A stretch of 64,000 nt of DNA from an uncultured Lachnospiraceae bacterium. Lineage in GTDB: Bacteria; Bacillota; Clostridia; Lachnospirales; Lachnospiraceae. Positions within the stretch are counted from its first letter, which is position 1, and each line of letters starts with the position of its first letter. This document shows positions 1 to 64,000 of this stretch, in pieces. The DNA lies in contig CAMEOT010000012.1 in the NCBI GenBank assembly GCA_945929965.1, forward strand, positions 1 through 64,000, in the 5' to 3' direction. The notes under the pieces are model-generated. The model did not search any database. It saw only the letters and a program-made list of their open reading frames with translations, and was not told where the DNA came from. The position numbers and the translations under genes are program-made.

Positions 1-2
1 AC

Positions 3-30
3 TTGAAAGTTAATTAAGAAATGCTATCAA
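3..30 (+). promoter_or_regulatory. putative promoter of the left-edge structured RNA
   Basis: A TTGAAA box (3-8) is followed after 16 bases by TATCAA (25-30), preceded by the TG of an extended -10 (22-23). The predicted start falls at about 37, exactly where the first helix of the structured RNA begins. Boxes are seen; use as a promoter is inferred. Confidence 0.45.
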
Positions 31-36
31 ATCCCC

Positions 37-178
37 GTAGCCCGCATTGGGGCTAAGAACCGCAGACCCGCTTCCGCTTCGGACGCAGACCGTAGCGGTA
101 CATAAGCGAGGACAATACCCTCGCTAAGTACCGACGGCTGCTTAGAGTCTGCTTGTCCTTACCCCAACTGCAGGCTAC
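37..178 (+). ncRNA. structured non-coding RNA candidate (possibly raiA-type)
   Basis: No open frame explains this stretch, but it folds into one nested set of helices. The outer stem is 37-52 with 162-178 (GTAGCC/GGCTAC, GCA/TGC, TTGGGG/CCCCAA). Next is 62-67 with 147-152 (GCAGAC/GTCTGC). Inside are a small hairpin TCCG-CTT-CGGA (73-83) and a long arm built from 85-88/138-141, 90-93/134-137, 97-101/128-132 and 106-111/119-124. More than 30 base pairs close without crossing, and the 5' end abuts a promoter-like sequence. Size and complexity fit a conserved structured RNA; the raiA motif, common in Firmicutes, is one candidate I cannot confirm from memory. It does not show the hallmarks of RNase P, SRP or tmRNA. 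No terminator with a U-tract follows closely on the + strand, so the 3' end is uncertain. Confidence 0.6.
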
Positions 179-363
179 TGGTTTCCACTAAAAAAGCCTT
201 AAACTAATGAAAATGGTGGAAATTGAATAGAAAAAAGTTCTATAGAAGAAGCAATTCCTCTGTTTTAGATCTTTTCTGCAATTATGGAGGAAATTATTTG
301 CTCACAAAACATTAATTCCACTATTTTCTGTTATTCAATGGATTTTAGCGGAATCAGTAAACA

Positions 364-604
364 GAACGCCCACGGCGGATGGAATGTCCTTCCGAAGATG
401 TTTGTCGGGAGGTGGTGATATTTTCTCGAAAAGTGTTGAAAAACAGGGTGGAGCGAACAGGACGTTCGCGACAGGCGGATGTTGCCATGGATGGCAACTG
501 GAGCCGTGCCCGTACGGATTAGAACCGCTACTCACTTTTCGTTAGAAAATTCCCACCGGGAGACCCCACATCGAGGAAGGACATTCCATCCGCCGTGGGC
601 GTTC
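364..604. repeat. structured intergenic element, copy 1 (30-bp perfect terminal inverted repeats)
   Basis: The ends are perfect inverted repeats of 30 bp (364-393 and 575-604). Inside are further paired blocks: GATGT (397-401) with ACATC (568-572), a TTTTC/GAAAAGTG block with CACTTTTC/GAAAA, and local hairpins GCGAAC/GTTCGC (about 457-472), GTTGCC/GGCAAC (about 482-499) and CCGT/ACGG. A second copy lies at about 6121-6366 and keeps the same pairings with different bases, which points to selection on structure. It carries no convincing gene; short open frames across it differ between the copies. It lies downstream of the typA terminator, so its promoter and strand are unknown. It may be a mobile palindromic element or a stand-alone mobile structured RNA. 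Confidence 0.75.
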
Positions 605-630
605 GTGGCTTCTTCACTAACTCTCAAGTT

Positions 631-673
631 AAAAAATCACCTTCACATACTGCCTGCAGTACATGAAGGTGGT
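631..673 (-). terminator. intrinsic terminator of typA
   Basis: On the minus strand a hairpin with arms CACCTTCA/TGAAGGTG and an inner TACTG/CAGTA stem is followed by a run of six T (complement of 631-636). It begins just after the typA stop codon. Confidence 0.85.
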
Positions 674-690
674 TATATTTATAGATCTTT

Positions 691-2529
691 TTAAGCATTT
701 CTATTGATCATGGCACGTTTTCTCAGGGTCGGATCCAGGATCTTCTTACGGATACGAAGGTTCGTAGGAGTTACCTCCAACAGCTCGTCGGTATCGATAA
801 AGTCCAGAGCCTGCTCCAGAGACAGAACCCTGGGAGGTGTCAGACGCAGGGCTTCGTCAGCACTGGAGGAACGGGTATTGGTCAGCTGCTTTTTCTTGCA
901 GACATTGATCTCGATGTCCTCGTTGCGTCCGGTCTGACCGATGACCATACCGGAGTATACCTTTTCACCGGGGCCGATGAAGAGAGTACCACGCTCCTGC
1001 GCATTGTACAGACCGTAGGTGATAGCTTCGCCGGCTTCGAATGCGATCAGGGAACCCATCTTACGATACTGGATGTCTCCCTTGTAAGGACCGTAATCAT
1101 CAAATACGGTGTTCAGGATACCGTTACCCTTGGTATCGGTCATGAACTCGCCACGGTAACCGATCAGTCCTCTTGCGGGGATGGAGAATTCCAGACGGGT
1201 GTAAGTGCCGCCGGAGATGGACCCCATGTTACGAAGCTCACCTTTTCTTTGTCCCAGTTTCTCGATGACAGCACCGGCAAACTCGTTGGGAACATCAATA
1301 TAAGCTAATTCCATAGGTTCTAATTTCTTGCCGTTCTCATCGGTATGATATAGAACCTCAGCCTTACTTACAGCAAATTCAAAGCCTTCACGACGCATAT
1401 TCTCGATCAGCACAGACAGATGCAGCTCGCCACGACCGGATACCTTGAAACGGTCAGGGGAATCTGTCTCTTCCACACGTAAGGATACATCGGTATTTAA
1501 CTCACGGAACAGTCTGTCACGCAGGTGACGGCTGGTAACGAATTTACCTTCCTGGCCTGCCAGAGGAGAATCATTTACCATGAACTGCATGGCGATGGTG
1601 GGCTCACTGATCTTCTGGAAAGGAATGGGTACTACATTTTCCGGAGAGCAGATGGTGTCACCGATGTGAAGCTCGCTGATACCGGAGATGGCAACGATGG
1701 AACCGATGCCGGCTTCTTTTACCTCTACTTTATTCAGACCGTCGAACTCGTACAGCTTGCTGACCTTGGTCTTGATGATCTTGTCGGGGTTGTGGTGGTT
1801 ACAGATGACCACATCCTGATTGACACGGATGGTACCGTTGTCAACCTTACCGACACCGATACGGCCTACATACTCATTATAATCGATGGTACTGATCAGT
1901 ACCTGGGTAGCTGCATCGGGGTCACCTTCGGGAGCGGGAATGTAGTTGATAATGGTCTCGAACAGAGGCTCCATATCGGTACCCATCTCATCAGCATCCA
2001 GGGAAGCAATACCTGCCTTGGCGGAAGCGTACACGAAAGGACAGTCTAACTGGGAATCGTCTGCATCCAGCTCTAAGAACAGCTCCAGTACTTCGTCTAC
2101 GACTTCATCGGGTCTTGCTTCGGGACGGTCGATCTTGTTGATACATACGATAACGGGAAGCTTTAATTCCAGTGCCTTACGAAGCACGAATTTGGTCTGG
2201 GGCATAGCACCCTCGAAAGCATCCACTACCAGAATAACACCGTTTACCATCTTCAGGACACGTTCTACCTCGCCGCCGAAGTCTGCATGACCCGGGGTGT
2301 CGATGATGTTGATCTTGGTACCCTTATACATAACAGCAGTGTTCTTGGACAGAATGGTGATACCACGCTCGCGCTCGATATCGTTGGAGTCCATGACACG
2401 CTCAGCAACTTCCTGATTTTCACGGAATACACCGCTTTGTTTTAACAGCTCATCCACCAGAGTGGTTTTACCGTGGTCTACGTGAGCAATGATTGCAACG
2501 TTTCTGACATCTTCTCTTTTTTGTCTCAT
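691..2529 (-). CDS. typA: translational GTPase TypA/BipA
   Basis: TypA is a ribosome-associated translation-factor GTPase that acts in the cytoplasm, needed for 50S assembly and growth under stress. The 612-residue length is normal. G1 is [10 protein letters not shown] (residues 15-24), followed by RERGITI (switch I, about 54-60), [14 protein letters not shown] (G3) and NKID (G4). The EF-G-like domains II, III and V and the family-specific C-terminal domain follow. The start is the ATG at 2529. A promoter-like pair upstream on the minus strand (TTGCGT at 2613-2618, TATACT at 2590-2595, 17-bp spacer) gives a leader of about 55 nt. Monocistronic, with its own terminator. Confidence 0.97.
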
Positions 2530-2589
2530 AAAAATCCTTGCCTTTCTAAAAATGCGTGCAACTGATTTAACCTTTTTTCAAACTGTTTC

Positions 2590-2618
2590 AGTATAGCACT
2601 TATCATTTCCGGACGCAA
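2590..2618 (-). promoter_or_regulatory. typA promoter
   Basis: On the minus strand, -35 TTGCGT (complement of 2613-2618) and -10 TATACT (complement of 2590-2595) are separated by 17 bases, pointing at typA. Confidence 0.6.
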
Positions 2619-2815
2619 GAAAAAACCGTGTAAAATCAACGTTTTTGTTGGTTTTCCATATGAAAAAGTATGGAAAAGAAATCCCTTTTGTGCGGTATTT
2701 GCATTTTTATGCGATGGGTTTTAGTACTCAAACGATAAAAAATAGAGTATAAATAGTAGTGCAATACATAAGGATTGTTGTAGAAGAGTCAGAAGATGTA
2801 GAAGGGAGAACAAAA

Positions 2816-3463
2816 ATGACAGATAAGGTTATTGAAAACAATCAGGTAACGGTGATGGGGGAAGTGGTAAGCAATTTTTCCTACAGCCATGAGATCTACG
2901 GGGAAGGATTCTACATGGTGGATTTAAGGTGTACGAGACTGAGCGACAGCTTCGACATCATACCGGTGATGGTCTCGGAGAGACTGTTAGATGTGACAGC
3001 AAGCTATATCGGAATGCTTTTGTGCGTTAACGGGCAGTTCCGGTCCTATAACCGTCATGAGGAGCGTAAGAACAGACTGGTGCTGTCTGTGTTTGCCAGA
3101 GAGGTGAAATTTATCGAGGAGATGGAAGAAAGTTCCAAGACGAACCAGATCTATCTCGATGGATATATATGTAAGGAGCCGATATACCGCAAGACACCGT
3201 TAGGAAGGGAGATCGCAGACCTGCTGCTTGCTGTGAACCGCCCTTACGGCAAGTCTGATTACATTCCCTGTATCTGCTGGGGACGCAATGCGCGCTATGC
3301 AGAACATTTCAAAGTGGGAGAGCGCTGTGCCATCTGGGGACGGATCCAAAGCCGTGAATATATGAAGAAACTGGATGAAGAAAATGTGGAGAAACGTGTC
3401 GCATTCGAAGTGTCCGTCAGCAAACTGGAACTGGTGGAGGAAGCCCGGGAATCCATAGTCTGA
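2816..3463 (+). CDS. single-stranded-DNA-binding-like protein with two OB folds
   Basis: A 215-residue protein with two tandem OB-type domains. The first (about residues 5-105) is diverged. The second (about 113-208) has the SSB-like order of G-x-I/E-P-x-x-R-K-T-P followed by AVNRPYG, ICWGRNA and a closing IWGRIQSREY strand. It probably binds single-stranded nucleic acid. It lacks the acidic DDDIPF-type tail of replicative SSB, so it is more likely an accessory paralogue of the kind common in Lachnospiraceae. The ATG at 2816 is preferred because GAAGGGAG lies just upstream; an in-frame GTG at 2759 has no ribosome binding site. A TATAAA at about 2748 may be the -10 box. Confidence 0.75.
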   Translation: MTDKVIENNQVTVMGEVVSNFSYSHEIYGEGFYMVDLRCTRLSDSFDIIPVMVSERLLDVTASYIGMLLCVNGQFRSYNRHEERKNRLVLSVFAREVKFIEEMEESSKTNQIYLDGYICKEPIYRKTPLGREIADLLLAVNRPYGKSDYIPCICWGRNARYAEHFKVGERCAIWGRIQSREYMKKLDEENVEKRVAFEVSVSKLELVEEARESIV

Positions 3464-3572
3464 CGACAAAAGATTGCAAAAATTTACAATATATGGTATA
3501 AAGAAATGCATAGGCAACTAGCAACTGCAGACAGCTACCTGGCGCAAGCGCAGATAGACCATGAGGTGTGTA

Positions 3573-4070
3573 ATGGCAGAAGGATGCATCTATATTTATA
3601 CCGGCGATGGCAGAGGCAAATCACCGGCAGCAATCGGAAGAGCAGTACAGGCAGCGGTAGAGGGGAAGAGAGTCGTCATTATTCAGTTTCTGAAGGGAAA
3701 GGGACTGGAAGATTCGGATTTTCTGCGCAGGATGGAACCGGAGATCAAATTGTTCCGTTTCGAAAAATCGGACAGCAATTTTGTGGAATTGCCGGAGGAG
3801 AAGAAGCAGGAGGAGATCCAGAACATCCGTAACGGAATCGGCTTCGCCAAAAAGGTTCTGACCACCGGAGAATGCGATCTGCTGATCTTAGATGAAGTGC
3901 TGGGACTGGTGGAAAAGGATATCATTACAGTGGATACACTGAAGGCACTGTTGGAATGCAGAGGAGATACGGATGTGATCCTGACAGGAATCACCCTGAA
4001 CGATGAAATATGCGTTCTGGCAGATGAAGTCTCCAAGATCGAGACTGTAAAATTCAAGGTCTGGGATTGA
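3573..4070 (+). CDS. cobO: CobO/BtuR-type cob(I)alamin adenosyltransferase family ATPase
   Basis: 165 residues. The N-terminus IYIYTGDGRGKSPAAIGRA is the Walker A motif of the CobA/CobO/BtuR family, followed by IIQFLKGKG, LLILDEVLGL (Walker B) and a final VILTG strand. The family adenosylates corrinoids with ATP. There is no corrinoid gene next to it, so substrate salvage is only a family inference, and it could act on another substrate. The start at 3573 is chosen for the GAGGTG sequence 4 bases upstream; an in-frame ATG at 3561 has no such site. Confidence 0.75.
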   Translation: MAEGCIYIYTGDGRGKSPAAIGRAVQAAVEGKRVVIIQFLKGKGLEDSDFLRRMEPEIKLFRFEKSDSNFVELPEEKKQEEIQNIRNGIGFAKKVLTTGECDLLILDEVLGLVEKDIITVDTLKALLECRGDTDVILTGITLNDEICVLADEVSKIETVKFKVWD

Positions 4071-4112
4071 CAGTCACATGGGTTAATGCTATCATAAAAT
4101 TATATTTAAGAA

Positions 4113-4277
4113 GATAGAGGTTGCGTTTTTCAAGAGTATTTTTTCGGAGGTAACAGGTACCGTTGAGGGAAGAAGAAAGGGGAACACGCCGAAAGATAAG
4201 GTATCCTGTATATGTTATCTTGGGCATACGTTTAAGAAGCGTATGACTGTCATCTCGTAAGCAGATGGGGCGCTATC
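4113..4277 (+). ncRNA. lysine riboswitch (L box) aptamer
   Basis: The conserved core of the lysine riboswitch is readable: AGATAGAGGTTGCG at the 5' side of P1, AGAGTA, CCGTTGAGGG, AAAGGGGAACACGCCGAAAG, TTGGGC, GACTGTCATCTC and a closing GGGGCGCTATC. P1 pairs GATAG (4113-4117) with CTATC (4273-4277). It is followed by a terminator and then dapA, so lysine binding is expected to stop transcription of the lysine/diaminopimelate genes. Aptamer assigned from sequence; control mode inferred from the terminator. Confidence 0.95.
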
Positions 4278-4297
4278 AAATAAGCTTGGATAATCAG

Positions 4298-4325
4298 CGC
4301 CGGCGCCATTGTGCGCTGGCGTTTT
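4298..4325 (+). terminator. riboswitch-controlled terminator before dapA
   Basis: Stem 4298-4306 / 4313-4321 (one G-U pair) with a 6-nt loop and a TTTT tract at 4322-4325, placed between the lysine aptamer and the dapA ribosome binding site. It is the expression platform. Confidence 0.85.
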
Positions 4326-4342
4326 GTAAATGGAGGAAACAT

Positions 4343-5227
4343 ATGGCTATTTTTAAAGGAGCAGGCGTGGCAATCGTCACACCCATGAACGAAGATGGAT
4401 CTGTCAATTATGAGAAATTCGGTGAACTGATCGAATTCCAGATCGTAAACGGCACAGATGCCATTATTGTATGCGGTACCACGGGAGAGAGTTCTACATT
4501 GACCCATGAGGAACATTTAGATACCATCAAATATTGTGTGGACAAAGTAGCGAAGAGAATCCCCGTAGTGGCCGGCACCGGTTCTAATTGCACCGATACT
4601 GCAGTATATCTGTCTCAGGAAGCGGAAAAATACGGTGTGGACGGTATCCTGCTGGTAAGCCCCTATTACAATAAAGCAACCCAGAAGGGATTGTACCGTC
4701 ACTTTAAGACCGTTGCGGATTCCGTGAAGGTTCCCGCCATCCTGTATAACGTGCCCAGCCGTACCGGCTGCAATATCCTGCCGGAGACTGTGGTGAAGCT
4801 GTGTAAGGATGTAGAGAACATCGTAGGTGTCAAGGAAGCCAGCGGCAACATCAGCCAGATCGCACATCTGGCAGCTATCGGTCAGGGCGTCGTGGATATC
4901 TATTCCGGTAATGATGACCAGATCGTACCCATCCTGTCTCTGGGTGGTATCGGAGTTATCTCCGTGCTTTCCAATGTAGCACCGACACAGACTCACGAGA
5001 TCTGCCAGAAATTCTTCGACGGAGATGTGACAGGCAGCCGTCAGATGCAGTTAGATGCTATGGATCTGTGTAATGCACTGTTCTGCGAAGTGAATCCGAT
5101 CCCGGTGAAGACAGCACTGAATATGATGGGAATGGGAGCCGGAGCGTTTCGTATGCCTCTGTGCGAAATGGATGAGGCAAATGCCAAAAGGCTTGAAAAA
5201 GCCCTGAAGGATTATGGTGTCCTGTAG
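4343..5227 (+). CDS. dapA: 4-hydroxy-tetrahydrodipicolinate synthase
   Basis: Condenses pyruvate with aspartate semialdehyde, the first committed step of diaminopimelate/lysine synthesis. It is a 294-residue TIM barrel of the usual length. It shows the family motif GTTGESSTLTHEEH (about 45-58), the tyrosine of LYNVPSRTG and the Schiff-base lysine in VGVKEASGN. The start at 4343 is supported by GGAGG 6 bases upstream. It forms an operon with dapB, but a terminator lies between them, so dapB may be expressed at a lower level. Confidence 0.97.
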   Translation: MAIFKGAGVAIVTPMNEDGSVNYEKFGELIEFQIVNGTDAIIVCGTTGESSTLTHEEHLDTIKYCVDKVAKRIPVVAGTGSNCTDTAVYLSQEAEKYGVDGILLVSPYYNKATQKGLYRHFKTVADSVKVPAILYNVPSRTGCNILPETVVKLCKDVENIVGVKEASGNISQIAHLAAIGQGVVDIYSGNDDQIVPILSLGGIGVISVLSNVAPTQTHEICQKFFDGDVTGSRQMQLDAMDLCNALFCEVNPIPVKTALNMMGMGAGAFRMPLCEMDEANAKRLEKALKDYGVL

Positions 5228-5256
5228 GCTGGAAATTAAAAAGCAAGAGTGGAAGA

Positions 5257-5296
5257 ATCCCGCCTGTGAAATTTTTATCATAGGCGGGATGTTTTT
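5257..5296 (+). terminator. terminator between dapA and dapB
   Basis: ATCCCGCCT (5257-5265) pairs with AGGCGGGAT (5282-5290), followed by GTTTTT. It may set the ratio of DapA to DapB or be partly read through, because no clear separate dapB promoter is seen in the short gap. Confidence 0.85.
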
Positions 5297-5332
5297 AAGT
5301 ATATAAGGATATTAAGATAGGAGAGAACAAAA

Positions 5333-6097
5333 ATGGTAAAAGTTATCATGCATGGATGTAACGGTAAAATGGGACAGGTGATCAGCGGACTGATCGCGGT
5401 AGATCCCGATATGGAACTGGTGGCGGGAATCGATGCCAGAGACGATGGACACAATCCTTACCCTGTATTCACGGATATTGCAAAATGTGATGTGGCAGCA
5501 GATTGCATCATTGATTTCTCCGCAGCTGTGGCAGTAGACAGGCTGTTAAATTACTGCGTGGAGAAAAAGATCCCCTGTGTACTGTGTACCACCGGTCTGT
5601 CCGAGGCACAGCTGTCTAAAGTGGACGAAGCGGCAAAACACGTGGCTATCTTAAAATCCGCCAACATGTCCTTAGGCATCAACCTGATGTTAAAGCTGTT
5701 AAAAGAGGCAGCCGGTGTACTGGCAAATGCTGGTTTCGACATGGAGATCGTAGAGAAACACCATAACCTCAAAGTAGATGCTCCCAGCGGTACCGCACTG
5801 GCACTTGCGGATTCCATCAACGAAGAATTTAATGGCGAATACGAATACGTCTACGACCGCAGTACGCGCAGAGAACCGAGACCTAAAAAAGAGATCGGTA
5901 TCAGTGCCGTCAGAGGCGGCACCATCGTCGGCGACCATGATGTCATCTTCGCCGGAGCAGACGAAGTCGTAACCTTCTCCCATACCGCCTACTCCAAAGC
6001 CGTCTTCGGCAAGGGCGCCATCCAGGCTGCCAAGTTCCTGGCAGGCAAACCCGCCGGCATGTACAACATGTCTGATGTTATCAATGCAGCGATGTAA
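5333..6097 (+). CDS. dapB: 4-hydroxy-tetrahydrodipicolinate reductase
   Basis: NAD(P)H-dependent reduction of the DapA product. 254 residues. The N-terminal nucleotide-binding motif HGCNGKMGQ (about 6-14) and the substrate-binding signature EKHHNLKVDAPSGTA (about 143-157) are intact, as is the C-terminal GAxxAAKFLAGKPAGMYNM segment. AGGAGA lies ahead of the ATG at 5333. It follows dapA on the same strand under the lysine riboswitch. The last 250 bases switch to a C-rich codon style (many acc, gcc, ttc) that continues into fbp. Confidence 0.97.
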   Translation: MVKVIMHGCNGKMGQVISGLIAVDPDMELVAGIDARDDGHNPYPVFTDIAKCDVAADCIIDFSAAVAVDRLLNYCVEKKIPCVLCTTGLSEAQLSKVDEAAKHVAILKSANMSLGINLMLKLLKEAAGVLANAGFDMEIVEKHHNLKVDAPSGTALALADSINEEFNGEYEYVYDRSTRREPRPKKEIGISAVRGGTIVGDHDVIFAGADEVVTFSHTAYSKAVFGKGAIQAAKFLAGKPAGMYNMSDVINAAM

Positions 6098-6120
6098 TTA
6101 CCTGGTAAAGTCATGAACTG

Positions 6121-6366
6121 ACGAAGTGGATGGATGCCATGGCGACGATGTTTGTCGTAGAGTGTTGACATTTTCTTGAAAAGTGTTGAAGAACAGGGTG
6201 GAGCAAACACGATGTTTGCGACAGCCAAGCCATGTGTGCATGGCTTTTGGCGCACACGGATGGCGCGTGTAGGCGTGCCCGTGTTAAGTAGAACAACTGA
6301 ATCACTTTTCCTAGAAAATTCACACTCGGAGACTTTACATCGAGACATGGTATCCGTACGCTTCGT
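6121..6366. repeat. structured intergenic element, copy 2 (covaries with copy 1)
   Basis: Located between dapB and fbp and homologous to 364-604 in its core. Its ends pair with different bases: ACGAAG (6121-6126) with CTTCGT (6361-6366), GGATGCCATG (6132-6141) with CATGGTATCC (6346-6355), CGATGT (6146-6151) with ACATCG (6337-6342). Internal hairpins are GCAAAC/GTTTGC, AGCCATG/CATGGCT and ACACG/CGTGT. The hairpin GCGAAC/GTTCGC of copy 1 is here GCAAAC/GTTTGC, a two-sided change. Shared single-stranded blocks include ACAGGGTGGAGC, GTGCCCGT and TAGAAC. Transcription through it is likely if dapB reads into fbp. Confidence 0.75.
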
Positions 6367-6391
6367 GAACTAACATAGAAAGGTGAATTTC

Positions 6392-8344
6392 ATGAACGAA
6401 ATGGAACAGAAGGTCCTAAAGACCCTCTCACACCAGTATAAAACACAAGCAGCAGCCTCCACGGAGATCATCAACCTCCAGTCCATCCTGAACCTTCCCA
6501 AAGGTACCGAACACTTCCTCACTGACATCCACGGCGAATACGAGCAGTTCAATCACGTCTTAAAGAACGGCTCCGGTTCTGTACGCCGTAAGATCGACGA
6601 AGAATTCGGCAACACCATCAGCAACAAAGATAAAAAAAGCCTGGCGACCCTCATTTATTATCCCGAGAGCAAATTAGAGATTGTGGAGCGGGAAGAAGAT
6701 AACCTCGAAGACTGGTATAAAATATCCCTCCACCGCCTGGTGCAGGTCATCAAACGTGTCTCCTCCAAATACACCCGTTCCAAGGTCAGAAAAGCCCTGC
6801 CCAAAGACTTTGCCTACGTCATCGAAGAACTGATCACCGAGAAGGAAGAGATCCAGGACAAAGAGGCATACTATAATGAGATTATCCATACCATCATCCG
6901 CATCGGCAGAGCACCGCAGTTTATCATTGCCTTAAGCCACCTGATCCAGCGGCTGGTCATTGATCACCTTCATATCGTCGGAGACATCTATGACAGAGGA
7001 CCCGGTCCCCATATCATCATGGATACCTTGTGTGAGTACCATTCCGTGGATGTCCAGTGGGGCAATCATGACATGGTGTGGATGGGCGCTGCGGCGGGAA
7101 GCCTGGCATGCATCGCCAACGTGATCCGCATGTCTGCCAGATACGGCAATCTCGCCACCCTGGAGGACGGCTACGGCATCAACCTGCTGCCTCTTGCCAC
7201 CTTTGCACTGGAGACTTACGAAAATACCAACTGCGATGCCTTTACCATCAAGTTCAATACCGATTACAATACCAAGGACCTCGGACTGGATACCAAGATG
7301 CATAAGGCAATTGCCATTTTGCAGTTCAAGCTGGAGGGGCAGCTTGTCATGCGGCACCCCGAGTTCCATATGGAAGACCGGATGCTGTTGCACCGGATCG
7401 ATTTTGAACGGAAGATCATTACGCTGGATGGCAAAGAATATCCCATGAAGGACGTGGATTTCCCTACCGTGGATCCGGAACACCCTTACGAACTCACCGA
7501 GGAAGAAAGCAAGGTCATGCTGCGCTTACAGCAGGTATTTACGCGCTGTGAAAAACTGCAGCGCCATGTAAAATTCCTCTTTTCCAAAGGCGGCATGTAT
7601 AAGATCTATAATGGTAACCTCCTGTATCACGGCTGCGTTCCTTTAAATCCGGACGGAAGCTTCATGCAGGTGGAGATCTGCGGAAAAGAATATTGCGGGA
7701 AAGCACTGTATGACATTTTGGAGTATTATGCCAGAAGAGGTTACTATGCCAAGGATACCAAGGAACGTGCCATGGGACAGGATATGATATGGTACATCTG
7801 GGCGGGCCCCGGATCCCCGGTGTTCGGCAAGGCAAAGATGGCGACATTTGAGCGGTATTTCCTGGAAGATAAGAAGACTCATGCAGAAGAGAAGAACAGT
7901 TACTACAAGCTGTTGGAAAATGAAGAAGTCATCGGTAAGATCCTGGAGGAATTCGGACTGGATAAGATCGATGCCCATATTGTCAACGGGCATGTGCCTG
8001 TGGAACAGATTCACGGAGAATCCCCCATCAAATGCGGAGGGAAACTTTTGATCATCGACGGCGGCTTCTCCAAGGCATACCAGAAGAAGACAGGAATCGC
8101 AGGCTATACCCTGGTATGTAATTCCAGAGGAATGCGCTTGGTAGCCCACGAGCCCTTTGAATCCACGGAAGCTGCAATCATCAAGGAATCGGATATTTTC
8201 TCGGATTCTGTGGTAGTGGAGAATTTCCCCCGCAGAAAACTGGTGGCGGATACCGATACCGGCAAGGAGATCCAGGAGAATATCTTCTATCTGGAAGAAC
8301 TCCTGGAGGCTTACCGGGAAGGTACCATCATGGAAGAGGTATAA
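6392..8344 (+). CDS. fbp: fructose-1,6-bisphosphatase class III (Firmicutes type)
   Basis: Gluconeogenic hydrolysis of fructose 1,6-bisphosphate. About 650 residues, close to the Bacillus enzyme. It carries the calcineurin-like metal-binding motifs of class III FBPases: GDIYDRGPGPH, VQWGNHDMVWMGAA and IVNGHVPVEQIHGESP, with GGKLLIIDGGFSKAYQ near the C-terminus. The start at 6392 is supported by AAAGGTG at the right spacing; a GTG at 6383 is part of that site. The structured repeat element ends about 25 bases upstream, so any regulation through it would act here. The 3' end abuts the convergent lipoprotein gene. Confidence 0.95.
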   Translation: MNEMEQKVLKTLSHQYKTQAAASTEIINLQSILNLPKGTEHFLTDIHGEYEQFNHVLKNGSGSVRRKIDEEFGNTISNKDKKSLATLIYYPESKLEIVEREEDNLEDWYKISLHRLVQVIKRVSSKYTRSKVRKALPKDFAYVIEELITEKEEIQDKEAYYNEIIHTIIRIGRAPQFIIALSHLIQRLVIDHLHIVGDIYDRGPGPHIIMDTLCEYHSVDVQWGNHDMVWMGAAAGSLACIANVIRMSARYGNLATLEDGYGINLLPLATFALETYENTNCDAFTIKFNTDYNTKDLGLDTKMHKAIAILQFKLEGQLVMRHPEFHMEDRMLLHRIDFERKIITLDGKEYPMKDVDFPTVDPEHPYELTEEESKVMLRLQQVFTRCEKLQRHVKFLFSKGGMYKIYNGNLLYHGCVPLNPDGSFMQVEICGKEYCGKALYDILEYYARRGYYAKDTKERAMGQDMIWYIWAGPGSPVFGKAKMATFERYFLEDKKTHAEEKNSYYKLLENEEVIGKILEEFGLDKIDAHIVNGHVPVEQIHGESPIKCGGKLLIIDGGFSKAYQKKTGIAGYTLVCNSRGMRLVAHEPFESTEAAIIKESDIFSDSVVVENFPRRKLVADTDTGKEIQENIFYLEELLEAYREGTIMEEV

Positions 8345-8345
8345 T

Positions 8346-8738
8346 TTATCTCTGACCGTTACCTACCAGATCATTGGTGATATCGGAGACTCCGTTCGCG
8401 GCATCATCCACGATATTGCCTACTGTATCGCCGGCTTCTCCCACGGCGTTGCCGGCATTGTCCAGCATGGAATCATTTTCGGATACGGTATTACCGTTGC
8501 CATTGGTATCCCCCATGTTGTCTGTGGCAGCAGTTCCGGTCTCCGGGGTCTGTGTCACAGTGCTCTCCTGAGTGGCAGGAGAGGTGGAAGGGGAAGGAGA
8601 GGCAGCCATGCTGCCGGAGTTATTATTGTTCTTGTTATTGCCGCAGGCAGCTGCCATGCACAGGTAGACTGTGAGAATACCCAGAACCAGTAACTTTTTC
8701 CCAATGTGGGAGATTGTGTTATTTGTCTTATTTTTCAT
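8346..8738 (-). CDS. small lipoprotein, low-complexity
   Basis: 130 residues. Positively charged start MKNKTNNTISHIGKK, a hydrophobic stretch and a lipobox ending in MAAAC (Cys about residue 31) give a lipid-anchored protein. The mature part is Ser/Thr/Pro/Asn-rich, followed by a helical-looking repeat of NAVGEAGDTVGNIVDDAANGV type. No enzymatic motif. Function unknown; a surface or spacer role is possible. The start at 8738 is chosen for GGAGG 6 bases upstream; longer in-frame starts have none. It is divergent from hisA and convergent with fbp. Confidence 0.7.
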   Translation of the reverse strand: MKNKTNNTISHIGKKLLVLGILTVYLCMAAACGNNKNNNNSGSMAASPSPSTSPATQESTVTQTPETGTAATDNMGDTNGNGNTVSENDSMLDNAGNAVGEAGDTVGNIVDDAANGVSDITNDLVGNGQR

Positions 8739-8867
8739 AATGTCCTCCATTTCAAGATGACCCATTACGGGATATTTATGTCCGAACCACAGCTGGTTGG
8801 CTTGAAAGTAGTATGTGCGTATGTCAGAAAAATATACAAAAATATTTTTTGGGGAAAGAGGAAGTAA

Positions 8868-9647
8868 ATGGAATTTCGACCCTGTATTGATATTCATAAC
8901 GGAAAAGTAAAACAGATCGTCGGTGGAAGTCTTAAGGATCTCGGCGATCAGGCGCAGGAGAACTTTGTATCCGGACAGGATGCCGCTTTTTATGCCAGAC
9001 TGTATCAAGAAAACAATTTAAAAGGCGGACATATCATTTTACTGAATGCTTCGGACAGTCCTTATTATGAGGCTACGAAGAGGCAGGCACTTTCTGCTTT
9101 AAGGGCATATCCGGGCGGCCTGCAGGTGGGCGGAGGGATTACCGCGGACAATGCATCTGAGTATCTGGAAGCAGGTGCTGCGGCAGTGATCGTAACCTCT
9201 TATGTGTTCAGGGAGGGACGGATTGACTACGACAGACTTAAGAAGCTGGTTCATACCGTCGGGAGAGAGCATCTGGTGCTGGATGTCAGCTGCAAGCGCG
9301 TGGAAGAGAAGTATTTCGTAGTGACGGACCGTTGGCAGAAACTTACAGAAGAGATCGTGAATGAGGCGTTGCTTGAAAAGCTGTCAGCATATTGCGGGGA
9401 ATTCCTGATCCATGCGGTGGATGTGGAAGGCAAGGCGCAGGGAATCGAACAGGAACTGGTAAAATCCATTGGCTCCTATGCCGGAAATCCCATCACCTAT
9501 GCCGGTGGTGTGCATTCTATGGAAGATTTGCTTTTATTAAAAAAACTTGGGCAGAACCGGATGAATGTGACTATCGGAAGTGCCCTGGATCTGTTTGGTG
9601 GCAATATGAAATGGGAAGATGTGTTGTCGGTGTGCAGCGCATCATAA
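8868..9647 (+). CDS. hisA: eukaryote-type HisA (ProFAR isomerase)
   Basis: Isomerises ProFAR to PRFAR in histidine synthesis. The 259-residue barrel resembles yeast His6 more than the usual bacterial HisA: PCIDIHNGKVKQIVGG at the N-terminus, LQVGGGI, VIVTSYVF, LVLDVSC, EFLIHAVDVEGK and ITYAGGVHSMEDL, ending with a GSALDLFGGN phosphate loop. The catalytic Asp pair is kept (CIDIH, HAVDVEG). It stands alone with no other his genes in the window. The start at 8868 has AAGAGGAAG upstream. Confidence 0.88.
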   Translation: MEFRPCIDIHNGKVKQIVGGSLKDLGDQAQENFVSGQDAAFYARLYQENNLKGGHIILLNASDSPYYEATKRQALSALRAYPGGLQVGGGITADNASEYLEAGAAAVIVTSYVFREGRIDYDRLKKLVHTVGREHLVLDVSCKRVEEKYFVVTDRWQKLTEEIVNEALLEKLSAYCGEFLIHAVDVEGKAQGIEQELVKSIGSYAGNPITYAGGVHSMEDLLLLKKLGQNRMNVTIGSALDLFGGNMKWEDVLSVCSAS

Positions 9648-9665
9648 ATACATTAAAAGTAAATA

Positions 9666-9699
9666 AAATGCCGCAGGGTTTTAAATCCCTGCGGCATTT
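9666..9699 (+). terminator. bidirectional terminator hisA / csp
   Basis: AAATGCCGCAGGG pairs perfectly with CCCTGCGGCATTT (13 bp, 8-nt loop). It lies between the convergent hisA and cold-shock genes. Confidence 0.85.
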
Positions 9700-9730
9700 C
9701 GATTACACATTTGATTATGCAATTTTATAA

Positions 9731-9931
9731 TTAAAGCTTGGTTACATTCACAGCCTGAGGTCCCTTTTCACCGTCTACAACGTCGAAAGAAACGGCAGCG
9801 CCTTCTTCCAGAGTCTTGTAACCATCCATGTTCAATCCGCTGTAATGTACGAAAACATCCTTGCCGGATTCATCGGAAATGAAACCATAACCCTTCTGAT
9901 TGTTGAACCACTTTACTGTACCTTTGTTCAT
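9731..9931 (-). CDS. csp: cold-shock protein, CspA family
   Basis: A 66-residue single cold-shock domain that binds single-stranded RNA and DNA and melts mRNA structure. RNP1 KGYGFI and RNP2 VFVHYSG are present; [10 protein letters not shown] is the classic start. The ATG at 9931 has GGAGGT upstream; longer readings to 9964 have none. A long A/T-rich 5' region (9932-10170) is typical of csp leaders and contains no other gene. Confidence 0.95.
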
Positions 9932-10138
9932 AATAGATACCTCCAAAAAATTCTTTCCTGTCATTTGCTTTCAGGTAATGTATACAACATTACACCAGCA
10001 ACTGCATCATAGCACAGGGAGTAGTAAAAGTAAATAGATGATTCGTAAAAATGCACAAAAATTTATGGACAAATCATTCATAAATGCGAAAAAATGAAGA
10101 AAATCTTGGAAAAATATTACAAAAATGTTAAGAAATGA

Positions 10139-10167
10139 TTGCTGTAAGTGCTTTCCTGTGATAAAAT
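10139..10167 (+). promoter_or_regulatory. promoter of the LytM-bactofilin pair
   Basis: TTGCTG (10139-10144), 17-bp spacer, TAAAAT (10162-10167), about 27 bases before the start codon of the LytM-like gene. Confidence 0.45.
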
Positions 10168-10194
10168 GAGATGATGTTTAGCGGAGGTGACTCT

Positions 10195-10920
10195 ATGAAA
10201 AGACATAAACATAAGCGAAAACTGAATCATGTGTTGATCCTTACGTCGGATGCAGCAGATGCCAATGTAAGACAGTTCCGTGTACGTGCATGGATTGTGG
10301 AAGTAGTAGTTTTGGTGTTATGCGTGCTCATCGGCGGTGTGATCGGCTACTTTATCTACGAAGGACAGCTGTGGGAGAATGCCGGCAGACGGAGCCGTGA
10401 ACAGGTCGTGGCGTTAGAGGAAGAGAATAAGACGCTGGCAGAGCAGAACAGCAAGCTGGAAGCACAGGTGACGGAGCAGGCAGAAGAAATACAAATTTTA
10501 AGTGATACGGTAAGCCAGAAGGTACAGAGCGAAAGTGAACTGTCGGCAACGTTGGAGAAGCAGAGCCTTCCCACGGAATTCCCGCTGACGGGTTCCGCAT
10601 CTATGGAAGAGGTAACGGAAGGTGATCCTATGTGCATTTTCCATGCATCGGTAGGCACTACGGTGGTTGCCGCAGCAAGCGGTACGGTAATGGCAGTGAA
10701 TGATGATGAGACCTATGGACACAGTGTGTGGGTGGATCATGGCAATGGCTACATTACCATCTATCGGAACAAGGGGGACGCAACAGTGGCTACCGGAGAC
10801 ACGGTAGTGCAGGGTACCACGTTATTTGTTATCGGTGAGGATAATGCGGATCTGGGATACCAGATGCAGAAGGACGGAAGTTATATCAATCCTATGGATA
10901 TGTTGGAAATCAGTGGTTGA
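10195..10920 (+). CDS. membrane-anchored degenerate M23/LytM protein
   Basis: 241 residues: short basic cytoplasmic tail, one membrane segment (about 32-54), a coiled coil (about 65-115) and a C-terminal LytM-like domain (about 140-240). The zinc ligands of active M23 peptidases are mostly lost. The HxGxD motif is replaced by FHASVGTTVVAAASG, and the final HxH-type motif by LGYQMQKDG. One histidine (WVDHGNGY) remains. It is therefore likely a structural or regulatory pseudo-enzyme of the SpoIIQ/EnvC kind. A bactofilin follows 22 bases later, a pairing widely seen between M23 proteins and bactofilins. GGAGGTGA precedes the ATG at 10195. Confidence 0.85.
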   Translation: MKRHKHKRKLNHVLILTSDAADANVRQFRVRAWIVEVVVLVLCVLIGGVIGYFIYEGQLWENAGRRSREQVVALEEENKTLAEQNSKLEAQVTEQAEEIQILSDTVSQKVQSESELSATLEKQSLPTEFPLTGSASMEEVTEGDPMCIFHASVGTTVVAAASGTVMAVNDDETYGHSVWVDHGNGYITIYRNKGDATVATGDTVVQGTTLFVIGEDNADLGYQMQKDGSYINPMDMLEISG

Positions 10921-10942
10921 TCGCGGAAAGGTTTGGAAAAAC

Positions 10943-11419
10943 ATGTTTGGTAAAAAAAGTACAGATACAAAAATGAATACACTGATCGGTGCCGGTGCGG
11001 AGTTAAGCGGAGATTTTACGCTGGATGGCTCTGCGAGAATCGATGGTAAGATCGGCGGAAATGTAACGGTGACGGGAAACCTGATCTTAGGAGCCGGAAG
11101 CGTGGTTATGGGAGATGTACAGGCCGCATCCGTATTGATCGGAGGAGAAGTGACCGGCGATATCAACGCGCCGGAGAAGGCGGAACTGACCGCTTCTGCA
11201 AAAGTACTTGGAGATATCGTCACCACGGTGATCGTCATTGATGAACATGCAGTATTTCAGGGTAAGATTGATATGAATCAGACCGTTCCTGATAAAAAGG
11301 GAAAGATAAAGGCTGCTAAGACAGTCAAAGCCGGACGTAAGAGTGCGAAAGCAGCGATTGCGGAAGCACTGAAGGAAGTGGCAGAGGAAGAAAAGAGAGA
11401 AAATCAAGCAGAAGAATAA
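10943..11419 (+). CDS. bactofilin (polymer-forming cytoskeletal protein)
   Basis: 158 residues. A short N-terminal MFGKK tail precedes a right-handed beta-helix of repeating G-rich strands (TLIGAGAELSGDFTLDGSA, IDGKIGGNVTVTGNL, LGAGSVVMGDVQAASV, and so on; about 15-110). A Lys/Ala/Glu-rich C-terminal tail follows. Bactofilins polymerise at the membrane and recruit cell-wall enzymes. It is co-transcribed with the LytM-like gene, which is its probable partner. The start at 10943 matches the conserved N-terminus. Confidence 0.92.
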   Translation: MFGKKSTDTKMNTLIGAGAELSGDFTLDGSARIDGKIGGNVTVTGNLILGAGSVVMGDVQAASVLIGGEVTGDINAPEKAELTASAKVLGDIVTTVIVIDEHAVFQGKIDMNQTVPDKKGKIKAAKTVKAGRKSAKAAIAEALKEVAEEEKRENQAEE

Positions 11420-11423
11420 TTAT

Positions 11424-11467
11424 AAAAAGACATTGACGAAGTTACTACATACGCCAATGTCTTTTTT
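11424..11467. terminator. bidirectional terminator bactofilin / trpR-like
   Basis: AAAAGACATTG (11425-11435) pairs with CAATGTCTTTT (11455-11465), with A- and T-runs on both sides; serves the two convergent genes. Confidence 0.85.
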
Positions 11468-11475
11468 ATTGGTAT

Positions 11476-11775
11476 TTATGCTTCTGACTTTTTCTCCATC
11501 CGGTCAAATACCAGTTCGTAACCGTCGTTACCGTAATTCAGAGAACGATTTACACGGCTGATGGTAGCGGTAGAGGCTCCTGTTTTCTCAGCAATCTCCA
11601 AATAAGTCTTACCGTCCTTCAGCATGGCAGCTACTTCAAAGCGCTGGGACAGAGACAATAATTCATTGACTGTACACAGATCCTCGAAGAAACTGTAGCA
11701 TTCCTCACGGGATTGCAGACATAACACTGCATCAAACAGAGAATCCACAGCATCCGTTTTGATTTTTTTATTCAT
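11476..11775 (-). CDS. yerC: YerC/YecD-family TrpR-like regulator
   Basis: 99 residues, all-helical, belonging to the TrpR-related YerC/YecD family. The helix-turn-helix is visible in LSLSQRFEVAAMLKDGKTYLEIAEKTGASTATISRVNRSL (about 42-80; quoted here as family context with key residues R-F, G-x-T-Y and T-x-S-R). It probably binds DNA; the ligand and targets are unknown. The start at 11775 is used because AAAGGTG lies upstream; the longer frame to 11811 lacks support. Confidence 0.9.
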   Translation of the reverse strand: MNKKIKTDAVDSLFDAVLCLQSREECYSFFEDLCTVNELLSLSQRFEVAAMLKDGKTYLEIAEKTGASTATISRVNRSLNYGNDGYELVFDRMEKKSEA

Positions 11776-11944
11776 GCTCGACACACCTTTCCATAGTTGT
11801 AATTTATACAACGTAACTACCTGTATTTTAGCATACTAAAGTTTTAAAGTAAAGGCGTGAAACAAAATAGTTATAAAATCTTCATAAATTCAGAGAATGA
11901 AGGAAAGGCACAAGTGTTGACATGTAGTTTTTGATACTATATAA

Positions 11945-12000
11945 TAGCCACATAGAGAAAACAAGTAGCTGCGCAGCAGATATTTGTTTTCTTGTGGCTA
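11945..12000. repeat. nested palindrome upstream of the DUF1836 gene
   Basis: TAGCCACA (11945-11952) pairs with TGTGGCTA (11993-12000), GAAAACAA with TTGTTTTC inside it, and GCTGC/GCAGC at the centre: three nested stems in 56 bp. It directly precedes the 63-bp tandem repeats. Confidence 0.8.
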
Positions 12001-12186
12001 TTAACGAGAGAACCGTCTGCGAAGCAGACATCAGAGTGCGAAGCACGTGTTCTCGAGTTAATGTAACCCGGAGAACGCACAGCGAAGCAGACATCAGAGT
12101 GCGAAGCACGCGTTCTCGAGTTAATGTAACCCGGAGAACACACAGCGAAGCAGACATCAGAGTGCGAAGCACGCGTTCTCGAGTTA
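12001..12186. repeat. 63-bp tandem repeat of GAA-capped hairpins, three units
   Basis: The block GAAGCAGACATCAGAGTGCG recurs at 12021, 12084 and 12147, a 63-bp period. Each unit contains GTGC-GAA-GCAC and an outer GAGAAC/GTTCTC stem. Unit 1 also has a perfect GTCTGC-GAA-GCAGAC hairpin, lost from the other two by left-arm changes. Because 63 is a multiple of three, one frame stays open through it and artificially extends the next gene. Not a CRISPR array: there are no unique spacers. Confidence 0.85.
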
Positions 12187-12227
12187 ATATTACCGGAAAC
12201 CACCCACGGAAAGGACCGCAGGACATT

Positions 12228-12872
12228 ATGGCAGCGACAACAGAAGAATTACTTCAGACGATCTTACAGAGCCTGGAAAAAGTGGAATATATCAAAGCAG
12301 AAGATATTCCGAATATTGATCTGTATATGGATCAGGTACTGACTTTCATGGATAGGAAGCTGCGTTCGGCAGTACGCCCGCAGACCGAGGACCGCGTCCT
12401 GACCAAGACCATGATCAACAATTATGCAAAAAACGATCTGCTTCCTCCTCCGGTGAAGAAGAAATATTCTAAGGAACATGTTCTGATGCTCATTTTCATC
12501 TATTACTATAAGGGCGTGATTCCCATGAATGAGATTCAGACGCTGTTGCAGCCGATCACCGATCATTATTTTCAAAATGGACAGGCATTTGACCTGGAAA
12601 GCGTATATAAAGAAGTCGTATCTTTGGAAAAGAAACAGCTGGAGGACTTAAAAAAAGACGTAGTGGACAAATTCCGCAGAGCAGAGAATTCCTTTGCGGA
12701 GACCTCCGGAGAAGAACGAGAATTCTTACAGAAATTTGCCCTGATCTGCCTCTTAAGTTTTGATGTGTACATGAAGAAGATGATTGTGGAAAAGCTGGTA
12801 ACGGAACTGGCTAACGACGCGAAAACCGGGGAGCCCGAGAAGGGAGCCCACAAGAAAAATAAAGAGAAATAA
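12228..12872 (+). CDS. DUF1836 family protein
   Basis: 214 residues. The core MINNYAKNDLLPPPVKKKYSKEH and LIFIYYYKGVIPMNEI are typical of DUF1836, a Firmicutes family with a MerR-like N-terminal helical region; its role is unknown, possibly DNA binding. The start at 12228 (MAATTEELLQTI) is chosen because the family begins here and AGGAC lies upstream. The frame is open back to 11931, but that extension only translates the tandem repeat. Confidence 0.8.
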   Translation: MAATTEELLQTILQSLEKVEYIKAEDIPNIDLYMDQVLTFMDRKLRSAVRPQTEDRVLTKTMINNYAKNDLLPPPVKKKYSKEHVLMLIFIYYYKGVIPMNEIQTLLQPITDHYFQNGQAFDLESVYKEVVSLEKKQLEDLKKDVVDKFRRAENSFAETSGEEREFLQKFALICLLSFDVYMKKMIVEKLVTELANDAKTGEPEKGAHKKNKEK

Positions 12873-12916
12873 GGATAAATAAAATAAGTAGCAAAATCGG
12901 AAAAAGGAAAAATTTT

Positions 12917-13675
12917 ATGAAAGCATTTATGGACCTTCATACGCATACTCTGGCAGCAGGGCATGCGTATAGTACATTATTGGAGAATATAGACGCTGCA
13001 CTGGCAGTCGGGATCAGATACCTGGGAATGAGTGAACATGGTCCCGCATCTCCCGGAGGACCGCATGAGTTTTTTTTCAGTAATTACAAAGTGATCCCCA
13101 GAGAGTATGACAGAGAAGAGGTTAGCGGCAGAGTGGTACCGGTGACAGGAGGAAGGCTTCATCTTTTGTGTGGTGTGGAAGCTAATATCTGTGACACGGA
13201 CGGAACACTGGATCTGGAGGAACGTTATCTGCAGAAGATGGATTATGCGCTTGCCAGCATTCATCCCTTTGCTTTTACCGCGGGAAGCCGTAAGGAGAAT
13301 ACGTTAGCTTCCGTGAGAGCTTTTCAGAATCCTTATGTGAAAATACTTGGGCATCCCGATGACGGCAGATTCCCCTTAGATTACGAGGAACTGGTGCGGG
13401 AAGCAAAGCAGGCGCACGTTGCATTGGAAGTGAACAATTCTTCTCTAAATCCACGGTCGACAAGACAAGGCGGCAGAGAAAATATCGTGGAATTGTTAAA
13501 GACTTGCATGAAATATGAACAGCCTGTTATAATGGGAACGGACAGCCATATGTGTTTTGCCATAGGAAAGTTTGCCGAGACCGAACAGCTGATGCGGGAA
13601 CTGGATTTCCCTGCTAAGCTGGTATTGAATTACGACCCGGAGAATATTCATAAGCTGATCAACATCACAGTGTAG
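12917..13675 (+). CDS. PHP-domain phosphatase (YcdX-type)
   Basis: 252 residues. The metal ligands of the PHP fold are in order: DLHTHT (6-11), SEHGP, GVEANI, ASIHPFAF, GHPDDGRFP and GTDSHMC. This layout matches the YcdX/histidinol-phosphatase-like subgroup, trinuclear-metal phosphoesterases of small molecules. The physiological substrate is not evident. It follows DUF1836 by 44 bases on the same strand. Confidence 0.88.
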   Translation: MKAFMDLHTHTLAAGHAYSTLLENIDAALAVGIRYLGMSEHGPASPGGPHEFFFSNYKVIPREYDREEVSGRVVPVTGGRLHLLCGVEANICDTDGTLDLEERYLQKMDYALASIHPFAFTAGSRKENTLASVRAFQNPYVKILGHPDDGRFPLDYEELVREAKQAHVALEVNNSSLNPRSTRQGGRENIVELLKTCMKYEQPVIMGTDSHMCFAIGKFAETEQLMRELDFPAKLVLNYDPENIHKLINITV

Positions 13676-13753
13676 CTGATACCACCCGGTGTTACCGGGA
13701 TAAGAATACAGCCTAAGACGGCACGCCCCGCAAGTGGGCAGATAGGAGAACAA

Positions 13754-14173
13754 ATGAAAGACGCAAATTGTGGATATTGTATGAGAGGGGAACTGTTAGA
13801 TAAGTTCGGTATTTTCATCTGTGACCTGAAGGTGAGCAGCCTGATCCTGTTCAAGGAGCAGAGCCATCCCGGCAGATGCATCGTAGCATATAAGGACCAT
13901 GTCAGTGAGATCGTGGACATCAGCGAGGAAGAGCGAAGATTATTCTTCGAGGATGTGGCACATGCAGCGAAAGCCATCCATGCAGCATTCCACCCCGATA
14001 AGTTAAATTACGGAGCATACGGCGACACCGGCTGCCATCTGCATATGCATCTGTGCCCGAAGTACAAGGACGGTTTTGAGTGGGGCGGCACATTCGAGAT
14101 GAACCCCGGCAAGACCTTTTTGACGGATGCAGAATATCAGGAGATGATCGACAAGATCAAGGCGAATCTGTAA
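13754..14173 (+). CDS. HIT-family nucleotide hydrolase/transferase
   Basis: 139 residues. The histidine triad HLHMHL (about 99-104) and N-terminal CxxC (CGYCMRG) are seen. HIT proteins hydrolyse nucleoside phosphoramidates or dinucleoside polyphosphates. The ATG at 13754 has AGGAGA upstream. The 78-bp gap before it holds two short hairpins (CCCGGTGTTACCGGG and GCCCCGCAAGTGGGC) of unknown meaning. Confidence 0.88.
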   Translation: MKDANCGYCMRGELLDKFGIFICDLKVSSLILFKEQSHPGRCIVAYKDHVSEIVDISEEERRLFFEDVAHAAKAIHAAFHPDKLNYGAYGDTGCHLHMHLCPKYKDGFEWGGTFEMNPGKTFLTDAEYQEMIDKIKANL

Positions 14174-14195
14174 ATACCCGGAACATTTTCCCCGG

Positions 14196-14220
14196 GATTA
14201 CATAGAATAGATATGTAATC
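14196..14220. promoter_or_regulatory. 9-bp perfect inverted repeat upstream of the solute-binding protein
   Basis: GATTACATA - GAATAGA - TATGTAATC, ending 20 bases before the start codon and 5 before the ribosome binding site. No T-run follows, so an operator or mRNA hairpin is more likely than a terminator. Confidence 0.55.
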
Positions 14221-14239
14221 TCAGGGAGGATAAACAATT

Positions 14240-15253
14240 ATGAAAACCAAGAAAGTAATGGCAACGGTATTGGCTGTGCTGCTTGCGGCAGGTGCACTTA
14301 CGGGCTGCGGCAGCACAGAACAGACGAACGGACCAAAGAAGACAAGAGTGGTGCTCAATGAAGTAGCCCACTCTATTTTTTATGCACCGATGTATGTGGC
14401 TATCGAGGAAGGATACTTTGCCGATGCCGGGATCGATCTGGAACTGGTAACGGGATTCGGCGCGGATAAGACTATGACGGCGGTGCTGACCGGTGAGGCG
14501 GACATCGGTTTCATGGGCAGCGAGAGTACGATTTATACCTATGCCGGAGGAACGAAAGACTATGTGGTGAACTTTGCCCAGCTGACCCAACGGGCAGGGA
14601 ATTTCCTGGTGGCGAGAGAGCCTATCGATGACTTTTCGTGGGATATGTTAAAAGGTGCTGCAGTCTTAGGCGGTAGAGCGGGCGGTATGCCGGAGATGGT
14701 ATTTGAATATATTCTGGAGAAAAATAATATGGATCCGACAACGGATCTGTCCATCGACCAAAGCATTGACTTCGGTTCCACGGCAGCAGCTTTTTCCGGC
14801 GGGCAGGGAGACTTTACCATTGAGTTCGAGCCGCATGCTACGCTGTTAGAGCAGAAGGGCGACGGCTATGTGGTGGCATCTTTAGGCGAGGAATCCGGCT
14901 ATGTACCGTATACTTCTTTTTCTGCCAGGAAGAGTTATATAGAGAAAAATGCGGAGACAATCCAGGCATTTACCGATGCCCTGCAAAAAGGTATGGATTA
15001 TGTGCAGGAGCACAGTGCGGAAGAAATCGCCAAATGTATTGCACCCCAGTTCGCAGAGACCGGGAGTGATACGCTGACAGCCATTGTGGCCAGATATCAG
15101 GAGCAGGATACCTGGAAAAAAGATCTGATCTTCCACAAAGATGCTTTTGACCTGTTACAGAATATTCTGGAGGATTCTGATGTACTGAAAGAGAGAGTGC
15201 CCTATGAAAAACTGGTGACCACAGAATTTGCTGAGAAAGCGGCGGCAAAATAA
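14240..15253 (+). CDS. NMT1/SsuA-like ABC solute-binding lipoprotein (orphan)
   Basis: 337 residues. Lipobox LTGC (Cys about 23), then an NMT1/THI5-like periplasmic-binding fold: VVLNEVAHSIFYAPMYVAIEEGYF, AVLTGEADIGFMG, and the second lobe beginning near residue 135. Relatives bind sulfonates, nitrate or pyrimidine/thiamine precursors. No permease or ATPase gene is adjacent, so it may share a transporter elsewhere. GGAGG precedes the ATG at 14240. Confidence 0.85.
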   Translation: MKTKKVMATVLAVLLAAGALTGCGSTEQTNGPKKTRVVLNEVAHSIFYAPMYVAIEEGYFADAGIDLELVTGFGADKTMTAVLTGEADIGFMGSESTIYTYAGGTKDYVVNFAQLTQRAGNFLVAREPIDDFSWDMLKGAAVLGGRAGGMPEMVFEYILEKNNMDPTTDLSIDQSIDFGSTAAAFSGGQGDFTIEFEPHATLLEQKGDGYVVASLGEESGYVPYTSFSARKSYIEKNAETIQAFTDALQKGMDYVQEHSAEEIAKCIAPQFAETGSDTLTAIVARYQEQDTWKKDLIFHKDAFDLLQNILEDSDVLKERVPYEKLVTTEFAEKAAAK

Positions 15254-15285
15254 GGAAAACGAAGAGAGTGTTATAAAAATAGTTT

Positions 15286-15316
15286 AAAAAAGGAGGAGGA
15301 TCAGACATCCTCCTCC
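15286..15316 (-). terminator. terminator overlapping the XRE-gene stop codon
   Basis: On the minus strand the 5' arm (complement of 15307-15316) encodes the last residues of the XRE protein. The 3' arm is the complement of 15292-15301, followed by six T. A 10-bp perfect stem. Confidence 0.85.
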
Positions 15317-15798
15317 AGAATGTGTATATTTTTAATGGCCCAGAGCTTTAATGCCTTGGCATTGGTACTGATCTTCTCCAGGGAATCCAGAATATCCTGA
15401 AATGCCGGACGCTCATTCTCAGAGATCACGCCGTCTTCGGAGATAGCGATCAGGGACGCACGAAGCGTGTCGATATCTTTCAAGGATCCCAGTACTTTCA
15501 GCGCCAGTCGGTCAAAGTCTACAATGTCAACCTCTGATACATTGTTGCGCCCCATGGGGCATTCTCTGGCACAGTAGGAATTGCACAGCTCCGGGGTATT
15601 ATATGCCTCTGCCATAGCCTTGACTTCCTCCGGATAAGGGGCGATGGTATCCAGTTCGATCCTTGCCAGTCTGGTGCGGTCGATGCCTACCAGTTCAGCG
15701 GCCTTTTCCCGGCTGCTGAAGTCCGGATTTTCCTTGGCAGCTTCGCATCGTGCGAGATAGTACATATTATCAGCGGCTTTTGTAGCTTTTTTACCCAT
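15301..15798 (-). CDS. XRE-family helix-turn-helix protein
   Basis: 165 residues. An N-terminal XRE-type HTH (about 5-65: SREKAAELVGIDRTRLARIELD) is followed by a cysteine pair (NSYCARECPMG) and a helical C-terminal half. Probably a DNA-binding regulator; targets unknown. The start at 15798 gives the compact HTH; an in-frame GTG/ATG further upstream (15834) is possible. It is divergent from the SPFH gene. Confidence 0.75.
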   Translation of the reverse strand: MGKKATKAADNMYYLARCEAAKENPDFSSREKAAELVGIDRTRLARIELDTIAPYPEEVKAMAEAYNTPELCNSYCARECPMGRNNVSEVDIVDFDRLALKVLGSLKDIDTLRASLIAISEDGVISENERPAFQDILDSLEKISTNAKALKLWAIKNIHILEEDV

Positions 15799-15989
15799 AT
15801 TTCTTTTAATCCTTTTATAGTATAGTGTAATCAAACATCTCTAATATCACAGTTTAGTAGAAAAAAGACACATTGTAAAGGAAAAATGACGATATTTTAC
15901 GAAAAGCAGTTGAGGGAATGTGTAAAATTTGCTAAAATATAAGAGATGTGAAAAAATCAATTTTTCATATATAAAATGGAGGTGCGGTA

Positions 15990-17345
15990 ATGGGTTTAAT
16001 CAGAGCAGCAAAAGATGCAGTCAGCAGCATGATGGCTGACCAGTGGAGAGAGTATTTCTACTGTGATTCTCTTTCCAACGATGTATTGGTAGTAAAAGGA
16101 CAACAGCGAGTAACCAATGGACGTAACAGCAACACCAAGGGTGTGGAGAACATTATCTCTAACGGCTCCATCGTAGCAGTTAACGAAGGACAGTGTATGA
16201 TCATTGTGGATCAGGGCGGAATCGTAGAGTTCTGTGCGGATGCCGGTGAGTTCGTATATGATTCTTCCACAGAACCCAGCTTGTTCTACGGCAATCTTGG
16301 CGAGAGCGTTAAGAATACTTTTTCCAATATCGGAAAACGTTTTACCTTTGGCGGTAATGCGGCGAAGGACCAGAGAATCTACTTCTTCAATATTAAGGAG
16401 ATCATGAACAACCTTTTTGGTACGGCAAGCCCTATTCCGTTCCGTGTAATTGACCAGAATATCGGACTGGACCTGGATACCTCCTTACGTTGTAACGGTG
16501 AGTATTCCTTCCACCTGGTAGATCCTTTGTTATTCTATAAAAATGTATGCGGTAACGTAACAGAGTCCTATACCAGAAGCGAACTGGTAGCGAAGATGAA
16601 GGCAGAATTGTTGACCGCTCTGCAGCCTGCACTGGCTAAGGTTTCCGCACAGGGCGTACGTCCCAGTGAGATTCCTGCTCACACAGAAGACCTGACAGAA
16701 GCTTTGAAGGAAGAACTTTCCGATCTGTGGACCAAGCTTCGTGGTATCGAGATCGTTACTATTAATATCAATTCTGCGAAGATCCCCGATGAGGATGCGA
16801 AGACGATCGCAGATCTGCAGAGAACCGCAGTACTGCGTAATACCGGAATGGCAGCAGCTACCATGACCGCTGCACAGGCAGAGGCTATGAAGATGGCAGC
16901 ATCCAACACCTCTACCGGCCCCATGATGGCATTTGCCGGAATGAATATGGCAAATATGGTAGGCGGTATCAATGCCGGACAGCTGTATCAGATGGATGCA
17001 CAGCAGAACAGTGGTATGCAGCAGGCACAGGCAGCACCCGCGCAGGGGCAGGCTTCTAGGATGCAGGCACCGGTACTTGGCTGGACATGTAGCTGTGGCG
17101 CTACGGATAACCGTGGTAAGTTCTGCTCTGAGTGTGGAGCACCGAAGCCTTCGGATGCAGGCTGGACCTGCAGCTGTGGTGCAGTAAATCAGGGCAAGTT
17201 CTGTTCTGAATGCGGAGCAAAGAAGCCGGAAGGAGCACCAATCTATAAATGTGATAAATGCGGCTGGGAGCCGGAAGATCCTGCACATCCTCCTAAGTTC
17301 TGTCCGGAGTGCGGCGATCCCTTTGATGACAACGACAGAGTATAA
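15990..17345 (+). CDS. SPFH-domain protein with C-terminal zinc ribbons (YdjI type)
   Basis: 451 residues. An SPFH/band-7 region (about 20-290) is followed by a Met/Ala/Gln-rich linker and three cysteine modules: WTCSCGATD...FCSECGAPK, WTCSCGAVN...FCSECGAKK and YKCDKCGWE...FCPECGDPF. The family (Bacillus YdjI, often mis-named virion core protein) forms membrane-associated scaffolds. The first two zinc modules are near-identical, a recent duplication. GGAGGTGCGGT precedes the ATG at 15990. It is followed by another zinc-ribbon membrane protein. Confidence 0.85.
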   Translation: MGLIRAAKDAVSSMMADQWREYFYCDSLSNDVLVVKGQQRVTNGRNSNTKGVENIISNGSIVAVNEGQCMIIVDQGGIVEFCADAGEFVYDSSTEPSLFYGNLGESVKNTFSNIGKRFTFGGNAAKDQRIYFFNIKEIMNNLFGTASPIPFRVIDQNIGLDLDTSLRCNGEYSFHLVDPLLFYKNVCGNVTESYTRSELVAKMKAELLTALQPALAKVSAQGVRPSEIPAHTEDLTEALKEELSDLWTKLRGIEIVTININSAKIPDEDAKTIADLQRTAVLRNTGMAAATMTAAQAEAMKMAASNTSTGPMMAFAGMNMANMVGGINAGQLYQMDAQQNSGMQQAQAAPAQGQASRMQAPVLGWTCSCGATDNRGKFCSECGAPKPSDAGWTCSCGAVNQGKFCSECGAKKPEGAPIYKCDKCGWEPEDPAHPPKFCPECGDPFDDNDRV

Positions 17346-17376
17346 TACATACTCGGCGGAATATATTTACCGGATA

Positions 17377-17413
17377 CAGTACAGCAGATACCTTTATGAT
17401 ATCTGCTGTACTG
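17377..17413. repeat. 14-bp perfect inverted repeat between the SPFH and zinc-ribbon genes
   Basis: CAGTACAGCAGATA (17377-17390) and its exact complement (17400-17413) with a 9-base loop. No T-run follows, so it could be an mRNA-stabilising or processing hairpin rather than a standard terminator. Confidence 0.7.
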
Positions 17414-17448
17414 AACTGTTATGAATGAAAAATGAAAGAGAAATATAA

Positions 17449-18210
17449 ATGAACGGAAGTCTGATTGCTATTATTGTTATATTGGTATTGTGCCTGGTAC
17501 TGGCAGGGATCATTTATTATGCTTATTGCAGGATCCGGGAAAAATTACGGGATACCTCCAGAATGTTATTCGGCACAGATTCTATGATCGAGGGAATGAA
17601 GCAGAGAGAAGCGGAAGTGGAGATGACACCGAAGTCCGTATCCTCCGCAACAAATCTGTATATGCCTTCTATTATGAGAGACTTTCCCGAGTTCCATTAT
17701 GATGAGATGAAGAGCAGGGCGGAGAACGTGCTGACCTCTTATTTACAAAGTATTACCAGACAGAATCCGGCACTTTTGTCGGAGGGAACCAAAGAATTGA
17801 AAGAACAGCTCAGACTGCGGCTGGAGATGCTGCAGAACCAGTCACAGAGGGAGAGCTTTGAGAATATACATATTCACAGAACAGAGATACATCAGTACCG
17901 GAAGCAGAAGGGAAGACAGAGTATTGTCCTGCAGTCAGCGGTAGAATATATCCATGCATTGAAAGAAAACGGTAAGCTCATCGGGGGCAGTGAAGAGCGG
18001 AAAGAACAGGCAAAATACAATGTGGAACTGGTCTATATCCAGGATCAGGATATGATCGAGAACCAGGAGGATGCAGGTCTGGCTCTGAATTGTCCCAATT
18101 GTGGTGCACCTCTTCCCGGACTTGGAGCAAAAAAGTGTATTTATTGTGATACACCTATTGTGGAATATAATCTGCGGATCTGGAATTTCAGCAGAGTGGA
18201 ACAAGCATAG
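17449..18210 (+). CDS. membrane protein with C-terminal zinc ribbon
   Basis: 253 residues: one N-terminal membrane segment (about 5-27), a central helical-plus-strand domain (about 70-205; Tim44-like domains occupy this place in related proteins) and a zinc ribbon LNCPNCGAPLPGLGAKKCIYCDTP (cysteines about 215, 218, 230, 233). It shares the zinc-ribbon theme with the SPFH gene upstream and probably works with it at the membrane. Function unknown. Confidence 0.7.
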   Translation: MNGSLIAIIVILVLCLVLAGIIYYAYCRIREKLRDTSRMLFGTDSMIEGMKQREAEVEMTPKSVSSATNLYMPSIMRDFPEFHYDEMKSRAENVLTSYLQSITRQNPALLSEGTKELKEQLRLRLEMLQNQSQRESFENIHIHRTEIHQYRKQKGRQSIVLQSAVEYIHALKENGKLIGGSEERKEQAKYNVELVYIQDQDMIENQEDAGLALNCPNCGAPLPGLGAKKCIYCDTPIVEYNLRIWNFSRVEQA

Positions 18211-18229
18211 AGAAGGCTGAGAGGGCTGT

Positions 18230-21064
18230 ATGAACGAAAAAATAATGGTGTTAGAAAACAACAAAGACATAGACAGACGGCTGGAGGAAACAACGAAGGA
18301 GCTGCAACGGGAACGGGAAAAACTGATGGCTGTGATCCGGATGTCCGGAGATCTGATCTTTGAATATGATATTGCAAAGGATCAAATGCATTATGCCGGT
18401 CCGGAAGAAGGCAGTCTGTATTGCGAAAAGATCACGGAAGGGTACACAGAGCAGCTTCTTAGGGAAGTGGACAACCGCACGGATGTAGTGGAACAGCAGC
18501 TTGCGGAAGCACTGCATAGCGGCAGTCCGGTTATTTGTATTGAACTCTGCAAGACGGATGAGGAAGGCAACCCTCACTGGATGAAGGTCATCGGACAGAC
18601 TTTTTATAATGAGAAAAAAGAACCGGAACGTGTCCTGGGCAAGGTCTGTGATATTGATGCGCAGAAAAAAAAGGAAAAGGAATTACAGGAAAAATCACAA
18701 AAGGATTCTCTGACCGGACTTTTGAATCATTCCACCGTCAAGCAGCAGATCACAAACAGACTGCAGAAAATGGAACGGGGACAGGTGGGATACCTTATTG
18801 TCCTGGATGTGGATAGCTTTAAAAAGATCAACGATACAAACGGACATCTGTTTGGTGATGCGGTATTGTGTTCTTTTGCGGATGAAATGAATAAATTGTT
18901 TCCTAAGGCGCTGAAAGGCAGGATCGGAGGAGACGAGTTCGTGTGCTATGTAGAGGATATGCCAAGAGAGGAATTGGAAGAGAAGCTTGGACAGTTGAAT
19001 CACTGTATGTCTGACCGTTATGATGATGATAAAACGGGACTGCATATCTCCTGCAGCCTGGGAGCTGCGGTTACGGATGGAACAGTGACAGACTATAATC
19101 TGCTGTTCCAGTGGGCAGATGCAGCCTTATATCAGGTGAAGAGCCGGGAAAAGGGCGCTTATGATCTTCTGGAGGTCAAGGAGGGGGTGGCATTGCCCGG
19201 CCAAAGCTACCTGGACAGTGAAGAGAACAAAGAGGACGAGATCGTTCACAAGGAGGCGCAGTTCGAGAGTGAGGAAGATCTGGTGCTGTTCTGCGTGGAT
19301 CTGTTGGAAAATGTTTCGAATCTGACCAGTGCCCTGAAGGTGATCAGTGAACGTACCTGCAGTTTTTTCAATATTGATGATATGATATGTTTGGAAGTAA
19401 ATGAGGCAGGACCGTCGATCTGTTATCAATGGAATCGTGAGGAAAAGGAAAATTTTGTCCAAAGATTACTGCATCCGGGAGTATTTGAATGGGACCGGAT
19501 CCGGAAACGTGCAGACGAATCCGGCACCGCAATTTACAGACAGTCTGAGACTCCGGATATCTACAAAGAAGAAGCGGAGTCTGTGATGATCGTAATGTCT
19601 ACCGCTGCGAAGGGGTTAAAGGCCAGTGTTATCTTCTCGGACCGCCATACAGACAGAACATGGGAAGAGGAGAAAAATGCCCTGTGTAAAATCTCCCATC
19701 AGATATTCAACAGACTTCGCAAACTGAAAAATGCAGAAAAAGATCAAAGGGAACTGAACCGAAAGCTGAATTATGATGCTCTGACCGGACTGCCGGTGTA
19801 CAATAAGTTCGTAGACAAATTAGAAGCCTATATGGCAGTGAATGGTAAGACCGGATTATTTTTTGTGTCTTCTGATTTTTCTAATTTCCAGTATGTGAAT
19901 GAGATGTATGGCTACGAGGTAGGCGACCGTATCCTGCATGACTTTGCCGTGGCATTACAGGAAAAATGCCAGGAAGGAGTATTGTTCTGTCGTGTAACCT
20001 CCGATCACTTTGTTGGTGTGTTGAAGGAAGACTGCGTGGAGGATGCCAGAGAGGTGTATCTGGCGTTTACGAATTCTTTTGTGAAGAGGATCAACAGCCG
20101 GTATGATCAGTGTAATCTGGTCATTGCCACCGGTTTGTATGAGATCACGGAGAATGACTGGTCGGTATCTTCCATGATGGATAACGCCAATGAGGCCAGA
20201 AAACAATGCAAGACGCAGAAGGTAGACAGTGCCGTAGAAATTTACACGGACAAGATCCGCAGCGATTTGGAGAATACCAGAGCAATTGTATCCGGAATGG
20301 TAAGCGCCTACAATAATAAAGAATTCCATGCATATCTCCAGCCTAAGGTGTCTCTTCATACCGGAAAAATAGTGGGAGCGGAAGCACTGGTGCGCTGGAT
20401 AAAAGCGGATGGAACCATGGTGATGCCTGGAAAGTTTATAGATATTTTTGAGAGAAATGGGTTTATTACCAAGGTGGATTTCGCCATTCTGGATCAGGTC
20501 ATGGAATATTTGCGTGATGCCCTGGCCCAGGGAGAAGAAGTGGTGCCGATCTCTGTTAACTTTTCCAGACGTCACAATGAATATGCGGATTTTGTGCCGA
20601 ATATCTTAAAGCGCCTGAAAGACTATAAGGTACCCAGCGACCTGCTGGAGGTGGAAGTGACGGAGTCGGTATTTATGTCAGATCTGAATAAGCTGACCAA
20701 TAATCTGGAACACCTCAGGGACAGAGGCGTGGAGATCTCGGTTGATGATTTCGGAAGCGGATATTCTTCGCTGAATCTATTATCCAAGGTAGCTGTGGAT
20801 ACGGTCAAACTGGACAAGCAGTTCCTGGATGATACCATGAACAGCGAACGGGAAGAAGCCGCATTGACAATTATAAAATATCTGACTAAAATGTTAAGAC
20901 ATCTTGGCTTCAAAGTACTGGCAGAGGGCGTGGAGACCAGTGAACAGTTGGAGATGCTCCGGTTGGCGGATTGCGATATCGTGCAGGGATATTTTTATGC
21001 AAAACCAATGCCGATCGGGGAATTCAGAACTTTTTTACAGGAATTCAATGAAAGGGATAATTAG
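18230..21064 (+). CDS. GGDEF-EAL cyclic di-GMP enzyme with an extra degenerate GGDEF
   Basis: 944 residues, no membrane segment. Order: N-terminal coiled coil and PAS-like sensor (about 1-145), GGDEF domain 1 (about 155-315) with intact RIGGDEF, a GAF-like domain (about 335-500), GGDEF domain 2 (about 515-665) in which the motif is VTSDHF and therefore inactive, and an EAL domain (about 685-940). The EAL catalytic residues are present: EALVRW, DDFGSGYSSL, KLDKQF, LAEGVET and QGYFYAKP. It could make or degrade c-di-GMP. It ends 6 bases before pcrA, so the two are likely co-transcribed. Confidence 0.9.
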   Translation: MNEKIMVLENNKDIDRRLEETTKELQREREKLMAVIRMSGDLIFEYDIAKDQMHYAGPEEGSLYCEKITEGYTEQLLREVDNRTDVVEQQLAEALHSGSPVICIELCKTDEEGNPHWMKVIGQTFYNEKKEPERVLGKVCDIDAQKKKEKELQEKSQKDSLTGLLNHSTVKQQITNRLQKMERGQVGYLIVLDVDSFKKINDTNGHLFGDAVLCSFADEMNKLFPKALKGRIGGDEFVCYVEDMPREELEEKLGQLNHCMSDRYDDDKTGLHISCSLGAAVTDGTVTDYNLLFQWADAALYQVKSREKGAYDLLEVKEGVALPGQSYLDSEENKEDEIVHKEAQFESEEDLVLFCVDLLENVSNLTSALKVISERTCSFFNIDDMICLEVNEAGPSICYQWNREEKENFVQRLLHPGVFEWDRIRKRADESGTAIYRQSETPDIYKEEAESVMIVMSTAAKGLKASVIFSDRHTDRTWEEEKNALCKISHQIFNRLRKLKNAEKDQRELNRKLNYDALTGLPVYNKFVDKLEAYMAVNGKTGLFFVSSDFSNFQYVNEMYGYEVGDRILHDFAVALQEKCQEGVLFCRVTSDHFVGVLKEDCVEDAREVYLAFTNSFVKRINSRYDQCNLVIATGLYEITENDWSVSSMMDNANEARKQCKTQKVDSAVEIYTDKIRSDLENTRAIVSGMVSAYNNKEFHAYLQPKVSLHTGKIVGAEALVRWIKADGTMVMPGKFIDIFERNGFITKVDFAILDQVMEYLRDALAQGEEVVPISVNFSRRHNEYADFVPNILKRLKDYKVPSDLLEVEVTESVFMSDLNKLTNNLEHLRDRGVEISVDDFGSGYSSLNLLSKVAVDTVKLDKQFLDDTMNSEREEAALTIIKYLTKMLRHLGFKVLAEGVETSEQLEMLRLADCDIVQGYFYAKPMPIGEFRTFLQEFNERDN

Positions 21065-21070
21065 TCATAC

Positions 21071-23455
21071 ATGAGCATTTATGATACTTTGAATAAAGAA
21101 CAAAAAGAAGCGGTGCTTCATACGGAAGGACCGCTCCTTCTGTTAGCGGGTGCCGGAAGCGGCAAGACCCGTGTCCTGACTCACAGAGTGGCATATCTGA
21201 TCGATGAGCTGGGAGTGAATCCATGGAACATTCTTGCCATTACCTTTACCAATAAGGCGGCGCAGGAGATGCGGGAACGTGTGGACCAGATCGCCGGTTT
21301 CGGTGCGGATCAGGTATGGGTAGCTACTTTCCATGCCACCTGTATGCGGATCCTCAGAAGACATATTGACAGACTGGGATATGATACGAATTTTACGATC
21401 TATGATACAGACGATCAGAAGACTGTGATCAAACAGGTCTGCAAACGTCTGGACATCGACACGAAGATGTATAAGGAACGGACACTGCTGTCTGAAATAT
21501 CTTCTGCCAAGGACGAACTGGTGGATGTGCGGGAATTCGAGGTCAAGTCCGTAGGCGATTATCGCAAAAGTGTGACGGCAAAGGTATACAGAGAATATCA
21601 GGACACCCTGAAGAAGAGTAATGCACTGGATTTTGATGATATCATTGTGAAAACGGTGGAACTGTTCAAAAGCTGCCCAGAGGTACTCTATAACTATCAG
21701 GAGCGTTTCCGATACATTATGGTGGATGAGTACCAGGATACGAATACAGCACAGTTTGAACTGATCCGGCTGTTGGCGGACGGCTACCGCAATCTGTGTG
21801 TCGTGGGTGATGATGACCAGTCCATTTACAAGTTCCGTGGTGCCAATATCCGCAATATTTTAGATTTCGAGAAGGTATATCCGGATGCTAAAGTGATCAA
21901 GCTGGAGCAGAATTACCGTTCCACACAGAATATTCTGGATGCGGCAAACGCAGTGATCCGCAATAACAGAGGTCGTAAAGAGAAGGCACTGTGGACGGAA
22001 AAAGGAGCAGGCAGCCGAATACATTTCAGACAATTTGACAATGCTTATGAAGAGGCGGAATATATCGCAGACGATATTTCCGATAAAGTGAACAAAAATG
22101 GCGTTGCCTATGCGGATTGTGCAGTACTGTACCGTACCAATGCCCAGTCCAGACTTTTAGAAGAACGTATGGTGGTGGAAGGAATTCCCTATCATGTGGT
22201 AGGCGGTGTGAACTTCTATGCCAGACAGGAGATCCGGGACATTCTGGCGTATTTAAAGACCATTGATAACGGCAGGGATGAAGTGGCTCTGCGCAGAATC
22301 ATCAATGTGCCGAAACGAAGCATCGGTGCAGCATCACTGGAAAAAGTGGCGGATTATGCGCAGATGAAGGATATCACATTATTTGATGCATTGTGCGAGG
22401 CAGACCAGATCCGGGGATTGGGAAGAGCGGAAGCAAAGATCCGTGGATTCGTCAATCTGATCGAAGTGCTGCGCAGCGGATTGTCCTCCTATACACTGCC
22501 GGATCTGATCAAGTCTTTATTAGAACGGATCGATTATGCGGAATATCTGCGGGATCAGGATGAGGAATCCGCCGAGGACCGTCTCGGGAATGTGGATGAA
22601 CTGATCACCAAGGCAGCGGTCTACGAAGAGACCCACGATGAGCCTTCTCTGTCGGAGTTTTTGGAAGAGATCATGCTGGTAGCGGATATTGATAATGTGG
22701 AGGATGGTGATAACAGAGTGCTTTTGATGACTCTGCACAGTGCCAAAGGTCTGGAATTCCCGGTGGTCTATCTCGCCGGCATGGAGGATGGACTATTCCC
22801 CAGCTTGATGACGATCGCGTCCGATGACCCGTTGGAGATCGAGGAAGAGAGACGACTGGCTTATGTGGGAATCACCAGAGCCAAGGAGGATCTGACGCTG
22901 ACCTGTGCCAGAAGCAGAATGCTTCGCGGTGAGACTCAGTACAATCCAGTGAGCCGTTTTGTGCGGGAGATCCCGAAGGAACTTATGGATAATACCCTGC
23001 CGCAAAACAGAAGATACCGGGACGATGATCTGGAGGATTTTCAGGCGAGAAGAGCCAATGAGGCAGCCCTTCGTGCCATGGGACTGGAAGCGATTGCAAC
23101 TCCCCGGTCCGGAAACGGTTCGGGCAGCGGCTTCGGAGGCTTTGGCAATACGGGATTTGATCCAAGACCCAAGGCAACCTTGAAGCCACGCGTTACGGCA
23201 AAAGCAGACAAACCTTATATTTCCAAGGGGATCAATGGACTCAACCAGCTGGCGGGACTGCAGAAGGGAACGGAATTCAAGGCACCGGATGCACTGGACT
23301 ATACGGTAGGAGACAGAGTACGTCATATCAAATACGGTGAGGGCACGGTATTAAATATCGCAAGAGAACCCAGGGACTATAAAGTCACGGTGGAATTCGA
23401 CCAGGCGGGGCAGAAGATCATGTATGCATCTTTTGCCAAGTTAAAACAGGTATAG
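21071..23455 (+). CDS. pcrA: ATP-dependent DNA helicase PcrA/UvrD
   Basis: Superfamily 1A 3'-5' helicase for repair and replication-fork upkeep. 794 residues. Motifs: NKEQKEAVLHTEGPLLLLAGAGSGKTRVL (Q motif and Walker A; key GAGSGKT), VDEYQDTN (II), GDDDQSIYKFRGAN (III), QNYRS (IV), TLHSAKGLEFPVV (V), YVGITRAKEDL (VI), and a C-terminal Tudor-like domain ending about residue 794. The region about 690-720 is a flexible Gly-rich linker. Confidence 0.96.
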   Translation: MSIYDTLNKEQKEAVLHTEGPLLLLAGAGSGKTRVLTHRVAYLIDELGVNPWNILAITFTNKAAQEMRERVDQIAGFGADQVWVATFHATCMRILRRHIDRLGYDTNFTIYDTDDQKTVIKQVCKRLDIDTKMYKERTLLSEISSAKDELVDVREFEVKSVGDYRKSVTAKVYREYQDTLKKSNALDFDDIIVKTVELFKSCPEVLYNYQERFRYIMVDEYQDTNTAQFELIRLLADGYRNLCVVGDDDQSIYKFRGANIRNILDFEKVYPDAKVIKLEQNYRSTQNILDAANAVIRNNRGRKEKALWTEKGAGSRIHFRQFDNAYEEAEYIADDISDKVNKNGVAYADCAVLYRTNAQSRLLEERMVVEGIPYHVVGGVNFYARQEIRDILAYLKTIDNGRDEVALRRIINVPKRSIGAASLEKVADYAQMKDITLFDALCEADQIRGLGRAEAKIRGFVNLIEVLRSGLSSYTLPDLIKSLLERIDYAEYLRDQDEESAEDRLGNVDELITKAAVYEETHDEPSLSEFLEEIMLVADIDNVEDGDNRVLLMTLHSAKGLEFPVVYLAGMEDGLFPSLMTIASDDPLEIEEERRLAYVGITRAKEDLTLTCARSRMLRGETQYNPVSRFVREIPKELMDNTLPQNRRYRDDDLEDFQARRANEAALRAMGLEAIATPRSGNGSGSGFGGFGNTGFDPRPKATLKPRVTAKADKPYISKGINGLNQLAGLQKGTEFKAPDALDYTVGDRVRHIKYGEGTVLNIAREPRDYKVTVEFDQAGQKIMYASFAKLKQV

Positions 23456-23550
23456 TATTTTTCACGAAAATATGGTATCATATAAGGGGATGAAAACAAT
23501 TGCTTTGCATCCGGAGAAACGCCCGGATGCCGGAAAGGCAGGTAAATAAT

Positions 23551-23850
23551 ATGAACAAAATCGAAAATCTGGTAGATCTTGACAAATTAAACGAACTGAA
23601 GATCAGCGAACTGAAGAAGCTTAATAAGCTCCTGGGTAAGGAAGTGGAAGAGAAGAAGGAGTGCAATGTCCTGTTATGGGTACTGGCGATCATCGGTGCC
23701 GTAGCAGCTGTTGCAGCCGTAGCTTATGCCGTATATCGTTTCTTCTTTGCGCAGGATTATCTGGAAGACTTCGAGGATGATTTCGAAGACGAAGCAGATG
23801 ACGTGGAAGAGGATGACGACGACTTCTTCGAGGATGAAGGAGAGAACTAA
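23551..23850 (+). CDS. small membrane protein with acidic tail
   Basis: 99 residues. A helical charged N-terminus (about 1-40), one Ala/Val-rich membrane segment (about 46-70) and a tail made almost only of Asp/Glu (DYLEDFEDDFEDEADD and on). It resembles small Lachnospiraceae proteins without known role. The start at 23551 is chosen by the sharp N-terminus and the GGCAGGT upstream; a longer TTG frame from 23500 exists. It ends 3 bases before the methyltransferase gene. Confidence 0.75.
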   Translation: MNKIENLVDLDKLNELKISELKKLNKLLGKEVEEKKECNVLLWVLAIIGAVAAVAAVAYAVYRFFFAQDYLEDFEDDFEDEADDVEEDDDDFFEDEGEN

Positions 23851-23853
23851 CCC

Positions 23854-25290
23854 ATGAAAAAAGGACAGGTATATGAAGGAACTGTTGTAAGGGTCGATTT
23901 TCCCAACAAAGGGATCGTCTGTGTGGGAGAAGAGACTGCAGTAGTCAAGAACAGCCTGCCCGGACAGGAAGTCAAGTTCTCAGTGAATAAAGTACGCAAA
24001 GGGAAGGCGGAAGGAAGGCTTTTAGAGGTGACGGAGAAGTCACCTTTAGAAACAGGTCGGACGTGTTCCCTTTTTGGGTCGTGCGGCGGATGCACCTATC
24101 TGTCTCTTCCCTATGAAGAACAGCTGAAGGTCAAAGAAGAACAGGTAAAACACCTGCTGGACAGCGTGTTAAATAAACAGGAAGAACCCTGGACATTTGA
24201 AGGCATCAAGGGCAGCCCGAAGGCTTATGAATACCGCAATAAGATGGAATTTTCCTTCGGAGACGAGTACAAGGACGGACCGCTGGCACTGGGCATGCAT
24301 AAGAGAGGCAGCTTCTATGACATTGTGACCGTAGCGGACTGTGAGATCGTGGATGCGGATTACCGCCTGATCTTACAGACAGTGAGAGATTATTTTGCCC
24401 GGGCGAAGGTAAGCTTTTTCCACAGAATGTGCCATGAGGGGTACTTACGGCACCTGCTGGTACGTAAGGCATCCCGCACCGGAGAGATTCTGGTGGCACT
24501 GGTGACGACATCCCAGGATCCATGGCAGGGAGAGACGGCGGTGAAAGGAAGCTTGAATGCCTTGGATGCGGATACGCTGATCGCAGGATTTAAGGAGATG
24601 CTGCTTTCCCTGGAACAGGATGGGAAGCTTTCCGGCAAATTTGCCGGAATCCTACATATCACCAATGATTCCATCGCAGATGTAGTGCAGAGTGACCACA
24701 CGGAGCTGTTATACGGACAGGAGTATTTTTATGAGGAATTGCTGGGTTTGAAATTCAAGATCTCCACATTCTCCTTTTTCCAGACCAACTCTTACAGTGC
24801 GGAGGTACTGTACCAGACGGCGAGAGATTATGTGGGCGACCTGGGCGGCAGCGACAAGACCGTGTTCGACCTATACAGCGGCACCGGCACTATCGCACAG
24901 CTCATGGCACCGGCCGCCGGGAAAGTCATCGGTGTGGAGATCGTGGAGGAAGCCGTGGAGGCAGCGAAGAAAAACGCTGCAGCCAACGGACTGGATAACT
25001 GTGAATTCATTGCCGGAGATGTATTGAAAGTACTGGATGAAGTGGAAGAGAAGCCAGACATGATCATCTTAGACCCCCCCAGAGATGGCATCCACCCCAA
25101 AGCACTGCCGAAAATTATAAAATATGGTGTGGATCATATCGTCTACATCTCCTGCAAACCCACCAGCCTCGTGAGAAATCTGGAGGTATTCTTAGAGAAT
25201 GGCTACCGCGTGGACAAAGCCGTTGCCGTGGATCAGTTCCCCTGGACCGCAAATGTCGAGACGGTGTGCCTGTTGACGAGGAAAAAATAG
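23854..25290 (+). CDS. rlmD: 23S rRNA (uracil-C5)-methyltransferase, RlmD/RumA family
   Basis: 478 residues. TRAM domain (about 1-60); iron-sulfur cysteines in CSLFGSCGGC; SAM-binding FDLYSGTGTIAQLMA; DPPRDGIHPKAL and the catalytic-region YISCKPTSLVRNL. The family methylates U1939 (RlmD) or U747/U54 (RlmC/TrmA) at C5; the exact target cannot be set from sequence alone. It is co-transcribed with the small acidic protein. Confidence 0.92.
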   Translation: MKKGQVYEGTVVRVDFPNKGIVCVGEETAVVKNSLPGQEVKFSVNKVRKGKAEGRLLEVTEKSPLETGRTCSLFGSCGGCTYLSLPYEEQLKVKEEQVKHLLDSVLNKQEEPWTFEGIKGSPKAYEYRNKMEFSFGDEYKDGPLALGMHKRGSFYDIVTVADCEIVDADYRLILQTVRDYFARAKVSFFHRMCHEGYLRHLLVRKASRTGEILVALVTTSQDPWQGETAVKGSLNALDADTLIAGFKEMLLSLEQDGKLSGKFAGILHITNDSIADVVQSDHTELLYGQEYFYEELLGLKFKISTFSFFQTNSYSAEVLYQTARDYVGDLGGSDKTVFDLYSGTGTIAQLMAPAAGKVIGVEIVEEAVEAAKKNAAANGLDNCEFIAGDVLKVLDEVEEKPDMIILDPPRDGIHPKALPKIIKYGVDHIVYISCKPTSLVRNLEVFLENGYRVDKAVAVDQFPWTANVETVCLLTRKK

Positions 25291-25311
25291 TAAAGAGAAT
25301 ATAGGAATGAG

Positions 25312-25339
25312 AAGGAATCGAGAGATCGGTTCCTTTTTT
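25312..25339 (+). terminator. terminator of the rRNA methyltransferase gene
   Basis: AAGGAATC pairs with GGTTCCTT (one G-U pair), followed by a T-run; immediately after it base composition becomes A/T-rich and mobile-element genes begin. Confidence 0.75.
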
Positions 25340-25438
25340 ATGCTTAAAATTAATTGATGACAAAATCAAATTGACATAGAGAAGCTTGATTGATATGATA
25401 TAGACAAAATGAAAATGGCATATTGGAGGAACATTGAG

Positions 25439-25717
25439 ATGGATAAAGTTATAAATATTGAAGAGGCATTAAAAAGAATCGAGGAGTTGGAAAAAGAGAA
25501 TGCAGAACTTCGGGAGGAATTAGAGTATTACAGAAATCGTAAGTTAAGTGGTCGTCAGAAACATAACGCCAAGTGGATGGCAATTTATAATGATTTTGTT
25601 GTTGGGTTTGAGAGCGGCATGACAATGGTAGAAATTGCGAAGCGGAACAATGTCAGTGAGAGGACGATTTATAGGTATAAAGCGTATTATGACAAACTGA
25701 GGGAAAAAGAGGAATAG
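25439..25717 (+). CDS. small coiled-coil/HTH protein (recombinase-HTH type)
   Basis: 92 residues. An N-terminal coiled coil (EEALKRIEELEKENAELREELEYY; about 6-32) is followed by a resolvase-like helix-turn-helix: GMTMVEIAKRNNVSERTIYRYKAYY (about 60-85). Likely DNA-binding, with a DNA palindrome at its stop codon. GGAGG precedes the ATG at 25439. Codon use and A/T content differ from the core genes on the left, consistent with acquisition. Confidence 0.7.
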   Translation: MDKVINIEEALKRIEELEKENAELREELEYYRNRKLSGRQKHNAKWMAIYNDFVVGFESGMTMVEIAKRNNVSERTIYRYKAYYDKLREKEE

Positions 25718-25746
25718 ACCATTTTACTGACGTCAGTAAAATGGTC
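25717..25746. promoter_or_regulatory. 30-bp perfect loopless palindrome
   Basis: GACCATTTTACTGAC (25717-25731) is followed directly by its exact complement (25732-25746). It begins at the last base of the upstream stop codon and lies 50 bases before the ORF6N start. With no loop and no T-run it looks like a dimeric-protein operator. Confidence 0.7.
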
Positions 25747-25797
25747 ATATGAGAATTGCGGACGATTTTTTTGACCGCAAATGGATGGAGGAGTTCT

Positions 25798-26844
25798 ATG
25801 GCAGAAGATAAAAAGAAAGATGAAATTGCTGTGATTGATATTACAGGAGAATATTTGCAAGAAAGAATTTATGAAATTCGAGGACAAAGAGTAATCTTAG
25901 ATGCCGATCTTTCTGAAATATATGATTATACTACAAAAGCATTTAATCAACAAGTAAAAAATAATATTGAGAAATTTGACGAAGATTTTATGTTTGAACT
26001 TACGGATGACGAGGTAGAAAATTTGCGGTCAAATTTTTTGACCGCAAATCTTAACAGTAAGAGCAGATATAATCCTCATGTATTTACAGAGCAAGGATTA
26101 TATATGCTGATGACTGTCTTGAAAGGACCGTTGGCTGTTAAGCAGAGCAAGGCATTAATAAGAAACTTTAAGAAAATGAAAGATTACATATTAAAAAATC
26201 GTGATTTAATAGGTCAGCGGGAAATACTTCAGTTAAGCATGGAAACTGCTAACAACAGAATAGAAATTAACAAAATCAACTCAGATATGATATCTCTTGA
26301 AAAACAGATTTCAGATGTTGCAGAAGGCTTGAAGGATGTTGTGACAAAATCTGAGTTGGCTGATATGATGAACAGCTTTGTTTCAGATGATGATGAAAAG
26401 TGGCTTATGTTTAATGCAAAATTTAGTAGTGCAGATGAGGTATATGAGTCCATTTATAAGCAGGCAAAGTCGTCAATATATGTCGTTGACAATTATATTG
26501 GATTAAGAACGCTGGTACATCTTAAAAATTCTCCTACAGGAGTAAATATTACGTTGTTCAGCGATAATGTTGGAAATAATAAACTTCACAATATAGAATT
26601 TACGGATTTTTGCAAAGAATATCCATCCGTAAAAATATCAATGAAAAAGACAGGAGGTATATTCCATGATCGTTTTATCGTGCTTGATTATGGAACTGAT
26701 GATGAAAGAGTTTTCTTATGTGGTGCTTCATCAAAGGATGCAGGCGCTAGAATAACCAGTATTGTTGAAGATTATGGAATAGCTAAATATGCTCCGGTTA
26801 TTGCCACACTGTTGAAAAATCCAACTTTGATTTTACCACAGTAG
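25798..26844 (+). CDS. ORF6N (KilA-N-like) domain protein with PLD-like C-terminus
   Basis: 348 residues. The N-terminal ORF6N domain (about 15-110: IRGQRVILDADLSEIYDYTTKAFNQQVKNN, FMFELTDDEVENL, HVFTEQGLYMLMTVL) is common in phage and mobile elements. Coiled coil about 130-200. The C-terminal part (about 215-345) contains FHDRFIVLDYG and VFLCGASSKDAG, which resemble one half of a phospholipase D-like site (HxxxxD and GxSSKD). Possibly a phage-derived or defence-related regulator; function unknown. GGAGGAG precedes the ATG at 25798. A perfect palindrome lies within the coding region at 26021-26049. Confidence 0.75.
   Translation: MAEDKKKDEIAVIDITGEYLQERIYEIRGQRVILDADLSEIYDYTTKAFNQQVKNNIEKFDEDFMFELTDDEVENLRSNFLTANLNSKSRYNPHVFTEQGLYMLMTVLKGPLAVKQSKALIRNFKKMKDYILKNRDLIGQREILQLSMETANNRIEINKINSDMISLEKQISDVAEGLKDVVTKSELADMMNSFVSDDDEKWLMFNAKFSSADEVYESIYKQAKSSIYVVDNYIGLRTLVHLKNSPTGVNITLFSDNVGNNKLHNIEFTDFCKEYPSVKISMKKTGGIFHDRFIVLDYGTDDERVFLCGASSKDAGARITSIVEDYGIAKYAPVIATLLKNPTLILPQ
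26021..26049. repeat. 13-bp inverted repeat inside the ORF6N gene, half-repeated upstream
   Basis: ATTTGCGGTCAAA - TTT - TTTGACCGCAAAT. The 16-base half TTTTTTGACCGCAAAT also occurs at 25767-25782, where it pairs imperfectly with TTGCGG (25756-25761) just ahead of the ORF6N ribosome binding site. Confidence 0.75.
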
Positions 26845-26859
26845 AGGGGAGTGAATGTA

Positions 26860-27196
26860 TTGAAAAAGAAAACAAAATGCTACATATATACTCGTGTATC
26901 AACAGCAATTCAGGTTGATGGTTACAGCTTGGATGCACAGAAGGACAAGCTTAGGAAATATGCAGAATTTCAGGATATGGAGATTGTAGGAGAATATTCC
27001 GATGAAGGGCATTCCGGGAAGAATATAAAAGGTCGTCAGAAATTTATGCGGATGTACTCAGCTCTTTACAGCTTATGCAGGATTATGGTGTGAACCTAAT
27101 CTGTGTGGGAGATGGAATCGACAGTTCAAAAGAAGCCGGTAAACTGCTTATATCTATCATTGCGGCCGTAGCAGAGATGGAGCGGGAAATATCAAT
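26860..27196 (+). pseudogene. serine recombinase remnant, internal deletion and frameshift
   Basis: The N-terminus KCYIYTRVSTAIQVDGYSLDAQ with the catalytic serine of RVS is intact up to GRQKFMR. The frame then shifts and resumes in another frame with ADVLSSLQLMQDYGVNLICVGDGID and IIAAVAEMERE. The middle of the catalytic domain (the segment with the FxRLSRxGR motif) is missing, and the large C-terminal DNA-binding part is absent. A TTG start at 26860 has GAGGGGAG upstream. The original was a large serine integrase/resolvase of a mobile element; it cannot be functional as it stands. Confidence 0.85.
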
Positions 27197-27201
27197 ATGC
27201 A

Positions 27202-27459
27202 GATATCATTCGTCTGACCATTACGCCGGAGCAGGGGAAAGCACTGGCAGATTTTATACGGCAGACTGCCGATGAGTTTGCAGAACACAATAATGTGGAA
27301 ACCCCGCTGTCGGAGTTAGAGAGACTGCATCAGCATTATGAACAGCAGCAGCTCCCGGTCACGCGACAGGAATTTGAAAACCGTTCCATGCTGTATCATA
27401 TCCTGGAAGACATGAAAGCGTTTCTTGACATCAAAAAAGACTTTATCACAGCAAGGTGA
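27202..27459 (+). pseudogene. C-terminal fragment of an unknown mobile-element gene
   Basis: An open frame with no start codon that begins where the recombinase remnant ends: DIIRLTITPEQGKALADF ... EFENRSMLYHILEDMKAF ... KKDFITAR, then a stop at 27457-27459. It has the charged helical look of a relaxase or conjugation protein tail, but I do not recognise the family. It appears joined to the recombinase remnant by deletion. Confidence 0.55.
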
Positions 27460-27510
27460 TGTATTATAATGTAAAAACCAAATTAGATAAGAAAGTGGAG
27501 GAAAACATAT

Positions 27511-27969
27511 ATGTTAGAAGCAGGAAAAAAAGCACCCGATTTTGAATTGCCGGATCAGGACGGCGTAATGCATAAATTAAGTGATTATGCAGGGAAAAAA
27601 GTGATTTTATATTTTTATCCAAAGGATAACACACCAGGATGTACGAAACAGGCATGCGGTTTTTCAGAGAGATATCCGCAGTTTGCGGAAAAGGGTGCGG
27701 TCATTCTTGGAGTCAGTAAAGATTCCGTGGCTTCTCATAAGAGATTTGAAGAAAAATATGGTCTGGCATTTACACTTTTAGCTGATCCGGAACGTAAAGT
27801 TATTGAAGCCTATGATGTCTGGAAAGAAAAGAAAAACTATGGAAAAATATCTATGGGCGTGGTAAGGACCACATATCTTATCGATGAACAGGGAGTCATC
27901 ATCAAGGCTAATGATAAAGTTAAAGCAGCAGATGACCCTGAAAATATGCTTAAGGAATTAGAGGGATGA
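27511..27969 (+). CDS. bcp: thioredoxin-dependent peroxiredoxin, Bcp/PrxQ type
   Basis: 152 residues. Peroxidatic cysteine in YFYPKDNTPGCTKQACGF (PGCT motif), with the second cysteine five residues later as in PrxQ. Reduces hydrogen peroxide and organic peroxides in the cytoplasm. GTGGAGG precedes the ATG at 27511. Its stop codon overlaps the start of yaaA (ATGA), giving translational coupling of two oxidative-stress genes. Confidence 0.95.
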   Translation: MLEAGKKAPDFELPDQDGVMHKLSDYAGKKVILYFYPKDNTPGCTKQACGFSERYPQFAEKGAVILGVSKDSVASHKRFEEKYGLAFTLLADPERKVIEAYDVWKEKKNYGKISMGVVRTTYLIDEQGVIIKANDKVKAADDPENMLKELEG

Positions 27970-28709
27970 AAATCATACTGTCTCCTGCAAAAAAAATGGT
28001 AAGCGATACGGACAGTATTGCACCGGTTAATCTGCCAAAACATATGGATCAGACAGCAGAGATATTGAGTTTTATGAAGAGTAAGTCCAAAGAGGAGCTG
28101 CAAGCAGTCTGGAAATGTAATGATAAGATTACCGAACAGAACTTTCACAGACTGGAAACTATGGATCTGTATCGTGGACTTACTCCGGCAGTATTATCCT
28201 ATGAAGGAATCGCATTTCAGTATATGGCACCAGCTGTGTTTGAGGATAGACAGCTTGCGTATGTACAAAAGCACTTGAGAATCCTGTCTGCGTTTTATGG
28301 GGTTTTGGAACCAATGGATGGGGTGACACCGTACCGGTTAGAAATGCAGGCAAAGGTCGGGATAGGAGATGCAAAAAATCTGTATGATTACTGGGGGGAG
28401 AGATTATATCGTTCAGTGATTGATGACAGCAGGGTTATCATTAATCTGGCATCAAAAGAATACTCAAAGTGCATAGAAAAGTATCTGACACCTAAGGATA
28501 CCTATATTACGATCTCCTTTTGTGAGTTATCGGGAAATAAACTGGTAACGAAAGGGACATATGCCAAAATGGCCCGAGGGGAAATGGTCCGGTTCATGGC
28601 AGAAAGAGAAATTGAGAATCCTGCAGAGATACAAAAATTTGACAGACTTGGATATACTTTCAGAAGAGACTTGTCATCGGAATCGGAATATGTATTTGAA
28701 CGAAAATGA
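27966..28709 (+). CDS. yaaA: peroxide stress protein YaaA
   Basis: 247 residues of the YaaA/DUF328 family. It starts MKIILSPAKKM, with LYRGLTPAVLSYEG, RILSAFYGVLEPMDGVTPYRLEM, LYDYWGERLY, VINLASKEYSK and KMARGEMVRFMA. In E. coli YaaA lowers free iron and protects DNA during peroxide stress. Overlap with bcp by 4 bases fits a shared role. Confidence 0.95.
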   Translation: MKIILSPAKKMVSDTDSIAPVNLPKHMDQTAEILSFMKSKSKEELQAVWKCNDKITEQNFHRLETMDLYRGLTPAVLSYEGIAFQYMAPAVFEDRQLAYVQKHLRILSAFYGVLEPMDGVTPYRLEMQAKVGIGDAKNLYDYWGERLYRSVIDDSRVIINLASKEYSKCIEKYLTPKDTYITISFCELSGNKLVTKGTYAKMARGEMVRFMAEREIENPAEIQKFDRLGYTFRRDLSSESEYVFERK

Positions 28710-28941
28710 ACAGACTAAAAATATTATTGTGATGTTTGCGGATGGGAGTATGATGAAGACCGATATGTGAGAATATTAATATTTAAAAAATAGCAATTTG
28801 CACAATTTATTCACTATCTCATGAAAAAATCGGTGCTTTTGCGGAGTTGTACAAGACTAACTGCATATGATATTATAGCAAAGCGATACGCAGTGCGAGA
28901 GGCATGGTAAGTCTGATCGAAGCTGCGTATTTATTTTACCA
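28710..28941. other. intergenic region without recognised gene
   Basis: About 230 bases, A/T-rich. I see no open frame with a ribosome binding site, no terminator of good quality after yaaA and no known RNA. It ends at the inverted repeat in front of the decayed siderophore operon. Confidence 0.4.
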
Positions 28942-28965
28942 TTTGGTTAGTGGTGCCTAACCTAG
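28942..28965. promoter_or_regulatory. inverted repeat, possible metalloregulator site
   Basis: TTTGGTTAG - TGGTGC - CTAACCTAG. The half-sites resemble DtxR/IdeR-type arms (TTAGGTTAG) but with a 6-base spacer instead of the usual single base. It stands just before an iron-siderophore permease remnant, which makes an iron operator plausible but unproven. Confidence 0.4.
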
Positions 28966-29550
28966 AAAAGAAAGGAGTTGATTTTATCAAGTCGCATCGA
29001 TCAACCGTTGTCCTGCTTACGATACTGTTTCTCTTGTCCTGTTGCTCCTTATTTGTAGGAGTCATCGATATTATGCCGGCAGATCTTTTCAATGGAGATC
29101 CAGAGCAAATGGAGATCTTCCTTATCTCCAGGCTGCCCCGGCTTCTGGCAATTTTGTGTACAGGTATAGGAATGAGTGTGGCGGGGCTGATCATGCAGCA
29201 ATTGTGCAGCAATAAATTTATTTCTCCCACAACCGGTGCAACGATCTCCTCTGCACAGCTTGGCATTTTGCTTGCGCTGTTGTTTATGCCGACTTCCAAC
29301 TTGTGGAGTCGCGCCCTTTTTGCCTTTGCTACGGCAATCTTAGGCACATGGGTTTTTGTCTGGTTCATCCAGAGGATCCGGTTCAAGGATCTTGTTATGG
29401 TTCCGCTGGTGGGTATCATGTTTGGAAATGTGATCGGCGGAATTACCGGTTATCTTGCCTATAAATATGAGATGACACAGGCGCTGTCCTCATGGCTGGT
29501 AGGGCATTTTTCACTGGTACTGAAAGGTCGCTATGAAATCGTGTGGCTGA
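28950..29550 (+). pseudogene. FecCD siderophore permease, C-terminus deleted
   Basis: Reads as a FecCD permease (YclN-like) from VDFIKSHRSTVVLLTILFLL through ISRLPRLLAILCTGIGMSVAG, LCSNKFISPTTGATISSAQLG and GIMFGNVIGGI to WLVGHFSLVLKGRYEIVW, about 200 residues. It then runs into out-of-frame ATPase sequence. About one third of the permease is missing, and no clean ATG start is seen either; GAAAGGAG at about 28968 sits inside the frame. Not expected to function. Confidence 0.85.
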
Positions 29551-29883
29551 CAGCGCGCCCTGATTGCCATGGTCATTGCTCAGGATACGGAATATGTTCT
29601 ATTGGACGAACCGACGAACAATCTGGATATTTACCATGCCACGAACATGATGAAAACCGTCCGGCGTCTCTGCGACGAACTGGGGAAAACGGTGATCCTC
29701 GTGCTACACGAGATCAACTATGCGGCATTCTACTCCGACTATATCTGTGCTTTCAAGGATGGAAAAATCGCAAAATTCGGCACGGTAGAAGAGATAATGA
29801 CCAAGGAGAATCTGTCAGAAATATATCAGGTGGACTTTGAGATCCTGAACATTGCGGGGAAACCGCTGTCCATCTACTATTAA
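29551..29883 (+). pseudogene. siderophore ABC ATPase, C-terminal third only
   Basis: Begins QRALIAMVIAQD, just after the position of the ABC signature motif, then Walker B and D-loop YVLLDEPTNNLD and the switch histidine in VLHEINYAAF, ending GKPLSIYY. Walker A, Q-loop and signature are gone. It is joined directly to the permease remnant, so a single deletion removed the permease end, any second permease gene and the ATPase front. YclP-like by context. Confidence 0.85.
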
Positions 29884-29928
29884 TATTATCCAAAAATTTT
29901 CAGTACTTTTTAGAAAAGGAGAATTAAA

Positions 29929-30844
29929 ATGATGAATATGAAAAAAGCAATCTTGTTAATGCAGGCAGGTGTTATGGCTCTGAGCCTTATGGCTTGTGCG
30001 GCATCAAATGACAGCGCTACGGCAGGAAGTCCCTTATGATCCCCAGAGAATTGCCATTCTGGATATGGCATTGTTAGATATATTGGATGCCCTGGGTGTG
30101 GGAGACCGTGTGATCTGCACAGCATCCACCAGTCTGGAATATCTGAAAGATTATATCAATGATGACATTGCCAATATCGGCACCATCAAAGAAGCTGATT
30201 TAGAGGCTGTGATGGCCTGCGATCCGGATGTGATCTTTATCAGCGGACGTCTCGCCACCAGCTATGAGGCGCTAAGCGAGATCGCACCGGTAGTTTTTCT
30301 GGCTACAGACAGCGAGCTTGGATTGGTGGAAAGTGTCCGCAAAAACGCTATGACCATTGCTTCCATGTTCGGACTGGAAGATCAGGTCGATTCCCTGATG
30401 GAAGGTTTTCATGAGCGCATTAGCGCGCTGCAGGAGATTGCAGAGAACAAGACTGCTATCGTTGGTATGTGCAGCAGTGGAAGCTTTAACGTGTTAGGTA
30501 ACGATGGACGATGCTCGATCATCGGCAACGAAATAGGATTTGAAAACGTTGGCGTGGATGCCAATATCGACACAGCTACCCACGGTAACGAAGCATCCTT
30601 TGAATTTGTTGTACAAAAAGCGCCGGATTACATTTTTGTACTGGACCGTGATGCGGCGATTAGCAGAGAGGGAGCACAGCTTGCGAAAGATATCATGGAA
30701 AACGAACTGGTAATGAGCACGGATGTCTACAAAAACGGTAACCTCATCTACCTGGCGCATCCTGCTGTCTGGTATACAGCAGAAGGCGGCATTACCGCAC
30801 TGGATCTGATGCTTCAGGATCTGGAGAGTGAGCTGATCAACTGA
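29929..30844 (+). pseudogene. siderophore-binding lipoprotein, small deletion and frameshift
   Basis: The first frame (29929-30039) encodes a lipoprotein signal peptide with MALSLMAC and stops after about 36 codons. The rest of a YclQ/FatB-like binding protein continues in another frame to 30844: VPYDPQRIAILDMALLDIL, ADLEAVMACDPDVIFIS, NEIGFENVGVDAN, HPAVWYTAEGGITALD. About 25-30 residues between the lipobox and the mature fold are lost. AAAAGGAG precedes the original ATG at 29929. The body itself has no further stops, so the deletion may be fairly recent. Confidence 0.85.
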
Positions 30845-30907
30845 TAAACCGTAGCGCATGAAGTATAGATTACATGAAAATTTAATAGAAAAATTAAAAA
30901 TCTTCTA

Positions 30908-30937
30908 TTGACACAAAAAATGGCTGTCTGCTACAAT
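30908..30937 (+). promoter_or_regulatory. promoter of the PepSY lipoprotein gene
   Basis: TTGACA (30908-30913), 18-bp spacer, TACAAT (30932-30937), about 39 bases before the ATG. Confidence 0.7.
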
Positions 30938-30975
30938 CTACGCAATTCACTCTGAATTGAAGGAGGTAAAGATAG

Positions 30976-31629
30976 ATGATGAAACGTAAGTTGATTTTAA
31001 CCGGCGCAGCACTGTCCCTGGCGGTGGCTATGACCGGATGTGGCGGTAATGCAGTAACGAATCAGCAGGCAAGCAGCCAGGCACAGACGGAGGCGACAGC
31101 CCCCGCTGCTGCTTCTGACACAACTCCGGCACAGAACTCTGCCACGACGCAGAACTCTGTCACAACTCCGGCGCAGACCGTAACCGGGACAGTGGACGAA
31201 GAAACAGCACAGAAGATAGCTCTTGAGCACGCAGGGGTGAAGGCAACGGATGCGACGATCACCAAGTCCAGGCTGGACTATGAAGGCAGACGCCAGGTGT
31301 ATGAAATTGAATGGTACGCTGGCGGTAAGAAGTACGACTATGAAATCGCCGTGGATACTGGAGAGGTTTTAAGTTCCGGATACGATGAAAAAACAGCAGG
31401 GTGGAGTGGCAGCAATAGCGTCACTGTCAGTGAGGCAGATGCGAAGCAGACAGCACTTGGCCGTGTCAGTGGTGCAACACAAAAGGACATCTACGAATGG
31501 CAATTCGATTATGACGATGGACGTCCGGAATACGAAGGCAAGATCATCTATGGCGGAACGGAATATGACTTTACGATCGATGCATCCAGTGGAGCTGTCA
31601 TAGAGTGGGAGACTGAGACCGTCCGTTAG
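30976..31629 (+). CDS. PepSY-domain lipoprotein
   Basis: 217 residues. Signal peptide with lipobox MTGCGG (Cys about 22), a Thr/Gln/Ala-rich linker (about 25-72) and two PepSY-like repeats: about 74-135 (EETAQKIALEHAGV ... YEIAVDTGEVL) and about 148-215 (SEADAKQTALGRVSGA ... YDFTIDASSGAVIEWE). PepSY domains are often peptidase inhibitors or sensor modules outside the membrane. AAGGAGG precedes the start. It has its own promoter and terminator. Confidence 0.85.
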   Translation: MMKRKLILTGAALSLAVAMTGCGGNAVTNQQASSQAQTEATAPAAASDTTPAQNSATTQNSVTTPAQTVTGTVDEETAQKIALEHAGVKATDATITKSRLDYEGRRQVYEIEWYAGGKKYDYEIAVDTGEVLSSGYDEKTAGWSGSNSVTVSEADAKQTALGRVSGATQKDIYEWQFDYDDGRPEYEGKIIYGGTEYDFTIDASSGAVIEWETETVR

Positions 31630-31690
31630 ATCCGATCATCAGAAGAAAGGGGTTGTATCCCCGGTAACAATCATGTATAGAAATGTATAG

Positions 31691-31734
31691 AAAAAGGATA
31701 GCGTAGCCGCAAGGCGGGAAGCGCTATCCTTTTT
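31691..31734 (+). terminator. terminator after the PepSY gene
   Basis: AAAAAGGATAGCG (31691-31703) pairs with CGCTATCCTTTTT (31722-31734); strong and potentially bidirectional. Confidence 0.8.
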
Positions 31735-31938
31735 CCTGTCTTATTGCAATTCAGGAGTTTATATTGCGTTGGGAAAAAGAAATAAATTCTTGAAACGGGA
31801 GTGCTGAAATTGTACCCCTGTTTTTTATTTCATATAGATATACCCGACACTCGATGAAGGAAAAGGGGAGAAACTGTGCTATAATATAGTGGTTATCAAT
31901 CAGGAGATAAGCCACAGCGCGGAGAGGAGGAAAATGGC
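31735..31938. other. intergenic region with an extended -10 promoter
   Basis: About 200 bases. The only signal is TGCTATAAT (TG at 31877-31878, TATAAT at 31880-31885), an extended -10 box in front of the metallophosphoesterase genes. No good -35 and no other gene seen. Confidence 0.5.
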
Positions 31939-32136
31939 ATGAATTATTATACAGCGGATTTACATTTTGGACATAAGGGAGTAATCGACCTTGACCATCG
32001 CCCCTTTGAAACTGTGGAAGTCATGGATGAGGCAATGATATCCTTATCGAATCAAAGAGTAAATCGTGATGGCTGCATGTTATATGGATACAGACCGGTA
32101 CGCCTGAATGAGATTGTGAAGGCGAACAGAAATTAG
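31939..32136 (+). pseudogene. metallophosphoesterase N-terminal fragment
   Basis: 65 codons. The first 43 (MNYYTADLHFGHKGVIDLDHRPFETVEVMDEAM...; key DLHFGH) match the start of a calcineurin-like phosphoesterase, including the first metal ligands. The rest is unrelated (GYRPVRLNEIVKANRN) and the GD and GNHE motifs are missing. GGAGAGGAGG precedes the ATG, so it may still be translated. An internal deletion is the likely cause. Confidence 0.7.
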
Positions 32137-32178
32137 GGACACAGGATAAAATACGGAATTACAGAGGCGGTGAGAAGA

Positions 32179-32973
32179 ATGATTTATATTACGGGAGACA
32201 CCCACGGCGAATTCGAAAGATTCTCCACGAAAAGACTGAGAAAACAGGACATGGAACCGGGCGAACAGGACTATGTGATTGTCTGCGGAGACTTTGGTCT
32301 TTGCTGGAAAAGGAATAAGACTTTTGATTACCACTGCAAATATTTTGCCGGGAAAAAATATACCATTCTCTGGGTGCAGGGCAATCATGAAAATTATGAC
32401 ATGATAGCGGAATATCCGGTAGAAGAATGGCATAGTGGAAAAGTCAGGCATATTGTGCGGGACAAGGTTATTCTTTTGGAACGGGGGCAGGTGTTTGAAA
32501 TTGAGGGAAAGACCTTTTTTACCTTCGGCGGTGCATCTTCCCATGATGTGCAGGGAGGGATTCTCGATAGGGAGGATGCAAACTATGATGATGATTTGCT
32601 GAAAGCTCTTAGAAGTGAGCTGCCTTTTCGCATCAAACATGAATCATGGTGGGAGGAGGAACTCCTCAATGAAAAGGAGATGGAGGAAGGAAGAAGAAAT
32701 CTGGCGAATTGCAATTACAAGGTAGATTATGTCATTACCCACTGCTGTGCGACTGGCATCCTGGACATTCTGGACCGGGGACCTGCACGATTATTTGAAC
32801 CGGATGTGCTGACGGATTACCTACAGGAAATTGAGGACAAACTGGAGTACACCTGCTGGTATTTCGGACATTACCACATGGACAGGAAGATTGATGCCAG
32901 GCACATCCTTCTGTATCATGCCATCGTGCCTCTGGAAGCAGATGACAACACGTTATTTTTCCGCATGGACTAA
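32179..32973 (+). CDS. calcineurin-like metallophosphoesterase
   Basis: 264 residues with a full set of ligands: GDTHGEF (7-13), VCGDFGLCW, QGNHENYD, VITHCC and FGHYHMD. Family members hydrolyse nucleotides or phosphoproteins; the substrate is unknown. The start at 32179 follows GGCGGTGAG. It lies directly after the truncated paralogue. Confidence 0.88.
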   Translation: MIYITGDTHGEFERFSTKRLRKQDMEPGEQDYVIVCGDFGLCWKRNKTFDYHCKYFAGKKYTILWVQGNHENYDMIAEYPVEEWHSGKVRHIVRDKVILLERGQVFEIEGKTFFTFGGASSHDVQGGILDREDANYDDDLLKALRSELPFRIKHESWWEEELLNEKEMEEGRRNLANCNYKVDYVITHCCATGILDILDRGPARLFEPDVLTDYLQEIEDKLEYTCWYFGHYHMDRKIDARHILLYHAIVPLEADDNTLFFRMD

Positions 32974-32996
32974 GGGTCCCCAATGGAGTGTTTATT

Positions 32997-33119
32997 ATGA
33001 ATATTGTTATTATGTTTATTTGCAATATGTTTATTGCATTTAATATTGTTCACAGGCAGGCGGCTTCTTACAAGGAGTCTATTACAGACTATACAAAGTC
33101 TAAGACTAAGGTGGCATGA
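32997..33119 (+). CDS. 40-residue membrane microprotein candidate
   Basis: MNIVIMFICNMFIAFNIVHR followed by a 20-residue polar tail ending TKSKTKVA. The first 18 residues are strongly hydrophobic (one membrane segment). GGAGTG lies 7 bases upstream of the ATG at 32997, and its TGA overlaps the ATG of the GNAT gene (TGATG at 33117-33121), a translational-coupling arrangement. Too short for certainty. Confidence 0.5.
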   Translation: MNIVIMFICNMFIAFNIVHRQAASYKESITDYTKSKTKVA

Positions 33120-33732
33120 TGAGTAAAAATATATGCAGATTAGATGGAAAACACATTTTTTATCCGTACTGAGGGATGATACGGAGGCAGTCGGCTTATA
33201 CGCAAAGTGGATGTCGGATGAAACCACCTGTGTCTTTATAGAGCATGCACATTCTGTGGTGGACATCACCCGGATGCCCGGTTGGGTAAGCGATCATTCT
33301 GTCATGCGGATGGGAATTGTCCTGAAAGAGACAGACACATTGATTGGATATTGTCATATTGACCATCGAACTGAGGACATGTCAGCCTGGTTATCCATTA
33401 ACATCGGAGAAAAGTCGGCGCGTGGAAAAGGCATTGGAAGCGAAGTCGTGCAGATACTCTTGCGGTACTGCTTTATGGTACTGGGAGTGTATAGCGTCCA
33501 TCTGGATGTACTGGAAACGAACACCCCTGCTATTAAGTGTTATGAGAAGGCAGGATTCAGGATAAGTGGCAGATACCGGGGACATTGTTACTATATGCGG
33601 AACCACTATGACTGGCTGCACATGGATATCTTATATGAGGAATACCGGAAACCACTTGAACCTTACGGGTCTTCATGCGAAAAGTGCCCGCAAGTTAGCG
33701 GGCACAACAAAAAAAGTCCGTCGGTGCGTTAA
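33119..33732 (+). pseudogene. GNAT acetyltransferase, frameshifted near the N-terminus
   Basis: From the well-placed ATG at 33119 (AAGGTGG upstream) the frame reads MSKNICRLDGKHIFYPY and stops. From 33133 a second frame carries the rest, LRDDTEAVGLYAKWMSDE onwards. The two would join if the T6 run at about 33156-33161 were T7. The body is a RimJ/RimL-like GNAT with the acetyl-CoA loop ARGKGIG and NTPAIKCYEKAGFRISG. It could be a pseudogene, a phase-variable homopolymer or a sequencing error. A shorter intact product could still start at 33133. The last 20 codons run through hairpin DNA. Confidence 0.7.
33684..33705. repeat. hairpin at the GNAT 3' end
   Basis: GTGCCCGC / GCGGGCAC with a 6-base loop, inside the end of the GNAT frame and 6 bases before the terminator. 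It may be part of a double terminator. Confidence 0.6.
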
Positions 33733-33750
33733 AGCATCGACGGACTTTTG
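33711..33750. terminator. bidirectional terminator
   Basis: AAAAGTCCGTCG (33712-33723) pairs with CGACGGACTTTT (33738-33749), between two convergent genes. Confidence 0.85.
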
Positions 33751-33784
33751 CTTTGCTATTTTACAAAAGTAAAAATCAAAAAAA

Positions 33785-33991
33785 TTACAGAGTCTGATGC
33801 ACCTCGCGGATCACGGCTTCGCTAAGCTCCGGAGCTTTGGCGGGATCAATATCATCCGGAAATTCCGCATCAATGGTGGAAGCAGCCGGGCGATAGTTCA
33901 GGCGAAGGGCATTTGCCTGAATGTAATCCGTTGCCTTGTTGTAAGTGTCCTCTGTAACGCCGTTTAAAGTAATTGTATATAATTTTGCCAT
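33785..33991 (-). CDS. small conserved-looking protein, 68 residues
   Basis: MAKLYTITLNGVTEDTYNKA and on, ending SEAVIREVHQTL. Mixed alpha/beta, no known motif. AGGATGATAG lies upstream of the ATG at 33991, and a terminator follows. I do not recognise the family. Confidence 0.6.
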   Translation of the reverse strand: MAKLYTITLNGVTEDTYNKATDYIQANALRLNYRPAASTIDAEFPDDIDPAKAPELSEAVIREVHQTL

Positions 33992-33999
33992 AATCTATC

Positions 34000-34239
34000 A
34001 TCCTTTCTTTTACGTTGTGGTTAATGGAAACATTTCCTTGTTTCTGTATATAGTATATCTCTTTTCCTGAAAAAAGAAAATGGAATAAAGTAACAAATAT
34101 AATAATAGGAATCATTATTATGTTTGTGAAATAGTCACATATTACCATAATGAGACATTTGTCAACTGTGTTTTGCTCCGCAAAAATGATAAAATGAACC
34201 ATCAAAAAGCAGTTTGCAAAGGAGGAAAACAAGGGAAAA
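34000..34239. other. intergenic region between divergent genes
   Basis: About 240 A/T-rich bases with promoter-like A/T tracts toward both genes; no RNA or repeat recognised. AAAGGAGG lies at about 34217 for the channel gene. Confidence 0.4.
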
Positions 34240-35133
34240 ATGGAAGACAAAGATAAGAAGAAAAATGTGAAAAAAATAATCGTGTATGCAGTGCTTTTAG
34301 TACTTATTACGGGAATCGCGCTGGGAACCGGACAGATTCAGACAGAGGAATTGGGGAGGATATTTACGGTCAATGCAGTTGCAGTCTGTAAATTATTGCT
34401 TTTGATCTTCGGGGTATTGTTCTTAAAAAGTCTGATCGTATGGATCCTGGGGCTGATCAAACCGGCGAATCACAGAGCCAGGTCTGTGCTCTCTCTGTTA
34501 TCCAGTCTGACAAAATATATTGCGTTTCTGGTGATCCTGTGCGCAGGACTGACGATCCTCGGAGTTAACATGACGACCATCATTGCCAGTGTCGGAGTAT
34601 TGGCTCTGATCGTCGGCTTCAGCGCGGAGAGTCTGATCGCGGATGTGGTGACAGGAACTTTTATGCTGCTGGAGAATCAGTATAATGTGGGAGACATCGT
34701 GGAGGTGAACGGTTTCCGTGGAACTGTGACGAGCATCGGCATTCGCACCACCTGTATCACGGATACCGGTGACAATGTGAAGATCATCAATAATTCCGAA
34801 ATGAAAAATATCCTGAACCGCTCCGACAATTATTCCAAGGCTGTCTGCGATATCAGCATCCCTTATGAAACGGATCTTGAAAAGCTGGAAAGTGAACTGC
34901 CGAAACTCCTTGAGTCAATCTACAAGGCACATGAAGATACTATGAAAAAAGTTCCTGTGTATGTAGGAGTGCAGGCATTGCAGGATTCCGGAGTATTGCT
35001 CCGGTTCGTAGTGGAAGTCTCGGAGAAAAATATCTATTCCGGCATGCGTATTCTGAATCACGATCTGCTGCTGGGCTTTCGAAAGCTGGGTGTAGAGTGC
35101 CCCTTCCCACAGTTGGATGTGCATAATAAATAA
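34240..35133 (+). CDS. small-conductance mechanosensitive channel, MscS family
   Basis: 297 residues: about four N-terminal membrane segments, the last (about 105-140) being the pore helix with small residues (TIIASVGVLALIVGFSAESLIADVVTG; key G/A/S packing), then the beta domain VGDIVEVNGFRGTVTSIGIRTT and an alpha/beta vestibule. It opens on membrane tension to release solutes during hypo-osmotic shock. AAAGGAGG precedes the start. Confidence 0.93.
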   Translation: MEDKDKKKNVKKIIVYAVLLVLITGIALGTGQIQTEELGRIFTVNAVAVCKLLLLIFGVLFLKSLIVWILGLIKPANHRARSVLSLLSSLTKYIAFLVILCAGLTILGVNMTTIIASVGVLALIVGFSAESLIADVVTGTFMLLENQYNVGDIVEVNGFRGTVTSIGIRTTCITDTGDNVKIINNSEMKNILNRSDNYSKAVCDISIPYETDLEKLESELPKLLESIYKAHEDTMKKVPVYVGVQALQDSGVLLRFVVEVSEKNIYSGMRILNHDLLLGFRKLGVECPFPQLDVHNK

Positions 35134-35160
35134 TGGGTGGATCCGGTAATAAAAGAGAAA

Positions 35161-36237
35161 ATGAAGATCAAAGAAGATCATAAATATCATAGGATAAATA
35201 AAATGCAGAAACAGGAAAACAATATACTACCGGAATACCAGACACTCCCGCCGGATTCCATAGCCCCAGAATATCCGTCGCTGCCGGACGAATATCTGCA
35301 GAGTAAACAACCTGTGGAAAAAGGGGTACCGGAACACAGTGAAAGTCGGAAGCGAAAAGTAATGCACATACTCTGTATGCTGGCAGCTTGTGTACTGCTT
35401 GGTTGCGGCGTGTATGGAACTGAGGCAGATCAGACGAAAATACCGGCACAGACAACGGAGGAGATACAGGCACCCGATGAAAACGGAGAGAATCGGGACA
35501 GCAGGGAAAATGACCATGTACAGTCCGTGACAACAGAGACAGAAACAGACGTCGCAATAGCAGAAACGTCAGAACCTGTCGACGGACAATATCCTCTGGA
35601 AGGCGGCATCTTATATTACAAGATATATAATGAGACTCACCTGGCCAATCCCACTGCTGACGCCTGGGAGCGGATTCTGGAAGAAGGAGAACTCTCCATA
35701 GAACAGCTTCTTGCCGGAGAAGTGATCACTCTGCCGCAGCCGGAGACAACGGAAGGCTTTGCATTCCTGGGATGGGCGGCACATTTTTCAGGCGAGAAGG
35801 ATACCTATCCGAAGTGGAGTCTGCTTACAGAAAGCTTTACCGCAGAGGATGCAGCCAGGATCAAACCGGATGAGGAAGGCAATCGCAGTGTGGATATTCA
35901 TGCGGTTTGGAACTCGCAGGATCCTGCTGCATGGCAGATGATAATGGTATTGGATGCCAATGGAGGAACGATGGAAGGACAACCATCGCAGACGTATAAT
36001 GCACTGACACCGAAATATTCCGGTGGAACAGTGTATCTGTGTGGATATCCGACTCCGGAACGGGAAGGGTATCATTTCGCAGGCTGGTATCTCACGACGG
36101 ATGAGGGAGACATACGGGTGGAGACCCTGCCTGCATCCCGCTTTTTTGCACAAAAAGGCGGAGAACCGGATTATAACGTTCCGTTGGAACTGCACTTGAT
36201 GGCAGGCTGGGAGAAAACCGAAGAAAAGGGGAACTAA
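35161..36237 (+). CDS. InlB B-repeat (Flg_new) lipid- or membrane-anchored surface protein
   Basis: About 358 residues. A proline-rich N-terminal cytoplasmic-looking part (LPEYQTLPPDSIAPEYPSLPDEYL) precedes a hydrophobic segment MHILCMLAACVLLGCGVYG that could serve as an internal signal-anchor or lipobox. A Glu/Thr linker follows, then two InlB-type B repeats ending in FLGWAAHF / IHAVWN and FAGWYLTT / LMAGWEK. These repeats occur in extracellular adhesin-like proteins. The start is uncertain: 35161 is used here; 35203 (AGGAT upstream) would also fit, and a GTG at 35137 is possible. Confidence 0.65.
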   Translation: MKIKEDHKYHRINKMQKQENNILPEYQTLPPDSIAPEYPSLPDEYLQSKQPVEKGVPEHSESRKRKVMHILCMLAACVLLGCGVYGTEADQTKIPAQTTEEIQAPDENGENRDSRENDHVQSVTTETETDVAIAETSEPVDGQYPLEGGILYYKIYNETHLANPTADAWERILEEGELSIEQLLAGEVITLPQPETTEGFAFLGWAAHFSGEKDTYPKWSLLTESFTAEDAARIKPDEEGNRSVDIHAVWNSQDPAAWQMIMVLDANGGTMEGQPSQTYNALTPKYSGGTVYLCGYPTPEREGYHFAGWYLTTDEGDIRVETLPASRFFAQKGGEPDYNVPLELHLMAGWEKTEEKGN

Positions 36238-36306
36238 AGGTTGTTTTTCTGTGTGGGAAAAATTATAATAGGACTAACGGATCACACACAGAAAGAGGAC
36301 CCCAAA

Positions 36307-37407
36307 ATGGAAGAACAGGAAGAACAGGAAAAAAAAGAAAGCACAGTGCTCCCGGAACCTTCGGAGATTACAGTGAAAAATCCAAGGATCGGTAAAGTAC
36401 GTAAGCTGGAAGAGGAAGTAAGACGTCAGAACGAGCTGGAGCAGCTCCGGACTAAGCGCATCCGCAAGGAGCAGGAATATATTGAACAGATGAGCAAGGC
36501 GGTGGAAGACCATCTGCGCAACACCAGAGAGGAACAGCGGTATAACGAGGAGTTTGAACGCCTGATCCGCAAGGATGTCTACCAGATGCACGGCATCAGT
36601 GAGGACAAGCTGCAGGGAATGACGGAGTACCGCAATGCCTTGTATCAGGGAACAGCGTTCGGGATGTTTTTCTTGTCACTGATCTTGACCGGAATCTGTG
36701 GATATCTCCATGGCTTCGGTTCGGAATTATGTATTTTCATGGCTTTTTATACAGCAATCGAGGGGACACTGTTGAACAATGGGAAGAGACAGCACGCAAT
36801 ATTGGATGTCCTGACAAGGATTCTGTATCTGCTCCTGTTCCCGGCGATGCTGATCGTGTTTGTGTGCTATGAACTGGAATTTACGGAGTATGCCTTTATT
36901 GTACCGGCGCTTACGATAGCCGGAGTGGTGCTTCTGATGCTGGGAGCGGTGTCCTACTTCCTGTATGACCCGTATCGCCTGGATCGTAAGAATCATAAAA
37001 AGGCGAACCATTACATCCGTGACATCGAAAAGGCTGCCATCAAAGAAGTGGAACTGGAAGAAAAAGCACTGGCGAAGCAGGCGAAAAAGCAGGAAAAGCT
37101 GGAGTTAAAGGAAGAAGCCAGACAGAAGCGTGCAGCGAAGAGAAGAGAATGGAAAAAGCGGACAAAGGAAGTATTCTCCGGCTGGAAAGAGAGTATCCGC
37201 GAAAAGCTTCCGAAGAAAAAGCAGGAGCCGCCGGAAATTCTTGAGGATACTAAGACATCAACAGCGGCAGATCCCATGGGAGATACAGAGACTTCTGAAC
37301 AGACAGAACAGACGGATGCTGTGGAGATGACGGTGACAGAAGAGGAACAGACCGAGCAGTCCGTGGATACAGAAGACAGTGGGACAACGAGCATGGAGGA
37401 AGCGTAA
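36307..37407 (+). CDS. coiled-coil membrane protein of unknown function
   Basis: 366 residues. Long charged coiled coil (about 25-100), four membrane segments (about 118-240), then a second Lys/Glu/Arg-rich coiled coil (about 250-325) and a Thr/Glu-rich acidic tail. No family recognised. AGAGGAC precedes the ATG at 36307. Its TAA overlaps the ATG of the NYN nuclease gene (TAATG), so the two products are made together, perhaps to place the nuclease at the membrane. Confidence 0.75.
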   Translation: MEEQEEQEKKESTVLPEPSEITVKNPRIGKVRKLEEEVRRQNELEQLRTKRIRKEQEYIEQMSKAVEDHLRNTREEQRYNEEFERLIRKDVYQMHGISEDKLQGMTEYRNALYQGTAFGMFFLSLILTGICGYLHGFGSELCIFMAFYTAIEGTLLNNGKRQHAILDVLTRILYLLLFPAMLIVFVCYELEFTEYAFIVPALTIAGVVLLMLGAVSYFLYDPYRLDRKNHKKANHYIRDIEKAAIKEVELEEKALAKQAKKQEKLELKEEARQKRAAKRREWKKRTKEVFSGWKESIREKLPKKKQEPPEILEDTKTSTAADPMGDTETSEQTEQTDAVEMTVTEEEQTEQSVDTEDSGTTSMEEA

Positions 37408-38453
37408 TGGCATATTATCTGATTGATTTCGAAAATGTAAAAAGCCGTGGCATGGAAGGCGTGGAGCTTCTGACGGAGGAAGATACTGTCTGTATTTTTT
37501 ACAGCGATAATGCTGACAGTATGACCTTTGACCTGCATCGGAAATTAAATGAGACGAAGGCAAACATCATTTACCACAAGGTAGCGGTGGGGACCAAGAA
37601 TGCACTGGATTTCCAGCTGGCAACCTATCTGGGATATCTGGTCTGCGAACAGCAGAGGGAGGGGATACACCCGAATTATTTTATCGTGACCAAGGACAAT
37701 GGCTTCACCAGCCTCATGGTGTACTGGAAGGCGCAGGGAGTTCCCGTGCGGATCATCCGTAACCTCTTATGGGGGAAGAATCCTGTGGCAGAGCAGAATC
37801 TTCTGACAGAAGAGGAGAATGAGGCAGAAACAGTCGTTACCACTGCAGAGGATGTGGCAGAGCAGCCGCAGCCCACACAGCCAGAGCCGGCGGAAGAGAC
37901 CAAAGAGCCCATGCAGCCGAAGACTGAGAAAGCGGATGCACCCGAAGAGCCCACACAGCCGGAGCCGGTGAAAGAGACCGAAGAGCCCACACAGCCGGAG
38001 CCGGTGAAAGAGACCCAAGAACCCGTACAGCCGGAGAAGGCGGATGCATCCGAGGAGCCCGCACAGCCGGAGCCTGAGACGGTGGGCGAGCCTGCACAAC
38101 CCGTGAAGAAGCCTTCAAGGAAAAAGAGCAATACGAGAAAGAAGAGTACTGCAAAGACAGATGATAAGACCGCGGAAAAGAAATCTACAGAGAAGAAGCC
38201 TACTGAGAAGAAACCTGCAGAGAAGAAACCTGCAGAAAAGAAGCCTGCGGAGGAATCGGATGAACTGACTTTAGCCGTAGAAAAGGTCCTTACAGATCAG
38301 GCAATCGTCCCTCAGGTGGTAAAATTCATCCGCCAGTACAAGACCAAGCAGGGCATCAACAATGCCCTGAACAAAGAGTTCAAGGACAGTAAGCGCACCA
38401 GTGAAATTTATTCCGCCATTAAGCCACTGATTGCCGATAAAAAGGGAAAATGA
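37407..38453 (+). CDS. NYN/PIN-like ribonuclease with Pro-Glu repeats and Lys-rich tail
   Basis: 348 residues. N-terminal NYN domain (about 1-120) with the acidic triad region AYYLIDFENVKS (D7, N10), FYSDNADSMT and a C-terminal TKDNGFTSLM (D). Typical members are metal-dependent RNases. A linker (about 145-235) repeats QPEPVKETEEPT-like units, then KKPAEKKPAEKK units, and a compact C-terminal helical region (about 285-348, VVKFIRQYKTKQGINNALNK). Low-complexity DNA repeats underlie the linker (about 37880-38240). Coupled to the upstream membrane protein. Confidence 0.82.
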   Translation: MAYYLIDFENVKSRGMEGVELLTEEDTVCIFYSDNADSMTFDLHRKLNETKANIIYHKVAVGTKNALDFQLATYLGYLVCEQQREGIHPNYFIVTKDNGFTSLMVYWKAQGVPVRIIRNLLWGKNPVAEQNLLTEEENEAETVVTTAEDVAEQPQPTQPEPAEETKEPMQPKTEKADAPEEPTQPEPVKETEEPTQPEPVKETQEPVQPEKADASEEPAQPEPETVGEPAQPVKKPSRKKSNTRKKSTAKTDDKTAEKKSTEKKPTEKKPAEKKPAEKKPAEESDELTLAVEKVLTDQAIVPQVVKFIRQYKTKQGINNALNKEFKDSKRTSEIYSAIKPLIADKKGK

Positions 38454-38487
38454 TAAAAAAGATCAAGAAAATGCAAAAAGAAAGTTA

Positions 38488-38516
38488 TTGACAATATAAA
38501 AGCAGAGTGGTATTGT
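38488..38516 (+). promoter_or_regulatory. promoter of the cstA T-box transcript
   Basis: TTGACA (38488-38493), 17-bp spacer, TATTGT (38511-38516). Confidence 0.75.
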
Positions 38517-38522
38517 TGCCAT

Positions 38523-38836
38523 CGAACAGAAAGTGAAATTCGATGAGCAGAACAAGATCTGCATACGGAAGCATTTCAGAGAGCCGTCGGCTGGTGTGAG
38601 GCGGTATGTGAGTATGACAGACTATCCTCTGTGAGAAGTGCACTGAAGATTTTAAGTAGGTGTCACCGGTATTCTACCGTTATTTAGAAGCCTGTTGGAA
38701 ATGGGATATTTGTATTTCATGGAGATGGGAACAAGAGGTCATGTGATAAAACATGGCAAGCAAAGTGGTAACGCGGAGAGCTTAGAGCTTTTCGTCTTTG
38801 GGTGCTTAAGGGTGCCTGAGACGGAAGGCTTTTTTG
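38523..38836 (+). ncRNA. T-box leader of cstA
   Basis: A T-box riboswitch that senses an uncharged tRNA. Stem I distal signature AGAGAGCCGTCGGCTGGTGTG (about 38576-38596) and the T-box itself AAAGTGGTAACGCGG (38763-38777) are clear. Then come an antiterminator-competing stem and a terminator: AGCTTTTCGTCT (38786-38797) with AGACGGAAGGCT (38819-38830) and a T6 run. The specifier codon cannot be set with confidence by eye. Controls a CstA peptide/carbon-starvation transporter, so an amino-acid-supply signal is inferred. Confidence 0.85.
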
Positions 38837-38907
38837 TTTTACGGGCAATCAGAATTTTTCTTTCTGTCACGACAAAATAACAAGACACAAGAAAGAAGGA
38901 AACAAAA

Positions 38908-40599
38908 ATGAACAGTTTGGTAATCATTCTGATCGCAATGGCAGTGCTGGCAGCAGGCTATGTCTTCTACGGAAGATGGCTTGCAAAAAAGTGGGGAATC
39001 GATGAGAAGGCGAAGACGCCTGCGTTTACCCATGAAGACGGAGAGGACTTTGTGCCTTCCTCCAAATTCACCGTATTTTCTCATCAGTTTTCCTCTATCG
39101 CAGGGGCAGGCCCTGTGACGGGCCCTATCCTCGCATCGGTATTCGGATGGGTGCCTGTGCTTCTGTGGCTTCTGATCGGCGGATTGTTCTTCGGTGCGGT
39201 GCAGGACTTCGGTGCCCTGTATGCCTCTGTGAAGAACGAAGGAAAATCCATGGGAATGATCATTGAAAAATACATCGGTAAGACCGGCAGAAAGTTGTTC
39301 ATGCTGTTCTGCTGGCTGTTCACGCTGTTGGTTATCGCAGCCTTTACCGATATGGTGGCAGGTACTTTCGTAGGTACCGGACTGGAAGATGCAAGTGTGG
39401 CATATGCTAATGGCAGTGCAGCATCCATTTCCATGTTGTTCATCCTGGTCGCTGTGATCTTCGGTCTGATCCAGAAAAAGGTTGGAAAAATGAACGAGTG
39501 GGTCAAGGCAGTCGTAGCCATCGGTCTGCTGGTAGTGATGTTTGCGGTAGGTATGAAGCTTCCGATCTATGCTTCCAAGACCGTATGGATCTACATCATC
39601 ATGGCATACCTGTTCCTGGCATCCGTAATGCCTATGTGGCTTCTGATGCAGCCCAGAGATTACATGACCACCTTTATGTTACTGGGCATGATCATCGGCG
39701 CTGTACTCGGTGTGGTCGTAGCACATCCCGATATGGAGCTGAATGCATTTAACGGTTTTCAGGTGGGCAACAGCAGCCTGTTCCCGACGCTGTTTGTCAC
39801 AATAGCCTGCGGTGCGGTATCCGGATTCCACAGCCTGGTATCCTCCGGTACTTCCTCCAAGACCATCAGCAATGAAAAAGATATGCCCATGGTAGGGTAC
39901 GGTGCCATGATCGTAGAGAGCCTGCTTGGTGTGGTAGCACTGGTAGTTGTCGGAGCAGTAGCTGTGAACGGTACGAAACCCGATGGCACTCCTTTCTCCA
40001 TTTTCTCCTCCGGCGTTGCAGGATTCCTGGAGAAGATGGGTGTTCCCGTAACCGTGGCAACCGTTTTCATGACCATGTGTGTATCCGCACTGGCACTGAC
40101 TTCCCTGGATTCCGTAGCAAGAATCGGACGGATGTCCTTCCAGGAGCTGTTCTTAGGGGATACCACAGACACTGCAAAGATGACTCCCATGCAGAAGGTT
40201 CTGACCAATAAGTATTTTGCAACCGTGATCACACTGTTCTTCGGCTATTTGCTGACTCTGGGCGGATACAACAATGTATGGCCACTGTTCGGTTCTGCGA
40301 ACCAGCTGTTGGCCGCACTGGTACTGATCGCACTGGCAGTATTCTTAAAAACCACCGGTCGTACCGGCTGGACGCTGTACTTCCCCATGGGAGTGATGTT
40401 AGTCGTAACCTTCACCGCATTGATCCAGAAGACGATCGCGTTGGTGAAAAATGTGGCTGCCGGACAGGCAACCTTCCTGGTAGACGGTTTACAGCTGATC
40501 GTTGCCGTGCTGCTTATGGTACTGGGCGTTATGGTCGCTTACAGCTGCATCCGTAAGCTGTTCGGTGCTGGGAAAAATTCAGACAAAGAGGCAGCGTAA
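38908..40599 (+). CDS. cstA: carbon starvation protein CstA family transporter
   Basis: 563 residues with about 16 membrane segments. Family landmarks: VFYGRWLAKKWGID, PAFTHEDGEDFVPSSKFTVFSHQFSSIAGAGPVTGPI (key HQFSSIAGAGP), FGAVQDFGALY, GFHSLVSSGTSSKTI and LFGSANQLLAALVL. CstA/BtsT proteins import peptides or pyruvate. Placed under a T-box, it probably brings in peptides that carry the sensed amino acid. AGAAAGAAGG precedes the ATG. Confidence 0.95.
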   Translation: MNSLVIILIAMAVLAAGYVFYGRWLAKKWGIDEKAKTPAFTHEDGEDFVPSSKFTVFSHQFSSIAGAGPVTGPILASVFGWVPVLLWLLIGGLFFGAVQDFGALYASVKNEGKSMGMIIEKYIGKTGRKLFMLFCWLFTLLVIAAFTDMVAGTFVGTGLEDASVAYANGSAASISMLFILVAVIFGLIQKKVGKMNEWVKAVVAIGLLVVMFAVGMKLPIYASKTVWIYIIMAYLFLASVMPMWLLMQPRDYMTTFMLLGMIIGAVLGVVVAHPDMELNAFNGFQVGNSSLFPTLFVTIACGAVSGFHSLVSSGTSSKTISNEKDMPMVGYGAMIVESLLGVVALVVVGAVAVNGTKPDGTPFSIFSSGVAGFLEKMGVPVTVATVFMTMCVSALALTSLDSVARIGRMSFQELFLGDTTDTAKMTPMQKVLTNKYFATVITLFFGYLLTLGGYNNVWPLFGSANQLLAALVLIALAVFLKTTGRTGWTLYFPMGVMLVVTFTALIQKTIALVKNVAAGQATFLVDGLQLIVAVLLMVLGVMVAYSCIRKLFGAGKNSDKEAA

Positions 40600-40683
40600 T
40601 ACAGCAGAAAAATAGCAGATAAATATAGCAGAAAATTATAGAAAAGAAATATGGCATACAAAGAAAAGATATGCTAGAATAGG

Positions 40684-40723
40684 GAACGGTCAGAGAGCAA
40701 AAAAGCTTTTTGACCGTTCTTTT
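40684..40723 (+). terminator. terminator after cstA / before the MATE gene
   Basis: GAACGGTCA (40684-40692) pairs with TGACCGTTC (40711-40719), with an inner AGAGC/GCTTT stem and T4. An extended -10 TGCTAGAAT lies just before it (about 40671-40679), so it could also be an attenuator in the MATE leader. Confidence 0.75.
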
Positions 40724-40796
40724 CGTCAGAGTGGAAGCTGGCGGAGAGGATTGTAATTGGAATCAAGTAAGTAACAGGGAAAAGGATAAAAGAAAG

Positions 40797-42143
40797 ATGA
40801 AACAGAATATGCAGGATCTGACGGAAGGATCCTTAGGGAAGAAAATACTGATCTTCAGTGTGCCGCTGATGCTGTCTAATCTGCTGCAGGTGCTTTTCAA
40901 TATGGCGGATATTGCAGTGATCGGACAGTTCGCAGGATCTCTGTCTCTGGGCGCAGTTGGCTCCACGGCGACGCTGGTCACCATGTTTACCGGGTTCCTC
41001 ATTGGCCTGTCCGGCGGTATCAATGTATTAACGGCATTATATTACGGTGCAAAAGATAAGGACAGCCTGTCGAAGACTATCCATTCCGCAGCGCTGGTCA
41101 GCCTGATCATGGGCGTATTGTTATTAGTGCTGGGGGTAGGCTTGTCTGAGTGGATGCTGACGGCATTGAAGACGAAAGAAGAACTGTTGGACAAAGCGGT
41201 ATTGTACCTGCGGATCTATTACCTGGGAATGCCGGCACTGGCCATTTACAATTTCGGTAACGCGGTGTACAGTGCGGTGGGCAATACGAAAAAGCCGTTG
41301 TATTATCTGGGATTTTCCGGAGTGCTGAATATTATCTTAAATCTTTTCTTCGTCATTGTCTGCCGGATGGATGTAGCGGGAGTGGCATTAGCAAGTATCA
41401 TTTCCCAATACGTATCCGCCGTGTTGATCTTACAGGCACTGCTTCGAAGCAAAGACATCTATGCACTGCATCCCGGAAAACTGCAGATGGATCGGGAGCT
41501 TACCGGGGATATTCTGAAGCTGGGAATGCCTTCCGGATTACAGAACGTGATCTTCCAGTTCGCCAACAGCTTTGTCCAGATGGGTGTAAACTCCTTCGAT
41601 GCTATTATGGTGGCGGGCAATTCCGCAGCTACCAATGCGGATGCACTGGTGTATGATGTCATGGCAGCCTTCTATACCGCCTGTGGCAGCTTTATGGGGC
41701 AGAATTACGGCGCCGGCAAAAAGAAAAGAGTGCGGAACAGTTACCTCATCAGCCTGGCGTATTCCTTCGGCATCGGTCTGCTCCTGGGAGTGTCACTGGT
41801 GGTTTTCGGAAGACCGTTTTTGTCTCTGTTTACCAGAGATGCGGCAGTTATGGATGCCGGAATGTATCGTCTGACGATTATGGGCTTTTCCTATTGCATC
41901 TCGGCATTTATGGATTGTACCATTGCGGCAGCCAGAGCTCTGGGCAAAAGCATTGTACCGATGTTCATTGTCATCATGGGCTCCTGTGTATTCCGTGTGA
42001 TCTGGGTTTATACGGTATTTGCATATTTTCATACGATTCCGTCCCTGTACCTGCTGTATATGTTCTCCTGGAGCATTACCGCAGTGGCGGAGATCCTTTA
42101 TTTCATACGGATCTACAAACAAAAAATGGCTCTCCTGTCGTAA
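40797..42143 (+). CDS. MATE family efflux transporter
   Basis: 448 residues, twelve membrane segments in two MatE halves. Conserved GSLGKKILIFSVPLMLSNLLQVLFNMADIAVIGQF (key P-L-x-L-S-N and N-M-x-D), ALGTVGST-like SLGAVGSTATLV, and KLGMPSGLQNVIFQFANSFVQ in the second half. Exports cationic drugs or metabolites using Na+ or H+. AGGATAAAAG precedes the ATG at 40797; the longer frame to 40710 crosses the terminator. Confidence 0.92.
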   Translation: MKQNMQDLTEGSLGKKILIFSVPLMLSNLLQVLFNMADIAVIGQFAGSLSLGAVGSTATLVTMFTGFLIGLSGGINVLTALYYGAKDKDSLSKTIHSAALVSLIMGVLLLVLGVGLSEWMLTALKTKEELLDKAVLYLRIYYLGMPALAIYNFGNAVYSAVGNTKKPLYYLGFSGVLNIILNLFFVIVCRMDVAGVALASIISQYVSAVLILQALLRSKDIYALHPGKLQMDRELTGDILKLGMPSGLQNVIFQFANSFVQMGVNSFDAIMVAGNSAATNADALVYDVMAAFYTACGSFMGQNYGAGKKKRVRNSYLISLAYSFGIGLLLGVSLVVFGRPFLSLFTRDAAVMDAGMYRLTIMGFSYCISAFMDCTIAAARALGKSIVPMFIVIMGSCVFRVIWVYTVFAYFHTIPSLYLLYMFSWSITAVAEILYFIRIYKQKMALLS

Positions 42144-42161
42144 GACAGAGGAGCCATTTTG
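42123..42161. terminator. bidirectional terminator at the MATE stop codon
   Basis: AAAATGGCTC...CTGTC pairs with GACAG...GAGCCATTTT around a GTAA loop that includes the MATE stop; serves both convergent genes. Confidence 0.8.
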
Positions 42162-42731
42162 TTATGCGGCCTTAGCATCTGCGGAAACGGAAGAAGTGTA
42201 ACGAACCGGCAGGAGACGAGCGCGTTCCAATGCCACATAGATAGTGGGAAGTAAGATCAGCTGAAGGATGATGCCGGGGAGGCAGGATACGAAATATCCG
42301 GTAGCCCAGGCAGACCAGCTGTAAGAACCGCCGGCGAAGATCAGGGCACGCAGGATTCCGGTAATCACGCGGCCACCAAGCATGGCGATGATCAACGCTG
42401 CATACAGATCAATGACCAGCTTGCCGCTGCGGAGAAACTGCATGACCAGACCGCTGATCAGGCCATAGAGTCCTAACTCGATCATCATGATGGGCATATA
42501 GCCGAAAGCGGGCATGCCGGTGAGCATACTGGATACAAAGGGTCCTAAAATACCACAGATGAGACCGAAGGGAGCCCCGCAGACCAGACCACACAGCAGC
42601 ACGGGCAGATGCATGGGAGAGAACAGGACACCACCCTTAGGGATAGCATGCAGAGCCATAGGCAGTACCACACATAAGGCAACACACAGAGCAGTGATAA
42701 TACTCTTGTTTAAAACGGTTAATTTCTTCAT
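42162..42731 (-). CDS. ECF transporter S component, substrate unknown
   Basis: 189 residues, about six membrane segments: LNKSIITALCVALCVVLPM, HLPVLLCGLVCGAPFGLICGILGPFVSSM, GYMPIMMIELGLYGLISG. The pattern H-x-P-V-L-L-C-G-L-x-G-P-x-x-G is typical of ECF substrate-binding subunits (thiamine, pantothenate, cobalamin-precursor or related vitamins). No energising module is nearby. The start at 42731 has AGGAGG at ideal spacing. Its leader contains a terminator, see below. Confidence 0.85.
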   Translation of the reverse strand: MKKLTVLNKSIITALCVALCVVLPMALHAIPKGGVLFSPMHLPVLLCGLVCGAPFGLICGILGPFVSSMLTGMPAFGYMPIMMIELGLYGLISGLVMQFLRSGKLVIDLYAALIIAMLGGRVITGILRALIFAGGSYSWSAWATGYFVSCLPGIILQLILLPTIYVALERARLLPVRYTSSVSADAKAA

Positions 42732-42757
42732 GGAATAAAACCTCCTGATAAAATATA

Positions 42758-42813
42758 ACTGTTCAGAGTCTTCATTCGCAAAAGCCTCTCCGAGGTGCAA
42801 AAGCCTGAACAGT
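42758..42813 (-). promoter_or_regulatory. 9-bp inverted repeat in the ECF S leader
   Basis: ACTGTTCAG (42758-42766) and CTGAACAGT (42805-42813) enclose 38 bases between the leader terminator and the ribosome binding site; a second RNA stem downstream of the terminator. Confidence 0.55.
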
Positions 42814-42816
42814 AAC

Positions 42817-42866
42817 AAAAAAGCCAGAACGGCATAGTTCCCCTTCTGGGGGATATGCCTTCTGGC
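42817..42866 (-). terminator. terminator in the leader of the ECF S component gene (attenuator)
   Basis: On the minus strand: GCCAGAA-GGCATA-CCCC stem with matching GGGG-TATGCC-TTCTGGC, then six T. It lies between the promoter (-10 at 42894-42899) and the coding start (42731), so most transcripts should stop here unless something opens it. Only about 20 nt of RNA precede the hairpin. Confidence 0.8.
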
Positions 42867-42893
42867 GTCAGGCTCCTTCGTGAAGCACAATTT

Positions 42894-42922
42894 ATAATAA
42901 AGGGTAAGCATTTTTTTGTCAA
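42894..42922 (-). promoter_or_regulatory. promoter of the ECF S component gene
   Basis: Minus-strand TTGACA (complement of 42917-42922), 17-bp spacer, TATTAT (complement of 42894-42899). Confidence 0.75.
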
Positions 42923-42989
42923 GATAAATTGCAAAAAAGCATCTGCCATGCTATCATGAAACAGGTATTATTTTTACAGGAGTAAGGTT

Positions 42990-43394
42990 ATGCGTATTAT
43001 GGTAATGGACGGCCAGGGCGGAGGCGTAGGCAGAAGCCTTCTGGAGGTATTCAAGGAACGTTTCCCGGAGGCGGATCTGATCGCTGTGGGAACCAACGCC
43101 ACGGCTACGGCGAATATGATGAAGAGCGGCGTGACAAGCGGAGCCACCGGTGAGAACGCTGTGGTATATAACAGTAAGAGAGCGGACGTGATCGTTGGAC
43201 CCGTGGGAATTGTCATGGCGGATGCCATGTTGGGAGAGATCACTCCCACGATGGCAGCGGCAGTGGCTTCTGGCGATGCAAAACTGATCCTGCTCCCCAT
43301 GAACAAATGTCATGCGACGATCGTGGGAGTAGAGAGCAGACGGCTGGGAGAATACATTGCGGAGGCTGTGGATGAGATCGCGAAGATTTGTTAA
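42990..43394 (+). CDS. DUF3842 family protein
   Basis: 134 residues. Rossmann-like start MRIMVMDGQGGGVGRSLLEVF, then LIAVGTNATATANMMKSG, GATGENAVVYN and VGPVGIVMADAMLGEITP. Matches DUF3842, a small Firmicutes family of unknown function that probably binds a nucleotide or cofactor. The kinase-like gene starts inside its 3' end, indicating a shared transcript. Confidence 0.85.
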   Translation: MRIMVMDGQGGGVGRSLLEVFKERFPEADLIAVGTNATATANMMKSGVTSGATGENAVVYNSKRADVIVGPVGIVMADAMLGEITPTMAAAVASGDAKLILLPMNKCHATIVGVESRRLGEYIAEAVDEIAKIC

Positions 43395-43947
43395 TGATCT
43401 GGCAGAGGAATTACGGGAACTTTCTAAAGAGGTACGGATCATAGCCATTGACGGAAGATGCGCTGCCGGGAAGACAACATTGACTGCAAGACTGGTAAAG
43501 GAACTGGGCGGGGATGTGATCCATATGGATGATTTTTTCCTGCCGCCTGCACTTCGGACACCAGAACGCAGAAGTGAGCCCGGGGGAAATGTGCACTATG
43601 AACGCTTTTTAACGGAAGTGCTCCCGAATCTTGCATCCGGCAGACCTTTTTCCTATCGGAGATTTGACTGTTCCCGGATGGCTTTGGGAGAAGAGATCCC
43701 GGTTGAAAATAACGGTTTCGTATTCGTGGAGGGAGCCTACAGCTGCCATCCGGTATTTGGTGACTATATGGACCGGAGAGTATTTCTGGATATTGACGGG
43801 AAGACGCAGGAGGATCGGATCCGAAATCGGAACGGCGAGGACAGATTACAGGATTTTTTACAGCTGTGGATCCCACTGGAAGAGGCATATTTTCAGACCT
43901 TCTCCCCGTGGGAAAAAGCGGATTACATCAAAGTCTGGGGCTTTTGA
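43372..43947 (+). CDS. uridine-kinase-like P-loop phosphotransferase
   Basis: 191 residues. Walker A GRCAAGKTTL (about 27-36), the substrate-region HMDDFFLPPALRTPER and the later DRIRNRNGED lid-type segment as in uridine kinase/phosphoribulokinase relatives. Substrate not defined. The start at 43372 has GGAGG at the right spacing and overlaps the DUF3842 gene by 23 bases. Confidence 0.82.
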   Translation: MRSRRFVNDLAEELRELSKEVRIIAIDGRCAAGKTTLTARLVKELGGDVIHMDDFFLPPALRTPERRSEPGGNVHYERFLTEVLPNLASGRPFSYRRFDCSRMALGEEIPVENNGFVFVEGAYSCHPVFGDYMDRRVFLDIDGKTQEDRIRNRNGEDRLQDFLQLWIPLEEAYFQTFSPWEKADYIKVWGF

Positions 43948-43987
43948 ACCCGACATCATTTTGAGAAAGAAACGAAAGGCGGGACAT

Positions 43988-44497
43988 ATGCTGCATCAGT
44001 TTTACCCGGATCATGAGGCGGATTCCGCCTATGGCATAGATTACAAAACATTATACGAAAAGGGCTATCGCGGGATCATTTTTGATATTGATAATACTCT
44101 GGTACCCCATGGGGCACCGGCGACGCCGCAGGCGATCGGATTTTTCGGCAGACTGCGGGAGTTGGGATTCCAGACGCTTCTATTATCGAACAATAAGGAG
44201 CCTCGGGTGAAAAGCTTTGCGGATGCGGTAGGAGCTTCTTACATATATAAGGCAGGCAAGCCGGGAAGAGACGGCTATCTGCGTGCCATGGAGCAGATGC
44301 ATACTACGAAGGAGACTACACTTTTTGTGGGAGACCAGCTGTTCACGGATGTGTGGGGCGCCAAAAAATGCGGCATCGTGACCTATCTGACGCGCCCTAT
44401 CCATCCTAAGGAAGAGATCCAGATCGTCCTGAAGAGATATTTAGAAAAAATTGTGCTGTTTTTCTACCATAGAGAATGCTGCCGGAAAGGAAAATAA
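43988..44497 (+). CDS. yqeG: YqeG family HAD phosphatase
   Basis: 169 residues. HAD motif I IFDIDNTLVPHG (nucleophile Asp), motif II LLSNNKE, the lysine region YKAGKPG and motif III VGDQLFTDVWGAKK. Relatives (YqeG/GEP4) include phosphatidylglycerophosphate phosphatase, a possible role here. Bacillus yqeG also precedes aroE in its cluster, and the same order is seen here (aroE begins 1 base after the stop). Confidence 0.9.
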   Translation: MLHQFYPDHEADSAYGIDYKTLYEKGYRGIIFDIDNTLVPHGAPATPQAIGFFGRLRELGFQTLLLSNNKEPRVKSFADAVGASYIYKAGKPGRDGYLRAMEQMHTTKETTLFVGDQLFTDVWGAKKCGIVTYLTRPIHPKEEIQIVLKRYLEKIVLFFYHRECCRKGK

Positions 44498-44498
44498 A

Positions 44499-45386
44499 AT
44501 GCTGAATGATATCAATGGTTATACGAGAACCTGTGGACTGATCGGCAACCCGGTGGAGCATACCTTATCACCGGTGATCCATAACACCCTGTCCATGGTG
44601 CTGGGAGAGAATCTGGCATATGTCCCGTTTCATGTGGAGAACGGAAGACTGGAGGATGCAGTAAAAGGAGCCTTTGCACTGAATCTGTTGGGTTTAAATG
44701 TGACGGTTCCTTATAAAAGTGATGTGATCCCGTATCTGACGGATATCGATCCGCTGGCAGAGAATATCGGAGCGGTGAATACCCTGGTACGGACTGAGAC
44801 AGGCTATAAGGGATATAACACCGATATGCCCGGATTGTACCGCGCCATGTGCGAAGATGGTGTGAAGGTGAAGGGAGAAAAAGTCCTGATCCTGGGTGCC
44901 GGCGGTGTGGCGAGAGCCGTAGCCATGCTGCTATTGGATAAGGGGGCAAGGGAAGCCATCCTTCTCAACCGCACGGTGCAGAAAGCACAGGAGGTGGCGG
45001 ACGAAGTCAATCGTATCGCCGGCAGGAAATTTGCAAAAGCAATGCCTATGGATGCGTATGACACACTTCCGGCAGGAAAACGGTATCTTGCAATACAGGC
45101 CACCAGCGTGGGCATGTATCCAGGCTGTGATGCGGCCGTGATCGAGGATCCTGCATTTTATGAAAAAGTACATACCGGTTACGATCTGATCTTTAATCCG
45201 CCGAAGACCCGTTTTATGGAGCTGGTGGAGGCACAGGGCGGCAAGGCATACAACGGAGCGAAGATGCTGCTGTACCAGGGAATTATTGCGTTTGAACTGT
45301 GGACAGGCTGTGAGATCAAATCGTGGCTGGCAGACAAAGTCTATGAACGGATGCAGGAAGCAAAAAAGACAGAGGACGGAAAATAA
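44499..45386 (+). CDS. aroE: shikimate dehydrogenase
   Basis: 295 residues. Substrate-binding GLIGNPVEHTLSPVIHNT, catalytic lysine in NVTVPYKSDV, GAVNTLV, GYNTDMPG, NADP-binding LILGAGGVARAV and a C-terminal NGAKMLLYQG. Reduces 3-dehydroshikimate. AAAGG precedes the start. Continues into the aroK-aroQ fusion with a 1-base gap, forming a three-activity shikimate unit. Confidence 0.96.
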   Translation: MLNDINGYTRTCGLIGNPVEHTLSPVIHNTLSMVLGENLAYVPFHVENGRLEDAVKGAFALNLLGLNVTVPYKSDVIPYLTDIDPLAENIGAVNTLVRTETGYKGYNTDMPGLYRAMCEDGVKVKGEKVLILGAGGVARAVAMLLLDKGAREAILLNRTVQKAQEVADEVNRIAGRKFAKAMPMDAYDTLPAGKRYLAIQATSVGMYPGCDAAVIEDPAFYEKVHTGYDLIFNPPKTRFMELVEAQGGKAYNGAKMLLYQGIIAFELWTGCEIKSWLADKVYERMQEAKKTEDGK

Positions 45387-45387
45387 A

Positions 45388-46374
45388 ATGAAGCACAAGC
45401 GCAGGAATATCGTCCTGATCGGTTTTATGGGATCGGGGAAAACCACACTGGGATTAAAGCTGTCCTATCTGCTGCGGATGCCGGTGGAAGATACGGATAA
45501 AATGATTGAGAAACAGGAAGGCAGGAGCATTTCAGAGATTTTTGCGGATGATGGGGAAGCCTATTTCCGGGAACTGGAGACGGAAGTCTTACGCAAATGC
45601 GGCAGCAGAAAATACGAGTATATTCTGTCCGTAGGAGGAGGAACCCCGGTGAATCCAGTGAACCGTCCCCTGCTGCATCAATGTGGAACAGTGGTATACT
45701 TAAGAGTGTCACCGGAAGTGGTCTATGAGAGACTCAAAAACGATACCACAAGACCGCTGCTTCAATGTGAGGACCCGCTTGGAAGAATCCGGGAACTGTT
45801 AGCAGTACGGGATAAAATCTATACGGAATGTGCAGATATCATCCTGGATGCAAATAGGGGACACTCTGATGAACTGGCAGAGGAACTGCAGCTGCAGCTT
45901 CGTAAGCTGAAAGAAGCACCGAAGAAAAAGGAGCGTGAGAAGAAAATGAAAATTTTAGTGATCAACGGACCCAACCTGAATTTCCTGGGAATCCGGGAGA
46001 AAAAAATCTACGGCACGCAGGATTATCAGTATCTGTTGGATCTGATCGACAAAAAGGCAAAGGAGACCGGGGATGTTATCCAGACGTTCCAGAGCAATCA
46101 TGAGGGAGCCATTATCGACAGGATCCAGGAAGCCTATTTTGATGGAACAAACGGTATTGTGATCAATCCGGGAGCCTATACCCATTACAGTTACGCCATC
46201 CGGGACGCACTGGCAAGCGTGGATATTCCGAAAGTGGAAGTCCATATTTCCGATATTACAAGCAGAGAAGAATTCCGTAAGATTTCCGTGACGGCACCGG
46301 TATGCAATAAGCAGATCTATGGTCAGGGACTGGACGGATATCTGCAGGCAATTGATTTCTTAAGAGAAATTTGA
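45388..46374 (+). CDS. aroK-aroQ: fused shikimate kinase - type II 3-dehydroquinate dehydratase
   Basis: One 328-residue frame. Residues about 1-180 are shikimate kinase: Walker A LIGFMGSGKTTLG, DTDKMIE, YILSVGGGTPV, and the lid TTRPLLQ. A Lys/Glu linker (KEAPKKKEREKK, about 177-188) leads directly into AroQ (about 189-328): LVINGPNLNFLGIREKKIYG, SNHEGAIIDRIQEAY, VINPGAYTHYSYAIRDAL and VEVHISDITSREEFR with the catalytic Tyr and His kept. There is no stop or frameshift at the join. A GGAG sits 11 bases before the internal ATG at about 45946, so a free AroQ may also be made. Confidence 0.92.
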   Translation: MKHKRRNIVLIGFMGSGKTTLGLKLSYLLRMPVEDTDKMIEKQEGRSISEIFADDGEAYFRELETEVLRKCGSRKYEYILSVGGGTPVNPVNRPLLHQCGTVVYLRVSPEVVYERLKNDTTRPLLQCEDPLGRIRELLAVRDKIYTECADIILDANRGHSDELAEELQLQLRKLKEAPKKKEREKKMKILVINGPNLNFLGIREKKIYGTQDYQYLLDLIDKKAKETGDVIQTFQSNHEGAIIDRIQEAYFDGTNGIVINPGAYTHYSYAIRDALASVDIPKVEVHISDITSREEFRKISVTAPVCNKQIYGQGLDGYLQAIDFLREI

Positions 46375-46463
46375 AAAAAATATTCAAAAGTAGTTGAAAT
46401 ATGTATGCTTTTATATTAAAATATTAAAGAATTATGACGTGAAAATATTAGGAGGAATACATT

Positions 46464-47021
46464 ATGATTTCTGCAGGTGATTTCAGAAATGGTATTACCA
46501 TTGAGTATGATAACAATGTTTACCAGATTATCGAATTCCAGCATGTTAAGCCGGGAAAGGGCGCAGCTTTCGTTAGAACCAAGCTGAAGAACATCAAGAA
46601 TGGCGGTGTAGTTGAGAAGACTTTCCGCCCTACTGAGAAGTGCCCTCAGGCGCGTATTGATAGAAAGGATATGCAGTATCTGTATGAAGATGGTGATCTG
46701 TACTACTTCATGGATACCGAGACTTACGATCAGGTTGCATTGAATGCTGAGACCGTAGGCGATGCACTGAAGTTCGTAAAAGAGAACGAGATGTGCAAGA
46801 TCTGCTCTCATAATGGCAGCGTATTCTCCGTTGAGCCTCCTCTGTTCGTAGAACTGGAGATCACAGAGACCGAGCCCGGATTCAAGGGTGATACTGCTAC
46901 CGGTGCCAGCAAGCCTGCTACCGTTGAGACCGGAGCTACCGTAGCTGTACCGCTGTTCGTTAACCAGGGTGACAAGATCAAGATCGACACCAGAACCGGG
47001 GAGTATCTGTCTCGTGCATAA
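46464..47021 (+). CDS. efp: elongation factor P
   Basis: 185 residues; helps ribosomes through polyproline stretches. KOW-like N-terminal domain with [17 protein letters not shown] (Lys of PGKGA at the tip), OB domains 2 and 3 ending in [20 protein letters not shown] precedes the ATG. Codons switch to a highly expressed, t-ending style, unlike the neighbours. Confidence 0.97.
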
Positions 47022-47049
47022 TTACTGATATTCTGATTACAGAACCTGT

Positions 47050-47090
47050 AAGGCAATGAGCAACTTTAATAGTGGCTTATTGCCTTTTTT
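47050..47090 (+). terminator. terminator of efp
   Basis: AAGGCAAT pairs with ATTGCCTT, with GAGC/GCTT inside, and T6 follows. Confidence 0.85.
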
Positions 47091-47186
47091 GGTGCTTTAC
47101 AGTACGTAACAGCGAAGAAATACCACATGACGCATGGGAAGACAGCTCTGGGGAGATGCTGTCTCGGAGAGGCATGGAGGTAATAT

Positions 47187-48092
47187 ATGGAAATGTTGGT
47201 TTTTGCAACTAAGGTACAGCATGCGGTCAGAGAGGCACTGGGAGAAGAATACCACGTGGAACTGAAGGAAGTCCGGAAGAACAACGGCGTGATCCTTCAG
47301 GGACTTGTGATCCGTCGGGGTGAGGATAATATCATGCCGACCATATATCTGAATTCTTTCCTGAAGGCGTATGAGCAGGGGATTACTTTCGCAGATATTA
47401 TCCGCAAGATCGTCTCCGTATACAGAGAGGATGCAGTGGGAAAAGAGATCGATATCTCTTTCTTTTGTGATTTTGAGAAAGTGAAAGACAGAATCTGTTT
47501 TCGCCTGATCAACAAGGAGAAAAATAAAGAACTGTTGGAAATGGCTCCATTTATCCCCATCCTGGATCTGGCGGCATGCTTCTACTATGCCTGTGAGGAA
47601 GGAGGAGTGATCAACGGCGTGATCCCGGTGTATCATTCCCACCTGGAAGTCTGGGGTGTGACAGACAGAGAACTGTTTGAATGCGCTGTGAGAAATACGC
47701 CAAAGCTATTCCCCTGTGAGATCATGCCCATGAAAAGTGCGTTACGGGAAATGTTGCAGGAACTGGAAGAAATGGGGGAGGATATCGCAGGGAAGCTGGA
47801 TCAGATCATCCCCATGATGATCCTGACCAACTCCAGGAAGACATACGGAGCCTGCTGTATTATGTATCCCAAGGTGCTGGAGCGGCTGGCGGGAAGCGTA
47901 GGAGGAGACTATTATCTGATCCCCAGTTCGGTACACGAATTTATTCTGCTCCCGCTGTCTCAGGGAAGAAGTGCGGAGGAATTAAAAGAAATGATCGCTG
48001 AGGTAAACAGCAGTGAGATCCCTCCGGAGGATGTGCTGTCTGATAGTCTTTACTTATACAGCTGTAAGGAACGCTGTGTGAAAATACTTTAA
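47187..48092 (+). CDS. DUF5688 family protein
   Basis: 301 residues, soluble, mixed alpha/beta; YHVELKEVRKNNGVILQGLVI and LNSFLKAYEQGITFADIIRKI near the N-terminus are typical of DUF5688, a family common in Lachnospiraceae, sometimes in several copies per genome. No catalytic motif is obvious. GGAGG lies 8 bases before the ATG. Function unknown. Confidence 0.8.
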   Translation: MEMLVFATKVQHAVREALGEEYHVELKEVRKNNGVILQGLVIRRGEDNIMPTIYLNSFLKAYEQGITFADIIRKIVSVYREDAVGKEIDISFFCDFEKVKDRICFRLINKEKNKELLEMAPFIPILDLAACFYYACEEGGVINGVIPVYHSHLEVWGVTDRELFECAVRNTPKLFPCEIMPMKSALREMLQELEEMGEDIAGKLDQIIPMMILTNSRKTYGACCIMYPKVLERLAGSVGGDYYLIPSSVHEFILLPLSQGRSAEELKEMIAEVNSSEIPPEDVLSDSLYLYSCKERCVKIL

Positions 48093-48100
48093 ATTTAAAC

Positions 48101-48129
48101 TGGACATATGTATTGTTTTATGATATTAT
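48101..48129 (+). promoter_or_regulatory. promoter of tRNA-Arg
   Basis: TGGACA (48101-48106), 17-bp spacer, TATTAT (48124-48129). The predicted RNA start, about 48136, coincides with the left arm of the inverted repeat. Confidence 0.7.
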
Positions 48130-48134
48130 AGTCG

Positions 48135-48245
48135 AGGTGATGTAACAAATTTGTAATATTTGCATCCGTAGTCTAATGGATAGAACGGAGGCCTCCGACG
48201 CCTTTAATGCAGGTTCGATTCCTGTCGGATGCATTTACATCACCT
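48135..48245. repeat. inverted repeat clamping the tRNA gene
   Basis: AGGTGATGTAA (48135-48145) and TTACATCACCT (48235-48245) are exact complements lying 16 bases before and 1 base after the tRNA. At DNA level pairing can be extended to 48127-48253 with two G-U pairs. In the precursor RNA the arms would form a stem that brings both tRNA ends together. Confidence 0.8.
48162..48233 (+). tRNA. trnR: tRNA-Arg (anticodon CCG)
   Basis: Acceptor GCATCCG pairs with CGGATGC; D-arm region GTCTAATGGATAGAAC; anticodon stem GAGGC/GCCTT with loop CTCCGAC, giving anticodon CCG, which reads CGG; T-arm CAGGTTCGATTCCTG. Discriminator A at 48233. CCA is not encoded. 72 nt. Confidence 0.95.
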
Positions 48246-48267
48246 TGATTATAGGGAGAGATAAGAG

Positions 48268-48286
48268 AAGCCGCTTGCGGCTTTTT
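48268..48286 (+). terminator. terminator of tRNA-Arg
   Basis: AAGCCG - CTTG - CGGCTT followed by T4; a short strong hairpin 35 bases after the tRNA. Confidence 0.75.
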
Positions 48287-48355
48287 GCGATTCAGGAGAT
48301 ATTTTTGGAATTGAGAGAATGATCCATTGAGATTAAGATTCGGAAAGGAATTTAT

Positions 48356-49573
48356 ATGTGGAAAGAGAAAATACATTCCATCGGTAATTATATCATAAAA
48401 CATAATAAGATCGTGCTTCCGGCAGTAGTGGTAGTGGCAGTGGCTGTTACGGTATCCGTAAGTTTAAGCATGAACAACAGTCATAAGGTAGCACAACAGG
48501 AGGCGGAAGCTGAGAGCGCTTTGGCGGCAAGCCAGGCGGAGACCGAGACCGCTTCACAGGAAGTTCCGCTGGTAGCGAATGAGGAAGGCGATATCTATTC
48601 CCTGATCGCTACTTATTATAATGCAATGGCAACGGGAGACGAGAGCACACTCCGCGCAGTATGTGATGAGATCTCCGACAAAGACATGTACCGTTATGTG
48701 GAACTGGCTCAATATATTGATTATTATCCGACACTGGAGATCTACACCAAGACAGGACCGGAGGATGGATCGGTTATAGCCTATGTGTATTATAAGATCA
48801 AATTCGTGGGACATGACGAAGAAGTTCCCGGATACCAGGCACTTTATATCTGCACGAATGATCAGGGAGAGCTGTATATCAAGCGCGGTGAGAACAGTGA
48901 AGAAGTAAACGATTATATCAAAACAGTCAGCACGCAGGATGATGTTGTGGAGTTCAACAACAAGATCACGGTAGAGTACAACGAGCTGATGGTAGATCAC
49001 CCGGAAGTCCTTCAGTATATCAGCGAGCTGGATTCGCAGGTAAGTATTGCTGTGGGCGAGAAGCTGGCAAATCAGGTAGCAGGTGATTCACAGAACACAG
49101 AAGGTGAAAATACAGAAGGAACCACGGACGGCGGTCAGGAGACACCCACAGAGGGCGGCGATCAGCCGGCAGAGGAGCAGGGACCGCAGTATGTGACCAC
49201 GACCACCACAGTAAATGTCAGAAGTTCTGACAGCGAACAGGCTGATAAGCTGGGCAAAGTATCTGGCGGTACTAAGCTTCAGCTTCTGGAACAGCGCCCC
49301 AACGGCTGGACAAAAGTAGATTATGAAGGCAAGGAAGGCTATATCAAGAGCGAATTCCTGCAGACAGTAGAGAGCGCGGCAGGTGCCGAGACGATCGGAA
49401 CCGTTACGGCAACCACTAATATTAATGTACGTGCGTCAGCCAGCGAGACGGCAGATCGCCTGGGCGTGCTCTCCGGCGGTGACAGCGCGGATCTTATCGG
49501 TACCGAAGGCGACTGGAGCAAGATCAAGTACAACGGACAGATCGGATACGTGAAGAGTGAGTACGTACAGTAG
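48356..49573 (+). CDS. membrane-anchored protein with two bacterial SH3 domains
   Basis: 405 residues. One membrane segment (about 19-42), an NTF2-like-looking domain (about 75-235: DIYSLIATYYNAMATGDES ... ELMVDHPEVLQYI), a Gly/Thr/Glu-rich linker (about 245-282) and two SH3b repeats (TTTVNVRSSDSEQADKLGKV and TTNINVRASASETADRLGVL, each closing with GYIKSEFLQ / GYVKSEYVQ). SH3b domains bind cell-wall peptides. Probably an envelope-associated protein. GGAAAGGA precedes the ATG. Confidence 0.85.
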   Translation: MWKEKIHSIGNYIIKHNKIVLPAVVVVAVAVTVSVSLSMNNSHKVAQQEAEAESALAASQAETETASQEVPLVANEEGDIYSLIATYYNAMATGDESTLRAVCDEISDKDMYRYVELAQYIDYYPTLEIYTKTGPEDGSVIAYVYYKIKFVGHDEEVPGYQALYICTNDQGELYIKRGENSEEVNDYIKTVSTQDDVVEFNNKITVEYNELMVDHPEVLQYISELDSQVSIAVGEKLANQVAGDSQNTEGENTEGTTDGGQETPTEGGDQPAEEQGPQYVTTTTTVNVRSSDSEQADKLGKVSGGTKLQLLEQRPNGWTKVDYEGKEGYIKSEFLQTVESAAGAETIGTVTATTNINVRASASETADRLGVLSGGDSADLIGTEGDWSKIKYNGQIGYVKSEYVQ

Positions 49574-49638
49574 AATTGTGAGAGCAGCGTAGCTGCGGAA
49601 CAATTCGTATTGCACGAATAAAATATGACATTTCAGGG

Positions 49639-49670
49639 AAAGCTTCTTACCAAAAACGGTGAGGAGCTTT
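49639..49670 (+). promoter_or_regulatory. hairpin that buries the ribosome binding site of the next gene
   Basis: AAAGCTTCTTACC (49639-49651) pairs along all 13 positions (two G-U) with GGTGAGGAGCTTT (49658-49670). The GAGGAG inside the 3' arm is the only ribosome binding site of the ATG at 49675. It also resembles a terminator (TTTTCTT after the stem), so either premature stop or hidden translation start is possible. Just upstream, AATTGT/ACAATT with a GCAGC/GCTGC core forms another hairpin (about 49574-49606). Confidence 0.7.
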
Positions 49671-49674
49671 TCTT

Positions 49675-50109
49675 ATGAAAAAACAGGACATTAATATCTA
49701 TCGGGAAATTAAGCGGAATACAGAAATGGCAATAAAAGCACTGGATGCCGTCACGGATAAAATCTACGATGAACGTCTGGCTGCGACAGTGGCAGACCAG
49801 GAGCTGCAGTATTCCAGACTGCATGACAGGGCGGTGCAAAAACTGGCAGAAGGCAAGGCACAGATTTATCGCTCGAATGCCATGGAGAATATGATGCTTA
49901 AGATAGGCATCGGATACAACACACTTCTGAATACCAGCACGGGACATATAGCGGAAATGATCATCAAGGGAAGCAATAACGGTGTGCTGGAGATGGAGAA
50001 AGTGCTGGCACATAACGAAGAGATGGCGGATACCGCCAGCAGGGCGCTGGCGAAGGAGCTGATTGCCATGGAGAACAGCAATATCAAAACATTAAAAGAA
50101 TATTTATAA
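49675..50109 (+). CDS. small all-helical protein of unknown function
   Basis: 144 residues predicted to be four long helices: MKKQDINIYREIKRNTEMAIKALDAVTDKI, then LAATVADQELQYSRLHDRAVQKL, a Gly/Asn turn and MEKVLAHNEEMADTASRALAKELI. No membrane segment or cysteine motif. It has the look of a DUF2383/ferritin-like or stress bundle, but I cannot assign a family. Expression may be limited by the hairpin over its ribosome binding site. Confidence 0.7.
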   Translation: MKKQDINIYREIKRNTEMAIKALDAVTDKIYDERLAATVADQELQYSRLHDRAVQKLAEGKAQIYRSNAMENMMLKIGIGYNTLLNTSTGHIAEMIIKGSNNGVLEMEKVLAHNEEMADTASRALAKELIAMENSNIKTLKEYL

Positions 50110-50132
50110 AATCTCATAGGAAGTTATTTTAG

Positions 50133-50160
50133 CAATCTGTGCGCTACAACGCACAGATTG
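50133..50160 (+). terminator. hairpin after the helical protein gene
   Basis: CAATCTGTGCG - CTACAA - CGCACAGATTG, an 11-bp perfect stem. The following bases are A/T-rich but lack a solid T-run, so the terminator call is moderate. Confidence 0.6.
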
Positions 50161-50235
50161 TATACTTGTATAATTTTTGTGCAATTTTTACAGAAAAGTG
50201 CCCAAAACTTTTACGATTTAGTGGAATAAAGTTTA

Positions 50236-50264
50236 TTGTGCAATTAAAAAAGTCGTTTTATAAT
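50236..50264 (+). promoter_or_regulatory. gdhA promoter
   Basis: TTGTGC (50236-50241), 17-bp spacer, TATAAT (50259-50264). A GGCAACC-A-GGTTGTC palindrome lies just after it (about 50274-50288), positioned as a possible operator. Confidence 0.7.
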
Positions 50265-50266
50265 AA

Positions 50267-51670
<1,404 letters not shown>

Positions 51671-51706
51671 TAAGTAATCCATATTCTATATAAGTAAAAT
51701 AATAAG

Positions 51707-51749
51707 AGTGCTGCATATGACCGAAAAGTTGTATGCAGCACTTTTTTTA
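51707..51749 (+). terminator. terminator of gdhA
   Basis: AGTGCTGCATA pairs with TATGCAGCACT, then T7. Confidence 0.9.
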
Positions 51750-51756
51750 TACACAT

Positions 51757-51800
51757 ATAAAAGTCCCTGTAAAACCGCTGAACGCAGTAATACAGGGACT
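51757..51800 (-). terminator. terminator of the PBP gene
   Basis: On the minus strand AGTCCCTGT pairs with ACAGGGACT and is followed by TTTTAT. Confidence 0.8.
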
Positions 51801-51820
51801 GTATGGTGTTTAATGTTAAG

Positions 51821-54490
51821 TTATTCTGCAGGCTGCTGTGCAGCGGCATTCCGTGCGTTGATCTCAGCCTGTTGCTGATTGATCACGGATTCATAATCCG
51901 GGTTCGCAAAGAAGGTTGCATCATGTTCACACTGACTTCTGGTGTTCGGTGTGCTGACCGTCTGTGTGCCGTCGGGATTGTTGATAATGACAGTGGAGCC
52001 CTGTTGTAATGCAGGATCCTCTACCAGAGGCATCGTGGCAACACCGGTGTACTTGAACGGGCAGTCAGGACTTGCGGGAAGTCCGTCATAAGCACAGATC
52101 TCGCCCTGATAATGCACATCACAGCTCTCCGTAGGTTCGGTACCTTCTGCAAAGTATTCGGTATAAACAGATCCATCACACAGACCGGGGATCGGAAGCT
52201 TGCCGGACTGGGAACATACCTGCACCTGTATGATTCCGGAAGGAACCGGGAACTGGGTGTTGGGCAGATCCTCATGAACCCGTTTCATCACCTTGCGCCA
52301 TAAAGTCTTGGAGACACCGTCTTCCGCACTGTTCAGGTCTACGTTGTTATCGTAACCGGTCCAGGTAGCAGCAGTGTAATAAGGGGTATATCCTGCAAAC
52401 CATGCGTCGGTAGGTCCTGTTGTGGTACCTGTCTTACCGGCAATGGCCATTCCTCCGAAATTAACCTTTCCGCCGGTACCGGAAGTAACAACATCCTGCA
52501 TGGCACTGGTCAGCAGGAAAGCGGTAGTTTCCTTGATTACCTGACGGGTAGGCGGATTGGTGTTGTCCAGGATCACGTTGCCATCGGAATCTGTGACTCT
52601 GGTGTACAGCTTAGGTGTTACATAAGTACCGCTGTTTGCGATAGCCGCATAAGCAGCGGTCAGCTCATAAGGGGTGACACCATAGGTCAGACCGCCCAGA
52701 GCCAGGGACTGGTTCACATCGGACTTGATCTCATTGCCGACCTGGACGCCATCTGTTAAAGTAGTGAAACCAAAATTCAACAGATAATCATAAACAAGTC
52801 TCGGTGTGATCACAGTGATATTCTTGACGGCAATGATATTCATGGAGTCACGGATCGCACTGCGGATATTTTGGATGCCGCGGTAACCGGATTTGTACCA
52901 GTTACGTACGGGAGTTCCGTCTGCGTAGTTAAACGGTGCATCATTATAAACAGTTGCCAGAGTCTTGCCGGCACTGTCCAGGGCGGGAGCGTAAGAAGCA
53001 ACTACTTTAAAAGTAGATCCTGGCAGACGCTTTGCGCTGGTAGCACGATTCAGGGTCCGGCGGCCTTCTTTGGCACCACGGCCGCCGATCATAGCGACGA
53101 TATGACCGGTACTCTGTTCCTCGATGACCATAGCAGACTGCGGCTGAGGTGTCATGGTAATGCTTTCCTCGTAATTGTCTGCGTTGTCCGCTACACCTAA
53201 TTGTGCCAACATGGCGGAACGGTAAGTTTCGACGGCTGCATAGGCATCATCCTGAGAAGAGAAGATCAGATTGAACTTTTTATTCTGATTTTCCTTGAAC
53301 CAGGTCATCATATTTTCTTTACTGAAATTATTCTTTGTACCATCGGAGGAAATAATGGTAAGAGCATAGTTCAGATACCATTTCACGTTCTCCGGATAGT
53401 TGGACGGATCTGCGTATTCTTCGTTCAGGATCGCCTGGATCTTAGGATCCAGTGTGGATTCCACACGTAAGCCACCGGAGGTCAGCAGGGTCTCTGCCAT
53501 GGCTTCGTTATAACCTGCAAGGATCAGATCCTGTTTTACCTGTTCATATACTGCATCCGAGAAGTAAGAACCGGTGGTGGCGTTGGCTTCCTGATAATCT
53601 ATGTCGTACAGACCGATACGCTCGTATACCGCATCGGTATCGGCGATGGCCTCATCATACTGTGCTTGTGTGATAAACTCAAGCTCCAGCATTTTGTTCA
53701 GACATTTCTCTCGACGTACCGCATTGTCCTCCGGATGCCTGATCGGGTTGTACTTGGAAGGATTCTGCGTGATGCTGGCGATGACCGCGCATTCAGAGAC
53801 GGTCAGATCGCTGCAGTGCTTACCGAAGTAACGTAGGGAAGCGGATTCCACACCTAAGGTGTTTTGCCCTAAGTTGATGGCGTTCATGTAACGTAGCAGG
53901 ATCTCATCCTTGGAGTAGTATTTTGTAATCTCCAGTGCCAGATACTGCTCCTGGATCTTACGCTTGATCGTTTTGATCTTGTTATCCCCCTCGGAAGTCC
54001 AGTCGGTGAAGACGGTGTTCTTCAACAGCTGCTGGGTGATGGTACTTGCACCCTGGGCTTCTTCGCCACCGGTCTTTATGAACTGATAACCGGCACGCAG
54101 AATACCCTTAACATCAATTCCGTTGTGCTGATAGAAACGCTCGTCCTCGATTGCCACGAAGGCTTTGCCCATGTAGTCGGGAATCTCATCCATGCCTACG
54201 GAGAGACGGTTGGAGTTGGTGCTGACATACTGGTCAATCTCATTGCCTTCACTGTCATAGACGATGGTAGCTTCTCCTACCGCCACGACATCGGACAGCC
54301 GGATCGTGGGAGTGGAAGAGAGGATGCCGCGGAAGACACCGATACCGGCAGCTACACCGCAGATGCCGATGCCTACGACAGCGGCCAGCATGATCTTGAC
54401 ACAGGTCAGCGCGAGCTTCCTTCCCCATTTTTGTGATTTAGAGTTGAGTGCCTTCTGCTTCGCTCGGACACCTTTTTTACCATAATTCAT
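51821..54490 (-). CDS. class A penicillin-binding protein (PBP1A type)
   Basis: 889 residues. Cytoplasmic basic tail, one membrane segment (about 28-55), glycosyltransferase domain (about 90-270) with EDERFYQHNGID, GASTITQQLLKN and the INLGQNTLGVESASLRYF region, then a transpeptidase domain (about 460-740) with STFK, SMN (DSMNIIAVKN) and KTGT. Ends in a Cys-containing, Pro/Gln-rich tail (about 780-889) with NPDGTQT. Builds and cross-links peptidoglycan. The ATG at 54490 has GAAAGGAC upstream. Single gene, divergent from yigZ. Confidence 0.95.
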   Translation of the reverse strand: MNYGKKGVRAKQKALNSKSQKWGRKLALTCVKIMLAAVVGIGICGVAAGIGVFRGILSSTPTIRLSDVVAVGEATIVYDSEGNEIDQYVSTNSNRLSVGMDEIPDYMGKAFVAIEDERFYQHNGIDVKGILRAGYQFIKTGGEEAQGASTITQQLLKNTVFTDWTSEGDNKIKTIKRKIQEQYLALEITKYYSKDEILLRYMNAINLGQNTLGVESASLRYFGKHCSDLTVSECAVIASITQNPSKYNPIRHPEDNAVRREKCLNKMLELEFITQAQYDEAIADTDAVYERIGLYDIDYQEANATTGSYFSDAVYEQVKQDLILAGYNEAMAETLLTSGGLRVESTLDPKIQAILNEEYADPSNYPENVKWYLNYALTIISSDGTKNNFSKENMMTWFKENQNKKFNLIFSSQDDAYAAVETYRSAMLAQLGVADNADNYEESITMTPQPQSAMVIEEQSTGHIVAMIGGRGAKEGRRTLNRATSAKRLPGSTFKVVASYAPALDSAGKTLATVYNDAPFNYADGTPVRNWYKSGYRGIQNIRSAIRDSMNIIAVKNITVITPRLVYDYLLNFGFTTLTDGVQVGNEIKSDVNQSLALGGLTYGVTPYELTAAYAAIANSGTYVTPKLYTRVTDSDGNVILDNTNPPTRQVIKETTAFLLTSAMQDVVTSGTGGKVNFGGMAIAGKTGTTTGPTDAWFAGYTPYYTAATWTGYDNNVDLNSAEDGVSKTLWRKVMKRVHEDLPNTQFPVPSGIIQVQVCSQSGKLPIPGLCDGSVYTEYFAEGTEPTESCDVHYQGEICAYDGLPASPDCPFKYTGVATMPLVEDPALQQGSTVIINNPDGTQTVSTPNTRSQCEHDATFFANPDYESVINQQQAEINARNAAAQQPAE

Positions 54491-54643
54491 AAAACAAGTC
54501 CTTTCTGTCTGAGATACAGACGAAAATATTATACCAAATAATGCTATGTAAATAAAGGCTTTTTAGAATTGTTTCACATTTTGGAAAAGTTATGCTACAC
54601 TGGAAAAGAATCCGAAGGAAAACAAAAAGTAAGCGAGGTTAAC

Positions 54644-55291
54644 ATGGGCGATACGGCAGTAACAGACAGCTACAGAGTATTATTATCCGGCGGCGAAGGA
54701 GAGATCGTGGAGAAAAAATCCCGTTTCATCGCAACGATCCGCAAGTGCGAAACCGAGGAAGAGGCTGTAGCTTTTATAGAAGAAATGAAGAAAAAGTACT
54801 GGGATGCCAGACATAACTGTTCTGCATTTATAATAGGAAGCAGAGGAGAGCTGACCAGATGCAGTGATGACGGAGAACCCTCCGGCACTGCGGGCAGACC
54901 GATGTTAGAGGTGTTGACCGGCTCCGGGATCCGCAATATCGCGGTGGTGGTGACGAGGTACTTCGGCGGCACTCTGCTGGGTACCGGTGGACTGGTGCGT
55001 GCATATACCCAGGCGGTGAAGGAAGGCCTAGCCCACTGCGAGACGGGGATCATGCGAAAAGGCTGTGAACTGGAAGTTGCGGCAGATTATAATGACGTAG
55101 GAAAGCTGCAATACTATTTCGGACAGCAGGGCATCGTTCCCACAGACAGTATCTATGCCGAAAACGTAAAATTTATTTTACTTATCCCTGTGGAAAAAGA
55201 GGAAAAAGTCAGGAAAAACCTGACAGAAACCACCTGTGGAAAGGTAAAAATTGAGAAATTGAAAGAGACTTATTTCGTTGACAAAGAATAG
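54644..55291 (+). CDS. yigZ: YigZ/IMPACT family protein
   Basis: 215 residues. Signature KKSRFIATI, YWDARHNCSAFIIG, SDDGEPSGTAGRPML and VVVTRYFGGTLLGTGGLVRAY of the UPF0029/IMPACT domain, then a C-terminal DUF1949-like part (about 140-205). Related to a eukaryotic translation regulator; its bacterial role is unclear. The start at 54644 has GCGAGG upstream. Confidence 0.92.
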   Translation: MGDTAVTDSYRVLLSGGEGEIVEKKSRFIATIRKCETEEEAVAFIEEMKKKYWDARHNCSAFIIGSRGELTRCSDDGEPSGTAGRPMLEVLTGSGIRNIAVVVTRYFGGTLLGTGGLVRAYTQAVKEGLAHCETGIMRKGCELEVAADYNDVGKLQYYFGQQGIVPTDSIYAENVKFILLIPVEKEEKVRKNLTETTCGKVKIEKLKETYFVDKE

Positions 55292-55351
55292 TCAATGAAA
55301 TAAAATAAAAATAACGGTTTAAGGATTCCATGAGGAAAGGTGGTGGTTTTT

Positions 55352-55489
55352 ATGAAGTGTACACAGAAGAGCTCTGACAACCCACTTCCGGGGCGAAGTT
55401 GCCATGTAAGTTACACCCATAGAAAACATCATAAGGAGGATCATCATGGAACAGATCAAAGAACTGGAAGAGGTATTAGAGCTTCTTAA
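55352..55489 (+). CDS. 45-residue leader ORF overlapping mgtE
   Basis: Begins MKCTQKSSDNPLPGRSCH, contains a His-rich stretch THRKHHKEDHHGTDQ and ends 41 bases inside mgtE in another frame. AGGTGGTGG lies 8 bases upstream, a better site than mgtE's own region would need if untranslated. A still earlier ATG (55330) would give MRKGGGFYEVYTEEL. Ribosomes on this ORF would cross the mgtE ribosome binding site, so it may control mgtE in response to Mg2+ or translation speed. No M-box riboswitch is seen. Coding nature not proven. Confidence 0.45.
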   Translation: MKCTQKSSDNPLPGRSCHVSYTHRKHHKEDHHGTDQRTGRGIRAS

Positions 55490-56798
55490 CACCAAGCAGT
55501 ACACCAAGCTGCGCCAGTATCTGGCTGAACTCAACGATGCCGATATTGCGGGACTTTTGGAAGAACTGGAAGAGGAAGAGATGTTAAAGGTCTTCCGCAT
55601 CCTTCCCAAGGACCTGGCGGCAGACGTTTTTTCCTATTTAGATATGGACAATCAGCAGAAGATCATCACGTCCCTGTCAGATAAGGAAGCAACGAACATC
55701 ATCAACAACCTGATGGCGGACGATGCGGCCGATCTGCTGGAGGAGATGCCTGCCAATATTGTCAAAAAGCTTCTGACCAACGCAAGCCCCGATGTGCGCA
55801 GAGATATCAATCATCTGCTGCGTTATCCGGAAGATTCCGCAGGAAGTATCATGACGGTCGAGTATGTAGACCTGAAGGAGAATCTGACGGTGAATCAGGC
55901 CATCGAGCGGATCCGTAAGGTAGGCCTCGACAGTGAGACCATCAATATCTGCTATGTGCTGGATGCACGGAGAAGACTGGTGGGAACCGTGGCCCTGCGT
56001 TATCTGCTGCTCATGGACGGTGACGAGATCATCGGTGACATCATGCATGAAAATGTCATCTCCATCAATACACTGATGGATCAGGAGGAAGTTGCCAGAC
56101 AGTTCAAAAAATACGACTTTACAGCCATGCCGGTAGTGGACAATGAGAACCGGCTGGTAGGTATTATCACCGTGGACGATATCGTGGATATCATCGAAGA
56201 AGAGACCACGGAGGATATGGAAAAAATGGCGGCTATCGTGCCCAGCGATAAGCCTTATATGAAGACCGGGGTATTTGAGACCTTCAAAAAGCGTATTCCC
56301 TGGCTGCTTCTTCTGATGGTGTCAGCTACCTTTACCGGAGCCATCATTTCTTCTTTTGAAGATGCTCTGAGTGTGTGTGCGGTACTGGTGGCATATATTC
56401 CCATGCTGATGGATACCGGCGGAAATGCCGGAAGCCAGGCCAGCGTTACAGTCATCCGTGGATTGTCCCTGAATGAGATCGAATACCGGGATGTGCCGAA
56501 GGTCGTATTCAAGGAGATCCGCGTGGCACTGATCTGTGGTATCACACTTTCCGCAGCGAACTTTGTAAAATTACTGTTATTGGATAAAGTAGGGGTGCTG
56601 GTGGCAGCATCCGTGTGCCTGACTCTGGTAGCAGCGGTAGTGATCGCAATGATCATCGGCTGCCTCCTGCCGATCCTGGCGAAACGGCTGGGATTCGATC
56701 CTGCGGTTATGGCGAGTCCGTTCATAACGACCATCGTTGATGCAATGTCATTACTGGTATATTTCCGTGTCGCATCTGCAATTTTAGGGTTATCATAA
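55446..56798 (+). CDS. mgtE: magnesium transporter MgtE
   Basis: 450 residues. N domain (about 1-125) of helical repeats (DIAGLLEELEEEEMLKVFRILP, MADDAADLLEEMP), two CBS domains (about 130-250; GSIMTVEYVDL, AMPVVDNENRLVGIITVDDI) that sense Mg2+, a plug helix and five membrane segments (about 283-450) with the pore motif PMLMDTGGNAGSQAS. Imports Mg2+ when cell Mg2+ is low. AGGAGG precedes the ATG. Confidence 0.97.
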   Translation: MEQIKELEEVLELLNTKQYTKLRQYLAELNDADIAGLLEELEEEEMLKVFRILPKDLAADVFSYLDMDNQQKIITSLSDKEATNIINNLMADDAADLLEEMPANIVKKLLTNASPDVRRDINHLLRYPEDSAGSIMTVEYVDLKENLTVNQAIERIRKVGLDSETINICYVLDARRRLVGTVALRYLLLMDGDEIIGDIMHENVISINTLMDQEEVARQFKKYDFTAMPVVDNENRLVGIITVDDIVDIIEEETTEDMEKMAAIVPSDKPYMKTGVFETFKKRIPWLLLLMVSATFTGAIISSFEDALSVCAVLVAYIPMLMDTGGNAGSQASVTVIRGLSLNEIEYRDVPKVVFKEIRVALICGITLSAANFVKLLLLDKVGVLVAASVCLTLVAAVVIAMIIGCLLPILAKRLGFDPAVMASPFITTIVDAMSLLVYFRVASAILGLS

Positions 56799-56816
56799 GA
56801 GAATAAATGATAGGTA

Positions 56817-56844
56817 AAGCGTCTGCTGGAAAGCAGGCGCTTTT
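56817..56844 (+). terminator. terminator of mgtE
   Basis: AAGCGTCTGCT - GGAA - AGCAGGCGCTT followed by TTTT. Confidence 0.8.
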
Positions 56845-56894
56845 GACATTTTTTTGACAGGATGTTTTTTTTTCAATACTTTTCCGCAAGCTCT

Positions 56895-56922
56895 TTGCAA
56901 GGACGAAAATTTTTGTTAGAAT
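56895..56922 (+). promoter_or_regulatory. promoter of the cysteine-peptidase-like gene
   Basis: TTGCAA (56895-56900), 16-bp spacer, TAGAAT (56917-56922). A leader of about 80 nt follows before the ATG at 57010. Confidence 0.5.
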
Positions 56923-57009
56923 CAGGATAAATGTGAAATGTAACCGCTTTCGTTAATCTTTTTCTTAAGAGAATATTCGGGAACAGCAAAAGCAACGGAG
57001 GAATGAAAT

Positions 57010-57678
57010 ATGAGATATTTTTTTGAATCTAAAGTAGAGAAAAAGGATGCAGGGTACACCATTCAGATTCCTTTTAATGTATGGGAAGTATGTCATCAGA
57101 GAGAAGTCATCAAGGGAGATATCGTTCTGGATAACAATATCATCGAGTGTGAGCTTCACCCCAAGGAGAAGGGCAATTATGAGATCGTAATTACCGATGA
57201 AGCTGCCGTAAAGGTAGAGCTGGGTGTGCCTCACAAGATCCTGTTACATATTAACGGTTCCCTGATCCGTATGGACCAGAACAGCCCTTACAGCTTCGAG
57301 AATCCGATCCGCAAGATTGACAGCATGAATGTGATCATCCAGCCAGAGGACGGTCTGTGCGGTCAGGCTTGTGTCGCAATGTTAGCCGGTGTTACCATTG
57401 CAGAGGTGATCAGTGTGATGGACTGCAGAGAGTGGCAGGCTACCATGGGACGTGTGATCTCTGCGCTGAACTATTACGGCATTGATCATACCGATATCAT
57501 CGTTTATACCGAGGGCAAACCCGCTGTGCTGCCGAAGTGCTGTATCATGATGGAAAAGATGGGACGTTTCTGTCATTACCTGGTACATTACGATGGCAAA
57601 TTCTACGATTCAAATCTGGGCGTACTGGAAGAGTATGATATGAGCAAATTACTGGGTTACCTGGAGATCAAGTGTTAA
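57010..57678 (+). CDS. DUF1905-like domain fused to a C39-like cysteine peptidase
   Basis: 222 residues, no signal peptide. N-terminal beta domain (about 1-90: FFESKVEKKDAGYTIQIPFNVWEV ... VKVELG) resembles DUF1905. The C-terminal half (about 110-222) has a papain-like layout: PEDGLCGQACVAMLAGVTI (oxyanion Q and nucleophile Cys), CHYLVHYDGKFYDSN (His and Asn/Asp). It could be an intracellular peptidase, a transglutaminase-like enzyme or a peptide-bond-forming toxin-type domain; the target is unknown. AACGGAGG precedes the ATG. Confidence 0.75.
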   Translation: MRYFFESKVEKKDAGYTIQIPFNVWEVCHQREVIKGDIVLDNNIIECELHPKEKGNYEIVITDEAAVKVELGVPHKILLHINGSLIRMDQNSPYSFENPIRKIDSMNVIIQPEDGLCGQACVAMLAGVTIAEVISVMDCREWQATMGRVISALNYYGIDHTDIIVYTEGKPAVLPKCCIMMEKMGRFCHYLVHYDGKFYDSNLGVLEEYDMSKLLGYLEIKC

Positions 57679-57697
57679 ATTAAGAAAGAATAAATAT

Positions 57698-57728
57698 AAG
57701 CTGCAGGGCCGTCGCCCTGCAGCTTTTT
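57698..57728 (+). terminator. terminator of the cysteine-peptidase-like gene
   Basis: AAGCTGCAGGG pairs with CCCTGCAGCTT, then T5. Confidence 0.9.
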
Positions 57729-57828
57729 GTGTAAATAGTTAAAAAATATATGGTGTTGCAAAGCAATGCGGTAAAGTGTAAAATAGACGAGGTATGATTT
57801 TATCAATACGAAAGACGGGGAGAGAGAA

Positions 57829-58788
57829 ATGAATAAGAAAAAGATAATTGAAACATATCAGGAAGTGGCAATGGCTACCGGACTTCCCTATGACGAGGCA
57901 AATGACCTGTTCCATGGCGTGAGGGACGGATTTGACTTCATCGCATATCCTTACGATGAAAGTCGTCCTTTTGCCATTGTCCTGCATACTGCAGCAAAAA
58001 GTGCAGACGGTTCTGTATTGGACAAAAAGGTGATCAAGGCATTTGAAAAGAGCAGCAAGAGTATCGGATGTCTGGGACAGAAGAATATGGATATCCGGGT
58101 CACTGTGCAGGCCACCGCAAAGAATCTGAAGGATGCCATGAATGAGTGCCTTACGGCAACGACTGCTTTTTTACGTGCCAACAGTTACAGCCCCTGCTGT
58201 GATCTGTGTGGACAGCAGGTGGAGACGGTTGCACTGAAAATGAGCGGGGAATACTATCATATGTGTCCGGATTGTGAGATGAAAATGCGCAGCGACACGG
58301 CAATGAAGGCACAGCAGACCGCTCAGAAAAAGGAAAATATCATCGGAGGCATCGTAGGTGCCCTGCTGGGATCTCTGCTGGGAGCACTGAGTGTTCTTAT
58401 TCTCAGTCAGCTGGGATATGTGGCAGCACTTTCCGGTGTGATCATGGCAGTGTGTGTCCTGAAGGGATACGAAATGCTGGGCGGAAAGCTCACTAATAAG
58501 GCAGTGGCTATCAGTGTGATCATTATGATCCTGATGACCTATTTTGCAGATCGGGTGGATTGGGCATTTATCTTGCTCCGTGACGGTGGCGGTGCAGAGG
58601 CCGGTTACAATATATTTGAATGTTATCGTCTGATTCCGGAAGCGCTATACCGGGAGGTCATTGATAGAGGAAGTTACATAGCCAATCTGCTGATACTGTA
58701 TCTGTTTGTGGCATTGGGAGCAGTACCTACCATTCGCGGAAAACTGAAAGAGAAAAAAGAAGAAGGTATTATTACGAGATTGAATTAA
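57829..58788 (+). CDS. zinc-finger membrane protein of unknown function
   Basis: 319 residues. Soluble N-terminal domain (about 1-115), a CxxC...CxxC pair (CCDLCGQQ and MCPDCEMK, about 124-150), then four to five membrane segments (about 172-312) with GGIVGALLGSLLGALSVL. No family recognised. GGGGAGAG precedes the ATG. Confidence 0.7.
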   Translation: MNKKKIIETYQEVAMATGLPYDEANDLFHGVRDGFDFIAYPYDESRPFAIVLHTAAKSADGSVLDKKVIKAFEKSSKSIGCLGQKNMDIRVTVQATAKNLKDAMNECLTATTAFLRANSYSPCCDLCGQQVETVALKMSGEYYHMCPDCEMKMRSDTAMKAQQTAQKKENIIGGIVGALLGSLLGALSVLILSQLGYVAALSGVIMAVCVLKGYEMLGGKLTNKAVAISVIIMILMTYFADRVDWAFILLRDGGGAEAGYNIFECYRLIPEALYREVIDRGSYIANLLILYLFVALGAVPTIRGKLKEKKEEGIITRLN

Positions 58789-58810
58789 GCTCTTTGCTTT
58801 CAGCCGATTA

Positions 58811-58826
58811 TGTGGTACAATAGTAC
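58811..58826. promoter_or_regulatory. short inverted repeat upstream of the GGDEF gene
   Basis: TGGTAC - AATA - GTACCA, about 85 bases before the start; possible operator or -10 region (TACAAT overlaps it). Confidence 0.35.
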
Positions 58827-58909
58827 CAGTGATGTAATTCCTTATATCGTGGTATTGGGTTCAGACTTTTGACCCCGGTAGCATAATGTTGGAATTAGGG
58901 GGAAGGAAT

Positions 58910-60577
58910 ATGAGAAAGTGGAAAGCATGGCTGTTTGCGCTTGCTGTTCTCATAGGCATTGGGACTATTGGGACGGTGTCAGTAACGGCAGAAGCACAGA
59001 ATCTGAATCAGGGAAAGCGGGTACTGTTTATCAGCTCGTATTCTTATGGATGGGATACAGTCCAGACACAGATCGAAGGAATCAAGGCGGGGGTGGACGA
59101 GAATACCACCGTGGATTATGAATTCATGGATACGAAGCGCTTCCGGACGGAAGAGTCAATAGCAATGTTTGGCGAAATGATGAAGTATCATCTGGATCAT
59201 TCAGATCCCTATGATGTCGTGATCGTGGGAGATGATGCCGCACTCCGTTATGCAATGGCATTCAGGGAGGAACTGTTTGATGGCATCCCCATTGTCTTTG
59301 AGGGTGTCAATGATGAGGAATATGCCATGGAAGCAGCGAAGAATCCTCTGGTAACCGGGATGCTGGAGAAACTGTCAGTGGAGAAAAATATCGATATGGC
59401 ATTAAAGGTAAATCCGTCAGCGGACAAAGTAGTGGCCATATTGGATGATTCTATGACCGGTGAGGCAGAGCGTAAGAATTTTTACAGTGCCGAGTCAGAA
59501 TATCCGGGGTTGGAATTCTCTGAGATCAATTCTTCCGAACTGACAACTGCACAGCTGCAGCAGGCAGTCAGCAAGGTGGATGAGAATACCATACTGATCT
59601 ACATTGTAATGTCAAAGGATGGCAGCGGCAAGCAGTATACCAGTGCACAGGCGGTACGCATGCTCGTGAATTATTCCAAAGTGCCGGTGTACCGCATGGT
59701 GGAGGCCGGGATCGGTGATGGATTGCTGGGTGGTAATGTGGTATCCATGTATAAGTCCGGAGAGATCGCAGCACAGATGGCCATGGATATCGCGAATGGT
59801 ACCGACAGTACAGAGATCAATGTGGTAAAGGACAGCCCTAACATTTATTGCGTAGATGAAGACGTCATGCGAAAGTTCGGACTGGAGGCATCACAGTTTC
59901 CGAAAGATACCGAATTTGTAAATCATCGGGAGGGCTTTTTTGCCAGGAACCGTGAGGCTTTGATCCCGGCACTTATCCTTATCGCTGCACTTAATGTTAT
60001 TATCTGCTGGGTGTGCTTCGATAATTACCGCAGACGAAAGCTGTTACAGGAACTGGAGCAGGCACGTGCGATCATGGAATCGGCATCCCAGCATGACTTC
60101 CTGACGGGACTTCCGAACCGCAGCAAGTTCATGAAGGATCTGGAACAGCTGATCGGAGCCCGGATCCCCTGTACGGTCATGATGCTGGATATCGATAATT
60201 TTAAGAAGATCAACGATACTTACGGACACACAGCGGGAGATGAGGCACTGCAGCAGGTAGCCAACCGACTGAAGGACATGCAGTCCCAGATACTTACCTC
60301 TTATCGCTTCGCGGGAGATGAATTCATCCTGATCCTTCGTAGCAATCAGAGCATGCTGGTGGAGAAGACGGCGTACCAGTGTCGTCAGGTATTTGCCAAA
60401 GATGTGACACTCTGCGGAACGAAACGGCGGATCGGCGGCAGCATCGGTATTGCAAGCTATCCCAAGGACACCGATAATCTGGAACAGCTGATCGTATGCG
60501 CGGATGATGCCATGTATAAGGTGAAAAAGAACGGCAAGAACGATTTCGCATATTATGAGAAACCCACAGAGGAATAA
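58910..60577 (+). CDS. ABC-type solute-binding sensor fused to a GGDEF domain
   Basis: 555 residues. Signal peptide/first membrane segment (about 1-30), an extracellular periplasmic-binding domain of the ABC_sub_bind (TrpX-like) type (about 40-340: VLFISSYSYGWDTVQTQIEGI, DPYDVVIVGDDAALRYA, GIPIVFEGVNDEEYA), a second membrane segment (about 352-375) and a GGDEF domain (about 390-550) with motif AGDEF, still compatible with activity. Likely converts a bound small molecule into a c-di-GMP signal. AGGGGGAAGGAAT precedes the ATG at 58910. Confidence 0.88.
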   Translation: MRKWKAWLFALAVLIGIGTIGTVSVTAEAQNLNQGKRVLFISSYSYGWDTVQTQIEGIKAGVDENTTVDYEFMDTKRFRTEESIAMFGEMMKYHLDHSDPYDVVIVGDDAALRYAMAFREELFDGIPIVFEGVNDEEYAMEAAKNPLVTGMLEKLSVEKNIDMALKVNPSADKVVAILDDSMTGEAERKNFYSAESEYPGLEFSEINSSELTTAQLQQAVSKVDENTILIYIVMSKDGSGKQYTSAQAVRMLVNYSKVPVYRMVEAGIGDGLLGGNVVSMYKSGEIAAQMAMDIANGTDSTEINVVKDSPNIYCVDEDVMRKFGLEASQFPKDTEFVNHREGFFARNREALIPALILIAALNVIICWVCFDNYRRRKLLQELEQARAIMESASQHDFLTGLPNRSKFMKDLEQLIGARIPCTVMMLDIDNFKKINDTYGHTAGDEALQQVANRLKDMQSQILTSYRFAGDEFILILRSNQSMLVEKTAYQCRQVFAKDVTLCGTKRRIGGSIGIASYPKDTDNLEQLIVCADDAMYKVKKNGKNDFAYYEKPTEE

Positions 60578-60585
60578 AATATCAG

Positions 60586-60634
60586 ACAGGCGGTTATTTC
60601 TGTTCTATGAACAGCAAATATTGCCTGTTTTTTT
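60586..60634 (+). terminator. terminator of the sensor-GGDEF gene
   Basis: ACAGGC ... AAATATTGCCTGT with a nested CTGTTC/GAACAG stem, then T7. Confidence 0.8.
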
Positions 60635-60715
60635 CTGCCTGTTTTGAACATAAGGTTGAAAAAGAGCAGGATTATGTATATAATTAGTACTATTGACTAA
60701 AAGGAGAAAGATATC

Positions 60716-62812
60716 ATGCGAATACTTTCAGATGCACTGGGATACGTTATGTACTTTTGTTATTACCTGGTACATAATTACGGCTTGGCTATTATTCTGT
60801 TCACGCTGATCAGTAAGATCGTTCTTTTACCGGTATCGGTATGGGTACAGAAGAATTCCATTAAAATGGTAAAAATGCAGCCTGAGATCAACCGGATCAA
60901 AGCAAAACATTTCGGTGATGCGGACCGGATCGCAGACGAACAGTCCAAAATATTCAAGAGAGAGAAGTATAACCCGCTGGCATCTCTGATTCCCCTGGCG
61001 GTTCAGATTATTCTGCTGATGGGACTGGTGGAGGTTATCTATCATCCGTTAGATTATCTGCTGCATATGTCTCAGGATGTGATCACTGCATTTAACGGTC
61101 TGGCGATCAGTCTGGCAGGGGTGAATCCGGAGAGCTCTTCCGTTCAGCTTACGGTAGTGGAGATGATCAAGAGCGGCAAATACGCAGAGCAGTTCGCTGC
61201 ATTGCAGAGCAATCTTGCCGGTGTGGATATCGCTTCTGTATTACAGCAGGTAGAGAGCATATCTCTGGATTTCTGCGGTATTAACTTGAGCTGGGTACCA
61301 TCCGAAGTGGGTGGCATTGATATTATTGTGCCCATTGCAGCGGGAGTATCCGCATGGTTGTTATGTGTGGCGCAGAATGCGGCCAATGTCATTCAGGCAG
61401 AACAGTCTAAACTGAACAAATATGGTATGATGGCATTTTCCGTAGGACTTTCCCTGTATCTGGGCTGGTTTGTTCCCGCCGGTGTGGCACTGTACTGGAT
61501 CGCCAGCAATCTGTTTGCAATCTTACAGCAGTATCTGTTAAACTGGGCCATTAATCCAAAAGACTATGTGGATTACGAAGCACTGGAGGCCAGCAAACAG
61601 GAACTGGATGAATTACAGTCTATCGGAGGCAGGAAAAAGCCTTTTGCGAGAAATCCTTATGCCAAGAGAGAGAAGAAGGACTTCAAGCGTTTCTTCTCGG
61701 TGGTGAATAAGCATCTGGTATTTTATTCCGAGAGCAGTGGTTTCTATAAATATTATCAGGGAATCATTGAATGGCTGTTAGCCCATACGAATCTGACCAT
61801 TCATTATATTACCAGTGACCCTGAGGATCAGATCTTCGTACTGGCAGAGAAAGAGAATAAGATCCGTGCCTATTATATCGGGGAGAAGAGGCTGATCACT
61901 CTGATGATGAAGATGGATGCGGATGTGGTTGTTATGACCATGCCGGATATTGAGAATTTTCATATCAAGCGCAGTTATGTGAGAAAAGATATTGAATATA
62001 TCTACATCCCTCATTGTATGGACAGCCTGAATATGACCATGCGTACCGGATCCATGGATCATTACGATACGGTATATTGTGTCGGTAAACATCATACCGA
62101 GGAGATCCGCAAAACGGAGGAAGCCTACGGTCTGCCACCTAAGAAGCTGATCGACTGGGGATACTGTCTGTTAGACCGCATGATCGAAGATTACAAGAAG
62201 GCAGACAAGACGCCTCATGAGAAAAAACATATTTTGATCGCCCCCTCCTGGCAGAAGGACAATATTGTGGACAGTTGTCTCGAAGGTATGCTGGATGATC
62301 TGGCAGGTAAGGGCTATGAAGTTGTAGTGCGTCCTCATCCCCAGCAGGTACGTTTACAGCGGGACAAGATGGACCGACTGAAAGAGCGTTATGCGAATAA
62401 CCCGGATATCGAGATCCAGACTGACTTTTCTTCCAACAGCACTGTATTTGAGGCAGATCTGTTAGTGACCGACTGGTCCGGTATCGCTTATGAGTATGCG
62501 TTCACGACGAACAAGCCGGTATTATTCGTGGATACGCCCATGAAGGTCATGAATCCGGAGTATCAGAAGATCGACACTGTACCTATCAATATCTGGATGC
62601 GGGATGTCATCGGAGACCGTCTGAATCCTGCGAAGACAGAAGAGACTGAAAGTAAGGTCAGAAATCTGCTGGCACAAAAAGATGCTTACCATGATAGAAT
62701 TGAAAAATTCGTGGAAGAGTATGTATACAACCTGGGCAACAGTGCCGAAGTAGGTGCGAAATACATCGTACAGGCAGTTCAGGAACAGATTAAAAAAGCA
62801 AAAGAACAATAA
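60716..62812 (+). CDS. YidC/Oxa1 insertase fused to a CDP-glycerol glycerophosphotransferase-like enzyme
   Basis: One 698-residue frame. Residues about 1-285 are YidC-like: NYGLAIILFTLISKIVLLPVSV (Lys34 sits where insertases carry the groove Arg), QPEINRIKAKHFGDADRIADEQSKIFK (the cytoplasmic hairpin), KYNPLASLIPLAVQIILLMGL and a C-terminal GVALYWIASNLFAILQQYLL. A basic linker (about 295-325) leads to a GT-B fold of the TagB/TagF type (about 330-698): YIPHCMDSLNMT, GKHHTEEIRKTEE, ILIAPSWQKDN, VVVRPHPQQ, LLVTDWSGIAYEYAF. Such enzymes transfer glycerol-phosphate-type units to wall polymers. AAAGGAG precedes the ATG at 60716. It heads an operon with a YIDP-type small membrane protein and a sulfatase-family enzyme. 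Confidence 0.88.
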   Translation: MRILSDALGYVMYFCYYLVHNYGLAIILFTLISKIVLLPVSVWVQKNSIKMVKMQPEINRIKAKHFGDADRIADEQSKIFKREKYNPLASLIPLAVQIILLMGLVEVIYHPLDYLLHMSQDVITAFNGLAISLAGVNPESSSVQLTVVEMIKSGKYAEQFAALQSNLAGVDIASVLQQVESISLDFCGINLSWVPSEVGGIDIIVPIAAGVSAWLLCVAQNAANVIQAEQSKLNKYGMMAFSVGLSLYLGWFVPAGVALYWIASNLFAILQQYLLNWAINPKDYVDYEALEASKQELDELQSIGGRKKPFARNPYAKREKKDFKRFFSVVNKHLVFYSESSGFYKYYQGIIEWLLAHTNLTIHYITSDPEDQIFVLAEKENKIRAYYIGEKRLITLMMKMDADVVVMTMPDIENFHIKRSYVRKDIEYIYIPHCMDSLNMTMRTGSMDHYDTVYCVGKHHTEEIRKTEEAYGLPPKKLIDWGYCLLDRMIEDYKKADKTPHEKKHILIAPSWQKDNIVDSCLEGMLDDLAGKGYEVVVRPHPQQVRLQRDKMDRLKERYANNPDIEIQTDFSSNSTVFEADLLVTDWSGIAYEYAFTTNKPVLFVDTPMKVMNPEYQKIDTVPINIWMRDVIGDRLNPAKTEETESKVRNLLAQKDAYHDRIEKFVEEYVYNLGNSAEVGAKYIVQAVQEQIKKAKEQ

Positions 62813-62869
62813 TCTGTAAAACAGAAATTACAAATAAATAAAAAGTAAAAGAAAGAGGTAAGTAAAATT

Positions 62870-63151
62870 ATGAAGAAATTAAGCAAAATCGCACAGGTAA
62901 CATTTTTCGCAGCAGCATTCGCAGTACTGTTCTCCGGTACGGCAGATGCCTATATCGATCCTTCCGTTATGAACTACGCCATTCAGGCAGTAGCGGGAGT
63001 CGTTATCGCAGTGGGCGCAGCAGCCGGTATTTACTGGAGAAAGGCAAAAAAGAAGATCGACAAGAGCCTCGGTATCGATGAGAACAGAAACAAAGAAGTA
63101 GAGTCCGACGATATCATGCTGGATCAGGCACAGGACAAGCGGGACAAGTAA
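62870..63151 (+). CDS. small YIDP-motif membrane protein
   Basis: 93 residues. Cleavable-looking signal (MKKLSKIAQVTFFAAAFAVL ... ADA), then AYIDPSVMNYAIQAVAGVVIAVGAAAGIYW (key Y-I-D-P and a membrane helix) and a basic KAKKKIDKSL stretch with acidic tail. Proteins with an AYIDP...W-R-K core are regular neighbours of LTA-synthase-like and other surface-polymer genes. AGAGGTAAG precedes the ATG. Exact role unknown; probably a complex subunit. Confidence 0.8.
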   Translation: MKKLSKIAQVTFFAAAFAVLFSGTADAYIDPSVMNYAIQAVAGVVIAVGAAAGIYWRKAKKKIDKSLGIDENRNKEVESDDIMLDQAQDKRDK

Positions 63152-63170
63152 GCAGGAGAAATACTTAGAA

Positions 63171-64000
63171 ATGAACAAACGGGATAAGAAACAATTACTG
63201 CCGGGAATCGTGATAGCTATTGCTATCGCATTTCTGGTATTCCTGTATGCACCAGTGGATCTGTACTGCAGCAATATATCGGAATTCTGGTTTGATTTCG
63301 GGATATTAATCAGGGCATCACTGGGGTTATTTTTGATTAGCGCTGTCATATTGTCTCTGGCCTATGTATGCTTATGGCTCATTCATCCGGTTTTATACCG
63401 CATAGGATTAACCGGGGGATTTTTGGGACTGCTTTGTACTTACATTCAGGGCAATTTTCTCGTAAAGAATCTGCCACCTTTGGATGGAACATCGATTCAG
63501 TGGGAAGAGTATACGGTACTTCGGACGGAGGACTTTGTCCTCTGGGGTATCGGATTGATCGTTGCCGTATTGATGTACATTTTCCTGAAAAAGGATATGC
63601 TGTCTAAAACGGTTATGTATTTAAGCGGTGGATTGACATTGATGTTGTTGATCACAGCAGTCAGTGTCGTGTTTACCAGTGGAGCGTTACAGGAGAAAGT
63701 ACATTATCAGTATGGTGCGGACAAAGAATTCGTGATGTCGGAAGATCAAAATTTTGTCATTCTTCTGTTGGATACTGTGGATTCCAGAACCGTTACGGAG
63801 CTGCTGACAGATCACCCCGAATATAATGAGACATTCCGGGATTTTACCTATTTTGAGAACACAGTGGGGGCATATTCCTGTACTGAGAGATCTGTACCGT
63901 ATATCCTGTCCGGAGAATGGTATGAAAATGATGAACCATTTGATGATTATATGAAACGAATGTATCAGGTGTCGCCGTTGTTTAACACATTACAGGAACG
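63171..64000 (+). CDS. sulfatase/LTA-synthase-like membrane enzyme (partial, runs off the window)
   Basis: Open from the ATG at 63171 to the window end (276 codons, no stop). Four to five N-terminal membrane segments (about 10-180: LLPGIVIAIAIAFLVFLYAP, ASLGLFLISAVILSLAYVCLWL, FVLWGIGLIVAVLMYIFL), then the start of an alkaline-phosphatase-superfamily domain: NFVILLLDTVDSRTVTEL (first metal Asp) and YFENTVGAYSCTERSVPYILSG, which holds the expected nucleophile region. Family members move phosphoglycerol or phosphoethanolamine groups outside the membrane. It starts 19 bases after the YIDP gene, with AGGAGA upstream. Confidence 0.82.
   Translation, partial: MNKRDKKQLLPGIVIAIAIAFLVFLYAPVDLYCSNISEFWFDFGILIRASLGLFLISAVILSLAYVCLWLIHPVLYRIGLTGGFLGLLCTYIQGNFLVKNLPPLDGTSIQWEEYTVLRTEDFVLWGIGLIVAVLMYIFLKKDMLSKTVMYLSGGLTLMLLITAVSVVFTSGALQEKVHYQYGADKEFVMSEDQNFVILLLDTVDSRTVTELLTDHPEYNETFRDFTYFENTVGAYSCTERSVPYILSGEWYENDEPFDDYMKRMYQVSPLFNTLQE

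Follow-up and report, generated by a model that had tools for sequence, protein, structure and literature searches.

The established role of YidC/Oxa1 proteins is protein insertion, and TagF chemistry is the transfer of a phospho-alcohol with release of CMP. Three-component glycosylation of the Gtr type combines cytoplasmic transfer to a lipid, a small membrane carrier and transfer outside. The lic and Pnt pathways (LicA-LicC-LicD, PntC; Rice et al. 2019, PMC6697681, in excerpt) activate phosphocholine or aminoethylphosphonate (AEP) with CMP/CDP for a surface destination and include PepM-cytidylyltransferase fusions; in phosphonate clusters, according to the same excerpt, the steps that follow the C-P bond "remain enigmatic". 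TagF-like capsule polymerases are reported (PMC5974469) to have two essential histidines, and TagF-like domains to transfer different phospho groups. Of E. coli YidC, Oxa1 and Get1 in liposomes, an extract of PMC10491306 says that they "all scrambled lipids robustly"; Li et al. report that such scrambling withstands point mutation.

We analysed a stretch of 64,000 nucleotides (the window) from an uncultured Lachnospiraceae bacterium, in which a YidC domain and a TagF-like transferase (GT) form one protein, encoded ahead of a small YIDP protein and an AlkP/sulfatase-type enzyme. The system resembles the lic/Pnt pathways in CMP/CDP activation, in PepM-cytidylyltransferase fusions and in its presumed destination, but uses a TagF-like (PF04464) transferase fused to YidC, not LicD, has YIDP and AlkP as partners, and in some loci has a CobD-like protein fused to LicC. 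By sequence the transferase belongs to the family of TagF/TarL, Cps3D and Cps7D, and its two invariant histidines stand alongside the two described as essential in the excerpt on those polymerases; in contrast to them, it carries a YidC N-terminus instead of GT-A/GT-B partners, and the window genome shows no CDP-glycerol route over cut-off. The YidC half shares PF02096, TIGR03592, a groove lysine and a Tyr-Trp pair with YidC/Oxa1/Alb3 insertases, whereas it forms a separate group, stays below the equivalog-level models and is fused to an enzyme. The AlkP enzymes share PF00884 with lipid-dependent transferases of the superfamily (LtaS, EptA, MCR), and their invariant Asp/Thr/His/Asp-His set (22/22) may be a further common feature; however, the three paralogues of the window contig match no NCBIfam family at E 0.01, and in relatives such enzymes are joined to YIDP or YidC. 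The overall logic would be similar to that of Gtr-type systems, with a cargo that would here be a phospho- or phosphono-amine. In titles and abstract beginnings, with subscription literature mostly outside the scope, we found no description of a YidC-transferase or YidC-AlkP fusion.

The YidC-transferase fusion and its operon

The first-pass annotation of this DNA had joined a YidC and a TagF-like half in a single frame, and this holds: one ATG-started frame (Table 1) encodes both, with 116 bits for PF02096 (60KD_IMP, cut-off 35) and 43.8 bits for PF04464 (Glyphos_transf, cut-off 22.1) in Pfam. In NCBIfam the protein exceeds the cut-off of TIGR03592 (111.1 against 84.3 bits) and falls short of the YidC equivalog level, the best-scoring model giving 81.8 bits against 365. 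TarL 8va1 and Cps3D 8qoy are the only solved structures that the transferase half reaches through sequence. Alignment establishes equivalence to the TagF-family histidine pair for His541 only; His433 we take to be the other member. Residue counts in the YidC half cover 84 of 98 loci, after omission of eight duplicates, two truncated copies and four missed by the search pattern. The groove position corresponding to Lys34 is K in 83 and R in one, a positive charge in 84/84 fusions, and the Tyr-Trp pair is kept in all 84; the number of the groove arginine (R366 in E. coli YidC) follows an excerpt of PMC8920935. A separate housekeeping YidC is encoded on contig C24 of the same genome.

Table 1. 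Features of the operon; positions refer to the window unless a contig locus is given.
Feature	Position	Strand	Basis
YidC-GT fusion, 698 aa	60716..62812	+	frame and Pfam/NCBIfam; also in 15 other family genomes (n=299) and 80/80 named loci
YidC/Oxa1 (60KD_IMP) domain, residues 22-276	60779..61543	+	PF02096; PDB YidC chains matched by sequence
TagF-like (Glyphos_transf) transferase domain, residues 332-677	61709..62746	+	PF04464; TarL 8va1 and Cps3D 8qoy by sequence
Lys34 codon	60815..60817	+	aligned with conserved groove arginine, R366 of E. coli YidC
His433 codon	62012..62014	+	invariant in 60 fusions and in 28 fused/standalone transferases
His541 codon, RPHP motif	62336..62338	+	invariant (60 fusions; 28 fused/standalone transferases); aligned with FKMHP of TarL
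Promoter-like site TTGAAA-17-TATAAT before the operon	60656..60684	+	consensus scan only
YIDP protein, 93 aa	62870..63151	+	open frame; homologues in 68/90 loci; motif survey
YIDP motif, residues 28-31	62951..62962	+	sequence and motif survey
AlkP/sulfatase-type membrane enzyme, first of three	63171..64000, cut by window end	+	PF00884; full gene L003:3172-4836
AlkP paralogues two and three	L003:4874-6556, L003:6575-8236 (beyond window)		560 and 553 aa

The gene order proposed earlier, with YIDP and then the AlkP/sulfatase-type enzyme after the fusion, was confirmed. The YIDP gene starts 57 bp past the fusion gene and the AlkP gene 19 bp past the YIDP gene, the latter encoding 554 residues when completed from the contig. 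By eye, the YIDP protein consists of a leader, the sequence A|YIDP, one hydrophobic helix and a basic tail. Among 90 non-redundant loci, from which eight near-identical ones were removed and to which the fourth G283 copy (L155) does not belong, a YIDP gene lies at most 150 bp downstream of the fusion in 54 (standalone in 44, fused to AlkP in 10), and YIDP is absent from 22. The three AlkP paralogues of the window contig are 50-58% identical and score 36.2, 27.1 and 29.5 bits for PF00884 (cut-off 25). Asp201, Thr238, His391, Asp444 and His445 are invariant in 22/22 AlkP enzymes and presumably provide the metal site and the nucleophile, by analogy with LtaS. The PDB matches of the AlkP set (n=42) are led by VP1736 and sulfatases, with LtaS at 1.2e-5, yjdB (presumably EptA) at 0.006 and MCR-1 at 0.07. 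The promoter-like site before the operon is a consensus match only, six such sites being found in the stretch against 7.8 expected from shuffles.

The fusion is present in 16 of 299 genomes of the family, with the copies of G051, G216 and G251 cut by contig ends and with G255 left out of the count, its match spanning only 63 residues; it is also found in 80/80 named contig loci retrieved. A sequencing error that removed a stop codon, raised earlier as a possible undoing of the fusion, and a frame artefact are therefore ruled out, since the fusion recurs in unrelated assemblies. A phylum-wide draw of 398 genomes (E 1e-60) returned three, with the fusion in the window genome and G257 and the transferase alone in G670, indicating that the fusion is thinly spread across the phylum.

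Donor genes in the window genome and beside related fusions

The window contig encodes, on one strand, PepM (405.9 bits, cut-off 319.55), Ppd (468.3 bits, cut-off 312.5), AEP transaminase (AEPT; 470.2 bits, cut-off 360.8) and a LicC-like NTP transferase (PF00483, PF12804). These AEP genes begin 10.9 kb past the fusion, beyond a set of unrelated genes, and do not belong to its operon. Searches of the window genome gave no LicD (PF04991) and a single IspD over cut-off. No glycerol-3-phosphate cytidylyltransferase (TagD, TIGR01518) reached its cut-off, the PepM fusion supplying the sole weak match. The genome is thus equipped to supply a CMP/CDP-activated phosph(on)ate, and a supply of CDP-glycerol or CDP-ribitol was not found at these cut-offs.

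Across the family, PepM exceeds its cut-off in 10/16 genomes with the fusion and in 21/283 without it (Fisher p 1.7e-7), and is missing at that level from the remaining six. LicD, the established transferase for donors of this type, occurs in 12/16 fusion genomes; the fusion is therefore no plain substitute for it, and a role as general LicD replacement was rejected.

With module profiles trained on the same loci as they count, the 90 non-redundant loci contain LicC-like genes in 57, YIDP in 68 and AlkP in 62; among the 35 with at least 8 kb on both sides, the numbers are 25, 26 and 25. Some of the 33 loci where a LicC-like gene was not seen lie at contig ends, yet 10 of the 35 well-flanked loci are among them. 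On inspection by eye, the LicC-like profile also catches RmlA-type enzymes (such as the one in L046 at 7.4 kb); its calls in L047, L091 and L093 are short or distant hits. The density of LicC-like genes is 1.24 per 10 kb within 2 kb of the fusion and about 0.1 beyond 4 kb. As controls, glycosyltransferase-2 and ABC genes show no increase close to the fusion, and epimerase genes (0.15, 0.17, 0.08 and 0.03 per 10 kb; 14 hits) are not flat. The donor modules beside relatives comprise LicC with CobD-like partners (fused in some loci), LicC with choline kinase, and AEP genes; in G283, each of four fusions has different donor genes close by. In L106, from the cultivated commensal Roseburia inulinivorans DSM 16841, genes for AEPT, PepM and Ppd come immediately behind the fusion and YIDP. 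This context supports a CMP/CDP-activated aminoalkyl phosph(on)ate as the donor class.

The earlier proposal of a self-contained route to a phosphate-containing surface polymer fares differently in its two parts. Its teichoic version, in which a TagF-like polymerase joined to YidC makes a polymer of glycerol phosphate or ribitol phosphate and AlkP is an LTA-synthase-like enzyme, now appears very improbable. It agrees with the PF04464 score, with TarL and Cps3D as the only structures reached and with LtaS among the PDB matches. TagD-like proteins other than PepM occur in 5/90 loci and IspD/TarI-like ones in 3/90; TagD exceeds its cut-off in 2/16 fusion genomes, and four more (G022, G086, G213 and G283) have non-PepM matches of 58 to 128 bits below it, so some members may use polyol donors. 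Against it stand the window genome itself, with a weak TagD match that is a PepM fusion and a single IspD, and the 57/90 loci with LicC-like genes, accompanied by AEP, CobD-like or choline-kinase partners. The other part, a single route to a phosphorus-containing surface structure, finds support in the module rearrangements described below.

Module rearrangements and a candidate route to the surface

The four modules occur as YidC-GT + YIDP + AlkP (window), YidC-GT + YIDP-AlkP, AlkP-YidC-GT + YIDP (the triple fusion of L109 and L110) and YIDP-GT + YidC-AlkP (B-type). The B-type loci were picked non-randomly, from the best transferase matches of the 299-genome survey, and two (L149 and L150) have no YidC-AlkP neighbour. 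Of the YidC-AlkP proteins tested, 16/16 exceed the PF02096 cut-off and 9/16 that of PF00884, the other seven being called AlkP by the locus-trained profile only. This shuffling, with the triple fusion, backs a functional link between the modules, in line with the initial suggestion of an insertase fold reused as platform or flippase, and the context supports one four-module system. The same parts being fused in other combinations elsewhere suggests that an insertase was recruited into a surface-decorating machine.

We see about even chances that this operon encodes the assembly stage of a system that tailors the surface with aminoalkyl phosph(on)ates. LicC/PntC-like cytidylyltransferases would make the activated head group, CMP-aminoethylphosphonate in the window genome and a CDP-ethanolamine-like or CDP-choline-like donor in relatives. 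Attached to YidC at the cytoplasmic C-terminus, the TagF-like half would take the head group off CMP and hand it to an acceptor bound to the membrane (most likely a lipid), probably in a single transfer rather than a polymerisation. The YidC fold would tether the transferase to the membrane, and the charged head group might cross through the hydrophilic groove of this fold, after which AlkP could pass it to a polymer outside; YIDP is a frequent partner whose motif would sit at the outward-facing end of the single helix. The fusion family offers a specific candidate for the transfer that follows PntC. Were this correct, the surface of a number of gut bacteria among the Lachnospiraceae, Erysipelotrichaceae and Oscillospiraceae would bear aminoethylphosphonate, choline-phosphate or ethanolamine-phosphate, decorations of a type that might be sensed by a host.

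A distant relative sets a limit on this pathway. The L178 phosphonate operon (from G670) reads PepM-Ppd-PntC-like-AEPT-GT-YIDP-like-AlkP-AlkP, with a standalone transferase that groups with the A-type (99/98) on a long branch and with no YidC part within 14.5 kb of sequence. Separate halves, named at the outset as a finding against the fusion, do occur here and do not undo it; the YidC part is rather dispensable in some lineages. Together with L149 and L150, L178 means that flipping by YidC cannot be general.

A more specific proposal is tentative, at somewhat below even chances: the YidC-fold domain may be a dedicated lipid flippase for phospho- and phosphono-amino head groups, joined to the cytoplasmic transferase in one genome group and to the extracytoplasmic AlkP in another; loading, flipping and transfer would then fall to one or two polypeptides. 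This would give the fold a non-insertase job and add a transferase chemistry beside LicD to phosphonate and phosphocholine decoration in gut Bacillota. It is rather unlikely that the transferase half instead acts in the manner of LicD, decorating a lipid-linked glycan repeat in the cytoplasm with the aminoalkyl phosph(on)ate, with YidC only as an anchor beside the flippase of that glycan and AlkP in a separate job. The donor evidence would be the same, glycosyltransferase-2 genes occur in 30/98 clustered loci (mostly 7-10 kb away) and the L178 transferase occurs without an adjoining YidC, but the YidC-AlkP proteins of B-type, the triple fusion in L109/L110 and the travelling of AlkP and YIDP with the transferase would be left unexplained.

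The YidC domain beside insertases

In the B-type YidC domains, N or Q replaces the groove charge (8/8). A small single-helix protein such as YIDP is a typical YidC client, and a working insertase dedicated to YIDP or AlkP, coupling insertion to the pathway, would fit the groove charge and Tyr-Trp pair of all 84 fusions and the YIDP gene that follows within 150 bp in 54/90 loci. Judged from the sequences, such a role seems distinctly unlikely: a housekeeping YidC is also present, YIDP is fused to AlkP or GT elsewhere, a YIDP-like protein in L178 has no adjoining YidC, and the B-type domains lack the charge. Tied by fusion, in several combinations, to enzymes of a small-molecule pathway, the fold offers a natural test system for a non-insertase role.

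In a tree built from every second of the 84 fusions (42), the fusion YidC domains form a group apart from 23 housekeeping YidC proteins encoded by family members (SH-aLRT 96). A-type, B-type and housekeeping domains each occupy one side of a branch in this tree, which has no outside root. YidC may have been joined at two places, by two captures or by one capture and a swap.

The YidC-transferase fusion and its distribution

The first-pass annotation had reported a YidC insertase joined in one frame to a TagF-like transferase, and this fusion proved real, with Pfam matches over cut-off to 60KD_IMP (PF02096) at residues 22-276 and to Glyphos_transf (PF04464) at residues 332-677. A sample of 299 genomes from the same family, with roughly one genome for each genus, has it in 16, three of these copies being truncated at contig ends. 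A search of genome_contigs gave 582 candidate stretches encoding a relative of the query; from the matches listed, 80 named loci were retained, and all 80 carry the fusion. Of 398 genomes drawn from the phylum, three gave a match at E 1e-60; the fusion is present in two of these, and the third has the transferase alone. Record titles of carriers name Lachnospiraceae, Erysipelotrichaceae (Solobacterium), Oscillospiraceae and others, including Roseburia inulinivorans DSM 16841 and Lachnospiraceae bacterium COE1. Two contigs titled Candidatus Saccharibacteria (L123, L129), perhaps mislabelled or misbinned Bacillota, bear the fusion with a LicC-CobD-like neighbour.

A gene for a 93-aa YIDP-motif protein starts 57 bp after the fusion, followed 19 bp later by that of a sulfatase/AlkP-superfamily membrane enzyme. 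The latter is cut by the window end and is the first of three tandem same-strand AlkP paralogues on the contig (554, 560 and 553 aa), after which comes a convergent signal peptidase I gene; such a gene occurs in 26 of the 90 non-redundant fusion loci. These loci hold LicC-like genes (57), any donor gene (61), YIDP (68) and AlkP (62), and the fusion is a real and recurrent part of a four-module system, of which our literature search found no description. A separate housekeeping YidC lies on another contig of the genome (C24), adjoining dnaA and other housekeeping genes, neighbours that were named by eye from translations.

Directly upstream of the operon (58886-60577), a periplasmic-binding-like N-terminus precedes a GGDEF-type domain, and a 222-aa protein (57010-57678) has a C-terminal half resembling a C39-kind Cys-His peptidase, both by eye. 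Of 18 aligned fusions, 9 lack the outer loop in the YidC half, which spans roughly residues 110-180 (alignment columns 128-200), and 36 of the 90 fusions have 650 aa or fewer.

Donor genes of the system

Genes of the aminoethylphosphonate (AEP) route lie on the same contig and strand as the fusion. They begin 10.9 kb after it, with unrelated genes in between, and thus do not form one operon with it in this genome.

The fusion and the AEP-route genes on the window's contig (L003 and L037, stretches of that contig)
Feature	Position	Observation
YidC-transferase fusion	window 60716-62812	single frame, 698 residues
LicC-like NTP transferase	L003:13667-14563	
AEP transaminase (AEPT)	L003:14642-15919	over NCBIfam equivalog cut-off
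Cytidylyltransferase-PEP mutase fusion (PepM)	L037:926-2221	over NCBIfam equivalog cut-off
Phosphonopyruvate decarboxylase (Ppd)	L037:2211-3395	over NCBIfam equivalog cut-off

Relatives often carry the AEP genes and the fusion in one operon, and AEPT, PepM, Ppd and a LicC-like enzyme are found less than 5 kb from the fusion in L040, L045, L048, L050, L052, L058, L070 and L071. PepM is over cut-off in 10 of 16 fusion genomes versus 21 of 283 others (Fisher p 1.7e-7, treating genomes as independent). Other loci have the LicC-like enzyme fused to a PLP enzyme (L044; best NCBIfam match CobD, below its cut-off) or to a choline/ethanolamine kinase (L042, L075, L094, L118, L132), whose products, judged by family, would be CDP-ethanolamine-like and CDP-choline. 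LicC-like genes reach a density of 1.24 per 10 kb in the first 2 kb around the fusion, which falls to 0.56 between 2 and 4 kb and to about 0.1 further out; among the controls, glycosyltransferase-2 and ABC genes have no comparable rise near the fusion and the epimerase a slight one (14 hits). In one genome (G283), the four fusion copies (L041, L042, L043, L155) differ in the donor genes close by. These are a pair of LicC-like genes in one case, a LicC-choline kinase in another, a CobD/HisC-like enzyme in a third, where a TagD-like protein is also encoded 3.8 kb away, and PepM, Ppd and LicC-like genes in the last.

The teichoic-type polymer first proposed fits the window's genome poorly, as it contains no glycerol-3-phosphate cytidylyltransferase (TagD) over cut-off, the one weak match being the PepM fusion, and one IspD over cut-off. 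TagD is over cut-off in 2 of the 16 fusion genomes, with sub-cut-off TagD-like matches other than PepM (58 to 128 bits) in G022, G086, G213 and G283; a TagD-like protein other than PepM occurs in 5 of the 90 loci and an IspD/TarI-like one in 3, so that a minority of members may use polyol donors. The window's genome also has no LicD; a general role of the fusion as stand-in for missing LicD is ruled out by LicD in 12 of the 16 fusion genomes.

A second Glyphos_transf protein of the window's genome (G000:C5:69565-71597; L038:8566-10598) lies beside a LicC-like gene in a polysaccharide cluster, with no YidC, YIDP or AlkP by module profiles in the surrounding 19 kb.

Rearranged modules and domain trees

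In 44 of the 90 loci a separate YIDP gene lies no more than 150 bp downstream of the fusion, and in 10 a YIDP-AlkP gene takes this position; the YIDP gene lies just upstream in 8 and elsewhere in 6, and was not found in 22. Fifteen AlkP proteins of the non-redundant set, most of them from Erysipelotrichaceae, carry YIDP as their N-terminal part. In L109 (1192 aa, all three Pfam domains over cut-off) and L110 (1180 aa, running to the contig end), the AlkP enzyme forms the N-terminus of the YidC-transferase fusion in a single chain.

A second architecture (B-type) came to light by way of standalone proteins, related to the transferase half, that the family-genome search had listed. Here the transferase itself starts with a YIDPGTGS helix (14 of 14 listed proteins and a fifteenth frame in L139), and a YidC-AlkP fusion of 787-1041 aa adjoins it in 13 of 15 loci; L149 and L150 have no such neighbour in the available flanking DNA. 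All 16 YidC-AlkP proteins tested, among them that of L148, exceed the PF02096 cut-off, and 9 of the 16 exceed that of PF00884. Donor modules are present in 11 of the 16 loci L137-L152: PepM/Ppd with AEPT (L143, L150) or without (L141), choline kinase (L137, L139, L140, L144, L145, L148, L152) and LicC-CobD-like (L138), with none in L142, L146, L147, L149 and L151. In two PepM/Ppd clusters without AEP transaminase, a 375-aa protein, dehydrogenase-like by eye, is found instead (L141:4554-5681, L156:10253-11380), and their product would likely be hydroxyethylphosphonate rather than AEP.

The YidC domains of 42 fusions, 8 YidC-AlkP and 23 housekeeping proteins each fall on one side of a branch (SH-aLRT 96, 100 and 90, respectively), and the transferase domains of the two architectures separate (99/98). 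The YidC part therefore sits at two different places of the system in the two groups, which may reflect two captures or one. L178, from a genome of a different family, encodes in a row PepM, Ppd, an enzyme resembling LicC/PntC, AEPT, a transferase that stands alone, a YIDP-like protein of 66 aa (motif YSDP) and two AlkP-like enzymes (the second assigned by module profile only), with no YidC in the 14.5 kb available. Its transferase falls on the side of the window's architecture on a long branch, and its gene order transferase-YIDP-AlkP is shared with the window.

Topology, proposed mechanism and conserved residues

In known structures, the C-terminal end of YidC is cytoplasmic, which places the transferase half in the cytoplasm. 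From its function, the catalytic domain of AlkP is expected to lie outside. The observed fusions could be threaded with a cytoplasmic transferase and an outer AlkP domain. One report describes lipid scrambling in liposomes by E. coli YidC, Oxa1 and relatives (PMC10491306). Together, fusion topology and scrambling suggest loading, flipping and transfer in one assembly: the transferase would load a head group onto a putative lipid acceptor, the YidC fold would flip it and AlkP would transfer it. The earlier proposal of the insertase fold as platform or flippase is strengthened, the lipid acceptor and the flip itself staying putative. The four-module system works like lic/Pnt tailoring but, by its transferase, is not a member.

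Across 28 transferases, fused or standalone, His433 does not vary, nor does the RPHP motif that contains His541, and the only solved structures reached by the transferase sequence are Cps3D (8qoy, 1.1e-9) and TarL (8va1, 1.5e-8). All 22 proteins of the AlkP set have Asp201, Thr238, His391, Asp444 and His445; by analogy, a threonine in the nucleophile place would fit a transferase rather than a sulfatase. Of 55 short forms, 52 have A or G immediately before the YIDP motif, and all 15 fused forms have A there. The part preceding the motif in short forms is either a leader of 24-61 residues or a stretch of just 3-16, and the motif thus probably sits at the outer membrane face.

In the alignment, Lys34 of the fusion falls at the groove arginine of E. 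coli YidC, a position described in one source as strictly conserved positive (PMC8920935). All 84 fusions compared have K or R there and also keep the Tyr-Trp pair at 260-261; the groove residue is N or Q in 8 of 8 YidC-AlkP proteins. Among 23 housekeeping YidC proteins of the family (L004:3301-4599 of the window's genome and 22 more), seven show Y, N, V or a gap at this position; in the window's genome the residue is N, as read by eye from the translation.
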